DNA of 64,000 bases from Verrucomicrobiaceae bacterium (lineage in GTDB: Bacteria; Verrucomicrobiota; Verrucomicrobiia; Verrucomicrobiales; Akkermansiaceae), in contig JAIYDP010000120.1 in NCBI GenBank assembly GCA_027487435.1, positions 1 to 64,000 of the forward strand, in the 5' to 3' direction. The position numbers and the translations under genes are program-made. How positions within the stretch are numbered: position 1 is the first letter of the stretch; every line of letters starts with the position of its first letter. Shown here in pieces: positions 1 to 64,000 of the stretch. The notes beneath the pieces are model-generated. The model saw only the letters and a list, made by a program, of their open reading frames with translations, was not told the origin of the DNA and searched no databases.

Positions 1-1
1 T

Positions 2-229
2 GCGATTGGAGTTGCGATGATGGAGCCGATCAAGTCGAGAGCTGGGATGTCGACAGTTTTTCTGGTGTGTGGTGCGGTCTCGTTGCTGGGGGGTTTGGTG
101 ACGATTGCTTTTGTTCCTGAAGGAACGAAGACGTTGGCAGAGGAGGATGACAATTTTCGCAGAGTGCTAAGGTCCGAAGATTTCGGAACTCTGGTTGTTA
201 GTTCAAGTCCAGGCAATGACCAGATGTAG
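2..229 (+). CDS. MFS transporter, C-terminal fragment
   Basis: The frame is open from base 2 and ends at the TAG before position 230, so only the last ~75 residues are in the window. They contain one hydrophobic helix (VFLVCGAVSLLGGLVTIAFV) followed by the PE-G-KTL-EE pattern typical of the cytoplasmic tail after the last transmembrane segment of sugar/phosphate-type major facilitator transporters, then a hydrophilic tail. Substrate cannot be told from this fragment. It does not look like a recent duplicate of the MFS gene at 45206-46570, whose tail differs. Confidence 0.6.
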   Translation, partial: AIGVAMMEPIKSRAGMSTVFLVCGAVSLLGGLVTIAFVPEGTKTLAEEDDNFRRVLRSEDFGTLVVSSSPGNDQM

Positions 230-488
230 TGAGAATGATTCAAATTGAATATTGGCTCTGAATCATGAGGTTCTCATTCTGTATGTGACTGTTGAGGCAT
301 TGTACACCTTTATCATGCGGTCAACTGAGCTTCACGCCTGTGAGCACACTCAGCCCGCACCGTCGTCCAAATCCCATCTCAGAATGTGAGCCCATCTGGA
401 CGATCGGACACGCGTTCTCCAGAACGTACAATCCCTTCATCGTACATCCCAAGCTAAAAGGTTGTGGATCGTCGCTTTTATTGACACC

Positions 489-1509
489 ATGGATGACAGT
501 TTGGTTGTCGTCATCAAAGCAGCTCAGGAGAAGTTCGAGATTGCTGTGCCAGCGACGAGACTAACTACTGTGGCTGAGTTGAAGCAGATGATCTCAGTTC
601 AACATCCGAGTTTGCCTTCTCCAGATTCGCAGCGACTCATCTTTGCTGGAAAACTGCTGACTGAGGAACAGACAATTGCCTCGATTTTCCCCTCTGTTTG
701 TCTCCGTCTTTGCAACTGATCCAAACAGGTCACATCAAACGACGTGATGGTGATCCACCTCGTTGTGAAGGCAGGGGCCGCAGGTAGCCCCGTTCAGAAC
801 GCCAGGTTCGTATCCGTAGGACCAGCGAGCCCTTCCGCTCCACCAGCTTCATCCGGAGCTAGATCCACGCCTGTAGAAGAGCCGAGAAATTCTCCAGCTC
901 GGAGAGTATGTTGTTCACACAGAACGCGCTGACACCACAGAATCAGGCCATCCACGGTTTCCGTCACCTTCTTGAGACTCATGCCACAGACCTCATGGCC
1001 CGTTATCGCCAAGCCATCAACACAAGTCCAGCGACGCCGACGGTAAGCACTCCGGGCCCACGTGTTGAGAGAACAGCAAGATGGCACCACTGAACTTCGT
1101 CAACGACAGCAGCCCGCACCTCCGGCCCAACCTGCGCAGCCCCCTCAAGAGATCCCCCTGCCTGCCCATCCTGGCCCATTCGAGCAGGCAGTCCCTGCCG
1201 AGCAGCCTCAAGTTGTTCGTGCCCAGTTTCATTTTCGAATCGACTTGGGCATGCTCGTTGGCGTCCTCGTCAAATTAGCTGTCCTGGCGATGATTTTCAA
1301 GTCGCAGCAGGTCAGCGTCTTTTCGATCACAGTCATTCTCGTCTTCGTCGCGTTTCTTTACTCGTACCAAGCCCCCTCCCCGTCAATTCTAAACCCTCAG
1401 ACAACGATTCGACCGGTTTAACGTCATCAAAAGGTTCTTCCCCGAGCAGCAAGAGAGTACGCCACCCGCCGCGAGTACTTCCCTCACAACCGTAGGTGTC
1501 TACGAGTAA
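489..1509 (+). CDS. HERPUD-like: HERPUD-like ubiquitin-domain ER membrane protein
   Basis: Five exons fit: 489-695, 729-809, 863-1042, 1077-1363 and 1401-1509, giving about 287 residues. The N-terminus is a ubiquitin-like fold with the usual RLIFAGKLL strand and a closing DVMVIHLVV strand formed across the first intron. A Pro/Gln-rich linker follows, then a C-terminal membrane hairpin beginning IDLGMLVGVLVKLAVLAMIF and ending in a short cytosolic tail. This UBL-linker-hairpin order is that of Herp, which sits in the ER membrane and recruits the Hrd1 complex for ER-associated degradation. Intron lengths are 33, 53, 34 and 37 nt. The second and third introns are the least certain. Family call rests on architecture and the sequence just before and within the hairpin. 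Confidence 0.7.
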
Positions 1510-1737
1510 GCACACCGTCGCGAACCCTTGCCCTTGCGATAAATCAGTCTCTCACCCGCCAGAAACGGCCACGTTCCTATCATCGTTCGTCTGAGGGATG
1601 TCCTCTCTGCGTCTATCCTCTTTTTTTTGACTTTGATTCCGTCGAACGAGTATTAGCACCGTCCGTCACATGCGCATGGCCTGTTCAAACTTGCCGACGT
1701 GTCGGAGAGCCCATCCACTGTCCTTTAGTAAATAACA

Positions 1738-4060
1738 TCACATGTCTTCAAGTCGCAACTCAGGCAGCTCGCGCTCGAGCGGCTCAGCCTGAGACAACTT
1801 TAAAAATCCTCCACGCCTCTGGGTTCCGCGAAAATATTCCCGAGCGTTCATGACAATGACGGTGACAATCAAAGCAGTCATAAATGCTATAAAGGACAAG
1901 GAGACAGGGTTTTCCGCTCCCCTCTGCAGCTGTGACGTCTCTCCGCAGGTGGAATTGTCGCCGTTGAGGACCCCACAGCGATCGAAACAAACATCCGGGC
2001 CAGCAGGCGTCTTTGACCACGTGACAGCGTAAACGGTGAGGCGAAACGCGGCATTGAAGCCTGCAGGGTTCGGATGCTGAGAAGGGAGGGGCATATCGGA
2101 CGACTTGTTGAACATTGCGAAGTAGCTCAAGTTGAATGGCGACTTCGTCGACACGTCGTCAGGCGGTGTTTGAATGAGCCCAACTGCTTCGCCAGGGCAC
2201 CAGCCAGCCCTTCCTACGGGCCAGTTCCCAAATTGATTCGGAACAACGCCACTCGAAACGCGCTCATAGCAGCCGCCGCTGCTGCCCGCTGTGGAAAAAT
2301 TTACGAGGTGGCAGTGAGTGTCGATGCAAAACGAGTGCAGAGTCGGACAGAACTCAGCGCAGTCCGCTGAGTCCCGACCCCATCCATGGCCGGTGACAAG
2401 GGCAACCAAAGAGACGGCGCTCTCGTTTCGTTGCAACTTCTGGGACTGCTTGGGCGCAAAGTTGGAGTTGAAATGCTTGTCAAATGCAAAATAACCGGAC
2501 CACAGCAAGTCGACGCGGGAGGGGTAGAGCTTGTGGATGGGCTGCGACAAAGCCAGCGTCAAAGACACGACGGCAGAGACAAATTCGCCCTGGAGGAACA
2601 CGCTTCCTCCCTCCAGAGCTGCTACCAACAATGGCCACAGCGACGTGACGTCTGTGACCCAAGCGCCAGGACGCCCGTATGGCGTGACCCATCTCGCAAC
2701 GGCACTACATGAGCCCGCAGGAGACATGAGTTCGGGTCGGCCTGGACAAACCATCAAATCAAGAACATAATCCCAATCGCTGCAACTTGATTGAAAGTCG
2801 TGAGGACATCGGAGATCCATGACAAGAGAAACGCGGCTGAATGCACTGGCGTCGCATATGTGCGGAAGCGCAGACGGGTAGGGGAGGCGCACGAGCGAAT
2901 CGACGCGTTGGCCGGTCAGCAGCGGGACCATTCGCTGCGATGAAAGGGCGGTCACGTCAGCCGCCTCAACGTCAAAGGCCTCAGCCTCTAGCAGAAGCGC
3001 CGCCAGCGACGGCTCCAGCAGAACGCCAACCTCCCTTAAGCGACAGAATCTGTCGACCGCAAACATGACGGGTGGCTGCAGGCGCGCGCGAATCTCAGCC
3101 GAAAAGGAGACGTTTGACGCAAGGAGGCTTAAGAGGGTCTGCCCGTCCCGGCGTGAAATGAGCGCCGAGGGTAGGGGTGGGGGGTCTGTTATGCCGCCCA
3201 TTCGGGAAATGGGCTGGTCGTTGATGTTGTAAATGAGGACGGCTGCGGCGTCAAAGAACTTTGCGACCGTCATTTTGGTTGCGAAGGAGCAATTGCCGCG
3301 GGGAATTAGAGCGACGCCGCCGCCGATGTTGTGGCGAGGGGCTTCACTCGCGTTGCAAGCGTCGCCCCCGAAAGCAACCACCAACAGGGGAGGGGTGGGC
3401 AACAGCGCGGAGCCATCTCCGAATGCGATGATCTCGATCGAGCGGTTGAGAAACTCTGCAGCTTTAAGACAGGCAGCGCGGGGGGTGACCGACAAAGACC
3501 GCACGCTCTGACACAGCCCAGTCCCTCATAACGGCACGATACCATGGCGCCCTCGCGGCGGGGTTGAGAGGGCTGAAGTCGGCGTCGGAGAAGCGGAGGT
3601 GGGCGGACCAGAAGGAGGATGCGGCCGAAGACGACAACAAGCGGATTTGAGCGTCGAAATATGCCTGCGTGGCCAAAAGCTCTGCACGGCGGAGTTGGGG
3701 AGTTGGCAGAGAGGATACAAAGAGAATGTCGGCGTTGACCTGGCGCACGGGAAGCGCAGCGGCCGAGAGCTAGAGACGTGAGCTTAACGTTGATGTATGC
3801 GGTGATGTCTGCAGAGCGGAAGGCGGCCTTACATTGCTGTTGGCCAGCCGCTCAGACAGCTCCACGTTTGCGTCTTTCACGACGATGACGACGGCCTTGG
3901 CCGTGGGCACTCCTCGCAAGCGGCAGGAGAGTTCGACGTCGCCGTGAAATGTTGGCCAGCTGATTTCAGAGAGCCGATAAAAGGGGTGGTAGAGGGTCAC
4001 GTTTTCTTCGGCGATGGAGCCAACGATGAGAAGACACAGCCAGACGACATCTCTCTGCAT
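1738..4060 (-). CDS. PNGase F-like peptide:N-glycosidase, secreted/membrane
   Basis: Three exons: 4060-3833, 3769-3490 and 3455-1738 (741 aa, exact frame closure). Residues 1-17 form a signal peptide (MQRDVVWLCLLIVGSIA). A protease-associated-like domain (IPRGNCSFATKM) lies in the middle. The two PNGase F jelly-roll regions follow: CSDWDYVLDLMVC then W-VTPYGRPGAW, and GHGWG through CAEFCPTLHSF to GCYERVSSGVVPNQFGNW. A single transmembrane helix lies near the C-terminus with a short cytosolic tail. In this family the enzyme removes N-glycans from asparagine on secreted glycoproteins. The first intron is 63 nt; the second is 34 nt and starts GTCACCCCCC. Shares a 46-bp promoter with the GxGYxYP gene. 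Confidence 0.82.
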
Positions 4061-4106
4061 CCATCAAAGATAAAGAACAATTACTGATGCTTTTAGGGTA
4101 CTCAAT

Positions 4107-6006
4107 ATGAGCGTGAGTTTGTTGGCTTTCTTTGCGTTTGTCGGTACAGCGTTCTCCTCAAAGCTCTATGTCCTGGACATCAGCGCTATCGACAACATGA
4201 GCCCACAAGATTCGTTTGAGACTGGGCTCGCGTTGTCCTCACTTCTCGGGATCGTAAATCGAGACGCCCCGCAGATGTTTGTTTTCTACACAGACGTGGA
4301 CCAGTCTTGGCTTCAGTACTGTCAGCAACACTGGCCATATGTGAACTCGAGCGAAATTGTGACCCTTTCTTCCGTTGACGAGGCTTTTGAAGTCATGAGG
4401 GAGTCCTTCCACGGAGCCGTCGTCTTCGACACGTCCGTGCCGTCCACCTCCAACGTCGCTGCAACAATCAGCGGCGTCGAGGATCTCATCCCCGTTGCAA
4501 AACGCTCCAATGCCCTCTCCCCCACCCTCTACGACCGGTTGTCCGCTTCGATCGCAACAATCTCACCCCCCCCCTCCAGATTCGTCTCAACCGGCCGCTG
4601 GCGCACCGCGATTGACTTGACCGGCCGATTTAACGGCTCAGAGACTGGGAGCTCGAAGAATGACGCGTACCGATGGGCGATCAGAGAGTACGTCGACACG
4701 AACCGGTCGCCCCCCCCCCCCTCAACATTCACTCTGACAGAAGCTCCGCCAACACAAGCGGCTACTTCGTAGACTATTTTTGGACCCGCAACACCCGTGG
4801 GCTCCCCTTCTCCGTCTCCACTGTCTTCAACCACGACTACTTCGTCGCTCGGCGCGCTTTCTTTTGGGACCTCAGCGTTTGGGCCGACGAGGCGCCAAAT
4901 GACGACCCTACGCAGCCGCTTGGGACGGACCTAACGACCCTTCGCGCGCTGTTGGGCGCGCTGTCGAATCGAGCCGACTCCCTTGTGCATGTTGGGGGCT
5001 TCACCCCATGGGCGTTCAAATACGTCAACGACCATCACGGCGGCGTTGCTACGGAGTGGCAGACCGTTCGCGTACCCCCCCCCCCCTCATCCACTCACCC
5101 CCTGCGCAGGAGCTCTCGCCTTACGGCGCGTTTTTGGACGCTGACGCCTGCTGCGTCCAGGGCATGGCTAACGCGGCCTTCTTCGCGCATTTTCCACTCC
5201 GCAACTCTTACCGCCAGCACCCCCCCCCTTCAATCGACGACATGATCTCAAAGGGACACGTCCGACGCAACTCATCGGGTGGCCTTGAAGTCGTTGCACG
5301 CCCGTACGCTTTTTTCTACGTTGGCGACTACGACAGTGCGGCGTGGCTTTACCGCGAAATTCGCGCCAATTTCGGAGGGGGGGACAGCTCCGTCCCGCTC
5401 GGCTGGGCGATTGACCCGGAGTTGTCGCTGCGGTTTCCCCTTGCGTTTGATTATATGTTTAATAACTTGCGGGAGCAAGACGTTGTCATCTCAGGGGACT
5501 CTGGCGCCGGATACGTTTTCCCGACGTATTTAGCAAAAGGGGGGGAGGGTGTCATTGACAAGTGGGTCCGCTGGAACCGCGACTGGTTCGCAAAGTTCGA
5601 CCTCGACGTCACGGGATTTGTCATCAACGGCGCTGAGAGGACCGCCCCAGGCGTTGAGGGCATCTACGCGACGTTTTCGTCTGGGGGCATCGTCGAGCAC
5701 ACCACGGGGGGGGGGCCTCGTGTTGTGGCGGATATGCCCATCATCGAGGAGGCATCAGACCTACCCGCACGCTCGTTCCCTCCCGTTGAGCTGACCCATC
5801 AGAACGACGTCGACGGAGCCGTCGAAATAATCGCAAACTCGGTGCAAGGGGGGGGGGTTAAGTTCTTGATGTTCCGCTCCATCCTTCGGACGCGGCAGTT
5901 CCACTCGGACGTCGTCGCGAAGCTGCAGGCGCGGGGGGTTGACGTGACGTTTCTGGACCCGAGGGAGTTGATGGCGCTGGTGAAGATTCACGTCAACGGC
6001 GCGTGA
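4107..6006 (+). CDS. GxGYxYP-family putative glycoside hydrolase, secreted
   Basis: Exons 4107-4705, 4741-5071 and 5110-6006 join in frame to about 608 aa. A signal peptide (MSVSLLAFFAFVGTAFSS) precedes an N-terminal domain starting KLYVLDISAIDNMSPQD. The signature GAGYVFP, preceded by WAIDPELSLRFP, places it in the GxGYxYP family (PF14323), suspected but not proven carbohydrate-active. The spliced stretch TEWQTVR-ELSPYGAFLDADA matches the family across the second intron. Both introns carry 12 consecutive C residues after the donor (4710-4721, 5075-5086). A third possible in-frame intron of 42 nt with a C9 tract would end at the CAG near 4578. Several G7-G10 runs in the last exon are translated as Gly-Gly-Gly. 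Confidence 0.8.
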
Positions 6007-6081
6007 TGTGCGGTTTGGTCGTTAATATTTTTAAAGCTGGAAAATAGACGTCACTCACGGTTTACAAATATTTCAAATACA

Positions 6082-9000
6082 TCAAGGAAGCTCGCCTGCT
6101 GCATCAGCCGCACCCGCCAAGGCGCCAGCGTCATCGCCACCGTCGCGCCCCTGCAGCGCCTCACGCGTCACACTCGCGTCGAGGCTCTGAGCTAAAAATA
6201 CTTCCAAGTTGAGCTTTAAGCCAGCATCTCCCAAAGCGACGCACCCCGCCCAAGGCGTTGTCGCCCACTCCTTTCGCAATTTGACGACACTTTCCCCAAG
6301 GAGGCGGTGCGAGCCGATCTTGGCCTTTTGAAAAAGCCTGACGGCTATTTCTGCGCGACACTCGTCGGGTTTGAAGCGAACGGGGATCTCAAAGCTTTGA
6401 TGGAATGCGGCGACGCAAGACGACGCCGCGACGGAGGGGCCGACAGCTTCGGCTGCGTTTTCGACGGCCAACGAGACGAAATACTCACTGAAGCGGGATA
6501 GGAGGGACTTGGATAGGCCATCCGCGCTGACGACTTGGACGACGAGGATGCCCTTGAAGTTGGTGACATCGTCAGCGGAGGGCGGGGTGTCTTCCACCAC
6601 CTTCTCTCTTCGAACGCCGACAACCTCTTTGACCGCACTTGCGGCACGGGCAAGCAGCCCCTTCGCCTTGCCCGCAAAACCAAGCACCACCGCCTCCTCG
6701 TCCGGCTCCATCTTGGGTGGGCATGGCGACGTGCGAGACGGCGACGCAAGGCCAGCCGGAGAAGCAACCTGCGGAGGAGAGGCGACTCCGGGTGATGTGG
6801 CGCGCGGGCTGGTCGCGGAGGGAGTGAGGGGTGTGTCCTCCTCTGCGATGAGGCTCGACTCTTCATCCTCCTCTCGGATCGCCGAGAGGGCGTCCGAGGC
6901 GGCGGCTGTGGGAGGAACCTCCACAACTTTCGGCGCGACGATCTCCGCAAGGAGTCTGTCCGCTGCGGCTGCAGCAGCATCCTCGCGGACGACGCTGGAG
7001 GTGAGGGTGGGCACGTCGCGGTGAACTGCGTCGAGCAGGTCGCGGCTCGGGTCAAAAGAAACTGTGGCTGGGCTTGGGGATGGAGAGGAAAGCTGCGCAG
7101 CGGGGGGTTGTTTCCTGCGTCGATCGAAACGGACGGAAATGCGACCGCAAACTGCGGAAGGGTCGCGCTCGTCATGCAGCTCCAATTCAACGTCGCGTCC
7201 CATGCGCCGGAGGGTTGCAAAAGAAATAGGCGACGAAGCGCCGCCGAGGTAGTCATCCTGGCCGAGGAAGTCCTCGTCGAACACAACCACGCGCACGAGA
7301 CAAGTCTCGTGAGCGACGCGGAATCGAAACGTCTCATTAAAAGTCACGTCGAGGCTCTTTTTGATCGTTGAAGTTTGATATGTCTCCTCCCCGACAGTCA
7401 CGCGGACGTACGGGTCCGAGAGTCCGTTGGAGTCCATGGCGCGGAGGTTCCACGCGCGTAGGACAGTCACGCGGAGCTCCCAATAACGATCGTCATTTGC
7501 AGCTTTGACAAGGGCAGCCCCCACGCCGCGAGCAGCCTTTCGAATGGCTTTTGCAGCGTCTGGGGCGTTGCTCACATAAAATAGGCGCAGGGGAGGGGTG
7601 TGCGAGTCCGACTTGACGACGATGGCCCCTTGGACGAGTTGGGAGGAGGTGGTCGTCACCGAAGTGATGGAGGGGAGCGGCAACTGGCTGCGGTCTTCGG
7701 CCGCTGTGGGGGGAAGAGGCTCAACAAAGAGCGCCGAGGGCGTCAGGATAGCGCGGACAGGCAAGAGAGTTGAGGAAAGAGCAGTCCACGCTGAGAGGGG
7801 GGGGTTATCGAGAGGAACGAGGGGGTGGACTACTTTTAAGAACGCGTGGAGGCTTGACGCTGAAGGCGCTTGCGACGGCCTCGCTGGCGAGGTGGGGTTG
7901 GACGGAGAGCTCGACGAAGCTGCGGAGAGTCTCGTCGGCCGCGCGATGCATCAGCGCGCCAGCAACGTCGACCAAGCTGTAAGGGACGGACGCCGGGTCG
8001 GAAATTTTGGATTTCCAAAGTTGGACGAGGGCAGGGCCCTGCATGTCGAGCAACCCCTCGCCCTCGCGCAGGGGCCTCAACGTGCGCTCGACGATGTCGC
8101 GCTTTACAAGGGGCAATGCGCCACAGATGGTGTCATGACCTTCAGGCTGCGGATACGTCAGGTGCGGTGACTGACTTAACTGACTGAGAGGAACTTGCGC
8201 AGGGCTCTCAAATGGGCGCTCTCAAGCGCAAGTGTCAGTTTGTCGGGGAAGAGGAGCATCCGCAACCTCTGCAAACGTGAGACGTTTCCAACTGGCGGCT
8301 GACGGCTGAAAGCAGGCGGAGGGACTCGATTTGAAACTTGCGCCGAAGGTACTCGTCGACGACGTCGACAAGTTGGGCAAAGGAGTCGCCAATGAGGCGC
8401 ACAGCGAAGTCGATGTCGTCTGTTTGGAGGGCCATGTTAATACCAGGACCGATGATGTAGAGGTCAATCTGGGGGGGGACGGTCAGCGAAGAAGGCTGAT
8501 GTTGGTTACCAACGTCATAAACTTAGCCACAACAACTTGCTCCACTTTGCGCATGACCTCGACGGCCTGTTCAACCCGACGGCGGAACCTTGCTGTAGCA
8601 TGGGGATCATCAGGGAAATGGTCAGCGATGTAGCTCAAGAGGACATCAAGTTGCAGCCGCACGGAATGCGCCGAGTTCATGCGGACAATGGTCTGAGATG
8701 ATGAGGGAAGAGAGCAAGGGGCTTGACCTCCTCCGTCAACCATGACATCGAATCTGTTGCCGTTCCCTTGATTGTGTTGAGCCGCTGCATGTACTCACAC
8801 GAGCTCGTTTGCAGCAACGTGGAGTACTGCTCCAACACAGCACAAGCAATCTCACCGACTTTTGACGAATTGAAAGCCTTGAACTTGAAGTTGGCGAAAC
8901 TGGCCACGTTTTCAGCAATCATCCGACACACGTCCACGAGCGACGAACTTACAAAGAAGTTCCCGTCGGGGATGTCCCACTGCACGGCGTCAGCCTCTGC

Positions 9001-11590
9001 AAAGCCAATTCCAAGTCGAATACAGATACATCAGCGAGCTTACCTTGTCCGAGTTGATGGCCTCGCCACACCAATCCAAGAGGCACTTGATTGCCTGCCG
9101 CATCGCGTCGTTGACAAACTTCTTCAACAGCCCATGGTCGACGGCATTACCAATGCGGTCCTTCACAGCCCCATCACCTAGCTCCGCAAGCTCAAACAGG
9201 CATTCCGTCAGCGGCTGCAGGACGTCCGCACAATCGATTCCGTCCCGCGAGGAGAGGGAAGCAACGGCCATCAGCGTGGAATCAACCGCCGCAGTCAGGA
9301 TGCCAGTGTATTTGTCGTCCTGGCTAATACATTAGAAGACCCCAAGAATGATTGACCCCATATCAGAGAGGACTTGTCGAGTTTGATGTGCATACTCCGT
9401 GACCCCGTCGAAAAATTCGATAATCTCATCGACCGTCGCAGTTGGGGAGAGACTCCTGTCGCTCATTGCTGCGTTCAACATCGGCATTGCGCCATCGCGA
9501 CAGAACATCAAAATTGAGACGAACTGCGGTGCGTATTGAGCGTACTGCGGCCTCGCAATGTCCCGCGACGCGAAGATGTCCAGAAGCCGCTTCGCATCAG
9601 CGATTTTGTCCCGCTGCGGGGTCAGCTCAATTGAATGAATGGTCCCACCCAAACGCGCAACGTTGCGCGAACTTTTCCAACCCCTTCGGCGGCTTGGGCG
9701 TTGAATGCTGCGATGCACCTCACGACGACATGGGGATCGACGGGTACTCTCGACGCAACAAGGGCTACGACGTGGAGGATTCTGCGGGAGGTCAACAGCG
9801 AGCCGAATCAAACTCTACAGAAGCTCCTTCCCGAAAAGACCAATTCCGCATCTGTACGAGTACTCACGAAGCAGCGCATGGATCGAGTCGTCGATCTCCC
9901 CAAAGGGGTTGGAGGCGGCTAATGCGCCCTTCACGACGTCTTCCACCATTTCCGGCATGAGTTCGATATGAACTGAAGTGTCCTTAAGCGCATTTAGTTC
10001 GCGCTGTGCGATGAGAAATGGAAGGAATGTGCCGGCACTGGAGCGATCGTGGGGATAAGGCGAACGCTGACGCGAAGACTTGCTTTGGTCTCACCCCGCC
10101 GACACTTCGCCTCGTACCAGCCGTGCCGCTCCGACCCATCCGCAATGCGGGACAAGTCAACGTGAGTTGAGCAGAGGGGAGACGGACGCGACAGCCCACC
10201 CTCATCGACAAAGACGTGGAAGGTCAGAATCTGCGACACCGTCCCGAGGGAGCTGCCGCCGTAAGACCGCGCATATTCTCCCCAACAAAGTGAAAACCTC
10301 GTCGTAGCGGGGGGTCGAGGACGCAGCAGCCTCCTTCGTCTGCAACGTTAGGGTTGATGGCATGAGCGAACTCTGTGCTCTGTGCGAGGATTCTCCGTCG
10401 ACACGACAACAAACGACTTGTGTTGATGCGTCTCAGCTGCACCCTTCAACTCCACAACTACTTCCTCAGTTTGCAAAACGCAATCCAAAACCTCGCACAC
10501 GAAGGAGGTGGCCGGCCTCATCCGTCATCTACGCTGTGAGCTCCAGGGACCTCATCGAGGTTGTCAACCTTGATGATCTTCCTCTTTAGTCTCTGCAAAT
10601 CCGAGATCTCCACGTCCATCTAAAGGGTCAAAAGGAGCTGCTGAGTGGCCACGGCTTCCTTAAGGAGGACATCCTCACTTCCCTGCTTCTTTTCTTCCAA
10701 CATCGTGCACCTCGTGTGAAGGTCCTCGAACACTGTCTGCAAGTAGTCAGAGCAAAACCTAACCATTTCAACGTCAAGCAGACGGAGACGGTCAGATTCG
10801 AATTGAACCGGCCGCCGCACGCCCAGAAGGTGTCCAAGCTTGTCGACCGATGGCATGTCAGCCTTTTCGATGATGGGCACAAGCGCCGTCAGGGCAGCAC
10901 TTGCGTAAACTTCCTCTGGCATCTCCAAGAACTTAGTCAAGCAAGTAGCTGGTTACCCCGCATTTCAAGAGTTTTCTCACTTCAGCAGTTTGTGCGTAGT
11001 CCTGAAACGATCTCACAACGTTTTTCCCCCGTGATAAGGTTCGAATTTGGCGGATCGGAGCAGAGACAGTTCTGAGGGTTCGCACCTGTGCAACAGAAGC
11101 GAAAGCGTTGACATCCACGGGAGCATCCTGGCGTGGGTCATGGGCGAAATGGAACGGAAACGGTGAGCTCCAGGAGACGCAGGGATACCGATGACATCAA
11201 AGTTTTTCCATCAGACGCTTGAACGGTTTCTGAAATTATGTCCTGCTTCCCAGAGAATGCGCTTGGAATGACCAGAGACTTGTAACTGTCGAGAGAATCG
11301 TTGCCTGTAAGTGGATCGATTTTGTGGATTCCAATGAACATGGAGCACTCAGACATGAGCTGTCTGAAATATGAGAAGGCAGAAAACACAAACAACATCG
11401 TGAAAGAGTCCGTAAACGAAGTCACAGTAGGCTGCATCCGAAACACGCGAGTTCGGTGCTGTTGCCCACATATGCTAAACGATCCGAAACATTCCTTGTC
11501 ATCAAGATCCGTTGACATCGATCGAATCCCCTTCACTGCGAGTTTAGAGATGTTTGAAACAGGTTTATTGCCTTCCACTTTGACTAACAT
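6082..11590 (-). CDS. Large multi-C2 protein with helical core (Munc13-like?)
   Basis: A many-exon gene starting at the ATG 11590 (MLVKVEG). A C2-like region near the start is followed by about 3 kb of helical exons (pieces at 10940-10620, 9811-9332, 9271-8990, 8985-8677, 8435-8235, 8116-7820) and then by exon 7764-6082. That last exon has a clear calcium-type C2 domain (LRAMDSNGLSDPYVRV ... VFDEDFLGQDDYLGG), a Pro/Ser/Ala-rich low-complexity linker, and a second, more divergent C2 domain at the end. A 44-nt intron with a C8 tract (7797-7804) joins the last two exons as RVLK-TWTALS. The order C2 - helices - C2 recalls Munc13/BAIAP3 vesicle-priming proteins, but the MUN assignment is inference. 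Exon borders are only partly resolved, and two genes cannot be fully excluded. Confidence 0.6.
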
Positions 11591-11637
11591 CCTGACCAAA
11601 CATAAAAAAGAGGTACTGAAGACTTTGTTTAACGACA

Positions 11638-12495
11638 ATGAAATTGTCCGTTTTTGCAGTAGTGGTTTTACTATTGCAGTCTTCCTATTGTTCAAGAACC
11701 CTTGTATCCTATGCCTACTTTGAAGGATCTGCTTTAAACGCAAAAAATCTTAAATTCTTTTTGACAGTTGGGGTGAAGGAAAGAGAAGATGTTGTTTTCA
11801 TCTTTGTTGTCAAAGGTACTTTCTCAGCATGGATCCCTAAAGGACTAGGTCCATGTAGCATAGAATTTCCCAACTATTCCAACCTCCTTGTAGTACAAGC
11901 GGTGAATTCTGCGCAGTGTCACGACTTCGACTCTTTTGCAATTGCTCTCGCGAACGTTGATCCCAATGACTACAAATACTTCGTTTTCATCAACTCCTCT
12001 GTCCGAGGACCCTTTCTGCCGTCGTATCTCTCAGGTCAAGATTGGGTCACACTCTTCACAACCCAACTCACCGACGACGTCAAACTTGTTGGAACAACGG
12101 TGAATTGCTTCTATCGGATTCACCTTCAATCCATGTTTCTTGTCACTGACATCGTTGGGCTGTCTCACTTTTACAACCGTTTCCGCTGCTACGAGACGAA
12201 AACCCAAATGATCTTCGAGGGGGAGGTCATGATCTCTCAAGACCTCCTTGCTGCGGGGTTCAACATCAAGCCGATGATGCTCGCCTACAAGGACGTCGAC
12301 TTCCGAAAACTCTCGCCTGACGACCCCATGTGCTTTCCGAACCATGATAAATTTCAAGACCCGTACCACGAAGATGCGTACTTTGGCGTCTCCATCAGCC
12401 CTGTTGAAGTTGTTTTCTTCAAGACAAATCGCAACGTCACCGTTGACTTATTGGAGCGCTACACAGACTGGGCACTACGTCAACATGTACAATAA
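11638..12495 (+). CDS. Lumenal glycosyltransferase-like protein
   Basis: Intronless 285-aa reading frame. It begins with a signal peptide (MKLSVFAVVVLLLQSSYC) and has no later membrane span. The central part YKYFVFINSSVRGPFLP, followed by LVGTTVNC and a conserved-looking RFRCYETKTQMIFEGEVMIS block, resembles small secretory-pathway glycosyltransferase-like proteins in plants and amoebae, where the N-x-S-x-RGP-F segment is typical. Donor and acceptor are unknown. The start is supported by the signal peptide and by a divergent neighbour starting 47 bp away. The stop is 23 bp from the convergent lectin gene. Confidence 0.55.
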   Translation: MKLSVFAVVVLLLQSSYCSRTLVSYAYFEGSALNAKNLKFFLTVGVKEREDVVFIFVVKGTFSAWIPKGLGPCSIEFPNYSNLLVVQAVNSAQCHDFDSFAIALANVDPNDYKYFVFINSSVRGPFLPSYLSGQDWVTLFTTQLTDDVKLVGTTVNCFYRIHLQSMFLVTDIVGLSHFYNRFRCYETKTQMIFEGEVMISQDLLAAGFNIKPMMLAYKDVDFRKLSPDDPMCFPNHDKFQDPYHEDAYFGVSISPVEVVFFKTNRNVTVDLLERYTDWALRQHVQ

Positions 12496-12518
12496 TCAAC
12501 ACGGCGCATATTCCTCAA

Positions 12519-14248
12519 TTATAATTCAGTAAAGGACCAATAGAGCATGTCGTGGTTCTGCCACGAGCTCCCCGTTGCGGCCGTGAATCCGACGTATGCC
12601 CTGCGCGTGTGAGCAAGCACGGTGGAGGGAAACGATTGGTCCTGCAGTCGAATGGCTGATTTCAAGCTGATCGGCACGTTCACGACGGCAAAGATCATGT
12701 CGTCGACGTAAACTCTATCAAAATGAAATGGAAGGAGGATGGAGACCTGAGGGTGCCCATGCCATCACTTTTTAAGAATTTTGCAAGATGCGTCGTAGCC
12801 TTCCACTCCTTTTGCACGGAGGTGTCAAACGACAGGCCCTGCCCATTCAGGGGGGACAGCAGCCACTGACTTGAGTGTATTCAACGCGACCCGTGTGGAC
12901 TAGCCCGTCCTTCAGGTTGCGCCCAGTCTCTTTTAAGTACGCGTACAGCCCTATTCTGAGAAGGTAAGACTGAACAAGGAACGGAACCTCGAGGACTCGT
13001 CCGGCCTCGTTGGCACGCCGATGCCGCCCACGTGGACGGCGACATGCATCCCGTTTGGATCTCCTTGCACGCTCAGCGCTTGCAAATGATCTATCCAACC
13101 ATTCTCAAAATTAGTTCCGAGGTCAAATTCAACAGCCAAGAGGTCTTTGATGCCTGCATAACCGACCCCCCCCCCTCGCTCCCCTACTGCTGAAGGACCG
13201 CTGGACGATTAATAAAAACGACCTCGGGCCAACGCTGATTGAACGACGAAAGCAAAACCATCTGCTCCGTCCTCACCGCAGAAGCTGCGAGATGAGAGGG
13301 GCGGTGCGGCGGCGGACCTGTAGTGCTCCGTGATGACGGTGCCCTTCTGCTGGGACGCATGCGCCTCCGCTTTAATGACGCAAACCTGGGTCATGAGAAA
13401 TGACGCTGCGCTTCAGGACTCTATTTCGAGCAGTTATTTGAAATCGAAAGGTCGTATTGAATCCTCTTGCAACGGATTGCGGCGCTTTGTAGTAAAATGC
13501 ACTCGAACTGAGCAGTCAGTGCGGCCTTGCCACGCCTTACCGATGAGGCGCAGGCGGGTTGAGCCTGATTCTGTTGTCGCATATATACGTTGGGTCGTAG
13601 TTATTGTTTGGGAAGATCGCGCGGTACTCCGTCGTTCGGTTTGTGTACAGACCTCGGTCCTCAGCAATAATAGCGTCGTATTGCTGCAATGTTAGTCCTT
13701 CCAGTGTATTGAACACGTCTTTGAGTTCGTCCCTTTCAGAAGTTGCAACAGAAAGCTGAAGCCACACCTGAGTAGTGAAAAAGAGAGGGTCAAGATCGCA
13801 CTTGGCCACTAGAGTCCGGCTCTAGCCCCTTCTTTAAATTTTCTTGTAGTAAATCGACACGATTCTGCTTTTCTTGCAGCTGGCGCTGCACTTCGTCTCT
13901 TCGCCGAATGGTTTCTTCAAAAATCGACCTGTTTCTAATCAAATTGTCGGGGCTGAGGGATACCTGGTGAAATTTGTTGTCACCATCTGTCTTGGATTGG
14001 GATAGTCAACCACGGTAATTTGATTGATGAGAGTAGCGTCTTCACCAAGGATTTGCGTCACTGTGGGCAGTGCAGGATCGGGCGAACAAGTTTGAAAATG
14101 AGTAGCGCCAACGAGGAAGAGATCTTCACGGGACTTGAACTCATTGAAGACAAACGTGCCTTGCAAATTCAATGCAGTGAGGGTCAATACTACCGTGACA
14201 TATTGAAAAGAACAGAAAAAGCAAAAAATGTCGATAAGATAAGCCCAT
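12519..14248 (-). CDS. Secreted L-type lectin-domain protein
   Basis: Starts at 14248 with a signal peptide (MGLSYRHFLLFLFFSICHG), then a short globular piece, a coiled coil (EETIRRRDEVQRQLQEKQ) and a legume-lectin-like domain. Recognisable strands are SSAFYYKAPQSVARGFNTTF, EDGADGFAFVVQS, GGGVGYAGIKDLLAVEFD, GRVEYTQ, RVYVDDMIFAVVNVP and the closing AYVGFTAATGSSWQNHDMLY. These are the carbohydrate and metal-site strands of the L-type lectin fold. At least eight short introns are needed; the one between VEYTQ and RVYVDD is uncertain and may remove up to 25 residues of the present translation. The G10 run near 13168 is translated. It could bind glycans in the secretory pathway or outside the cell. 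Confidence 0.75.
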
Positions 14249-14296
14249 CAGTTAACAGATATAACTCTAATTTCTGTGAATTTTATCTGTGACAGA

Positions 14297-15496
14297 ATGC
14301 AAGTACAAATGGCTGAGGAACCAGTCGTGGAGGAGGACGTGGCGAGAGTGAAGCGACCAGGCCGCAGAAAAGTGGATATCGAGTTCATCCAAGACAGAAG
14401 CCGACGGCACAGCATGTTTTGTAAACGCAAGGCCGGAATTTTTAAGAAAGTAGCACTTGCCCCTTGGATACATTGACGCAACAGGCGCAGGAGCTAAGTA
14501 CGTTGACTGGAAATGAGCTATTGCTCGTTGTAGCTGCTGATAATGGCAATCTCTTTTCTTTCTCGACCCCGAAGCTGGAACCTTTGATGAACAAGGCGAA
14601 ACATTGGTTCATGGACACAACGAATCAGACAATGAACTTAGAACCAGATGCAGTCAGTGCGGATGCGCTTGCTGGGATCGTTCAGTCGGATGACAAAGCT
14701 GCGCGAAGAGTTTCAAGGAGACTCTCAGTGGGACACCGTGTCAGTGACAAGCTCACTTCTGCAGATTCAACAGAGCCCTCATCAGTCATGGATGGACCAG
14801 ACGCGACCAGACCTTTTGCACCACCCAGGAGATGTTGACAGTCTTCCGACGGTGATGCTTTCTGGACAATCGTTTGCTTCGCAACCTGCATTCTGCAACC
14901 CCCCCATGTCCTGCATCGCTGTGAGAGTGTTCGAGTGCTCAACATGTCATCGGTCACTTCCCGACGATGAGCAATTTTGTTCCTCATGCGGAAAACGCCG
15001 GCCAGACTTCTATGAGGAGATTGGGGACACTGCAACGATGATTCCTGTCATGAAAGAGGAGACGCCAAAGCGCCGGCAGAATAAGAAAGGGTCGCATCAG
15101 GGTTTGTGGACGGAAGAGGAAGAACGTGCTTTCAAGCATGGGCTTGAGATGTTTGGAAGGGATTGGGACAAGGTGGTGCAGATTTTAGTTGGGTGTCTGA
15201 TTCTTGCGCAGATTGTGGAGCACATTGGAACTCGGGAGAAGTCTTCTGTGAAGAGCCATGCGCAGCAATATTTCATCCGGTTGTATCAAAAGGGGCATCT
15301 GCTGCCTTCAAAGGTAGCTCCCTGCCCATGCGTCGTAACGCCGTAGGTGCTCGAAACAGGGGACGGTTACACTCTCTCAGGAAAGCCACTGGATCCCAAC
15401 TCGGCCGCAGTGAGGGCTTTCACGAAGGCTGTAGAGTATCGGAAAGACCTGGAGCTCAAGAAGCGATCCGACGGTCAGCCTGTGTTGTTGCGATAA
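14297..15496 (+). CDS. MADS-box / zinc-ribbon / SHAQKYF-MYB transcription factor
   Basis: Exons 14297-14449, 14485-14727, 14765-15172, 15212-15313 and 15347-15496 join in perfect frame to 351 aa. Residues ~17-95 are an SRF/MCM1-type MADS box: GRRKVDIEFIQDRSRRH, FCKRKAGIFKKA and QELSTLTGNELLLVVA, then the F-FSTPKL tail. A four-cysteine zinc ribbon (C190-x2-C-x10-C-x2-C207) follows. A one-repeat MYB domain starts at W247 (WTEEEERAFKHGLEMFGRDW) and ends with VKSHAQQYF at 281-289, the SHAQKYF class. The tail SGKPLDPNSAAVRAF is also typical of this MYB class. No stop or start separates the DNA-binding domains, and all four introns are 33-39 nt. Start may be ATG 14297 or the in-frame ATG 14309. Confidence 0.82.
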
Positions 15497-15497
15497 T

Positions 15498-15514
15498 TGT
15501 GTACTTCTGACTGC
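15498..15514 (+). promoter_or_regulatory. Repeated 17-nt boundary motif, copy 1
   Basis: The 17-mer TGTGTACTTCTGACTGC lies one base after the MADS/MYB stop and 30 bp before the next start at 15544. The same 17 bases occur at 49657-49673, and the first 15 at 48186-48200. All three sites are at gene boundaries. Role unknown. Confidence 0.4.
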
Positions 15515-15543
15515 TCAAATTTCTTGTAACTGAACCTGAGTGA

Positions 15544-16673
15544 TGAACTCTTCGTCTCGGCCACATTCTGCACTCTCTCGAAGGCCGCTTTCGGCAGCAA
15601 GTCATCGAGATGCTTTGGAGCGATCCTATGCGTTAGCAGAGCGGTTGGTTATTCAAGTGGAGCGATGCGTGAGCAGCATGGTTCGGGACTGAACGAAACA
15701 GGAGGACGAGCTGCCTGAAGCGCTCGGAATGCGGCTGATAACGAGAATAAATAAACTCAAAGCAGGGCGCGCTTTGTCGTGGTAACGTTGGCAGGACGAA
15801 GTTGCTCTGCGGGAGAGTCCGTTTGGACATTCGATTTCCAATCCCCGCGTTGGCCGGGATTCCCCGGCGCTTAGTTCGAAAGGGGGGGCGGATGCAAGCG
15901 ACTTTGATTCTATATCTGGCAGAATATCTTCTTTCCGCACTCACAGCCGGGTGAGCAGACTTCAATCAGCGCAGACGTTTAGAGTGGGATCGCTGGTGCT
16001 GCGGCTGACCCGACAGGACAGACGCCTTGAAATCTTTCAAATGAAAAAGCAGATTGCCTGCGAGATGAGGGCAACAGACAGAGTCTCGGATGCTGTGGCC
16101 ATTCGTCTCACCGAACAGGCCAAGCAGGGTGCCGTCACGACGCTGGCGGGGCGTGATGCCCTCATTCTTGTGAACGACGCAAAGGATAGGCAGCAAACTA
16201 TCCAAGCATCTCTGGCAGTGACACCAATTTACGTACGTTTGTCTCACGTTGGCGAGGCAGTTCGACAGGGTCAGGGCGCTGCAAAATTGAGAGCAGCGGA
16301 GGAGATGCGGCAAGAGAAAAGGGTGTGTGTTGCGGCTGTCGTTTGCATAATCAGCCAGGCGAACGCTGCTGCAATTGAGCATATGCGAGATCTGCAATTG
16401 CAGAGGATGAAAGAGCAGTGCGAGAAGGCCTCGTCACTGCGAAAGCAAGCAATCTCAGCTGCCGATGAGAAGAAAAAAAATGCTCGTGAGTCCATTGTTG
16501 CGTCGAAACGTCTCGAACGCCTGTCTTATCTCGAGGAGCAACGTGCGGCGCGCCAACGAGTGGAGCGAACCTTTTGTTGAGGCTGACGTGAGCAGCTGAA
16601 AGAGCTTGAGGAGAAGGAGATTGAGGCTCTTAACGGGCTGAGCGCTGCACTTCAGGGCGCAAGAAGGAACTGA
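15544..16673 (+). CDS. Coiled-coil protein, function unknown
   Basis: Starts MNSSSRPHSALSRRPLSAAS, a Ser/Arg-rich head. A long charged helical region in the main exon (about 15860-16540) is rich in Gln, Lys, Glu and Ala (for example LQLQRMKEQCEKASSLRKQ). A final exon joined across a 36-nt intron ends LKELEEKEIEALNGLSAALQ. The exon layout around 15658-15800 is ambiguous: a 33-nt intron plus a second very short one, or a single intron of about 130 nt, both leave the frame open. No enzyme motif is seen. Proteins of this shape are common in cilia and the cytoskeleton, but nothing here proves that. Confidence 0.55.
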
Positions 16674-16733
16674 AATAGTGTATTGTACATTTGTACGAAT
16701 ATCTACATATAGATATGCGTTTTGCGATATAGA

Positions 16734-17834
16734 TTACACAGCAGCCTGCACGCTTTGATTGCCTTCATTTGCATTAACGACACAAGGAGCCGGGCTGTCG
16801 TCGGTATTTCGAGATAGAACAACTTTGGCCGACGACGGCTTGGCAACAAAACAACCACCAAAAACGTTTGAGCTGAACACGTTCTCTTCAACAACAGCAG
16901 ACGCCCCGTCCAATACGGCAAGGCCAATGTAGTTGTTCTTGTCAAACTTGTTGTGAGTCAAAACTGCGTTCGAGCCAGGCCCACTCACGCACACACCAAG
17001 CTGGCCGTTGGAAAAGAAATAGCTCCCTTCCCCAACTATTCGGCCGCCGCGCATGATGCAAACACCGGATTGGCGACAGTGGTACACAGCCGTCTGTCGA
17101 ATGCTACAAAAGGATCCCACATCTTGAAGGACAACGCCATTGAGGCCATTGTGGATTCGACATCTCTCAATGATGGTGCGGGCCTGGCCTGACACAGAAA
17201 TGCATTCCTTGCGAGATTCATGGAGATCGCTGAAAAAAATGCTTGTAAACGAGCTGTTAGTTGTCTGAACACAATAGTCTCCACCGATGATGTCGCAAAA
17301 ATCAAGATTAAGGCTACCGCAGCCGTTCAGAACCACTGGACTGACCTTCATGGAACGACCACACATCAAAGTGAGGTTTGTAAGGCATGCCTCGGACGTT
17401 TGAACTGTAACAGCAGGACCCTCACGGCTTTCTACCACAATCTTCTGAACAGGGCCATTGCCAACAATCTCTACCCTCTTAGAAAGAATGATGGACTCGC
17501 GATAAATGCCAGGAGACACGATAACACGGCCTCCGTCAACGACTTTATCAATTCCGTCCGAAATCGAGCTACAGTCTTGCGGAACCCTTACCGTAACCTG
17601 AATAATAAGAAGAGTTAAGTTTTCAATTAAACCATTCCACTTCCATTGCTGGTATCCGACAACTATGGTATGAGAAGTGAACTTTGACCTCTCCACCTTC
17701 AATTTTCTGGTTTCAGATTGGAATTCTCGCTTCATAGATGTGCCACAAGCTAAACCACATGCTGACAATACCGGATTCCCGGAACTCGAACTAGTCGCAG
17801 CAGAATTTGACTGTTTACTCTCGCAACAGCCCAT
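16734..17834 (-). CDS. Parallel beta-helix protein with N-terminal MGCCESKQ
   Basis: The chosen start (17834) gives MGCCESKQ, a strong N-myristoylation signal (Gly2, Ser6) followed by two cysteines suited to palmitoylation, so the protein is likely anchored on the cytosolic face of membranes. After a Ser-rich linker come right-handed beta-helix repeats (VDGGRVIVSPGIYRESI, RCRIHNGLNGVVLQD, YFFSNGQLGVCV, KFDKNNYIGLAVLD, NVFSSNVFGGCFV) of the kind found in NosD/CASH and FBXO11 proteins. No catalytic motif of pectinases is apparent. A possible 66-nt in-frame intron lies near 17600-17665, just before VTVRVPQD. The reading frame continues upstream of this Met, but the acylation signal favours this start. 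Confidence 0.6.
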   Translation of the reverse strand: MGCCESKQSNSAATSSSSGNPVLSACGLACGTSMKREFQSETRKLKVERSKFTSHTIVVGYQQWKWNGLIENLTLLIIQVTVRVPQDCSSISDGIDKVVDGGRVIVSPGIYRESIILSKRVEIVGNGPVQKIVVESREGPAVTVQTSEACLTNLTLMCGRSMKVSPVVLNGCGSLNLDFCDIIGGDYCVQTTNSSFTSIFFSDLHESRKECISVSGQARTIIERCRIHNGLNGVVLQDVGSFCSIRQTAVYHCRQSGVCIMRGGRIVGEGSYFFSNGQLGVCVSGPGSNAVLTHNKFDKNNYIGLAVLDGASAVVEENVFSSNVFGGCFVAKPSSAKVVLSRNTDDSPAPCVVNANEGNQSVQAAV

Positions 17835-18074
17835 GGCCCTTCCGAAAACAGAAAGTGTTATTTTTGGAAATGGCCCTACAAATTTTGACCCACTTTTTTG
17901 GACATGGATCCAAATTTCAGGTCCTCGGCACAAGATAAGATGGCCGAACTTCGTTTGCGGAAGCACATATGCAAAGGATTAGTGATCAGTACTGATCTCA
18001 CCCCTTTTCACAGTGAACTTCAGAAATTAGCCAAGCAAAGGCTGATCGACAAAACCCACACTTCTTTATCACAT

Positions 18075-18969
18075 TCATACCCGGCGGACTACACTTTGAA
18101 CGGGACTATCAACTCTGTCTTCACATCTGGACACGGCTAAAACGCACTCAGAGAACTCTGCTCGGCTCGATGACAAAATATCTTCAACCCGAAGAGAGCA
18201 CCACGACGGAGCCACAATCGCAAGAATCGCCATTCCAAGGATAGATGGGCGATGTCGGAGCGTATCAATCTCTGACTGATAAGACACACCGGCGATAGGG
18301 AAACCTGAGCAAGAACTAATGTAGGAATCTTCACAGCACTTCCACGTTGACAGAGCAACATCGCCAGGAAGAGATGTCCACAAAATACGAGCGATGAAAT
18401 CAAGTGCAGTCACGGGACGTAAGCTCCAATCCAGAGCGACAAGAACTACTTTCTCAAGGGCAAAATATTCAGACACTGTCATAACGTCCAGAATAAATTT
18501 TCGGTAGTGTGATTCATGCAGCTCAGGTCCGAACGACTTCGTGGCCAAGATAACACAAACTCGCAATACCCTCATAGCTTCGCGAAGCCCTGCTACAGGC
18601 GACTTTGCAAGAAACGCATCAAAAAAATGAAGCGAATACGAAAATATCATGGAAGAGAGGCGGAACACTTGGCAATACTGACAAATGAGAAAACTCAAGA
18701 AACAAACATACCGCAACAAGCTCACCAACAGCTTCTCCACGAATGGCTAACGATGATGAGTGCATGCGGAGGGTTACGCTCCTTTGTCTACTCTCTGATT
18801 CCAGTAACTCCTGGATTGAGTAGCAAGACAACTCTTCTGGCAAGAGAGCTAAAGGATCCGAAGAAACTGGTCCAAACACACACTTTGCTATCTCTTTCTC
18901 AGGAACTTCGTCACACAACAGTCCATCATCATCAATTAGTGTAGCCATAGTTGAATGGGCTCGTTTCAT
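18075..18969 (-). CDS. Cyclin (D/B-like cyclin box)
   Basis: Two exons, 18969-18712 and 18677-18075, separated by a 34-nt intron, give 286 aa. The cyclin N-box is formed across the intron: AIRGEAVGELVAYCQVFRLS, then SLHFFDAFLA and REAMRVLRVCVILATKSFG. The first cyclin fold continues with VSEYFALEKVVLVALDWSL and TALDFIARIL. This is the helix order of cyclins that bind and activate CDKs, although the usual MRaxLvdWl is altered to MHSSSLAIRGEAVGELV. The first 60 residues are acidic and could carry degradation signals, but no clear destruction box is seen. The C-terminal part is poorly conserved. Start chosen at the first ATG after an in-frame region lacking coding character. Confidence 0.7.
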
Positions 18970-19267
18970 ACTTTCTCCACTCGGTCCAACCAAGAGGAGA
19001 ACCCGAAACTGTGTTCCCGCCAAAGTATTAAATTTGTTGGAGTAGTAAATCAAGAGTGAGTGGACGCTGTGAGTTCTTGCCTTTTTTGCAACACATGCTG
19101 TGCCCGTTCAGATGAACTGAGAATTGCTGTTTGGGAATCTGAGTAGTCACCGTTCCGTCTCAAGTGGACACCTGCGATGGAGTCTCTCGGAGTAAGAAGC
19201 TACGAGATCGTAGAGTTACAGCAGATCGTACAGTTTCAGCAGTTCATAATTTACTAGAGCTAACGTA

Positions 19268-20113
19268 CTAAATCGTTGAGGACATCAGCATCATGGACGA
19301 GTCTAATGTCTTCATTGATGTACGGATCCTCGAGTATGTAATAGTGACCGCAACAAAAGAAGGAACGAGCTCGCACAGAACAGACAGAAGAATCTCTGCT
19401 TTGAAGTGCTCTGTGGAGCTGATGTCTGTGGCGAGAAGAGGGGCCACAATGCTGATGCGAAGAAGAAACGAAGCTATTACAACCAACACTGCTATCCCGT
19501 ACAGTCGAATCGACTTGGCGTTGGATGACTTCACACAGAGCGCAATATGTTCGCGGAACAAGCATCCTAAGATTGCACAGGCGACTGCAGACAGCGAAGA
19601 AAATCCGATGTATGACCAATACTCGTACTGAATAGGAGTGACTTCTCTCCTGGAAAGAAAAATAGCGAATAATACAAATGCCAAAGCACAAACGAGAAGA
19701 GCAGAGAATATGAAGATTTGGAGCATCCGCTCCAGTTTTAAGTCCTTACCAGAGAGCTCCTCAAACGAGAACTGCGAAAAATATTTAATAGAGAGAGCCA
19801 GTCGAAAGAAGCCTATGATGAGTAGCCATTTAGAGAGGTCAAAAATGCAATAAGCAGCATAGTTGACGAGTTGGTAGGAGTCCGATGTAGTAGAGAAGAA
19901 GAAAAAGACAAACACTCGAAGAGAAGAGGCGAGGAACACTGCAGCAAAGTAGGACCGAATCTCAAGAGCCAGCGACTTCCATTTCATACCAGCAAGCTGG
20001 ATGAACAATGTGAGACTGGCTGCTGCTAACATTCCAAAGAGCACGGACACGATGATCGCAAAAATGGGAGCTGTCATAGCATCATCTCTAAATTCTTTCA
20101 AAGCTTTCTTCAT
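19268..20113 (-). CDS. Seven-transmembrane protein
   Basis: Intronless frame of 281 aa from ATG 20113 (MKKALKEFRDDAM). Seven hydrophobic helices are readable, including IFAIIVSVLFGMLAAASLTLF, YFAAVFLASSLRVFVFFFF, IFIFSALLVCALAFVLFAIF, LYGIAVLVVIASFLLRISIV and LLSVLCELVPSFVAVTI. There is no signal peptide and no large loop. The layout and the short basic loops resemble THH1/TOM1/TOM3-type and other protist GPCR-like proteins, but no signature residues allow a firm family call. The gene starts 16 bp after the stop of the RalGAP alpha-type gene on the same strand. Confidence 0.6.
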   Translation of the reverse strand: MKKALKEFRDDAMTAPIFAIIVSVLFGMLAAASLTLFIQLAGMKWKSLALEIRSYFAAVFLASSLRVFVFFFFSTTSDSYQLVNYAAYCIFDLSKWLLIIGFFRLALSIKYFSQFSFEELSGKDLKLERMLQIFIFSALLVCALAFVLFAIFLSRREVTPIQYEYWSYIGFSSLSAVACAILGCLFREHIALCVKSSNAKSIRLYGIAVLVVIASFLLRISIVAPLLATDISSTEHFKAEILLSVLCELVPSFVAVTITYSRIRTSMKTLDSSMMLMSSTI

Positions 20114-20129
20114 TATACATTTACAGTCA

Positions 20130-23100
20130 TCACGCCACACCAATGCCGGTGGAGGCTTCTTTTGCCGTTTCTTTCAGAAGCAGCTTGGACAGTTGTTTTT
20201 TAGAAATAGGCCCCGCCTTGAACTTAACTGTGAATTCCTTGATGAATCTCGATCTTGCAAAGTATGGTCGGAAATTCTCAGATTTTTCGACACTGCGGAA
20301 ATAATATCTGTGGAATTAGAAATAGGAGTTGGTATCTACTACCTTGTCAATGAAAAGCAAGTACTCCGGACTAGCAGGGCCAGAGACGATAAGGTGACGC
20401 TGGAGCCATCCAGCAGCGGCCCTGTTGCGGGAACCTGCTTCAATTCGGACACAACTTCTATTTTGTATAGGCCAGAGATCTGAGGAGATATCACAATAAA
20501 CGTTCGAGGTATGGCGGCAGAGACTGGAGGCAACGAAAACTTGCTTTTCTTTGCCCACCACACGACAATAATTTTCGGGGCGTTCTTTGCGTCTGCCATC
20601 AGGTCGGTCACAAAGCTGAAGCTCATGTCAACCAACGCCGTCGAGAATCGAACACCAGCTCGGCCGCCGTCTTCTACCCACCCAAGCCCTTCCATGAAAG
20701 TCAGGTACTCGGCTTGACAGTCGCATTGACATGAATCAAATCTCGAATATAGGCCAAACAAATATTTTTCTCGAGTAGGAAGGTCATCAATGGCCTTCAG
20801 AGCTTCGCGGAACCCAGGACCTCGTTCCAAAAGCTCGTAGCCGACGCTTCCAGACGACGCGGCTGCGGTGAGGTGATGGAGGAGGATGCGCGTTGAGTGA
20901 AGGGCACACGCAAGCGACGTGGGGGGCACCGGCTGCACGGCAGCGATGATGTGGCCCTTGTCTGATTCGTTCAATATCAAAGACTCTTCTGCATGCGCAA
21001 TCGCCTTCATCATGTCTTCCACAGCCACACCGGCCGCCTCGAACGCACGCAAACCTTGTGGCTCAGGTGGCGCAAGCGGTGGCGTGTGGAGGGACGCGTA
21101 CGCGTGCGCCTCACTCATCATGTCCGCCTCAATCGTGTTTCTCTGAAGCGAGAACAATGGCAGCTCATCGCCGCTCCTCGCATAGACTTGCGACGAAACG
21201 ACGTCCCCGCCCTCATCCTCCCCACCGCCGGTACCGCCCTCATCCGCACCGCCTCCTTCAACCTGCGCAACTTTCGCCCCATCTTCCCTCGATGGACGAT
21301 CATAAACAAGCCGCAGTGTCCATGCGTGACAGCCCGTCCCATCGCGCACCAGCATAGCAACGTGATCGGTTGGGTTCGGCGCGCGGCCAACGTCTTCAAA
21401 AGAAATAAGAGCGCCGTTTCCAGTCACGAGGAATATTTCTTTTGACGAGTCCCTTTGCGAGGGCTGCTGGACCCTCTCAACGACGGGCAAGCTGTGGTTC
21501 GAATGGGCGAGGAGGTGCGTAAGGAGCGCCACCGACGCCTCACGGATCGGATCGTCGCCGAAGTTGAGGCGCTTCCAAAGGTCAGACACGTCCGCAGCGG
21601 ACGAGGTCGAGATTTTGTCGCCGAAGATTGCAAACATAACAGTCTCCATTATGTCGCCGTACAAGCTCGCGTCGGTGAGAAAGGTCGGGGGCAAGTTCAT
21701 GACGAACTCGGTGAGCGCATGGACGTGCGCAACACACACGGCGGTCCGCACCTTGTCGCTTCGCTTCTTCGGCTGGATCATCATCACAGAACTAGCGCGC
21801 TTGGACTCATCTGATGGCGACTCCTCAGCGCCCGTGCTCAACAAATTTGAGATATTGCGGCACAAGTCCATCACCACCTGCCGCCCATACCCAACAGCTG
21901 CTTTTGCCACCAGCTCCGCATTCAACGCGAGTGCAGCTACGACGTCGAGCGCCGCGAGGGCCAACTCGTCGTTTGGAGACGTACAACTCTCCGTGATGAC
22001 CCGAAAGGACGAAGACAATGAGCCGGGAGCGGCTTGTGCGGACAAAATGGCGTCGACGAGGAAAACGTGCAGGCCATGCAGACAAGAGATACGGGCCTTG
22101 TTGAGATTGTCGTCTCGGATGACCTTTTCAAAGAAAGCCTGCTGCAGAGAGCGCGTGTCGGCAAGGCAAACGTCAGAAGTTTGGGACTTCAACGCCGCAA
22201 CTAACGTGGGCGCTGGGTCTAGAACTTTAACGAAGCCAAGGACGGAGGGGAAGGCCAGCAGGGAGAGCGCGATCGCAACGGCGCAGAAGCGGACGGTCAT
22301 GTCGACGGCACTGGGCCCTTTAGAGGCAACTTTGTGAAGGGCAAAGAGGAAGTCGGCGAGGATGGAGTAAGAGCCTGGGATGCGAAGAAAGAAGAGCGGC
22401 TTTGAGTGGATTATAATCGTCGAGATGACGTGCATGTCGTCCGATGAGAGGGCGAAATGCAACGCCTCGTATATTGCGCAGAGGTAGCCGTCCTGCAGCT
22501 TCTCCCCTCGCGCCGCTGTGACGCAAAGGATTCGACACAGTGCACGAAGGGCAAACGCTTTTCCCCGACCGAACTTGGCGTCTTGTATAAGGGCATTGAT
22601 GAGGAGAGTGGAGGATAGAATGGAGAGGATGGTGTTGCCGCTGGCGGCCGTTGCGCTTGAGATCGCAAACGAGTCCAAGAGCATGTCGGCGACGATGCTG
22701 TAGGCCGAAAGCGCCACCTCGTGTGAGAGAGGATCTCCGAGCGCCGACAACGACGACGGCAGATGAAGGAACCTGTCCCAGTAGAAGAGGACAACGTCCG
22801 GCGCCCAGTCCGGGTCGACGCGAAAGGTTAGAGGGACGATGTCGCCGCGGTCGTAAAACTTTGTGTCGACGATGCGAACGGCAGCTGTGCGCGCTTGCGC
22901 CGAGTCGCGCTTTTCAAATGACGTGTCGAACATGGCGTCCTGAGGGATTGCAAAAAGAGACAAGTCAGCGGCTTCGCTTGTGGAGAGTCGATTCTTGACG
23001 ACGTAGATGTGCGTGATCGCAAGGCGCGTAAGATATACCGATATGCGCTTCCAGAGCTCAAAAAGAGGCCGGAAGGAGATGCATTTGTTAAATGCCCGCT

Positions 23101-24447
23101 TCAGCTCCGTCCAAAGGCCCTGGTCCACCGAGACGGCACGCATCCAAGTCGCGAGCCACGTCTCTGCGCAGTCGATGAGAACTTCAAGTTGAAGCTGAAG
23201 GGACTGGTAGCGGTGGCACTGCTCGGGACATAGAAACGACTGACTCACAGAGGATGTGAGACGGAGCAGCGCTTCCCACGTCTGCGTCGACAACAACGTC
23301 CCCATGCGGGACATCAACGAAAAGACGTCAAAGGATTTTTTGAACACGATCACGACGTCCGCGACCACTCTGTCCTCTGCGCTTGGCCATGATCGTTCGA
23401 ATATTCGCTTGATGTCGTCAAGGATCACGCAGAAGTGCTTATTGAGATCTTGCGCGACGTACAGAGGCCGACAAGTCCCTTGCACCCAGAGGAGATAGAC
23501 GTCAAGAATGAACGACACGGCGGCGGGCTCAATAGTGCCATGGCAAACTCCTGCATGGAAAATACTGATGATCTGCTGAAGATGCTGCGGTGTGCGGAAA
23601 AGGAAGTCTGAGCGGGATGGGCGTTGGCACCAGAGGGAGAGGTACTCAAGGACAACCTGAAAGACAAGAGGGGGCGGCTGGGAAATGACGGAAGATGAGG
23701 GCGCATCGCCGCCTTCCTTCGGAAACGCTGAGGGGACGAGGAGTGGCAAATAGTTTGTGCGCAAGGCCTCAAACCAAAAGCCAAAGTGAGAATCATCAGA
23801 AGATATGGTTTTGAGGATGAAGCGGACCAGTTCCAGTGACTCGACCTCGGTTGGTTGAGACAGAGATGGAAGGAAGGCATGTTTGGACATGGAGATGGAT
23901 GAGCGGCGACTGCCGGAGTGATGGGATTCCATTGTATAGAGAAGCAGCTGGACGATCTTTGGGTCAACGGGCTCGCCGAGGTCTTGGATGAATATGATGA
24001 GCAACTCAGCACCGATGATTCGATAGGAATGGAGGGTTCCGATGTCCACAAGTTGCTCAAGGAGTCCAGTGATGCTTCGAATTTGCCACTTCTTTTTGAT
24101 CAAGTCCGATAAGTGAGTTAGAACGCCCTTCAGAATCCGGAACAATGGAGTGACCTCAGCAACAGGGACAGCTTTTCCCTTTGAAGCAGCCTGATCATGA
24201 ACCTGAAGGGAGCTCAAGAATATGTTGTAAATGACGTTGTAATTCTCGAGGTAAAACGAACGAATCTCCGATTCAGATGAAGCTTCTGACAGCGTCAGGG
24301 GTGTCGTTCCAACCCATGGGCGGTGAAAGAAATGGATGCGTGTGCATCATGAAATAAGAAATTACCTAGAAATGACAGCAGCGTCTTCGACCTCTTCAGA
24401 GGGGCTGCTGTATCATCAAAGAAAGCTTCAAGTTTCTTCTTCGACAT
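20130..24447 (-). CDS. RALGAPA-like: RalGAP alpha-type subunit with degenerate GAP domain
   Basis: Three exons, 24447-24366, 24285-20343 and 20307-20130, total 1400 aa with exact frame closure. The N-terminus (KKKLEAFFDD, then FYLENYNVIYNIF and IKKKWQIRSITGLLEQLVDIG) and the middle block (VISTIIIHSKPLFFL, PGSYSILADFLFALHKVAS) follow the animal RalGAP alpha subunit. Such subunits pair with a beta subunit in a TSC-like complex that switches off Ral GTPases. The C-terminal GAP fold is recognisable (LPTREKYLFGLY, EYLTFMEGLGWVE, GLYKIEVV, GPLLDG) but lacks the catalytic GND Asn-thumb and the FMGGL/EH-DYR elements present in the neighbouring gene, so it is predicted inactive. Introns are 80 and 35 nt. 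Four TTGAC boxes sit 20-40 bp before the start. Confidence 0.78.
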
Positions 24448-24466
24448 GCACAACTTGACAGAGCCT

Positions 24467-24487
24467 GTCAACGTCAAGTCAAGTCAA
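24467..24487 (-). promoter_or_regulatory. TTGAC box cluster before RalGAP alpha-type gene
   Basis: Read on the minus strand, TTGAC occurs four times at 24487, 24482, 24477 and 24471 (first base). Three copies are directly contiguous with 5-bp spacing. They sit 20-40 bp upstream of the ATG at 24447. The core equals the plant W-box core, which WRKY factors bind; whether this organism has WRKY factors is unknown. Confidence 0.5.
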
Positions 24488-24523
24488 AATACTCTTCCTG
24501 CACTCTTACAAATAAATTGAGCC

Positions 24524-27500
24524 TCATGTCTTTCCTACAAAAGCAAGCTGCTCGCTTGGTGTACAAATTTGCTTGTGGCGCCCGCATATTTCAGAGAGTA
24601 GAGTCTTTCGAGTCGGGTACGGTCTCCTGTACCCTTCCTGTTTGTACCGAACTCGGCGATTCGCGTTAATTGCTGTGTGTCGAGAAAGCGGCCCAACCAG
24701 GGACAGCGGAATGATCATGCCATCTTGTAGAGGACCGAATGGTGCAATTTTCTCTCCTTCTTTCGTCGACACGATCACGCGGACCATTCCGCAGGGCATC
24801 GGATTGAGAATGATGTGAACGTGATTGAACTGCGAGGTGATGGTGTTGGGGCGATAGTCGTAAAGATGCTCATTCCAAACAATATGGACGTGGTCATTGC
24901 CGACATGGCGTTTCTTGTGGATTTGCTGCGCGTCCTTCAAGTTATTTGGCATCATCGTGGGCACATGGAAGATGCATTCGAGATTGTATGTCGCGTAGAA
25001 TGGAGCATATCGCCCAGTCGTGAGATTTGGATCGAGGCCCCCCATGAAACCAGGATGGTTGCCAAGGTCAACTGGCCAGCCAAGTGAGGACAGGAACGCC
25101 TCATAGTGAGGGGAGCCTCCTTCGTTTCTGAACAAAAGCCGTTGAGTTTGCTGACCCTTCTTAACGTAGATGACCCCTATCTTGTGGCACTCCCTTTCAT
25201 GAGTCTTATCCAAGCTGTTGATGCTGCGAGTGAGCTTGACCCCCTGCTCCAGCGGCGCCACTTTGGAGTAAAGGTCAAGCGAGAGGATGCCGAGATGCGA
25301 CGCCAATAGCTGCGAGCGAAGGAGCGTTGGTGCGGCAACATCTGGCATCGTTTTCTGGACTTCCAAGCTCGTCCGCACAACTTGTGGATCGTGAGGGACG
25401 CCTTGTTCAAGCGCTTGGGCATCGATGCAATTCCTCCACACTTCGCGCATCGAGGGCTCGGGAAAGGTCGGTGTCGTTGACCAAGATGAGCCGTCAGGAG
25501 GAATGTCGCTTGAATCGAGCGTGGACCGCTTCTTGAGGACCTCGGCGAACGCGTCGGCCTCGCGTGCTTGTTCTGGAGCGCCAGCGTCATCGACGTCCAA
25601 GCTCAAAGACATTTTGGAGATGAGGGACTGCGGAGGTAGGGTTGAAGGGTCAAACTTGATTTGAGAGTCCCAAGCGAACTTGCCGCTCTGATCCCTCAAG
25701 ATCAGGGTGCTGCCGCCTTCAATTGTCAGCAAATTATTGACTGCAAATTGACCTGCTGCGCCCATCGATGGCTTCTCTGATAGCGAAATCATTGCCGCGT
25801 CGTCGAGAATGAAATGGCGCACCGCCGACACAGCTGCCTTGTCCAGAGCGTCAGCAGACCACGTCAGTGCCAACTCTGACTCCTCACTGAAGAGCGCAGA
25901 GACGTTCGATGTCGCAGCTGACACGGGATAATTCGACATGTGGACCATCATGTGGGTGAAAACACACTGGGCGGCCTCTCTTACTCGTTCAACGTTTGGG
26001 TTGGACTCGATAGGCTTCTCTTCAGGCACAGGCGACTGATTGGGTGCATTGGGAGCCTTCACTGACCTCCGCAATATCCCCGACGCTGAATTGGCGCTGT
26101 TGCGACCCTGTTGGTCCTTCTGAGAGTCGGCTGCGGGAGGAGGCTGCGGCAATGCCGAGGCCATCCCCCGGCAGATCTCGACGACGTCAAGAACCGAATT
26201 AAGAATCTCCTGGTCGCCAAAAAGCCAGTCGCAATGCATAAGCCAGTCGAGGAGGCAATAGAGGGCGGAGGACACTTGCACCGACACATCCGTCTCGGAA
26301 AACACTTTCGCTTGCATTTGAGCAAAAATGCAGAGCTCTCTCACGACGGACGGAATGGTCGTTGGGTTTGCCTTGTGGATGATGGCGTTGTGGCGTGAAA
26401 ACTCTGATAAGACTTCAAATACTGCGTTGCGGACTACTGTTGAAGTAGAAGAGGAGAGGAAGCGAAGGAGGGTCTTGATGACGGTAAAGGAGAGGGTGGG
26501 CGATTGATCCATCGAATCAACAACGTAAACGTAGAGGCACCAAAACGCTTTCTCTAAGAGCTCTTGATTCTTTTCAAACTGAACAAACTTGAGTAAGATT
26601 TCGACAGGATCGGACTTAAAGTTGAGATCCTTTGTCTTGATGTGCTTCGAATACTCCACACTTGCAAAATGGCCCACCATGCACATGACGGAGCCAGCGA
26701 TGGTAAGGGCGGCCCGCTTGAGCGCGTCTGACATGCCCGCGGTGAGGAGGATGGTCTTGCACTGCTCCAAGAATACTGGCATGAGAGCGCGCAGTCCTGG
26801 GTGATCCATGCCAAAGAGGTATTGGGAATTCATGAAAATCTCTTCAACAATGCTGTGGCTCGAAGACTGCTGCAGGACATTCGAAACAATGAAGTAAAAG
26901 CGCGACAGGTGAAACGCATGGAACGGAACGCCCGTACAGGCACTGAAAATGCGGCAAAGCGCACCATATGCAACGTTGATGCCATCGATAAAATCTGAGG
27001 TCTTCTTCTCAATGCAACCGAAAAGCCACTCGCCGAAGAGCTCCAACACTGAGTTACCGTCTGGAGGGTTGGGTGTCTGAGGAGGAGCTTTGCCTCGTTG
27101 AGAGGCTGGCAGGCGCCGTCCCACTGACGTCATGTGGTCGGAGAGTGCAGCCACCCCTGTGATGGCGATTGCATGAACTCGCGTGTCAGTGATGACGTTA
27201 GGATTCGCAAGGGTCTGCAGGAAACGGTAGTAGAGATGCAGCACTTGATCGTCAGGAACATCGATGTGGACGACATCGATGCTAGCGAGGTTTATAAGAT
27301 CAGATCCCTCAGTTGGTCCGAAGAGAATTCTGCACAGCCTCATCGACAGAGCAAGCGTGACAGTTGTCCATTGAGTGATCAGGCTTACATGATTGATTCG
27401 CCGCTGAAACAAATGAAACAAAGCCCTCCACAGAGACAAGTCATTGGGAGGATTGCGGACCCACAGCTCAAAGAGAATCTTGATCACTTGCGTACAGATT

Positions 27501-28161
27501 CGACTGCCAACGGCATCATCTTCTGATGGGAAAGACAGAGCGGCATCCGCCATTTTGACGAGAACCTGTGCAAGTAAACAAAGAGTAAACAACGTAAACT
27601 CGAAGGATGGTCGCCCGGCACTCAGGTGAGTACGATTTCCAAGACTCCCGGCCCATGAACACAATAACTTGGAGGAGCTGGGTGTAGAGGCTGCCCAAGA
27701 GATCATTGTATGGGGTTGCGAGTCTTTTCTCGTCAAAGAGAGCAACAAATTGCTGAAAACAAATCTCAAGGTGTGAGGAAGCGCGTGCTACACTGTACCT
27801 GTGCAACAGAGTCAATGCATTGCGTGACGGATGAAGCCCGCCTTTGCCCAAGCAGCCAACCCTTGTACAGCCGAATCACCTTCCAATCAGAACGAAGAAA
27901 AGGGTTCCATACGTTGAGAATAATTTCGCTTTCTTCAGCAGGGTGGAAATGGAAGCACTCCCCTGTAACTTGAAGAACCCAGAATACATGCGAAGGCGTA
28001 ACAAGGGAGTCCTGTTTCTCACTCAACAAGCCAACGAGAGTCAGCGCAAGCGACTTCCGAACAGCAATAGGAAAATCTCGGAGTACTGATCCTTCTGTAA
28101 AATGAGGGGCAAATTTACCTTGCGAACCTCCGTGATCCGTCAGCAGGCACAGCTGCTCCAT
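24524..28161 (-). CDS. RALGAPB-like: RalGAP beta-type subunit with catalytic GAP domain
   Basis: Exons 28161-27799, 27752-27600 and 27565-24524 give 1185 aa. Scaffold blocks match animal RalGAP beta: ICTQVIKILFELWVRNPP, SMRLCRILFGP, NSVLELFGEWLF, GALCRIFSACTG with HLSRFYFIVSNVL, and RHFILDDAAMISLSEKP. The C-terminal Rap-GAP domain, however, is complete: ECHKIGVIYVKKGQ, FLSSLGWPVDLGNHPGFMGGL, TTGRYAPFYAT, then HVGNDHVHIVWNEHLYDYR, which contains the Asn-thumb of the GND motif, and GPLQDGMIIPL. In animals this active form lies on the alpha subunit and beta is degenerate. The gene directly precedes its partner subunit gene, same strand, 76 bp apart. Introns are 46 and 34 nt; one optional 24-nt in-frame intron may follow GGSQ. 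Confidence 0.8.
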
Positions 28162-28170
28162 GCGAACCAA

Positions 28171-28216
28171 TTGACCACTAACAAAAAAAAACCCTTTGAC
28201 ATTGATTTGACTTGAC
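28171..28216. promoter_or_regulatory. TTGAC box cluster in divergent RalGAP-beta / F-box promoter
   Basis: Four TTGAC copies on the plus strand begin at 28171, 28196, 28207 and 28212, within the 89-bp region between the starts at 28161 (minus) and 28251 (plus). Resembles the cluster before the RalGAP alpha-type gene. Confidence 0.5.
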
Positions 28217-28250
28217 AACTGGCGGGTAATTTGAATTTTTTGGATCTCCA

Positions 28251-30508
28251 ATGGCACTCTTGCTGCTGCCGCATGACATTCTGTTTGATGTGGTTGGAAG
28301 GGTTTCTGTACGAAAGGTCGTACAATTGGCTTCCACGTGCTCATCCTCCTTTAAATTCATTTGTAATGCAGACTTGATGCGTGCCCTGCATTCTCTTCTT
28401 GTCCAATCAAACTCAATGCGGCCTAAGCTGCTACTTGAAGAGCGCATGGTGCTGCTTCATGAGTTCTGGTGCTCTGCATTAGGTAGAAAGCAGCAATTGG
28501 CATGTCATGACAGCCTCACCCGATTTCTCTTGCAATCTCGGCTTAGTAGTCTTCTCAAGCGCTTTGGGACAGAAAGGTACTCCTTCTTCCGGAGTTTCGT
28601 CTACTTGCAGAGCCTCTCTGCGTCGAATTGTTGCTCTTTCTGTGGTTCCGAGACCCGCAACAAATTCATCACGTCTTTCGCCATGAGGCTCTGCAGCGTC
28701 TGCATTTCCAACTTCGTCCGGCTGAAGGACGAAGTCCCTCAAGTAATCTCTGCAATGGCCGTCCCCATGGAGCGCGTAATCGATCCTGCTCAGGACGGCT
28801 CGAGGTTCCTCGTTTTCCTCCCCGATTTTGTCGCCTTGAGGATCCTCCCCAACGTCCCATCCCCTCGGGGAGCTGCTACCCCTTCCGCCGTCTCCCCGTC
28901 GATCCTCGCAGCCCAAATCAAAATGAGGAGGGCAAGCCTCGCCTCGTTGTTGCACAAAGTGCGCGTCGCTGAGTTCGGCGGGCCACGCGATCCCTTGCTG
29001 ACTCTTGCGCTGGAGTACTATTTGAAGACTGACAAGTTTGAGAGGGTGTGCTCGAACATAGCCGCTTTTCAAATCAACAAGCCGCTTGCTCGCAACCTCA
29101 TGGAGAGGCTTCGCTCCGAGACTTTTGAGCGGTTCAATCGGCTGCGACAGTGGGGCCGCGACATTGGCCACGAGCTTATGAGCTTTCTCGCTGACGTCAA
29201 GACCATGGGTCCCGTCCAATGCGAAGTGTTTTCATGCTTCGTCGCAACGGGCGAAATTCCGCATCGCTTCAAGAGGGACTTCTACAGCGTCCTTGAGGAG
29301 CAATCAACGAGCGCAGACCACTTCTGTGCATTGCTCCTCTTGGCCTTGGGCAGGGCTGATCGCCTCAATGAGGCCCTCAAGCGCGTCTTGGGCGCAGAGT
29401 CCACAGGCCTTGACGAATTGGGCTCTGACTTTGAGCGCTCCCTCTACAAAGACTACGTCCTCTCCCGAGGCTTCAATGGCGTCCTTAACGTCTCAAGCCA
29501 GGCCGTCGCAGACGTGTTCAACTTTGTTCGCATCCTCCGGTCGCTCGTTCTTTCTGAGCTGCCGCGCTGGGATGGCGAATTCATCAACTGCTCCTCCCTC
29601 TCTCTCATCCACAGGGCAATCGACCGACGCATCAGGTCCCTCACGTCTCTGCATGTCGGGACTGTCCTCACAGCCGAAGATCAGGCCCTGTACCTCTATC
29701 AGAACGTCGTATGCTTAGAAGCTAAGGCCTACGCCCGCATGGACGTCCTGCGGGATTCCCTTGCTTCAAGAGGCCTTGCCCCAGGCGAGTACAAATTGCA
29801 CTTAGGCCTGCGCGAGGTCTTCAATTTCCTCCAAAGCGTTCTTTCACGGGCGAACTACAGCATCTTTGACGACTTCAGACTTGTCGCTAACAAGTTTCGA
29901 AAGGGTAGTGTCGGCGACGTCGTTGATGTCGCCATTACCCTCTATGTCTCCCTCGGCGACTTCATGTCTTTCCACGCCGTCGACATGCCCCTCGTCCTCG
30001 ACGCTTTCGCCCGCAGAGAGCAGCTCCTCAACCACCTGCATCGCTCCCTCCAACCGCGCAGAAATTCCATCAAATCCATCACCCCAGCCGACATCCTTCG
30101 CTTTGCAGACTTTGCCGAGCCTTTCATCGCCACCAACGCCTACGGCAGCGGCGCCGCAGAAGCCGAGCTCGTCCGCATTAGCGAGGCTCTCCCAGCCGCC
30201 AGCGGCGTGATCTCGACGTGCCTCCGCTGCCACACCGCCGCCTCAAACGCCCTCTTCGTGCGCATGTTCACCTCAGCCCTCGTCACCGGCGCCGGAGGTA
30301 CGGCTGCGGCAGGGATGCGGGACAGCTCGTTTGAGCTTCTCGTCGAGGTCGACCGCACTGGCGGCGCCGAGGACGAAGATGGTGAGCTGATCCGAGGTAC
30401 TGGGGGGGGGGTGAGTGTTTCTTGTGTGGGCGGTCAGATGTGGAAAGCACTGACAGTTCGATGGTTCCAGGCGCGTCCAGATTTGCAGGGGGTGTCAGGG
30501 CAGGCTAG
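28251..30508 (+). CDS. F-box protein with helical body
   Basis: Exons 28251-30396 and 30438-30508 give 738 aa. The extreme N-terminus is an F-box (LPHDILFDVVGRVSVRKVVQLASTC), so the protein is probably an SCF ubiquitin-ligase substrate receptor. A small Cys cluster follows (CCSFCG ... MRLCSVC), which may bind zinc. The rest is a long, mostly alpha-helical region without WD40 or LRR repeats, so the substrate-binding module is unrecognised. The 41-nt intron near the end carries a G10 run; splicing it out gives an acidic, Ser-rich tail ending at TAG 30506-30508. Without splicing, the frame runs on to 30653 in low-complexity sequence, which is less plausible. The gene is divergent from the RalGAP beta-type gene. 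Confidence 0.65.
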
Positions 30509-30982
30509 CATTGTTTCATCCCATCAGAAATTCAAAACCCTCACATCCATTTCATTTCAAAAAAAGACCCATGCCGCGCTGGCCTCTAGGCTGCGCTGTC
30601 CCTCTTTTTCTTGCTTTACATTGACGAGGGCGGCAGGTCCACAAATTATTTAAATGTAGCCGCATGAGTAATCATCAAGTCAAAGGCCACATACATCAAG
30701 CAGTTTGCCTCATTTAATCCGTCTTTCAAAACGCCCTCATCAATAAGGACAGTGCTTAATGCAACGCATCAATTCCAAATCCTCAAATCATTTTGATGTC
30801 TGCCGTTTCACTTCAAAAATTGGATTTCCGCAATAAAAGCGCCCCCCTGAATCCGCGGCAGGCCAGCCTTCCCCCCACGTCCAGGCGCCAATTCCAAGCT
30901 CCCCCCTCCCAGAGCAGCGCCGCGAAGTTATGGACAACGACAGCAATGCTGCGGCTGTTCGGGTCATGTTAATGTGATGATG
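30509..30982. other. Gene-free stretch
   Basis: No reading frame with coding character is seen on either strand. The sequence has two oligo-C patches (30843-30900) and is otherwise AT-rich. It lies between the stop of the F-box gene and the stop of a tiny minus-strand gene, so it should hold two convergent 3' ends. Confidence 0.5.
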
Positions 30983-31261
30983 TTATGCGAGAGACTTGTC
31001 AGAAATCTATCAAATGAATGTCTCAAGGCTGTACCTCTTCCCCTTGGATGCACCATCTCACGGGCACCTTGATTGGCCGCTCCTTTGCAGGCGGCACATC
31101 AGGGGGGTCGAACCTAAAAATAGAACAAGTGGACCGACAGGGCGAAGGTGACGGGGGGATACATATGACCTGTGAACTCGTTCAAAGTCTTGAGCTCCGT
31201 CAAGGTCAAAATGAGCAGTCATGCCCCCCTTTAATCCGTTTGATGTTTTTACAATGCGCAT
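30983..31261 (-). CDS. Tiny hypothetical protein (~65 aa)
   Basis: A small three-exon frame starts at ATG 31261 (MRIVKTSNGLKGG, or the inner ATG at 31219). It joins DFERVHR to FDPPDVPPAKERPIKVPVRW across an intron beginning GTCATATGTATCCCCCC, then to ISDKSLA and a TAA at 30983-30985 across a 28-nt intron. Both joins keep frame and use normal GT...AG ends, and the Pro-rich middle looks like protein rather than random sequence. It starts 24 bp downstream of the kinesin-5 stop on the same strand. No family is recognised. It could instead be an untranslated tail of the kinesin transcript. Confidence 0.35.
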
Positions 31262-31285
31262 TGCAACGACAAGTCACCCCAGCGC

Positions 31286-34200
31286 TCAAAAAGAAATTCG
31301 CACCGGCTGGATCTCCTGCGCGGGCAGCTGCCCGTTCCCGGCGTTTTCTTTGTCCTCACCCCCCCCCTTAAAGAATTGCTTCGGCCTTCGAAGCATGGAT
31401 TCCTTTTCAGTGCCCCCCATCTCAGTTTGCTTCACTTCGCCCTTTCCTCGCAGCTCCTCCACGATCTCAGCCTCCTCCCGGAGCTGCGGCAGAGCGGCGG
31501 GCAAGATGATGTTCTTTTTGATGGGCGTCTCCCCAGTTGTTGCATATTGCTGACGTCTTAATTCCACCCCCTCCCTCTCACCCTCAGCCCAAGCTCCCGC
31601 TCGCGCAAACCCTGAAGCCTCGCTTGCAAGTCAATTGCCGCCTGTTGGGCCTCCTCCCTCATCCCGTAGATCTGCGCCCAGTCAGACTTGCCGTGTCATG
31701 TCTCACCCCCTCTGCAAGCTGACCCCCCGACAATTCCGTCGCTTCAATGCCCGCATCGACTGCGCAGCGGCCTGCACTGGCTGCGCTAAGGCATGTCCTG
31801 TCCAGCGCCTGGGCGCTGTCGCTTGAACTCTGTGCCGCCGCTGTGACCGTCGCGACTGTCCCCCCCCACTGCGCGGTAATGGCTTCCCCTAGCCGCTCCG
31901 TCCTTTCGGCTGACAGCTGCGACACGCTCTCAACCTTCCCCTCGATAGCCTTCAAAGCCCCCTCCGTTGCGACTCTTAAGGCACCCAAAGACTAAGCCGT
32001 GAGGAGGAAGATCAAGTTGCCAACATCAAACGCTTCCGCGACGTCAAAGGTTGCTGCGGCCGCATATGATTTTGCAGCCTCAGCCATGTTGGATCCAGTC
32101 TGAATGACCTCGGCAGTCTTGGTGCTTGACAGGAGCACCAAGTTGGTTTGCTCTATTCAAATGAGATGAGGAAAGGAAGGTCAAACCTTGTTTTGAAAGC
32201 GCAAGCTGTTCTGCAGCTTGGCTCGCCATCGCCTGCGTTGCGGAGCACTCGCGTAGGGCCGCTTCAATGACAGAGGCCTTTAGGCTCGCAAAAGCAGCAT
32301 CAACTGCCGCTTCAACCCTCGCGGAGTTGTCGCGGGCAAGCGCTGCGAGAGCTGTCGTGTGCGCGTCGATGGAGGAGATCTTGGGGCTCAGAGACCAATC
32401 AAATAATGGACGGACTGTGCGCGTTGAAGCCTCCTCCACCCCTGCATTGAGGGCTAGCAGCGCCTCTGCTTGAGAGTCGCGTTGGGCCACGGTGTGCCCG
32501 ACAAACTCGTCGGCGGATGCGCTTGACTTTTTGACGAGAGCGTCCATCTGCGCACGGTCAGCGGCGGGGGCACGGCGCTGGACCTTTTGTGCGGACTCAG
32601 CGGCGACGGTTGAGGCGGCGGCTGCCAGAGACTTGATGGCATTGGCGCCTTCGAAAAGGCCTTGCAGAAGGCCCCCCACGCTTGCTTGAGTTTGCAAGGA
32701 GGCTTCTCTTGCGCTCAAGTTGATGGCCGCCAAGAGCGTGACAACACTGTCCGCTTGTGATTGAGCAAAGGAGGTGACTTGCTGCGCGATGGCATCGATT
32801 TGGCGTTGAAGCAGCAGCAGCTCCTTTGCTGAATTAACTCACGGGACCTTAGTCAGTTACCTCCTTCCGGGCTGCCACAAACTCAGCCAATCGACCCTCC
32901 TGCGCCCTCAACGCCGCGTCGGCGCTGTCGCGTTGCACCCTCAGGCGCTCTTGCCCGTCGCTCAAAGCAGCAGCCACGTCCACTAGGAATTCCGCAGCGG
33001 CGCGATCGTTTTGGACCAGCAACGACGATTGCCTCTCTGCTCCCATCAGATCAAGCTGACGGACGAGGAGAGGCGGTCTACCGATTTTACCAAAGAGGCC
33101 ACCAACGTCGCTCTTAAGCTCGAATGAGGTCCGTAAGAGGCAGTTGGCGGCTCCGTGGAGGGCATGGCCGGTGGAGTGAAACTCTGACGCAACGACTGTC
33201 TTTTCCTCCAGCGCCTGCTGAGTCGCCGACAGGGCCGTCTTCGTCTGGCCTAGCTGCACCTCCGTTGCCTTGAGACTTTCCTGCGTCGTCAGGCTCGTTG
33301 GATCCGACTGAACTTTGGTTCGCATACACTCTTGAAGGACAGCGTCAAGCTCAGCGACGCGCTGGGAAAGGATCTGCTCGCTCTCTGCCTTGTGGCTGTC
33401 GAAGAGGGCAATCAGCTCTCTCTGAGAGTCCAACTCAGCCAGCATTGCAGCGTACTTGTCGTGATCGACAAACACTCCGTGGTCTTTCTCGCGCTGAACC
33501 TACTCGATTAGAACGTGCCCCCCCCCATGTTAGCATGCCCGCAGCTCATCTTCTAACTGAGCCAGCCGCTTGTTGAGGTCTTTGAACATCGTCTTGTTTG
33601 ACACCACTTGATTCACCTCAGGCTTGTTGCGGATGTTCTTGGCGCGGTACGCGTAGTCAAGCGTCGACAAGGTCTCCTCCATCGACGCAATTGCGGGCGA
33701 GACGGTCGCAATGATGCAAGTCTTAGTGCGTCCACCCAACGACTCTTGCAGCAGCCTCGTCAGCTTCGATTCTCTGCTACATCAGCGCCCCCTCATTTCC
33801 AGTAGATGCACGCACCGGTACGGGACGTGTGGCTGATTCTCCACGAGGGCGGATATGACGCGACCCAACGTCAGCAGGGACGTGTTGATCATCCCGGCCT
33901 CCTTCTTGCGCGCGTCCGTGGCCCCGGACCGGCCGACATTTTCGGACCCGGCGAGGTCGACGAGATTGAGGGTTCCCGTTTTGAAAACTTCCTCGCCGTC
34001 AGGTGTGATCTCCTTCATGGCAATGCGGATGATGAAGATTGAGTGTGAGCGGCTGTGGGGTTGAGGTCAAGCGGGGGGAGCACCACCTTGACTGCTGGTT
34101 GAGCATCGTCTCAGCCGTCCGTCTGCGTGCCTGGCACTGGTCAAGGATTGTGTAGATGTCGTTAGCGCTCGACACGGTCCTGTCCTCGGCGCCGATGAGA

Positions 34201-34764
34201 TTCACGCCTTTGCGAGGATCCTCAAGCATCTTGACTTTGTTCCCGTCCAAAGAGATGAGGTCAGTGAGCTCCTCGTTGTAGAGCTCGAGACACGACACCC
34301 TCACGTGGCATTCAGCCGACGACGAGTCGACGTGGGCGAATATTTGCTCCACCGCACGAGGAATCACTCCTGCCCCTCGTCGATGGGGATCATTAGAGGA
34401 TCCATCTTTGAGTCCTTCCATGGTGAAAGTTTTGCCTGTCCCTGTTTGACCATACGCGAAGATTGTGCAATTGAACCCCTTGAGCACTTCCTCGACAACA
34501 GGTGCTCCCACAGCAGAGAAAAGCTCCTCTTGACTAGTATTTCCATCAAATGCTGCATCGAACGTGAACGCTTTGGAAATCTTTTTGGGCCCATTTGCGC
34601 TCTGAACGATGATGTCCTTCGTCGAAGTCGCTTGCACTACTGGACATCTCTCCTTTTGCTTCTCAGGGGCTGAAAATGGCCTACATCTGTTACACCGAAT
34701 ACCAAGACTTGAACCTTATGCGCACAACAACACGAACATTCACGGTTTTCTCGGACTCAGTCAT
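31286..34764 (-). CDS. KIF11-like: Kinesin-5 (BimC/Eg5) mitotic motor
   Basis: First exon 34764-34715 ([17 protein letters not shown]) joins [12 protein letters not shown] across a 34-nt intron. The motor shows the P-loop [16 protein letters not shown], the switch I region NQQSR and switch [34 protein letters not shown] leads into the neck. Long coiled coils follow. The C-terminal tail [14 protein letters not shown] is a BimC box with a likely CDK-site threonine, and the extreme tail [14 protein letters not shown] resembles Eg5. Kinesin-5 tetramers slide antiparallel spindle microtubules apart. At least six introns; the one at 33500-33538 has a GC donor. Two internal coiled-coil exons were placed only by frame. 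Confidence 0.85.
33500..33538 (-). other. GC-AG intron with G9 tract in kinesin-5
   Basis: Exon ...LEDELR ends at 33539 and the next exon [16 protein letters not shown] begins at 33499. The only way to keep this conserved kinesin-5 neck-coil sequence is a 39-nt intron starting GCATGC and ending GTAG. It holds a GCTAAC branch-point-like sequence and nine consecutive G bases on the sense strand. Confidence 0.6.
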
Positions 34765-34833
34765 AGCCAGTTCAAATTTTGACAGTTTAAAATTAAACAA
34801 TAAATCTTGAAAATTTAGAGTTCTTCAATTTGA

Positions 34834-37089
34834 ATGTCAGCAGGCCTCAGAAAGAGAGTTGGCCATGCGCAGACTCATGTAGCAGCTCCTCTTTCCACAG
34901 GATCATCCAAAATACACGAAAGTAAGCATGCTTTTTTGTTCATTCAAGATGTAGCCCCTCCGGACAAGAAGAAGCCGACTTTGAAGCGAAAGTCTCGTAC
35001 GCTTGTCAATTTCTCTTTCTCAAACACTCAGCCGACGATCGCGAAAACCAAGAAAATGGTGCTAACAAAGCCCCGAAGACCGGTTTTTTGAGCTCGGTCT
35101 ACAATGCGTTGATGCGGCTCGCCAGCACGTTGACTGAGTCTGATTCTCAAGTCTTCCGCACTCCGCATTCTGGGAAGACTCGCTCGAAAGACAAAGAAAC
35201 TCCAATGTCAACCATGTCAGCTATCCGCACACCTTTCCGTGTCGAGCTTGAAGCGGTGAGCTCTCTTGCGGGACAGGTCCTGAATGGCTACTCGCCGAAG
35301 AACTCCCCCCGCCCTGCCCGCGATTGGACCGACCCGTCGATAGAGTACGGCCCCTTTGAGGCATACTGTCGACCTCACGATGAAACTGCAAAAGTCTTAA
35401 ACTTTAATTCCCCCACGGCACCGGACCCTCGCAAGGCTGAAGCATCCACGTCCCCAGCGTACTTCACCCCCCCATCCTCTCCATCCCTTCGATCGCCGCA
35501 GCAGAAAACCCAGTCAGCCTCACTCCGTCGAGCCGTGTTGTCGCGAAACCTCACGTCCCCTCCGAAAGTTCAGTCCCCTCGGACGACGGTGCAACCTCTG
35601 ACAGGTCCTCCGCAAGCGGCACAAGCGGCCCCTCCACCACCGCCCCCGCCGCCGCCCCCACCACTGCCTGCTTGCATGGCCCAACGTTTGACCGGTCCAG
35701 CACCTCCGTGCCCTCTTGTCGAAACTAGAGACGGATCGAAAACGGTTGGGGTTCCGCCCCCTCCCCCGCCCCCTCCTTCTCTTCCGAAGTCTCTCGGCGC
35801 GCCGCCTCCGCCACCTGCACCATCAGCGGCCTTCATCAGGACGTCATCTTCTAATGTCGACCTTGTGGCTGACATGCAGCGCAAGCTCCAGCGCCGTCTG
35901 CTCTCGAAGAAGGATGCCCCATCGGAAGAGAATCCCAAGCTGCTCCAGTGGATTGCTCTCCAAGCGAAGGCCCGCAAACTGACTGTAGACGAATTCAGAG
36001 AGCTGTACAGCAGCAAGCAGCGCGTAGCAGCCGCTGTCCCTGCTGCCATCAACTCATATCGGGGAAGCGAACGAAGTGAGCTGGAAGCACTCTCTCACGC
36101 CGTCGTCGAGGCTGCCGGATGGTTCCCTGGGGGCTACAAGGAGATGAAGGACCGCGACGCAGCGTGGTCTGCCGCAGAGCGGAAGCTCGACGCCATCAAC
36201 TCGTGGCTGGCCTTGGACGAAGACATGCGCGTCTTTGTTCGGTCGTTGAACGAGATTGCAGAGGCAAAGGCAGTCATTGAAATGCCAAGGATCCGCGAGA
36301 TGTTTGGTACAGCTGCCCTGTGTGCTTGTGACGCCCGCAGATACTCGCCGTCGAGTTTGGGGAGACATTCGTGACCACGAGAAACGGTTCAGGGAGTTCG
36401 GGCTCGGCTTCGACGAGGAGCTTCTGGCCGAGGCTACTTCCCGCCTTGAAGGCATCGCTCTGCTGGCTGTCCCGTCGCTGCGGTCGGAGCTGCGGGTGTT
36501 TTACAGCCGCATAGGCAGCGTTTCCCCTGCCACGCTCTTGGTCAAGGCAGAGGAGCTCAAGGTGTTGTGCAACTCCATCTTGGTCCTCATCGTCGACGCC
36601 CTCAAATTCGTTCGTCCTCAGGTTGAAAATGATGACCTTCGCGCATTTGCCCTCGATTGCTCGCGAGAGTACCTCTCCCTCCTCGCAATCCAATTCGAGG
36701 GCCCGCTTCAATCAAAGTTGAGGCTCGAAGTCACTGCCTCATTTGATGGCGCCCTTCGCTTGATGACGCTGCTTCAAAGCATCGGCTATGTCCGCAAGGG
36801 CGGCCATCAGCTCAGGTCCTGCAAGCCGATTGAAGATGACCCGGCGGCTGCGAGAGTTTGCGAGGAGATCCTACGCCTGACGGCGATGCTTCTGACGCAC
36901 ATCACCGCTCAGTTCAAGCACATCGACAAGGACCGTCGAGCGTCGGGGCAGTCGCGGGACCTCGTCGCGTGGTTGTTGTTCGGCTGCAAGTTTATCAACT
37001 CTGTCGCAGGATTGGTTGGGGAGGGTAAGGAGGACTTCAACTCGCTGATTGCATCGTTTGTGGACCTTGAAAAAAGGCTTCAGCACTGA
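34834..37089 (+). CDS. Polyproline-rich cytoskeletal-type protein
   Basis: Starts MSAGLRKRVGHAQTHVA. Short introns at about 34922-34948 (27 nt, in frame) and 34999-35033 lead to PDDRENQENGANKAPKTG. A Ser/Pro-rich region follows, with two proline blocks (PPPPPPPPPPP near residue 240 and PPPPPPPP plus PPPPPAP near 280) resembling FH1 or WASP-type profilin/SH3-binding tracts. The C-terminal half is a long helical domain (VDLVADMQRKLQRRL ... LQWIALQAKARKLTVDEFREL ... FIRDL-like helices to ASFVDLEKRLQH), joined across a 34-nt intron near 36309. It lacks FH2 signatures, so it is not a normal formin. The layout is loosely like plant CHUP1 or actin-nucleation factors, but that is only an analogy. Confidence 0.6.
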
Positions 37090-37246
37090 CCCGGGGCCAC
37101 AACATTGCGCATTTATACACAGACCAGGACGACACATCAAGTGATCAATACAGAACCGTAACTTCTCCCATCAGATTGATCACTCGGCCGCCCAACATCT
37201 CGCTCACGGCAGCCTCGATTTGCTATGGGTGGTCATTTGCAAGGTC

Positions 37247-38956
37247 TCAGTAAACAAATGACGCAAAATCAAGAAATGCGAGACGTGCCTTTTTCATATC
37301 GCGCGACTCCTCGACGAGGCGCTTGAGGATGGGCCCTGTTTGGAGCATGGCCTCCTCTGCCTCCTCACGCTTGCGCACGCACTCGTCGGCGGACGAGATG
37401 AGGCGCTGAATGCTCTCCTCTTTTTGTTTGAACGATGCGACAAGCCGGTCAAAGTACCTATGATGCGTCAGTCGATCGTCATGCCCAACCACCTTGTGCT
37501 TGCTCGCATCATGATCAGCTGCTGAGTGTGAGGGCTCTGCAGGACGCCAAGAGGCGCTGCAACGGCCTCGAGGAGCCTGCGGACAGACGCAGCAGTCTGC
37601 CTCGCGACTACGTCAGGGGCCGACAGAAATAAGTTGTCCACCGGCGACGGCATCGACGCATCCATTTCTACGCAGCGCTGGGACAAAAAGGCGAACAACT
37701 GACGCCGTCAGCTTGCGCCATCAGTCAAGAAAGAAAAATACCTCCAGCAGCTCGTTAATGAGGGCGTTTCGCTTGTCCGCATCCTCAAACACGGAGCACA
37801 CGTCCATAGTCGATGCCCCATTGCCACTGTCCTCAACAACAATGGCACCATCCCATCCCCCCCGCTCGTCCGCTTGGACGAGCGAGCCGCTCGCGTCCTC
37901 GCCCCAATCAACCGCCGCGCCATCGCCCCAGTCAATGGACGTTGCGGCAACATCCCCCTCATCCCAGCTAATCACAGGAGGATCTTGAGGAGCCTCCGCC
38001 GACCAGTCGATTGCCGCATCTTCGATTGGAGGTGCCGTCCCCTCGCCCCAGTCGATCGAAGATGCAGCGACTTCTTGCTGTGGCAGGAGGTGGGGTGGAA
38101 TTTCCAACGGCTTGAAGGAGAGTGAATCGGCGGAGTAGACGACTTTGACGAAGACAAGGTCATCATCGACAGAAGATGACCCGACAACAAATTTCACAAA
38201 CGCTGAATAAAACTCAAGCGCCTCGTGGACGAGCGGGCTCTTCAAGCTCTGGAACACGCTCTGGAAGAAGTCGGAGAGGGAGGCCGTTGATTTGAAGAGC
38301 TCCAGCGGGTAATTATCGCCCTTTTAAGTCAATCACACATAAGGGAGAGAGCGGACTTGAATCCCAAAGTCATTGCGGGTCTTCACGAGCTTCTCGCGGT
38401 AGTTTTGAGCAGCCTTGCGATACTCATTCTCTCGCCTGGAGAAATCTGAACACGATTGACTGCATTTTGAAATGGCAGCTTTGTGGAGAGGACTGCTGTT
38501 GTGAGAAAGAGACGTCAACGAAGGAACATGTCAAAGACAACATTCTGCACCAGCTGAGAGATCAGTTCGCCCAGAGCAACGTTGTCTTTCTGATAGCCGC
38601 GTACAACGTCATCCCATTCCTTCATGTTCGCATTCTTGTAGCTCCCAAACAAGTTCTTTGACCCCGCCTCTTGCGAGGCTCCCATAATGTCTCGAATGGC
38701 TTTACAGTTAGCAAAAGATATGTCTGATAGTGTGAGTATCAGCTACGACCAACTCACGCTCAAGCTGCCCGAAGAATTCGAGCCCCTGTATGTCAGGAAG
38801 TTTCTTCAGGAGGTCCCTTGCTTTACTTTGCAGGGCCTTGAGAGAATTCCTCCAGCTCTTGGAGAGCTTATGGCGGGACTCAAGCCATTCAATGAGCTTC
38901 GACACTTGGATGTCTATGGGGAGCAATTCCTCCTGTTTCGCAGCCTCGTTGCTCAT
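37247..38956 (-). CDS. CDK5RAP3: CDK5RAP3/C53 homologue (UFMylation, ER-phagy)
   Basis: Starts at 38956 (MSNEAAKQEELLPIDIQVSK) and shows the family from end to end: LPIDIQVSKLIEWLESRHKL, then ASQEAGSKNLFGSYKNANMK and EWDDVVRGYQKDNVALGELI across a 34-nt intron. CSDFSRRENEYRKAAQNYRE follows, then the repeated SIDWGE/AIDW/SIDWGD acidic motifs, RNALINELLE and the C-terminal helices ending FLDFASFVY. C53 binds the UFM1 ligase UFL1-DDRGK1 at the ER and acts as a receptor in ribosome-stall ER-phagy. Its shuffled IDWG motifs bind UFM1 and ATG8. All introns found are short. It diverges from the kinase gene with a 30-bp gap between starts. Confidence 0.85.
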
Positions 38957-38986
38957 GCTCAAACTAATACTCTTTAGTTAGTTAAC

Positions 38987-40062
38987 ATGTTGCTCTCAAC
39001 GCTGGAAAAGATTCGTCGCTTGCATCAGTCTAGTTCATCAAGATCGACGTTCCTGTTCAAAGATCTTACATCCGGTGATGTTGTTCTTGTAAAAGAGATC
39101 CCCAAAGTGTGGGCTGCATTTGAGAAACGGATTCAAAGGCTGAAAGCAGAAAGAACTGCACTGCAACGAATTTCTGGCCATCCCTGGTTTCCAAAATTGT
39201 AACACACTTCGCATGGAGCTTAATTGAGCAGTTTTGGAAGCGCTCAAGATGACGAGAACATCTATTTAGTGCTCCAGGTCCTCCCGTTTGGAAACTTACT
39301 GGAGCTCTCTCGAACAAAGTCCATGAACGACCTGTGCCTGCGGTTCACTGCAGCAGCTGTATGCTATTCTCTGCAAATGCTCCTTGAATTCGACATATTC
39401 CATCGTGATGTAAAACTTACAAATGTCCTCCTCGACGAGCAATACTATCCCGTCATAATCGACTATGGCCTCTGCTGCCTCACAGATTCCTCCAGGTTGC
39501 CCTCTCATTTATTGTCACTCATCGTCCAGCGCTGAGAGTTTCGTTGGCACCGAACACTGTATGGCCCCTGAGGTAGTTCGAAGGTCTGGCGACTACGACT
39601 TCAGGTCGGACTGGTGGTCCGTTGGCGTCTTGCTCTTTGAGCTTTCCTGTTGGTCACAAGACGGTTGAGACGAACCTGAAAAAGTAGTCGTCGACCGTTT
39701 TGGAGCGAAAACAGGGTCTATTTGCACGAGCAGATCCTGCACAGCGACCCGTTTTTGAAGGACCTTTCGTTTTCATGCTCGGAGGGTTGTTCATGCTCAG
39801 CCACCTCACACTCGCAGCGGGAGTCGATTTCATTAAAAGCCTCCTTTCAAAGGATGCCACGACTCGTCTTTCGTCGTGGTCGTCCGTGATGGCACACCCT
39901 TGGTTCGAAGGCTTCAACTTTACGACGCTGCTGAATAGGACGATGAAGTCGCCGCTTGCGGATGCGGCAGTTGTGCGGCAAGTGGACGAAATGAAGCGCC
40001 CAAGTGCCAATGCAGTGGACGACGGAGAATTTACTGGCAATGACCCCTTCCAAGACTTTTGA
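38987..40062 (+). CDS. AGC-like protein kinase with DYG motif
   Basis: Spliced frame: MLLSTLEKIRRLHQ..., VVLVKEI (the ATP-binding lysine), HPWFPKF-FGSAQDDENIYLVLQ, HRDVKLTNVLLDE (catalytic loop), IIDYGLCC, SFVGTEHCMAPEVV (activation loop and APE), DWWSVGVLLFEL and LLSKDATTRLSSWSSVMAHPWF. The spacing is that of AGC kinases such as PKA/PKG. The magnesium motif reads DYG instead of DFG, a substitution tolerated in some active kinases. No regulatory domain is attached; the N-terminus is short and the tail ends NDPFQDF. Four introns are needed, three of 32-34 nt and one of about 61 nt near 39658. The exon after that intron is short but keeps the frame. Confidence 0.75.
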
Positions 40063-40143
40063 TTCAGGAGCGGAACGCCTCCGAATGCCAAAGTCACAGA
40101 GGCCTGGCGGTGGTCGACTCTAAGCTGACCCTCGACATTGTTG

Positions 40144-40675
40144 TCAGTCTGCGACATCATCGCCCGTTTCTGCCATAGATTCTTCGCCCGTATCGACATC
40201 GGGCTCTGACACAGGGACCGCCTGGAGGATCTTCTTGACATCTTGAGCAAATGCCCTGGAGTAGCTCGCTATGCTGACCTGACATTTCTTCATTGTAGCT
40301 ATCGTGTTATTCAGATGGTAGCGATTGGGAACCCCCATAGTAAATCGTCTTGAACATGCATTCGGATTTGCACAATGATCGTACAAACACGCTTGATGTG
40401 CGCACGACGTCTGCATAATCTCTGCTACAACGTAGTATGAAAATCCTAGTCATTGGGTTCCAGTACTTGACTAAGACGTGAGGACTTTCCTTATCAATTC
40501 TACCTTGAAGTGATGCAGCAGTGCAGCCATACCCACAGTCGCCATAGTTATCGACAACGGAGTCGCGAATTTGATTCAAAATGTGATGAGGGGAAATAGC
40601 TTTCAGATCCTTCTCAGGGGGAAGCTCAAGAAAGAGACATTCCATGACCACGTATCGATTCTTGAATCTCACCAT
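40144..40675 (-). CDS. POP5: RNase P/MRP subunit POP5
   Basis: Starts MVRFKNRYVVMECLF, the hallmark POP5 N-terminus. Splicing a 33-nt in-frame intron gives AASLQ-VKYWNPMTRIFILRCSRDY, the core RNA-binding strand. A second 34-nt intron gives CMFKTIYYG-ATMKKCQVSIASYSR, matching the family's GGTIRxCQ element, and the acidic tail is also typical. POP5 is a protein subunit of RNase P and RNase MRP needed for tRNA 5' processing and rRNA maturation. Length (~155 aa) fits the family. The start lies 50 bp from the divergent RAB28 start. Confidence 0.85.
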
Positions 40676-40725
40676 TTAACTTAAAGACTTTTGTCGAGTT
40701 AGTTTGAGTAAAGTGTTGAAGCTGA

Positions 40726-41551
40726 ATGGACGATGACGAGCAGGTTGAGCGTCTGCAGTACAAGGTCTCTCTCTTCACTGATATTCACCCACGTGACCCG
40801 ATTTGAAGTTTTGTCTTCTATTTTCATGCTGATGATCTATTCTCATGCGCGAGGTAATCTTGCTTGGAGACGGCACCGTTGGGAAAACATCTTTGGCTGT
40901 GCGATTTACCGACGATACCTTTGGCTTGAACTACAAACAGACCATTGGATTGGATTTTTTTAGTAAGAAGATCGACCTTCCTGGTGAAGCCCATGTTACG
41001 CTGCAAGTGTGGGACATTGGCGGACAAACGATTGCTTCGAAAATGCTCAGCAACTACATTTATGGATCACATGCCGTCATCCTGGTGTATGACATCACCA
41101 ACTATCAGAGCTTTCAAAACATGCAAGATTGGTTAGCAATCGTCAAGAAAACGTTCGCCAAGGGAACCATGCCTTACGTCGCCTTGGTTGGAAACAAAAG
41201 TGAATCCAGCCGTCTTCGTCTCATCCTCCAGCCGACCTCAGTTTCTCGAGAACCGTGCGCCCAGAGCGGCATCAGAAATTTGCAGAAGAGAACGAGATGT
41301 ACACGTACAACGTCAGCGCAAAGACTGGCGATCAAGTGAACGCGATGTTTTACCGAATCGCGGCGGATTTAGCAGGAGTAGTGCTCTCTCGGCCTGAAGT
41401 TGAAGTCGCGACTGTAGGTAAACGGAGGACGACGCTAATGCGTTTTCAGAAAATTGTCAAGGCGGAGATCGTGAACCACGCAAACGTCGAGGGCGTGGCC
41501 CCTCCGAAGCCTGATGGCGCAGAAAAGAAAAAGGCGTGTGTTGTGCAATAG
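40726..41551 (+). CDS. RAB28: RAB28-type small GTPase
   Basis: Exons 40726-40764, 40854-41199 and 41232-41551 give 234 aa. G1 is GDGTVGKTS, switch [10 protein letters not shown]3 WDIGGQT (with GG rather than AG, as in RAB28), G4 NKTD is formed across the 32-nt intron, and G5 is VSAKTG. The [19 protein letters not shown] segment and the tail [14 protein letters not shown] also match RAB28. The C-terminus CVVQ is a CaaX box predicted to be farnesylated. RAB28 is an IFT/BBSome-associated GTPase at the ciliary base, which supports a flagellated host. The first intron (89 nt) is unusually long for this window. Confidence 0.9.
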
Positions 41552-41574
41552 AATTCAATAATAGTGACGACTGA

Positions 41575-42691
41575 TCATGTGTGACTTTTATTAAGGTGCG
41601 ACAGATATTTATCCAGGATCAGCTTGCAAGGGTTTTCATTTCGCGCTTGCTTCACAAATCGTCCATCCTGGATGTAAAAAATACGATCCGCGTAACACTC
41701 CACGTCTGGGTTGTGGGTCACCTGTCTCATCAAAAATGCCACACGCGCCTCAGCCAAACCATGATGCAAGTGGTCTGGCGCTCGCGATTGATGTTCATGA
41801 GCAGATCCATGATCTCAACAGTGTTCCTCGTGTCCAGATCGCCTGTCGGCTCATCTAGCAGAAGCACCTCAGGGTCGTTTGCGAGCGCTCGCGCGATCGT
41901 CCTGCCGCGTGAGGGGTCCGCGCGCTGATCGGACGCACACTCGCTGCTGCTCGCCGCCTGAGAGCTCGGACGGCTGTCATGTTAGCAAATGATGCGCTGC
42001 AACACTCTCATACCAAGTGCTCCATCCGATCACCAAGGCCCACCACTGGCAGGGGGTGAGGGGCGGCATGGAGGGGGGGAGGGGCACTTGCGAGCAATTC
42101 CTTCACCCGGCGTTTTCGCTCCGACCTGTTTCTTTTTGCAAGAAGCGTCATTGGAAGCTCAACGTTCTCAAAGGCAGACATCGTGGCGAGCAAGTTAAAA
42201 GTCTGGAAAACGAAGCCTGCAGAGTCAGCGGCGAGAAAACGTGTAGGACGACCAATTTTTTCCAACCTCAGCTTGGCGAGGTACTGATCAGGAGAGGATG
42301 AGTCGATCTTCTTTCCGAATAGCTCTGTACTGTAAATTAATTGGCCTGCAGGAAACAAAACCAACTGTGCCTCCAGTGGGAGCATCAATACAGCCAACCA
42401 TGTTCAGCAGCGTCGTTTTACCTCCTCCGCTAGGGCCTCTCAGCATAATGAATTCTCCTCTGTACTGTTAGCCATAAAAGCACCACGCCAACCGCTTGAT
42501 TGGAGAAATAGTGCCACCGTCTACGACATGAATGTCTTGGAGAGCCCGAACGGTCTCTGTGCGGCCTTCAAGTTGATAATCTGGGGACGCGTGAGTTAGA
42601 CTATCAGAAACATGAAAAGGGCAATATGCAGGCGCCACACACCTTTCGACACATGCTGCAGCGTGCAAATCGTTTCCCCAAATTCTCTCAT
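41575..42691 (-). CDS. LolD/MacB-type ABC transporter ATPase
   Basis: Spliced frame from ATG 42691: [39 protein letters not shown] (Walker A), [38 protein letters not shown] (Q-loop), [13 protein letters not shown] (signature), [23 protein letters not shown] (Walker B and D-loop) and [14 protein letters not shown] (switch His). This is the nucleotide-binding subunit of bacterial LolD/MacB/FtsE-type exporters, which work with a separate FtsX-like permease not seen in this window. The gene has about eight introns of 33-63 nt, several splitting conserved motifs, so it is a resident eukaryotic gene. Introns include a C7 tract near 42078. No membrane spans are present. Confidence 0.82.
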
Positions 42692-42797
42692 CCTAACAAA
42701 TTGTTTAGAGGAAACTAGAGACAGTCTTTATCTGTATGTACTGGTAGAAATTTTACAATGGGGAGAACTTAAATTAGATTGCAAACACGCGAAAACA

Positions 42798-44889
42798 TCA
42801 CTTTCCTTTGCGTACTAGTGCGAGTGAGAAGAAACAAAGTTCACGTCTACCAGGAGCAGGTGGCTCGACATCGAATGTCGTGTCAACAATGCCCCGAATG
42901 CTGATGCCACGAGCGTCTGCTCGATAGGCATCAGCAACTTTAGGATTCATTTCAGTGGGGATGTAGAATCCTTCATCAATGAGGAAGTTGCGCAATTCCG
43001 CAATCGTCAAGCGGCCGTCAGAGTCCTTGAGAATGAGAAAAAGTCCGACGTGGTACCGACTCCGTCATATTCCTTGATGTAGCCCTCAATAGCAAACATG
43101 TCATCACCAAAGCGGGCCTTCAACTTGGTCGTAACCAACTTCTTCAGCTCCGACAGAGTGATGTGCCTGTTTCGATAGAACAAGCTCGACGCCGAGGAGT
43201 ACACGCCCGCCTTGCGAACGGCATCAGGCTGCGTATCCAACAAGTCCGTGCTGAAGCACCGATGATTGATAAGGCCGCGCCCTTCAGTGTCGTACGTTTG
43301 CTTGATCGATTTCAAAGCCTTGAGGGCGGTGAGACGCTACTGCATGGACCCATACCGCTTCAGTCAGCTCAATGCCGAATGACTTCATGGCGGCGCGGAA
43401 CTCTGAATCCGTGATGGAGCCAATGTGCTCTGTGTCGTATGACGCCAGTTTCTTGCTGAGTCCGAGCTTGTCACTCACGACGCGGTTAATTTCAGCTTTG
43501 ACAGCATTAATGAGGCGAGATGTCCTTGTTCCGTTCGGAGATGAAGGCGTCTGAATGGCGTATCGGCGGACGCCATGGACAGGCTCCGGCTTGAAGTTCC
43601 CGAACATCATGGCGCCTTTTTGAGAGGAGTCATAGTCCTTTGGGAGGATTTGGCTGATGAACTCGTAATAGTCGACGGAGCCACTATTGTCAGAGTCGGA
43701 CAACATAATGAGCTCATCAAGGGTCTGGTCATGTCAACGACGAAAACAAGGACACTTACAGCTCTCGACAAGGAGAGGCCAAATCGCTCCAAGGCCTCTT
43801 TAAATTCTTCCGCGCTGATACGACCGTTGCGATCCTTGTCGAAGAAGTGAAAGGCATGAAGGATTTCGTTCGGCCCCGATCGCACTCTCTCCATCAACTT
43901 CCTTTGGATCAGCTCGAGAATCGTTCTGTTCTTTTGGCGCAACAAGTCCAACTGCACAGGATCTCGCTTAGCAGATGTCTTTGGCTTCTCAACAATAGCA
44001 GCTTCGCGAGCAGAGGATCGTTGTGAATTGGCATCATCCCTGTCTTTCCGCGGAGGAATAGGCACCGGCTTCATTGCAACAGGGGCTTCAAATTAGAGAT
44101 ATAAAAAAAAGGACTAAACCTGACGTCGGCGCTGCCTTCGCACTTTGAGGTCGCAATGCTTTCTGCAACCCAAGACCCTTCATGCGACGGAACACCCTCA
44201 AGAAGTTGTCCCGGTCATGGGCAGGGGCGGACTCTAGCCACTGCAGAACTCCAGGAAGCTGATCTTGCTTCACAATTTGGGACAGCTCTTGTCTGGCCCC
44301 CGGCGCTGTTGAAACTCTCGGAGTTGCACTTGCTTCAGAATGAGAACGAATGGAGAGAGCAATCACAAGAAATAGGGCGCGACGAGAGTCCACGCGCTTT
44401 GAAGCTGGATTCCAAGACTCCACTGCGGTTGATAGTGACGAAGTCTGGCGCGTTACTGAGGCACAGACGAACAAAAACTTTTCGCCTTGTCCACTTGCTG
44501 AATAGCTCGGCGATCCTCAGATCCATACCATGCGCCTTCAACTAGAGATTTCACGAGCGGCCGCTGAGTTCTCCTACAGAGTTAACCAAATCCGCGATGG
44601 GGCGACTTGTCGACTTCCTGGCGAAGCCTGGCTGCCTTTCGGTTATGAAAGTCCATGCTACTTCCAACGAAGCGTCCTTCCAGCAACCCTTGCATAAGAG
44701 GCCTCTGTTCCTCAGAGAGCTGTTGCCGAAACGGATTATCCCACACGATATCGTTCTCTACGAAGATTCTTGGTTCTTGAAGTTGTCAAAGAGAATAAGA
44801 GATGGACTACTCAGCTTCGCAGAAGGTGCATCCGTTCCAAAACCGTAATTAAACACCTCGCGGATATCGGTAGTGACGTCGATGTTCAT
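42798..44889 (-). CDS. EF-hand calcium-binding protein, multi-exon
   Basis: Starts at 44889 (MNIDVTTDIREVFNYGF); early exons read NDIVWDNPFRQQLSEEQRPL and FHNRKAARLRQEVDKSPHRG. A helical piece (LPGVLQWLESAPAHDRDNFL) leads through the 34-nt intron SAKAAPTS-APVAMKPVPIP to the EF-hand part. Two canonical calcium loops are visible: DKDRNGRISAEEF and DSDNSGSVDYYEF; degenerate ones follow around DTEHIGSITDSEF and YDTEGRGLINH. The domain order is common among axonemal or basal-body EF-hand proteins, but no specific family is proven. The exon border near 44390-44440 and the very last exon end are unresolved; the gene could also be two genes. Confidence 0.55.
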
Positions 44890-45205
44890 TTCGCTCAGTC
44901 CAACGGATCTCGGATTAACAATAAAAACGTCAGTTTGATTTCTGTTATTTTTCTATTACGCCTACAAAGAAAATTACCGACATCGTAGAGGCTTCCACTG
45001 GTCAATGCAGATGGCCTCTTTTCATTTCAGGCTTTTTTTTGGTCTTCACGTGAAGCAGAAAACTGCTTTCTTTTTCGAGCGATTCATTGCAAATTTTTGT
45101 CAACGGCAGTGAAGATTCATCAACTTTGATGTCAAGTTCTTGCAACTAGGCAATTTCTGCTTTTGCTGTGATGATTTGACGATGATTTGACATTGACTTG
45201 CACAG
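44890..45205. other. Intergenic promoter region between EF-hand and MFS genes
   Basis: No coding frame is seen in these 316 bp between two divergent starts. They are AT-rich with T-rich patches and carry a TTGAC cluster close to the MFS start. Confidence 0.5.
45176..45197 (+). promoter_or_regulatory. TTGAC box cluster before MFS transporter
   Basis: TTGAC starts at 45176, 45187 and 45193, ending 8 bp before the ATG at 45206. Two copies are in the larger repeat GATGATTTGAC. Same core as the clusters before both RalGAP genes. Confidence 0.45.
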
Positions 45206-46570
45206 ATGAAAAGCAAAGTTCTTTTCACGTTGGGTGCGGGATTGTTCTCCGACTCATATGGTATCCGGCTCTCTCTTCTCGTTCACCCTTCAGATCTCTT
45301 CATATCCGGAATCGTTTCGATCGTCATAGAGAAAGAGTATCCCAAGGAACTGAGCAACCAGGGCTTGATGGCGCTTTTTCTTGCTGCCGCCCTCGTTGGC
45401 TCGGTTGTGGGCAATCTCGTCATGGGATATCTAGTTGATTCGATTGGTCGACGACAATCTCTCATCATTACGGCCGCCATTACTGTCACTACAACTGTCG
45501 CATCAGCGTGTCTCTTCCTTGGAAACAACCCATTGCTTCTGATATCTCTTCTAACGCTTCTGCGATTTTTCATCGGCTTTGGAATCGGTGGCGAATATCC
45601 GTCATCTCTGACCGCCTCTTTCGAAACCGACGATTCACAAGACCCTGACTTCCAGGCAGCCACGGAAGCCAAGTCCTTGTCCGATCGGCTGCATCAGTCC
45701 GGGCTTGTGTTTTGCGGCCAAGGCTTGGGAATTCTGGCCGCAGCCCTTGTCGTAGTGATCCTCCTTGGCATCGTCGGGACGACGAGTTCTGATTTGGATC
45801 TCATCTGGCGGCTTTGTAAGCCCCCCCCCCCCTCAAGTTTGTCATTTCTGAACCATTCAGCGTTTCTATTCGGGCTCATTCCGATCTCTCTGGCCCTCTA
45901 CTTCCGCTGGAACATGCAAGAGCCGTTAGAGTTTGCAAACTGCCACACGAAGGTCCCTCTCCTAGCCGCCATCTCCGCCAATCGCGTCGACCTCGTCGGC
46001 ACGTCCCTGACCTGGTTCCTCTTTAATTTCGCTTTCTACGGCCAGTGGATGCTCATGCCGATCCGCATCCAAGACGCCTTGAGCAACCACTCCGTCACGA
46101 CTGTTGCCTCGTCAACCTTTTTCGTCGCCCTCCTCGTTCTGCCCGCCTACTTTGCGTCCGCCTTTGCCATCAAGCATTTTGATTTCCACAAGATGCTTCT
46201 CGTCGGGTTCGGTTCTGTGACTTTGTTTTCTTTTCTCTTCGCTGCCTTGTTTCAGGCCGTTTCCCGCAGCTCTTTTTCTTTGATCCTGTTCTATGGGCTC
46301 TTGTTCATTTTCTTTCAGCCAGTTAACACCGCTACATTCGTTTTGCCAGCGGAAGTGTTCTCCGTTGCAGTTCGAGGGCGCCTCCATGGCTTCTCGGCTG
46401 CTTGTGGAAAGATTGGCGCTGCTCTAGGCGTTGTCGCACTGGGAAGCCTTACGCCTTCGCTGGCCCTGGTTGTTAGTGCCGTGGTCAGCTTGGCTGGCGT
46501 CGTGTTTGTGAAGCTCTTTGTTGCACCGAAAAACCGAAAGTACTCGGACGTGGAGTCCTGGGAGGAATGA
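45206..46570 (+). CDS. MFS transporter, phosphate/organic-solute type
   Basis: Splicing a 33-nt intron near 45259 gives GLFSDSYDLFISGIVS, the family's first helix with the D-xYD-F motif of PHO84/SLC22-like transporters. The loop 2-3 motif GYLVDSIGRRQSL and the GIGGEYPSS motif in helix 4 follow. The second intron (45816-45860, 45 nt) starts GTAAG then twelve C bases; its removal restores IWRLSFLFGLIPI. A central loop and six further helices follow to LPAEVFSVAVRGRLHGFSAA and the acidic tail VESWEE. GGEYP and PAEVF-RGR-G are typical of proton-coupled phosphate or organic-ion carriers. The substrate cannot be fixed. The stop is 17 bp from that of the convergent cupin-like gene. Confidence 0.75.
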   Translation: MKSKVLFTLGAGLFSDSYGIRLSLLVHPSDLFISGIVSIVIEKEYPKELSNQGLMALFLAAALVGSVVGNLVMGYLVDSIGRRQSLIITAAITVTTTVASACLFLGNNPLLLISLLTLLRFFIGFGIGGEYPSSLTASFETDDSQDPDFQAATEAKSLSDRLHQSGLVFCGQGLGILAAALVVVILLGIVGTTSSDLDLIWRLCKPPPPSSLSFLNHSAFLFGLIPISLALYFRWNMQEPLEFANCHTKVPLLAAISANRVDLVGTSLTWFLFNFAFYGQWMLMPIRIQDALSNHSVTTVASSTFFVALLVLPAYFASAFAIKHFDFHKMLLVGFGSVTLFSFLFAALFQAVSRSSFSLILFYGLLFIFFQPVNTATFVLPAEVFSVAVRGRLHGFSAACGKIGAALGVVALGSLTPSLALVVSAVVSLAGVVFVKLFVAPKNRKYSDVESWEE

Positions 46571-46587
46571 TTTATTGTACATTTCGA

Positions 46588-47840
46588 CTACGGCTCCTCA
46601 ACGGTGTCATCGATTGGGAAGACAGTGTAAATTATCAGCGGTGTCTCCGACGTGCAAGTCGCAACAAACTCAGAGCCCGGCACGACCTAAACCAGTCACA
46701 AACGAACAAAAATGGTCACAATGAACTCTTTTCGAGACTCCAACGCCGCAGACACTTCGTTGCCATTGATTTTGCCAGTGCCAGACCAAACTGCGCTCTC
46801 AGCGTTGTGCCAACACAAGCGGCACCAATTCCGGCAAATGGCCGTCCATCGGCAGGGCGAGTCATAGTCGCGTGAGGGTTCACCGAAAACGACTCGCCGT
46901 AGAATGCGTCGAAGAAAATCCTTTCTCGAGCACCCCATGCGCCCGCTTCAAGGATCTGGGGTGCCCTGTGGAAACGTGCCCTGTGCAAGTAAGAACATCC
47001 TCCCAGGATGGCGGGACGAAAATTCCGGGTCGACATTCTTCTCCCACTTCACAAGCAGGTCAATAAATTCGTTCTCATCTGCGGCTCCTCTGAGCTGCAC
47101 GTTGAGCTTACAAGCTGCGCAGTCAGGGTCTACGCACGTGAGCACGGCAGAAAGGGATGATGCAACCTGGCAGCCTCTGTCCGAGGCTCCACGACAGCAG
47201 GTTGAAGTCATCTTGAGGTCGCTGGATTTCAAACGTGGGATACGGTCCTGGTGCATGGATGACGCCTGTGCTATTGGAGCCGGCGGGAAAGAGCAAAACC
47301 AGTGGGAATTGTCCAACCCTCATGAGGGGAAACGGAGAACGTGTTGAGGAGGGAGTAGCAAACGTCAGACTTTCCAAACTGCTTCAGCGCCTGCACTAGC
47401 TGGGGCGTCATGGACGGAGCGCCGACGGCAACCTCTTCTCTCTTTGTAGACGGCTTTAAACCAAGCCTTGTTTTGCATTCAATGGGTTTCAAATTGAGAG
47501 GAGGAACGTCAACGGGGGGGAAGTAATACGCTTCCAGCTTGCCCTGCGCATCAGAACGGCATTGGCTACAGCGCACAGGTCCCTTGACGCTTCGCTTCCC
47601 ATCGGCGCCAACAACGATGTCCCCCGAGTGAATGTGGCAAGGAATGGGCGGCACTTCTCGAGCGTCTGAGAAGGACGGGACAACGGGCTCCCCTCCAATG
47701 TCGAGGACTGCGCTGTGAGGGGGATCTGCAAATGCAACTCTTGGTGAGCGGCCAGTTGGACAATCGAGTCTCTCCAAGGACTTCACGTTGTCCTGATTCA
47801 AGAACCTTGTTGAAGGGCACAAGAATGGTGTTGTCGCCAT
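46588..47840 (-). CDS. Cupin-fold protein, function unknown
   Basis: Starts MATTPFLCPSTRFLNQDN. Cupin features are seen: IPCHIHSGDIV (metal-site His), GKLEAYYFPPVDVPPLNL, then VSPHEGWTIPTG joined by a 34-nt intron to VIHAPGPYPTFEIQRPQDD. KLNVQLRGAADENEFIDLLV and KWEKNVDPEF then lead to a second barrel with LEAGAWGA, ending EFVATCTSETPLIIYTVFPI. Bacterial two-barrel cupins share the HIH...GKLEAYYFPP and W-NVDPEF pattern, so a bacterial relative is likely, but the reaction is unknown. Several exon joins between 46990 and 46700 are provisional. Stop TAG at 46588-46590. Confidence 0.55.
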
Positions 47841-47848
47841 CTAGTCTG

Positions 47849-48186
47849 GATTGTCAGCGCTGTCAAGACCATGGGGCAACAGCTCGATGGTCGTTATTCC
47901 TTCCCCTTCTCTCATCACCTCATTCACTGCCTGCTGGAGTGACGAAACGACACGGTACATTAGGCTACTTGTGTTGCAGACATAATCCACCATTCAACGC
48001 AAAAGAAACCCCTGTCATCCGCGTCCTGAGCAGTGCTGTCCGACTGAGCCAGAACATATGCGCGCACCTATTCCTTGCAACTACAGAGCGGCCGCGGTAC
48101 ATAGATCTGCAAACCAAAGCCGCCCGACCGAAGAGAACCCCGTTGAAACGGTCAACGGAGTGTCGGACTTGACTCGCTAAGTCCAT
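47849..48186 (-). CDS. Small hypothetical protein (~90 aa)
   Basis: Three exons give MDLASQVRHSVDRFNGVLFG, ALVCRSMYRGRS, then (41-nt intron) SDSTAQDADDRGFFCVEWWI, then (35-nt intron starting GTAGCC) QAVNEVMREGEGITTIELLP, stopping just before the cupin gene start. All joins are in phase 0 and the composition is protein-like with an amphipathic centre. It is packed between two same-strand genes with under 15 bp on either side. No family is recognised. The start codon overlaps a copy of the repeated boundary motif. Confidence 0.5.
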
Positions 48187-48200
48187 GTGTACTTCTGACT
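48186..48200. promoter_or_regulatory. Repeated boundary motif, copy 2 (15 nt)
   Basis: TGTGTACTTCTGACT on the plus strand overlaps the minus-strand ATG at 48184-48186 and the upstream gene's stop codon at 48199-48201. Matches the first 15 bases of the 17-mers at 15498 and 49657. Confidence 0.35.
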
Positions 48201-49143
48201 ACCCCTTCACGGCCTCAATGAGCCACACTTCGTCCAGCCGGCGATCGGCTGCGTCTTCGAATCGGCTAAACGGCCCCTTCAACAGGCGCCCGGACTTCAA
48301 CAAGGATGCCCGGACTAAGAAACCTCTGGAGGCCATCGATCGCGCGACGGCCGAGCTGTCCTGCTGCGTCATGAATGAATTTGAAAAAGGACGTCATGAA
48401 GCAAGTCCACGGCGAGATATGCCCTTCCCTTTGAGCAGAGGAGTTCGGCAATGACGTGAGCAACAAGGTCCCCGTGTCCGGGAGAGTACGTGACGTCGGA
48501 ACCGATGACAACGTCGACCCTCCCTGTGAGCCGCAGCTTTTCAATCTGCGGCATCAAAGGCCTTAACCTTCACGCCGTACATCTTCTCCATCGGTCCAAT
48601 CCAACTTTCTATGACATGAGGGGCTTCTCAAAATGGTCGAACAAGGCAGAGAATCGCGAGTCTGCGCCTTCACTCCATTGGAAGCTGTTCAAGGCGAAGC
48701 TCGTCTGGGCGCACAAGACCAACTGCGCATGAGCGTGACATCACGTCAGCCGCACCTCTGGGTCGTAGTCTGTGTACGTGACGTTGAGGCCTGAAGAGAA
48801 GCAAACAAGCGATACAAGACCAACCCCCCCGCCCAGTTCGACAATGCGGGTGCCTTGCAAGAGCTGCACGTTTTGTGTGACCCACCTGTCGAGGTGAGGT
48901 GCCACAGAGGAAGCGATCAACTCCGACAAGAGGACCGAGGAGCGCCACAGGGCCCCTCCGATCGACACTGCAACATGCGGAGCAGTGCAGAGATCAATTA
49001 TTGTGGCAGGGGGTACCATTTGCAACGTCTCTGGTGCTGAGCTTTCGGCTGGGCAACAGATGCGGACTGCCTTCGGCTGTTGGCCGAAATCTTGAGTGTC
49101 ATGACTTCAAGTGGTGGTGACTGGCAGACGATAGCTTCGCCAT
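48199..49143 (-). CDS. METTL21-like protein-lysine methyltransferase
   Basis: Starts MAKLSSA, with a 32-nt intron, then NFGQQPKAVRICCPAES. The SAM-binding core reads WRSSVLLSELIASS, LLQGTRIVELGGGVGLVSLV (motif I), LNVTYTDYDPE (motif II) and DVVIGSDVTYSPGHGDLVAH (motif post-II/IV). An ending helix reads ADRRLDEVWLIEAVKG. This is the Methyltransf_16 fold of protein-lysine methyltransferases (METTL21/23, EEF2KMT); the typical DxxY at the end of motif IV is represented by SDVTY. Target protein unknown. At least four introns, one of about 54 nt near 48600. Exon borders in the last 200 bp are less certain. Confidence 0.68.
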
Positions 49144-49251
49144 GGTGAGGCACGCTTGTGCGCCGATTCCGTTCTCATGCTTGCCTAGACGGTGGAGATA
49201 TTGAACGCAGAAAGATCTGCTTAGCCAAACATGGCAATCAGCTGCCACCAG

Positions 49252-49640
49252 TCACTCAACATGGTGTTCGATGTGCTTACGGATGATGGATAGAGCATCC
49301 ACAATGCCAATGCCGAGTGAATACGCCGCTTCCCTGCACAGGCACCTCTCAATAATCGCTGACACCGTGTCGCTCAACAGGGCGTCATGCACAGAACCTA
49401 ACACATCATCGACCACACGAGAAGACATCCCTTCAATGGAAATGAGACGAAGAAATTCAACAAATACATCCGAGAGCTCCAAATGAGCCTCGCACTCCTC
49501 GACGAGGGGCAGCAGCAGACCTGTTTGCAAAAACAGCATCCGTCCGCAGCCTGTCTTCTCAGCAGGCCCCCCAGCCTACGCTCACTTCGTTTCAAAATGC
49601 CGCACATATGCAGGAAATCGTCTCTGTCCCACGCAGTCAT
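49252..49640 (-). CDS. Small helical hypothetical protein (~107 aa)
   Basis: Two exons: MTAWDRDDFLHMCGILKR joins SLLLPLVEECEAHLELSD across a 65-nt intron. The second exon runs VFVEFLRLISIEGMSSRVVD through VSAIIERCLCREAAYSLGIG and stops at 49252. The whole product is predicted alpha-helical and slightly acidic. No family is recognised; small helical subunits of larger complexes have this look. It diverges from the USP gene, the two starts being about 40 bp apart around the repeated motif. Confidence 0.5.
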
Positions 49641-49656
49641 GCCTCAGTGCCCATGC

Positions 49657-49673
49657 TGTGTACTTCTGACTGC
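49657..49673 (+). promoter_or_regulatory. Repeated 17-nt boundary motif, copy 3
   Basis: TGTGTACTTCTGACTGC lies between the divergent starts at 49640 (minus) and 49680 (plus). Identical to the copy at 15498-15514. Because it ends CTGACTGCAG here, it also resembles an intron end. Confidence 0.4.
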
Positions 49674-49679
49674 AGGGAA

Positions 49680-50895
49680 ATGGTTGCGGGGCTTGTCAAC
49701 CTCGGCGAGACATGCTTCATCAACGCTGTTGTTCAAGGCCTGGCCTCATCGACTTCACTGTCGTCGTACATCATGCAAAAGGATGCTACTTGGGCCAAGG
49801 ATCAGCTGCTGGCTGCATTTTTCGGCCTTGTCGTCCGTGCGCATGAATTTGTTCTCAATGACTGCGCCAGAGATGGACGGAAGCTCCGGCGGCTCCATCG
49901 TGCCGACCTCATTCATTTCAGCCGTTCGCTCTACTTTCCCCATTCTGTCCCATGGACAGCAGGACGCACACGAATTCATGCTTCTTTTCCTCGACTACAT
50001 CACGCCGCTGCTTGGTCTCACAGCAAAATGCGAGGGGCTCAAACTCTTCGCTTCAATGCCGCATCTCACACTAGTCCCGCGACACAACCCCACAGTGCTG
50101 CATCCCTTGAGCGCGATGCAGCGCGACATCCTACTCGACGTCTCCTCTCAGCGGAAGTGGCCCTTCAGCGGATCAATGATATCGTTTAAACGCTGCATGC
50201 GCTGCCTTGGAGACATTCGCACCTCCACTGAATCGTTTAGTCACATCTCGCTCCCCCTCCCTCCCGTGTCCCCGCACTAGACCCTCACTCACAACAAGCA
50301 GGCCCCCGTCATAACCCTCTCTCGAATCCTAGACGCCTACTTCAAGCCGGCCCCTGCCGAGGATTCCCGCTGTGAGTCATGCGATCAAGTCGACCAGAAA
50401 AGAAGGCTGTTCGATGCCCTTGTGAACGGTACCGCAACATCTCAAGTTCAAACGTATCGCAGCGTCGTGTCCACTTGGACCCGCTTTGGACAGCCCCCCC
50501 CCGTGTTGGCTCTGCACCTTCGACGACTCTCGTACACATATTCGGGCTTCGTCAAACTGCACACCGTTGTTCAGTTTCAAGAGACGCTGGACATAACCCC
50601 CTGCATGTTGTGGGCCGACGACCCCGAGGTTGTGAGCGTGGCCGGCCGGCAAGGGCAGCGCATCACGTCGTCCTCTGGTGCAACGAGTGAGCTGGGTGGG
50701 CTGGAGTTCGAGTCCTCGACGATGAAGCGAGGCCCTGCAAGCTCGTCGTCAGTCCGGTACCGCCTCATTGCCATTATCGAGCATCTCGGCGCAAGCGGCT
50801 CGGGACATTACGTCACGCACCGGCGCGATGGGGGCGGTTGGGTGCGGTGCAGCGACGACTCGTTGATGCGGGTGTCTCTCCAAGTCGCGCTTTGA
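49680..50895 (+). CDS. Ubiquitin-specific protease (USP, C19 family)
   Basis: Start taken at ATG 49680 (MVAGLVNLGETCFIN); in-frame ATGs at 49653 and 49608 are alternatives. The Cys box GLVNLGETCFINAVVQGLA contains the nucleophile. QQDAHEFMLLFLDYI is the Q/D box, reached through a ~44-nt intron. KRCMRCLGDIRTSTESF and CESCDQ form the zinc finger. PPVLALHLRRLSYTYSGFVK and the His box YRLIAIIEHLGASGSGHYVT complete the catalytic domain. The enzyme removes ubiquitin from proteins. It has no added UBL or DUSP domain and is small (~360 aa), closest in size to USP30/USP12-like enzymes. A 33-nt intron starts at GTGTCCCC near 50264. Confidence 0.8.
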
Positions 50896-51047
50896 TGACA
50901 GCTCTGACGTGACAGGACGTCCTCAACGCAGAGGCTTACATTTTGTTTTATGAGCGCGCATACCTTTGGTAGCGTCGCGATCGACGACACATGATGTACA
51001 AGTGACTGAACATGCAATAAATAAATGACATAAATGTGAGTCGCCGA

Positions 51048-54000
51048 CTAGTCAAACCCGTCATCGTCCTCCTCATCGCCGTCGTCCTCCTCCTCCACTT
51101 CCTCGTCCACCTCGTCCATGAAATTCTTCCAAATTCCAGCTTTCAAATTCGCCAAAGAGAAGTTCGACTCCTCGTCCGTTGCCGTCGAAATCGTCTTGGC
51201 GATGGAAGCAGACGTCTCCGCCATCTCTTGCAACTCTCGTCCAACCAGCCCTTCGCTCACAAACTCCGCGAACTGCTCGACCATGTCGTCGAACGACCCC
51301 ACCTCCTCCACGAACTCGCCGTTCTGCCCAGCCGCAGCGCTCTTGTCTGCCACCCCCAACAAGAATCTCCTCGTTTGCTCGATCGACGCATCCATCGCCT
51401 CTAAGCAGCTTCTCATCGCCTCCACCGCTTCCAGCCCGTCCACAAGCAAGACGCGCCGACGAGAATTCAAATTTGACACGCGCTCGATCTCATCGCAATC
51501 TCGCTGAACTTGGCTCTGCAGCTTCGCCACAGCCGCAAGAAGAGTCTTTTGTGCAGAGGGCGATATGCCCGGCGCCTTCGTCGCCTCCATCAGCGCCGCA
51601 ATGTTTGCCTCCGTGTTCTCGCGGACGTCAGCGACCCTCCGCGCCACGTCGCCAAGCGCTAGCAGAGCTCCAGCGCCTTCGCCCCCTCCGACCTGTTGAC
51701 ATCAAATCCCCTTCTCTGCCCGCACCCACTGTTGATGTCATGTTTTGAAGCTCAAACGACAACGGAGAGCCGTAGCGCTCCCACAGAGCCGACGTTCGCA
51801 TGATGGCGCGATTTTTCGCCGTCAGAGAGGACAAGCGCAGCGCAAACGGCAGCGCGCCGGGAATTGGCCGCGCACGGAGGAGTCGGAAAGTGCAGGCGCG
51901 GATTTCGACTCGAAAAAAGAGCCCTGCGTTGGTGAGGCAGAGGAGGGTCTGAGGGGGAACCGGCGAGGCGCTTGAGGACCTTGGTCGGATCTTTTTCCTT
52001 CTTTTGGCCCGGCTGGTCGAAGACCGGAATCTCCGACAATCTCCTCATGTTCGATCGGCCAGTCGACCTGCGCCGACTCAATGTTGACGATGGCTTCGCC
52101 GTGATCTTGAGCGCCTCGCGGATACTTTTGAGCGTTGGTAGGTCCAGGGCGATGGAAATGCCCTCAAGGCGCGCGAGGAAGAGGACGGGTGCGAGCTTTG
52201 CGTCAGCCGTGGCGACTCCAGCGTCGGCGGCCTCTGCGACGGCTCGCCTCTCAAAGCGGACGAGGACCCGCTGGTGCTGCGAGTCCTGCTCACTATGTTC
52301 GGCGCCCGCAGCAACCTGGGCAACAATGAGAGGGGAGCAGGCATTTCAGCAAGCGGACGACAACAAAAAGTTCGCGCACCTGCAGCGCATGCGCGGCGAG
52401 CTTCGCGACAATACCGACGGAGTCCTTAGCGGCGACGAGCTCCAGGTCGCGCATGGACAGGGACGCCAGGGTCGTGCTTTTGGCCGAAAGCACGACCGCG
52501 AGCTCTTTGAGGAGGAGGCAGCCAGCGCGGCTGGAGGCGTCAAAGACCGGCGGGCGTTAAGAGAGCGGTGTCACATTGAGTTCTTCTTCCTTGTCTTCTT
52601 TTCTAGTCCAAAGGTCGTTTGACCGGAGTCGGCAGCCATTTGCGCACTGGCTAGTGCGCGCTCGTCCTTTTCGTCGGACGACGCCGCGGCGGAGGTCTTT
52701 AGAGACTTGACAAGGAGAACGGCAGCCTCAACTTGCTCTTGGCTGACGCGAAGTGACAGCCTTGAAAACGTCACGAAGAACTCTTCTTTCTTGGAAGGCT
52801 GTAACAGTCAGAGCTTGTTTAAGGGGGCCCCATCACCGACGGTTCGACGGCGCTGGACCGAAGCAGCCGCACGCTGACGTTGACAGGCTCTAACAGTGCT
52901 GCAAGAGTGAGGGGGCGGTGGAAGTAGAAAAACTCTCAGCCGTAGCGCCGACCCTGCGAACGTAGGCGACGGAGAAGCCGTTGAGCTTGACTTGGACGAC
53001 CCTGGCGCTGGTGTTGGGCGCAAACGAGGGCTGATAGTCCGACGAGGCACCGGGGAAGGACGGCTGGACAAAGAGACCGCCGTTGAACTTGGACGGGGGT
53101 GAGTGTGCGAACGCCTGCTCGTGGTTAGAAAAAACACGTTGAGTTGTCACAAGCCGCACGCGCGTTTGTGCCACCGATGCCCGAATCTCCCGCACGGACG
53201 AAATATCGTCCTGGTCATCGTAGATCGGCATGACGGCCTTGAACGCCGCCATCTGATCGCCGTCAGTGCCCTTCACCCACCCAAACCGAGATCTCGACTT
53301 TCGGCTTCGGCTTCTTTGATTTTGACGTCCCGGAAACAATCTTTTGGCTGCCATCACGCCGCGCGTTGACGCTGATGGTGCGCTCCAAAATGTCGCCAAT
53401 GATGTAGAATTTCAGAGTCCGCCACAGTGATGGCACGAAGACGATCTCAATCTCCCTGTGGGCAATCAGAGGCCAGCAGCAGCGACTTCACTTCATTTTG
53501 ATGTCAACTTCCATCGGCGCAGTCTTGGAGCGATTGATGGTGATCTTGACAAGTTGCTGGTCCGTCGGGTCAATCGACCGGCCCCCACCGCTGCTCACAT
53601 CAGCGCAGTCCGCCCCGACGTCACTCGACGTCTTTCATCGGCCGCAGCATCGTGTGATGGCTCAGCGACTTGTTCTCCCTCGGGTTCATCTCCTTGAGCA
53701 TGAACAGCGACATAGTCGAAATCAAAAGCGTGCTACTGTCGGGAGACTTGTCTGGCAGCAAAAAGTCTGCAGCAGTCAGAAAGCCTCGACAGTGAGCCGA
53801 GCCTGGGGGGAACATGATCCTTGTGTCGATGTTCTCGGCGAAAAACATGAACCCGTACTGGTCTTCCGCAACGTCGATGATTTCGCAATTTAAATTCTGC
53901 AGCCGCACGGAGAAGCTGTTGTCCACCGCGTACTCAGTCTCCATGTCCTTTGACAGCGTGCGCTCCCCCCCCCCCCCTCTAGATAAGGACTGCGGTATTA

Positions 54001-55357
54001 GGAAATGGTAGACGAGCTGATACCGGCGCGTCCATTGGAGCATCTTCATCCTCCCAATCGACCTACGTCGTGCTCAGCCCACTCGACAGGACCCCACGTC
54101 ATTCTCTTCGCCGTCGTTCGGCTCGTCCTAAAGCGCTGTCAGGCGACTTTGGGGCGAAGGGACCTTTCCGCCTCGTTGGAAATGAGCGTCTGATTGACCA
54201 TTCTGGATGAGTCAGTTTCCTCCAATGCGCTGACTTCAAGCGCCTTCAAATCCTCAGCTGCACGGGAGTCCTTCTTCGTTTTGTTCTGCGGCGTCACACC
54301 GACGTGATGGGGGTCGACCTTCTTCAGAGTGCGAACAAGGTCGTGGACGATGTGTCTGTGGGGTGAGCGATACAAAGCAGTGGGGATGACAAGAGCATGT
54401 AGAGCTGAGTGCGGACCATGGAGACGCTGAAGTCCATCACCGTCTGGAGGGTCAGCCCCACGAAACGCCACACAACAATTTCGGCTTTGAACAGAAGCAG
54501 CTTCCAGTCCGACAGTCGCCGCAGCGCTGCAAACTATGCGTTAGGAGACAACACAGAAGTAAAAAGCGCACCTTCACCTCAAACCCGACGTTGTCAAGAA
54601 TGATCGCCACCTCCCGCTCCCTCTGCATGTAGATGGGGTGGAACACAGACAGGGAAATGGACTCTACAGAGAGCTTCTTGAATGCATGGAACTCATCCCC
54701 GTTGGAGCCGATGAGGCGGCACTTGTGGAGGTCGTTTACAACCTCGAGGGTCAACGTAGAGGGCGACGGGAAACTTCATATTTTTCCGTCGTGGAGGAAA
54801 TGGCTAAACCGAGGACGGTGACCCCCAAAAACGGCCGAGTGCTGTCATCTCCCAGAGCTCGCTTTGGCCGGCCGAAGAAATAGAGGCGGATCTCGTGGAT
54901 TTCGATCTTAATTCCATCAATGATCGCGTTGAGTTTCGTGCTGGATTTCTTCTCACCAGACTTCCTTGCAGAGTGAGATTTTCAATAAAGCATGGGACTT
55001 CTTCTTCTTCTTGACTTCCCTTAGGGTATCCAATTCGATGATTTCGATCTCAAAACTTTCCATCTTTATGAAGACCGGCTCTTGCTCAAGCTTTGTGTAG
55101 GATAACTACACAACTCAGTGCAAACAGGTAAAAAAACCTTGAAGAAGAGCTTCTTTGCAACAGCTCTGCGAATCCCCAAGATAGGAGGAAGAAATTTTGC
55201 GAAAAAAGCCCCATTGAATTCTTCGAGGTCAGATCTCACCGATTGGAACAGAAAGACCTAGTTCTTTGCTGCTACCTTCGCCTTTAATTACATCGAATTC
55301 AAGCTTTTCAGGGTTTTTGATGATAGGACCAAGCTTTTTGCGTAGAAAATTTTGCAT
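51048..55357 (-). CDS. Chorein-domain bridge-like lipid transfer protein (BLTP3-like)
   Basis: Starts MQNFLRKKLGPIIKNPEKLE then FDVIKGEGSSKELGLS, the pattern of the UHRF1BP1/BLTP3 N-terminus (chorein domain). LPPILGIRRAVAKKLFFK and KLEQEPVFIKMESFEIEIIE follow, then a second strand set with IIDGIKIEIHEIRLYFFGRP. Middle exons (54754-52800) hold further beta-rich repeats such as YQLVYHFLIPQSL and FGWVKGTDGDQMAAFKAVMP. The C-terminal exon 51647-51048 is helical and ends in an acidic tail. Proteins of this class form a hydrophobic groove that moves lipids between organelles. Many short introns; the exon chain between 53600 and 51700 is not fully resolved, and the last exon could be a separate gene. 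Confidence 0.6.
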
Positions 55358-55403
55358 CCCAAATAAACTTGACAAATATGATTTTGAGTTATTTAAAGTT
55401 CGA

Positions 55404-57918
55404 ATGAGCCATCGAATATTTGATTCGTTCGAGAGCATTTCTGACTTAGGCGCATCAACGACGTCCATCGATTCTGAGGACCTCGCGCCTTCGCCTTCGC
55501 CGAAGAAGTCAAGACCGTCTCAGCTGAAGCCTTCTTTCAAGCTTCAGGGAGGAAAACTGCAGCCTGCCAAGGTACCGAACTCGCCGCCTGCAAAGTCTGC
55601 TTCAAAGCAGCTGAAGTCCGAGTCATATACGACATTTTCTAGGGGGTCCCAGAATACCGCACAGCCGAAGTGGCCCTCTTCAACTTTTGAAGACTCTATG
55701 GAAGAAGTGCACGACGCTGTTGGCTCTTTTGAGAACTCGTCTTCCTTCGACATCGCAGAGTCATTTGAAGATGCCTCCAACCTCCATCGTTTCGCGCAGA
55801 CAGCAAAATCTCAATATCTCTTTGACCCCAAGCAAGCCGCAGCACAACCCTCCCACGGCTTTATGCCCTCCTCTCTATTCGACAAAGCGCCACCAGGGCG
55901 AGGCCACTCGCTGAATGCGGCTGGTCTCTTCGCCCGGCCAAAGCGTTCATCGCCTCCGTCCAACTTCTCGCCTATGAGCTCGTTCGAACGCGACCTCGCC
56001 GCTGAGCTTGACTCTTCCCTTGGCTCTCCATCGCCTGTCGTCGAGAAGAGCCGCCACGTTGACGCAAATCCAGGCCCGCGCAGTGGCGCGCAGGGCCTTA
56101 AGACTGCCACGGCCACGACAGGGCGCAGTGAGAGGGTGTTTGATGTGGCCGATCTCCTCCGAATGGATCCGCCGGCCTCACGCGACTTGATCACGCCAGC
56201 CCATCACGGCGCATTTGATTTGATAGGAGCGACCAAAATGTCCACGGGCATTCGTCATGAGACCATTCTTAGCGCTGCTGACCTTTTGAATGACACAGCT
56301 GCCGCTGGAGGCCGCCCTGAGAAGATCATCGCCACCGCAGATCGACTCTCCAGCGTGTCCTCTCGAGGCGATGTCGAGCGGAGGGAGAAGGTCGCAGGCG
56401 CTCAGCCTGGTGCTGGCGTTAGCAGACCCGAGAAGATTTTGAATGCTGCTGACCTTCTTATGCCAGAATCCTCTGCCCATGCCGGCCGCCAGGAGCGCAT
56501 CCTCAGCGCTGCCGATCTCTTGATGCCCCCTTCAGATCTCAATGCAGCGAAGACCTCAAATGCAGGTGCACTTGCCCCCGAACGCGGGCGAATTCTCAAC
56601 GAGCCCGACCTTCTCAAAGCAAGCCTTCCCTCTGCCATCAGCAAGGAGCGGCAAGCCTCCCAGCGGAATGGAACCTCACAGGATCAAGCCGGGTATGTTC
56701 CCAGCGCAGGAGCTGGCGCTCGGCGACAGATCCCAATCGACGACAAGAAGGCTTATGCATTCAAAAGCAAGGCAAACGAACCTTTTGGCCTCTTTGGCCT
56801 TCCATCTGCGCGAGGGGAGGTCATCTTGAGTGCAGCAGATCTTGTGGCTGAGTTGTCTCCGCGGAATGAGGTCGCACCGCGAGCGGGTGCCCAGATTGGA
56901 GGGAGAGGTAACGTCTTGTCTGTTGAAGATGTCCTCAAGAGCTCGAGATCTGACTCAGGACAGCGTATCCTCAACGCGTCTGACCTTGTTTCAAAGCGCC
57001 CCCCTCCGCTGACGGTACTCGACGAATCTGTTGGGGAGGAGGTGGAGGAGATCCAATCGGAGATGGGGGCGTCCTCAGCACATGACTACTCCTCCGCTTT
57101 TGAAGATTTCGAGCAGTCCCCCAACATCTCGAGGAAAGTTGACCCTTTGGGTGTAAAGGCGGACGATGCGAAGAAGAAGAAAGTGTCTTTCGATGCGTCA
57201 CTGTCGAGCTCCATCGCCGAGAGCATCAACGAGAGCGTCGCTACAAGTCCCTTCCAACCAAAAGGGGCCGAGGATGATCAGGAGGGGCTGGAAGGCTATG
57301 GCGGCGACAGCTTCGTGTCTTACTCGAGCGCCAAGAGCCCTCTCATGCCATCGCATCGCAATCCCCTTCACATCACCCCGACGCCGACAGCCGTCCAGAA
57401 CTCCCGTTTACGCAGAGACGTTTCTCCTCGAGGGGGTCAGCCTCCACCGTCTCCAGCCGCGGCAGACCATCCTCGCGAGATGCAGCGGCTTGAAGGGTGG
57501 CTGCATCCCGAACCCGATGAAGGCCGGACGTCGCCGCAGCGTCCTCGCGCTGCGTGGGTTGAGCGCGTCGTCGTGCGCGAGGCGGAGGTCCAAACGGACG
57601 CTGTCCAAGCTCCCGGGACAGTCCCATGGCGAGAGCGTGCGGACGAGATCCGTGCGGCCGTCCCCGCGTATGACCTCGTCTCAGCCGCCATCTTCGGCCG
57701 CGAGAGGATGCAAGGTCTTGCTTGCTTCTGCCTGCTTAACTAAACCAGAGCTGCTTACAGCCGACCCCTTCAGCGTCGCTGAGGCTGACACACTCAGACG
57801 GATCGCTGAGGCCGTTCGGCGCCGCGTTGAGCGCGCCCGAGAAGCAGCAGTGGCTGCTGCGAGGCCAACATATCGGTCGTACCAATACACGACACTCGAA
57901 GGGACGCTAAAGGTTTGA
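55404..57918 (+). CDS. Centrosomal-type (DUF4614/C19orf44-like) protein with AADLL repeats
   Basis: Starts MSHRIFDSFESISDLGAS, 46 bp from the divergent lipid-transfer gene. The long disordered, Ser/Pro/Ala-rich body carries short acidic motifs (SYSSAFEDFEQ, SFENSSSFDIAESFED) and nine copies of a linear motif close to R-x-x-x-I-L-x-A-A-D-L-L between residues ~243 and 530 (for example ERILSAADLLMPPS and EKILNAADLLMPES). The C-terminal region has REAEVQTDAVQ and, across a 34-nt intron at 57714, ends YQYTTLEGTLKV. EVQTD and a final Y-YTTLE-T are features of centrosome/cilium proteins of the C19orf44 (DUF4614) type; this call is from memory of the family and moderate. The repeats are not part of that family as known to me. 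Confidence 0.55.
56131..56998 (+). repeat. Nine degenerate ILxAADLL coding repeats
   Basis: Copies begin near 56131, 56259, 56318, 56430, 56493, 56586, 56817, 56908 and 56959, with irregular spacing of 50-230 nt. Protein versions: ERVFDVADLL, ETILSAADLL, EKIIATADRL, EKILNAADLL, ERILSAADLL, GRILNEPDLL, EVILSAADLV, GNVLSVEDVL and QRILNASDLV. Nucleotide similarity between copies is low, so protein-level selection rather than recent duplication is likely. Confidence 0.65.
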
Positions 57919-57985
57919 TTTTGGTTGAGCTGTTGACGGCGGCAGTGGATCGAGCGGCAGAAGCAAGCGTCGGCGTAGAGATTTA

Positions 57986-60702
57986 CTACGCCCTGGGGAA
58001 CTGCGCATCTGCCGCGCATTGCTTTACAAACTCCGACGTAGCCAAAGTTGCGGCACCCTCACGCTTGCGGATACTGACGGTGCCTTCGGCAACCTCGCGA
58101 TCACCCTGAGTGGGTCATGGCATTGAGGGCACTGCTCACCACTACGATGATGTAGTTGAAGTCAGCGAGTTGAGCCTCCCGCACGCGTTTGTTAAGGGTG
58201 CCGTCGCCAAGGAGCTCGACGAAGATGCGCTCGCCGCGCAGTGCTGCCACGACCTCTTGCGCGTACTGGAACGGTAAGATTGTGCGAGACCACAGCAACC
58301 CTGACGTGCGGCTCCGCAATTGGGAGGACAGCGACCTGCCTTGGGGAGAGCCAAAACGGCCACCTGGACGCTAAGCTAAGCCTGCGCCAAGGGGGACGGA
58401 CTTGCCCTTGAGATGCTCTGTCAGCACCCCCATCATGCGCTCCAACGACCCGAAGATGGCGCGGTGCACGATCACCGGCACTTCCTCCTTGCCGTCTTCC
58501 CTTTTCAATCAACTTGATTGACGACTTCATGACTGACCCTTTGTACTTGAGGCTGAATCGCCGCGGAAGCTGAAAGTCCAATTGGATGGTCGCGCACTGA
58601 TGTGACCGTCTGTGGCGTCAGCGCAACCCAGCAATTAACTCGCGTGAGGGCGTCAGTCACGGACACATCAATCTTCGGTCCATAGAACGCCCCATCCCCA
58701 GCGTTGAGCTCCCTGCAGGCGTCAAAACAACCGCAGCAGCGCTTTGCCATGGCAGTCCCAGCTCCGCCAAGATCGCCGTTAGTTGCGCCTCTGCTTCGTC
58801 CCACAGCGCGACATCGCCCACAAACTTTGCTTCTGAGCAACTCCCCAACCCCCCGCCTCACTTTCTCCGGTCGGGTTGACAATTTCAAATTGAACGAAAA
58901 CCCCAGCGAGTCGTACACAAACTTGACGAACTTAAGGCATTCGCGGATTTCCTCTCCAACTTGGCTCTTGGCCGTCAGCAACCCCCGTCTTGTCCATGGC
59001 CCCACTGCCCGACAAAAGATGTGCGCATCGTCCTGGTGGAACCTTCGAACGCGGGTGAGGCCGCTCAGCGCACCAGAAATCTCGTTCCTTGGCGAGGTCA
59101 GCCAGTCTGGGCGCGTTTGGCGCCTGTGGAGGGGCGAGAACTCGGCGTAGCGGATGGGCAGGTTGCGGTAGCTACGGGGCTTTGAAGCGAAGATCAGACA
59201 GTGGCCGGGGCTGTGTGGTCAGTGTGGCGGGGGGCGGGGTGAGTGGGACCAGTTCATTGGCTTGAGGCCCATCGTGCGGTCGCAGCAGGAGGAGTCGAGG
59301 AGGAACATGTCGCTTTTGTAGTTGTCCCAGTGCCCAGACGTCTGCCACAACTCTGAGAGGGTCACGGCCGAACACATCAATCAAACCCTTATCAAATAGC
59401 AGGGGCGAGATGACCTCCTCGTACTGTCGCGCGTAATACTGCTCCCGAATAAAAGCCATCAGCTTGTTAAAAATCCTCGTGCCGTTCGGGAGGAAAAAGG
59501 CGCTTCCGGGGCTGAACTCGTGGAACATAAACAGCTCCTGCCGCCTTTTGGTGCCTCAGGCTCAGGAGATAACGAGCTCACTTTCCGATGATGCGATGGT
59601 CGTTAGCTGCGCGCTCCTCGCGCTGTTTCGTCCACGCGCTAAGTCCGTCTTTGGAAGGGAAAGAAATGCCGATGAGGCGCTGCAGTTGCGGTTGTGTGTT
59701 GTCGCCTTTTAAGTACACCCCCGACGCCGAGAGCAATTTAAAAGCCTTCACCTGTTTTGTTAGAGCGCTGCGTGGAGGGGGTGCAGACATGGGCGGTGCT
59801 GGGGATGTGCGGCCCGCGGCAGAGGTCAACGAAGTCGCCGACGCGATAAAGAGACAGTTTGGCGCTGTTAAGTTTCTCAATGACCGCCCGCTTAAAAGGA
59901 TTTTCTTTAAACAACTTCAGAGCAACTGGGCGATAAGCGGGCGGCACAGCCTCCTCACGCTCTGTGGGGACCTCCAGCCTCTCGAACTTAAGGCGCTCTT
60001 TGACCAGGCGGCCAAACTCAGACTCCTGCAAGGACTTAGCCTTTCTGAGGAAGGGGGGGGGGGCTGACAATGTGGGCCATTGCGTCTGTTGAGACGGGCT
60101 TGCTCTTCATTGCGTCATCGCCAATCAGGATGTCGTAAAAGAACCCATCGTCAGTCGCTGGACCGGTAGCAAGGTGTATTGTCTCTTCGGGAAATGACTT
60201 ATGGACGGCGGCGGCCATGATGTGAGAGGAAGAATGCCAAAACGTGTCCTGCAGAGGGTCAGCCAACTAGAAGAGAGCTGCACTCGGCCAATAGGGCTCT
60301 CAAAGGTGTGGAAGTCAATCGTCCCAGATTGAGTGAGGGGTCGATGGAGGTCCCATTTTGAATTGTCGACAGTCGCAACCAGGATGCTCGAACCGTCCAC
60401 TGGAGGTGTTGGTGAAGTAAATTTCTTTAGAAGATACAATTTAGCTGCTTCAGAACATCGAACGGAGTGGTTTTGCCTCAAGCGTTACGGAACTGCAGGA
60501 CATCCTCACCTAGAATGACCTGGGTTGATGATCCCGATGGGACTTGCACGTGGCCGACAGATTCTTCACTGACCTGCTTCAAGCTGCCGCGAAGCTCATT
60601 CCACCCATCCACAGCAGCAGACGATGAGAACGGCTGGGAAACTGCAGGTAAGAATCACGAACACGTGAACTGACTTTGTGCAGAGACAATCCGTCTTAAC
60701 AT
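57986..60702 (-). CDS. TARS: Threonyl-tRNA synthetase, with mitochondrial-type presequence
   Basis: Starts MLRRIVSAQ, spliced to [14 protein letters not shown], an Arg/Ser-rich, acid-free leader typical of mitochondrial import. The TGS part is KTTPFD plus [20 protein letters not shown]. The editing-domain motif [17 protein letters not shown] follows (formed by a 35-nt intron), then [10 protein letters not shown]. Catalytic motifs are [16 protein letters not shown], then MNCPGHC created across a 39-nt intron (zinc Cys), [31 protein letters not shown], and the anticodon-binding end [21 protein letters not shown]. It charges tRNA-Thr. One intron begins GTCAG and then 11 C bases (60053-60063). 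No second cytosolic ThrRS is in the window, so dual targeting is possible. Confidence 0.85.
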
Positions 60703-60723
60703 AGTTAGATGTACCTCATAAAT

Positions 60724-62366
60724 ATGCGAAGCTCGATCACCTGTGCCATTCTCCTCGTGGTGTTCGCCACTACTGAGGTGTCGCAGTTGAGGAGCTGCCT
60801 CACGTATTGTAGTCAGCAGTGCAATCTCTCTCGAAGGCGGAGCTCTCTGATATACTCTCGGAGTCCAAACTCGTGTTTGCTGACTTGTCTTTGTTATCGA
60901 ATTGATCTCATGATTTAGCTATGCCCCGTGGTGCAAGCATTGCCAAAAACTCGAACCGATAGTCGCAAACATCTTTGGTAATTAATGCTCCAGCTGGAGT
61001 CGGCTTCTGCCCTTGCTCCCGACATTCCCTTTGTTAAGGTCGATTGCACGACTCACAAGGGTTCTGCGCGATATTGCACCCTAACACGCAGACCTTTGCC
61101 AGGAATACAGTGTCAGTGGCTATCCGACTCTGAAGATGTACTCTCGAGCCCGTCCATTCTTATGTCAAAGGCTCCGGCAGGGCAAGTCTGCGAAAGAATT
61201 CATGGGCGCTCGCAACGAAGAGGGCCTCGTCAGCTTTGCTCAGAGCTTTCTGGGGTCTGTAGAGGCACTCTCTCACTGACTGCGATAGCCCTCCTCACAA
61301 GAGTGCATCCATGGAAGAGATCCAATCGGATTGCAGCGACAAAGTCTGCTTTGTTTTGGGCAGCAGCTCAAGCCCTTTTCTCAATGTGGCAGCACTCTGC
61401 CGTCGCTCAAGTCGCAGGTGTTTGTTGACGTCGCTGACGAGTTTCGAGGATCCGTCCCTTTTTACGTAGCGACAGGAGGGGGCAAGGACGACGAAATCAT
61501 CGCGCTTCGGGAGGGAGAGCGGCTTTTCTACGAGGGCTCCTCAGAGCAGGTGATTTTATCAAGTTTTGCCCATGTAACTTAACCAAGTCTGAGCTGACCA
61601 AATTTGTCAAGAAGCATCGCTTCACCGTGCTGCCGGAGATGGACTCGCTGTTGTACCGCGAGTACTCGAGCGATGAGAAGCTCACAGCCATGGCTGTGTT
61701 GTCGCAGCAGAGCCCCATAGCGAATGAGTTTGCGTTTTTACGCTGTGTTCTGAACGTCAAGATTTAAGGCAAACATGCGCCAAGTGGCTTTGCAGTTGTC
61801 GGGTGAGATGCACTTCGCTCACTTGGACGGAGGTGACTGAAAGCTTGTTGCTTTTTGACCTGACAGATGAATGGAGCAGAGTACTTTTGACGTAGCAACA
61901 AACGCTTAACTATGCAGTACATCGAAAACTTCGGGCTGAAACCTGACATGCTGCCACGTATTCTGGTTTTGGAAATCTCAAGCGAAGGATATGTCGTGGT
62001 AGGGAACGATGCTGGTGGCTCTCAAATACGCTAGTCGCCTGCAGACATCACATCAACCGAGCAAATGATGCATTATTTGGAGTCTGTCCTCTCTGGTGAA
62101 ACTCCAGTGAATCGCCAAATTGAAAGTGTTGACAGCGCAGATTCAGCGGACTTGGATATCTCAGTTGAAGGCTTGATTCCTTTCGATTCGAACTGACACC
62201 CTGCCAGAGAGCTTCAACGCTGACCATCATTGTGGTTGTCCTTGGCCTCTGCCTCGTCCTCCTCTTCGCCATCCTTGCCTGCTTGAGGTACTTCGACGGG
62301 CCAGCCGCTGCCAGCGACCCCAAAGAGCCAACCGCAGTGCAAGGAGCTGCAAAGAAGAACAACTAA
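60724..62366 (+). CDS. Membrane PDI (TMX3-like) with dilysine ER signal
   Basis: Signal peptide MRSSITCAILLVVFATTE; an in-frame ATG at 60709 is the alternative start. The first thioredoxin domain contains YAPWCKHCQKLEPIVANIFG with the CKHC active site, then APDIPFVKVDCTTHKGS. A second thioredoxin-like part reads VFVDVADEFRGSVPFYVATG and ELTKFVKKHRFTVLPEMDSL. A C-terminal helix (LTIIVVVLGLCLVLLFAIL) and the short tail ending KKNN close the protein. KKxx is the classical COPI retrieval signal, so this is a type I ER-membrane disulfide isomerase. Many short introns; some joins between 61100 and 61350 are provisional. Its start lies 6-21 bp from the divergent ThrRS start. Confidence 0.75.
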
Positions 62367-62507
62367 GTAAATGTGGAATTCAGCTTTCAGGACGCACCCG
62401 ACGGTGATGTCAGTTGTCGGGGTTTCGCCGTCGGCAGTCGGAATTCAAACCTATAAATAACTAAAATTTGTTTAATTTTTCTGTTATCTTGCAACCTGAT
62501 TTGAACA

Positions 62508-63722
62508 TGGCTTCGGATCGTCCACTCTCTGTCGTGCTGAGGTCAAACACGACTATTCGCCATCCTTCAGCAAATATCCCTGCAATTTCTATGGAGGTGC
62601 TTGTCTCTGTGACTCCGATATTCTCCAGTTTTTCGTCAGGTCCTCAAATGCAGGCAACTCACGAGTATCGATCTGACATGCCACCTTTATCACTCCGAAT
62701 GATGATTCCTTTACATGGCGTTTTGAGCCCTGATTTTGGATCGTGGTTTGAAATGTTTGGTGGATCCGGACGGGACCCCCGAGCCTCAGCGGAGGCAATT
62801 GCTTCGTTGCCACAAGAAACATTTGAACACGAGTCAGAAAGGGTACCATCTCTCATTTGTTGCTAATCTTTTTAGATGTGTGTTGTCTGTCAAGATTCGT
62901 TCAAGAAATCTGATGTTGCATTGAAGATGCCTTGCGAGCACTCTTTCCACAAGGACTGCTTGATGCCTTGGCTCGGCGACGTAATATCATCTCCTTTTGT
63001 TTGATATTTCAGCACAATTCCTGTCCAACTTGTCGATGTGAGATCGAAACTGATGATTCCGAATACAACGAACTTCACCGAGATCGAATTCGTCGTGTCG
63101 AGGTGGCTGCTCCCAAGTGCGTTTTTGGAGACTGCGGGAGGTCTTCTTGTGTCAGTGCCGCTTCAGATAGATTTCAGAATTTCGCTGGATGTGGGTGTCA
63201 CTACCACGAGGATTGCTTGAAGAGCTTCTGTGTGCGCATCACCAGGCAGTCTCTCCAGACTTGTCCGTTCTGCGCCCAGCGCCGATCTCGAACAGTCGTT
63301 CGAAGAGAGTCCCCGCCAGCAGAGGCGCGCGAGCGGAAGCGCCGGCGTGTGTCTCATTCGGAATCGTTTGATTTCGAAGCAATGCACTCAGCAGATCTCT
63401 TGACATCTGAGTCGTTAGCGCGAGTTAGCATTAACGCGCTAACTCATGGATTGGATCCGCAGCAATCGGCGGAAGCTTCTGCTTCTCGGCTCTGCCCCAA
63501 TATTCCTCGAGGAGATTGCTCTGACGCTAACTGCCAGTTTCGGCATGGGTCTGTGCTGCTGACATTGCGCGCTAACTCTACAGCGCTGCGTCATGGTGCT
63601 CTCGACACGAATGCTGGCACAAGCGGCAGCAATTGGATTGCATTTTGGATTAATGCTTGTCGACAGCTTGATGCATGTATGTACGATATCGCAGCATTAT
63701 TCTTCATTCAGTACAATAGTTT
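62508..63722 (+). CDS. RING E3 ligase-like protein with second RING-like and CCCH finger
   Basis: Starts MASDRPLSVVLRSNTTIRHP. RASAEAIASLPQETFE precedes a RING-H2 finger like RNF126/RNF115: MCVVCQDSFKKSDVALKMPC, EHSFHKDCLMPWLGD, then across a 32-nt intron HNSCPTCRCEIETDDSEY. A second Cys/His module follows (CVFGDCG ... CGCHYHEDCLKSF ... CPFC), then a basic KRRRV stretch and a CCCH-type finger CPNIPRGDCSDANCQFRH. It is therefore likely a nuclear or cytosolic ubiquitin ligase, perhaps RNA-linked. A putative last intron (GTATGTACG near 63679) gives a stop at 63722; without it the frame ends at 63756. The repeated GCTAACT dyad lies inside this gene. Confidence 0.62.
63414..63447. repeat. Inverted GTTAGCGC / GCGCTAAC repeats
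   Basis: GTTAGCGC at 63414-63421 is the exact complement of GCGCTAAC at 63436-63443, and GAGTTAGC at 63422-63429 pairs with GCTAACTC at 63438-63445. Further GCTAACT copies occur near 63525 and 63569. The site lies in coding sequence. Confidence 0.45.
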
Positions 63723-63730
63723 TGAGAGAG

Positions 63731-64000
63731 TCATGCATTGCCCAGTTTATTCCTGACTGCAATATTGCGAGTTGAAGAACCACCCGCAGCACATACGTTC
63801 GTCGCTTGATGTCTCTGCGTCGTAAGTACCAGCGGCACACGAGCAAACTCCAAGGCGGAATCAGACTCCAACGGCGGCAGGTGCTGTGAGAACATTTCTC
63901 TGCACTCGCCCCACGTCGCTGCAACATGAGCGGGCGAACAACAGAATTCAACAAAGCAGCTCCTTCTCCATGGCAAACACGCTTTCTTCCAATTGGGATC
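63731..64000 (-). CDS. Partial gene, C-terminal end
   Basis: The minus frame enters from the right edge as SQLEESVFAMEKELL and joins STWGECREMFSQHLPPLESD across a 34-nt intron (63937-63970 approximately), ending VRNKLGNA at 63731. The fragment is helical and amphipathic at first. No family is recognised from ~75 residues. Confidence 0.45.
   Translation of the reverse strand, partial: DPNWKKACLPWRRSCFVEFCCSPAHVAATWGECREMFSQHLPPLESDSALEFARVPLVLTTQRHQATNVCAAGGSSTRNIAVRNKLGNA

Follow-up and report, generated by a model that had tools for sequence, protein, structure and literature searches.

A RalGAP-like gene pair whose catalytic site likely lies on the opposite subunit from that of the human complex

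The RalGAP complex is usually explained as an enzyme, the alpha subunit, that is stabilised by an inactive partner, the beta subunit. As described in PMC12311180, animals have the active GAP domain on RalGAP alpha and a pseudo-GAP on beta, which bears out what the initial annotation of the present DNA had stated; TSC2 is a homodimer with GAPs, and alpha, beta and TSC2 are of common ancestry. The Dictyostelium proteins Leep2A and Leep2B, homologues of RalGAPA1/A2 and RalGAPB, form a heterodimer that is a GAP for RasB, RasG and RasD, according to PMC12871552.

A RalGAP-like gene pair and its relatives

The window, i.e., the whole stretch of 64,000 nucleotides that was analysed, contains two adjacent, long open reading frames, P1 (20130..24447) and P2 (24524..28161), which are tandem minus-strand genes 76 bp apart and encode, in a microbial eukaryote, a pair of RalGAP-like subunits that would switch small GTPases off. 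The spliced models are deduced from the DNA sequence alone. P1 has 1400 aa in three exons, with putative introns at 24286..24365 (80 nt) and 20308..20342 (35 nt); P2 has 1185 aa in three exons, with putative GT-AG introns at 27753..27798 (46 nt) and 27566..27599 (34 nt), all on the minus strand.

Both proteins match both chains of the human alpha-2/beta complex (PDB 9qwp) in sequence. Like the human subunits (PMC12311180), P1 and P2 are large paralogues of HEAT-SD-GAP architecture, of which one has an intact and the other a degenerate Asn-thumb GAP. The difference is that in the human complex alpha carries the intact GAP and beta the pseudo-GAP, while here the intact GAP is carried by what is probably a beta-like scaffold. 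The Leep2A/Leep2B complex is RalGAP-like too by its description. The GAP domain of TSC2 (7dl2, 9ce3; fungal TSC2 GAP 6ssh) is of the Asn-thumb type and aligns with that of P2, but TSC2 is reported as a homodimer bound to TSC1 (PMC12311180), unlike the heterodimer predicted for P1 and P2. The GAP of P2 also has a higher score to RalGAP alpha than to TSC2, and P2 is not closest to TSC2: it matches RalGAP alpha-2 with 243 bits, against 86.9 and 86.8 bits for tuberin. Rap1GAP (1srq, 3brw) shares the Asn-thumb GAP with P2, has no RalGAP scaffold and scores lower.

Two pattern scans of genome contigs for relatives matched 18 and 26 stretches and four scans of viral contigs matched 32, 19, 0 and 1, none of which was confirmed, and the Pfam family PF20412 was matched in the window's own bin only (one genome among 97, and one among 260). 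Of 24 Ras-family matches in the partial bin 20 were kept as loci, and 19 of these match one of 14 human GTPases, compared as provisional sequences (E 1e-6), with best matches of Rab, Rac, Ran or Arf types; Ral, Rap, Ras or Rheb was the best-matching type for none of the 20. An exact eukaryotic 18S pattern, 22 bases long, had no match. AlphaFold models of the two C-terminal halves have mean pLDDT values of 31.8 and 32.9, too low to give a usable fold. A literature search at the level of listings returned no recognised description of an active RalGAP beta or a dead alpha, and the novelty of such an arrangement is provisional, since either Leep2 subunit may be the catalytic one in Dictyostelium.

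One intact and one degenerate GAP domain

The C-terminus of P2 had been annotated as a complete GAP domain with three motifs, and all three were located, on the minus strand, within a domain at 24677..25192 that matches Pfam Rap_GAP completely with 169.9 bits (E 5.5e-50). They are FMGGL at 25034..25048, GND at 24893..24901 (within KKRHVGND, 24916-24893) and EHLYDYR at 24851..24871. GND aligns with its counterpart in human alpha-2 and in TSC2, and the presumed catalytic Asn is residue 1062. Judged by this complete match, the domain is no pseudo-GAP of the RalGAP beta kind. Its identity to the human alpha GAPs is about 45-47%.

The GAP domain of P1 (20354..20770, minus strand) lacks the catalytic helix and the FMGGL loop, and retains the C-terminal strands. 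Rap_GAP is matched partially, with 21.9 bits (E 1.4e-4) where the curated Pfam cut-off is 27, and GND, FMGG and EHLYDYR are absent from all three forward frames of the P1 gene (24447-20130). From this follows that no exon with a GND motif is hidden inside the gene, which had been raised as a way in which the reading could fail, and that P1 does not have an active Asn-thumb GAP of the RalGAP alpha kind. The remnant aligns with human alpha better than shuffled sequences do, with z values of 8.5 to alpha-2, 11.4 to alpha-1 (a provisional sequence, here and below) and 5.3 to beta, and is therefore a degenerate GAP rather than a chance match. Its degeneration differs from that of human beta, in which the helix is replaced by a long loop (PMC12311180); the P1 pseudo-GAP is shortened. 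The first observation of an intact GAP on P2 and a shortened one on P1 is thereby confirmed at the level of sequence.

Assignment of the two scaffolds

One of the better marks of subunit identity is the N-terminal domain of P1 (residues 1-223; 23699..24447, minus strand). It matches human RalGAP alpha (z 13.5 to alpha-2 and 11.7 to alpha-1) and not beta (z 0.3), and residues 3-217 are collinear with the N-terminus of human alpha-2. The human counterpart of this domain binds kappaB-Ras. The N-terminus of P2 is, like that of beta, without such a domain (z 0.8 to alpha-1 and 1.2 to alpha-2); its reading frame starts where beta begins, and a divergent reading frame of 800 aa runs from 28251. The first 113 residues of P2 do not resemble the homodimerisation helices of beta significantly (z 1.7; 34 of 500 shuffles as good).

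Local comparisons along the rest of the scaffold are mixed. The N-HEAT segment of P2 prefers beta (z 14.8, versus 5.2 for alpha-2 and 6.1 for alpha-1), and so does its tail (5.4 versus 1.5 and 2.3), while the whole P2 scaffold scores higher to alpha (z 47.8 and 33.8) than to beta (30.3), a preference driven by the SD segment (23.6 and 14.8 versus 10.4). The SD strands of P2 extend from NPNVERVREA to the FDPSTLPP landmark (25631..26002, minus strand, by alignment). The N-HEAT segment of P1 prefers beta as well (z 11.9 versus 5.6 and 3.8 for the alphas). At the position of the hug, P2 has an insertion of about 110 residues and P1 one of about 131.

PF20412 is matched on the minus strand by P2 at 27314..27595 (62.3 bits, and 70.7 bits when the N-terminal part is taken in spliced form) and by P1 at 23003..23353 (40.7 and 37.4 bits). 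The name of the family, RALGAPB_N, was rejected as proof of beta, because the family matches both subunits (human alpha-2 with 106 bits, human beta with 129.6). The sequence blocks by which the scaffolds had originally been told apart, KKKWQIRSITGLLEQL (24097-24050) and VISTIIIHSKPLFFL (22429-22385) in P1 and GALCRIFSACTG (26965-26930) and RHFILDDAAMISL (25819-25781) in P2, are all present, but not all of them separate alpha from beta; the N-terminal domain of P1 and the scaffold likelihood are better evidence.

To obtain this likelihood, consider the possible pairings of P1 and P2 with one human pair, the sampling being one species and one pair. Over 581-604 (about 590) scaffold columns, (P1,alpha)(P2,beta) is the best tree in 11 of 11 alignments, and leads the opposite pairing by 3.4-14.1 lnL. 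The SD segment alone is nearly neutral, with the opposite pairing ahead by 0.33 lnL. When scaffold data were simulated under each of the two other trees, with and without A1, a lead of 3.41 was never reached (0 of 100 in each case), in simulations that ignore alignment error. The orthology of the P1 and P2 scaffolds to alpha and beta, as initially assigned, is thus statistically favoured but not established, as the opposite pairing passes the AU test in some alignments.

Two alternatives are addressed by these data. If P1 and P2 had arisen by a duplication of their own, and had no one-to-one orthology to alpha and beta, the low identity of their scaffolds to the human subunits (about 15-30% throughout) would be natural, but the AU test gives the tree (P1,P2) values of 0.004-0.045 in the 11 alignments, and we regard such an origin as very improbable. 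The labels could also be reversed, P2 being an orthologue of alpha from which the N-terminal domain has gone and P1 a beta that retains it, and therefore the active and dead GAPs would be placed as in humans. The higher local score of the P2 scaffold to alpha and the lean of the GAP domain to (P2,alpha) agree with this, the AU value of the opposite pairing (0.006-0.24) exceeds 0.05 in some alignments, and the event counts are equal: one N-terminal domain loss and two GAP losses, against two and one for the opposite pairing. Against it stand the alpha-specific N-terminal domain of P1 and the scaffold columns, which prefer the assignment P1 = alpha in every alignment with a lead not seen in the simulations under the reversed tree; we consider the reversed labels unlikely.

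GAP-domain trees and the proposed history

In the GAP domain, each of the 11 alignments puts the opposite pairing (P2,alpha)(P1,beta) first, with margins of 0.13-2.55 lnL, and the AU test keeps the non-swapped tree (0.20-0.51). A GAP lead of 1.25 appears in 3 of 100 simulations under the tree favoured by the scaffold, and in only 2 and 3 of 100 if a higher rate is allowed for both dead GAPs, so that the modelled rate differences do not account for the lean.

The lean might instead reflect an exchange of C-termini, in which unequal recombination or gene conversion swapped the GAP, and perhaps the SD, between the tandem genes. The beta scaffold of P2 would then bear the GAP of alpha, and the alpha scaffold of P1 the pseudo-GAP of beta. 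The tandem position of the genes, the consistency of the lean, the rarity of a lead of that size under the non-swapped tree, the neutral SD region and the higher score of the P2 SD to alpha all fit, and the P2 GAP has the state of alpha and not of beta at 43 columns. However, the lean is small and the non-swapped tree passes the AU test, and when TSC2 is the outgroup and P1 is omitted, (P2,alpha) ranks last among three trees that are almost tied. Moreover, the score of the P1 remnant is better against alpha than against beta, and the P2 GAP keeps states that it has in common with human beta only (PH, SLGW, GxHPG and DGM; 14 columns). We consider such an exchange improbable.

Recombination and an ancestral complex with two active subunits, the two explanations originally offered, are both compatible with the GAP trees, and we lean to reciprocal loss. 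By sequence, P2 has the intact GAP, and P1 the degenerate GAP and the alpha N-terminal domain. Since the P2 scaffold as a whole scores higher to alpha than to beta, the SD is neutral and the GAP leans weakly the opposite way, a catalytic site on the opposite half from human RalGAP is likely, not proven. We infer that P1 and P2 would dimerise: P2 would use Asn1062 to stimulate the hydrolysis of GTP on a GTPase of the Ras family, and P1 would bind to it by the SD domain, its hug insertion bracing the P2 GAP in the way that beta braces alpha in the human complex. For the arrangement as a whole, a RalGAP-type heterodimer with a catalytic beta-type P2 and an alpha-type pseudo-GAP partner P1, with a history of reciprocal loss, the chances appear to us even.

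The history would start from a TSC2-like homodimer with two active sites, from which duplication would give an alpha/beta heterodimer, also with two active sites; the human lineage would then lose the GAP of beta, and the present one that of alpha. Two working sites in the ancestral complex are hinted at by the intact site being on the opposite half from human, and reciprocal loss from such a heterodimer is the most likely history. That the common ancestor with animals had two active GAPs, that the lineages kept opposite ones and that the roles of enzyme and scaffold are interchangeable seems to us a shade less probable than its contrary. If true, the division of labour in RalGAP would be an accident of evolution that depended on which of two sites was lost, and RalGAP would be tied to the two-site, TSC2-like homodimer. 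The pair would also be a natural experiment on the hug domain that activity needs, and a caution against naming the catalytic subunit from scaffold homology in other eukaryotes.

Intact and degenerate GAP domains on tandem genes

The window is contig C20 (G000:C20), and its bin has prokaryote genomes as relatives. Yet the contig carries eukaryotic genes interrupted by short introns and encodes a Rab-like GTPase, and we infer that it is eukaryotic and was binned with a bacterium. One ORF (1738-3504) pairs a PA domain with a PNGase F C-terminal domain, an unusual combination, and another (5008-6006) has a GxGYxYP putative glycoside hydrolase C-terminal domain.

The RalGAP-like proteins P2 (1185 aa) and P1 (1400 aa) are encoded head to tail on the minus strand, at 28161-24524 and 24447-20130, with 76 bp between the genes (24448-24523). 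Each gene has two predicted introns, at 27798-27753 and 27599-27566 in P2 and at 24365-24286 and 20342-20308 in P1, placed on the genomic DNA by their GT-AG borders, by reading frame and by homology. Partner subunit genes are seldom expected as neighbours in eukaryotes. Since P1 before splicing is a 1292-aa open frame, it does not resemble a pseudogene. A divergent 800-aa ORF (28251-30653), without Pfam match, looks F-box-like at its start by eye.

At its C-terminal end P2 carries a complete Rap_GAP domain (Pfam, 169.9 bits, E 5.5e-50) with FMGGL, KKRHVGND and EHLYDYR, while the partial P1 match, at 21.9 bits, falls below the curated cut-off of 27. In the P1 gene all three forward frames lack GND, FMGG and EHLYDYR, which leaves no hidden GND exon there, and the initial annotation was correct in giving GND, EHLYDYR and FMGGL to P2 and none of them to P1. 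A PF02145 search of the partial bin gave one match, P2, and no second active gene was seen.

In human RalGAP, according to PMC12311180, alpha is catalytic via an Asn thumb, beta is a pseudo-GAP where a loop stands in for the catalytic helix, the GAP of alpha is stabilised by beta's hug insertion, and a common ancestor of alpha, beta and TSC2 is probable. Among solved structures, P1 and P2 each match both chains of the human complex (PDB 9qwp), scoring 51.1 (alpha-2) and 37.5 (beta) bits for P1 and 243 and 125.6 bits for P2, where the 243 bits are driven by the GAP domain.

Scaffold identity of P1 and P2

Scored against alpha-1 (provisional sequence), alpha-2 and beta, in this order, as z versus shuffles, which conflates kinship with the rate of change in each human subunit, P1 gave 11.7, 13.5 and 0.3 (N-terminal domain), 3.8, 5.6 and 11.9 (N-HEAT), 24.7, 22.3 and 15.5 (mid-HEAT), 1.5, 0.8 and 2.2 (C-HEAT), 5.6, 6.5 and 0.0 (SD), about 0 throughout (tail), and 28.3, 24.6 and 11.3 (whole scaffold). 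On the same measure, P2 gave 0.8, 1.2 and 0.5 (N-terminus), 6.1, 5.2 and 14.8 (N-HEAT), 11.1, 16.4 and 14.2 (mid-HEAT), 3.4, 6.2 and 4.1 (C-HEAT), 14.8, 23.6 and 10.4 (SD), 2.3, 1.5 and 5.4 (tail), and 33.8, 47.8 and 30.3 (whole scaffold). Because such scores mix relationship and subunit rate, trees were compared by likelihood.

The tree (P1,alpha)(P2,beta) was best in all seven alignments of P1, P2, the provisional alpha-1, alpha-2 and beta (581-602 ungapped columns) and in all four without alpha-1 (582-604 columns). Over these 11, the opposite pairing, (P2,alpha)(P1,beta), was 3.4-14.1 lnL behind (AU 0.006-0.24) and the (P1,P2) tree had AU 0.004-0.045; a pair of additional WAG+F runs had the same outcome (opposite pairing AU 0.050 and 0.180). 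Taken singly in one alignment, N-HEAT (3.9 lnL), mid-HEAT (4.8) and C-HEAT (1.2) favoured this tree, with the opposite pairing ahead by 0.33 in SD. In 100 data sets simulated under each of the two other trees, with or without alpha-1 and with alignment error left aside, a lead of at least 3.41 for (P1,alpha)(P2,beta) occurred in none. The earlier assignment of P1 to alpha and P2 to beta is supported as the best tree in 11 of 11 alignments, though AU for the opposite pairing reaches 0.24 and the SD region is neutral. That the two labels are the wrong way round ranks third among the explanations; event counts do not discriminate, since the favoured tree requires the N-domain to be lost once and the GAP twice, the opposite tree the N-domain twice and the GAP once.

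Possible exchange or reciprocal loss

The main rival is C-terminal exchange between the tandem genes. On the GAP columns (122-132), all 11 alignments preferred the opposite pairing, the margin being 0.13-2.55 lnL, with AU 0.20-0.51 for (P1,alpha)(P2,beta). A lead of 1.25 lnL arose in 3 of 100 simulations under the scaffold tree; when the dead GAP copies were made to evolve faster, it arose in 2 and 3 of 100. This lean is therefore mild evidence for exchange, unexplained by the modelled rates. With TSC2 outgroups and P1 omitted, three trees lie within 1.1 lnL, (P2,alpha) lowest. Where alpha and beta differ, the P2 GAP equals alpha at 43 columns, as expected of any two active GAPs, and beta at 14, including the adjacent residues PH, SLGW and GxHPG, which a GAP derived from alpha would not be expected to have. 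As the initial annotation proposed, the active GAP likely sits on beta-type P2 and the dead one on alpha-type P1. The simplest history in which each GAP stays on its scaffold is a two-site ancestor followed by reciprocal loss.

Target and mechanism

Listings of open papers yielded no account of a RalGAP whose beta subunit is active or whose alpha subunit is dead. Among 20 GTPase loci of the partial bin, none has Ras, Rap, Ral or Rheb as best match; a Rab-type segment at 40854-41246 (Ras Pfam, 108.6 bits) best matches human Rab1A (37%). Ral may be absent outside opisthokonts. The related RalGAP-like complex Leep2A/B of Dictyostelium acts on RasB, RasG and RasD, according to PMC12871552. If such an arrangement has already been described, Leep2 is the obvious candidate. 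By landmarks, the insertion at the hug position has about 110 residues in P2 and about 131 in P1; the human hug constructs each have 96 residues deleted (PMC12311180). By analogy with human RalGAP, P2 residue 1062 would supply the Asn thumb, and P1 would brace the GAP of P2.
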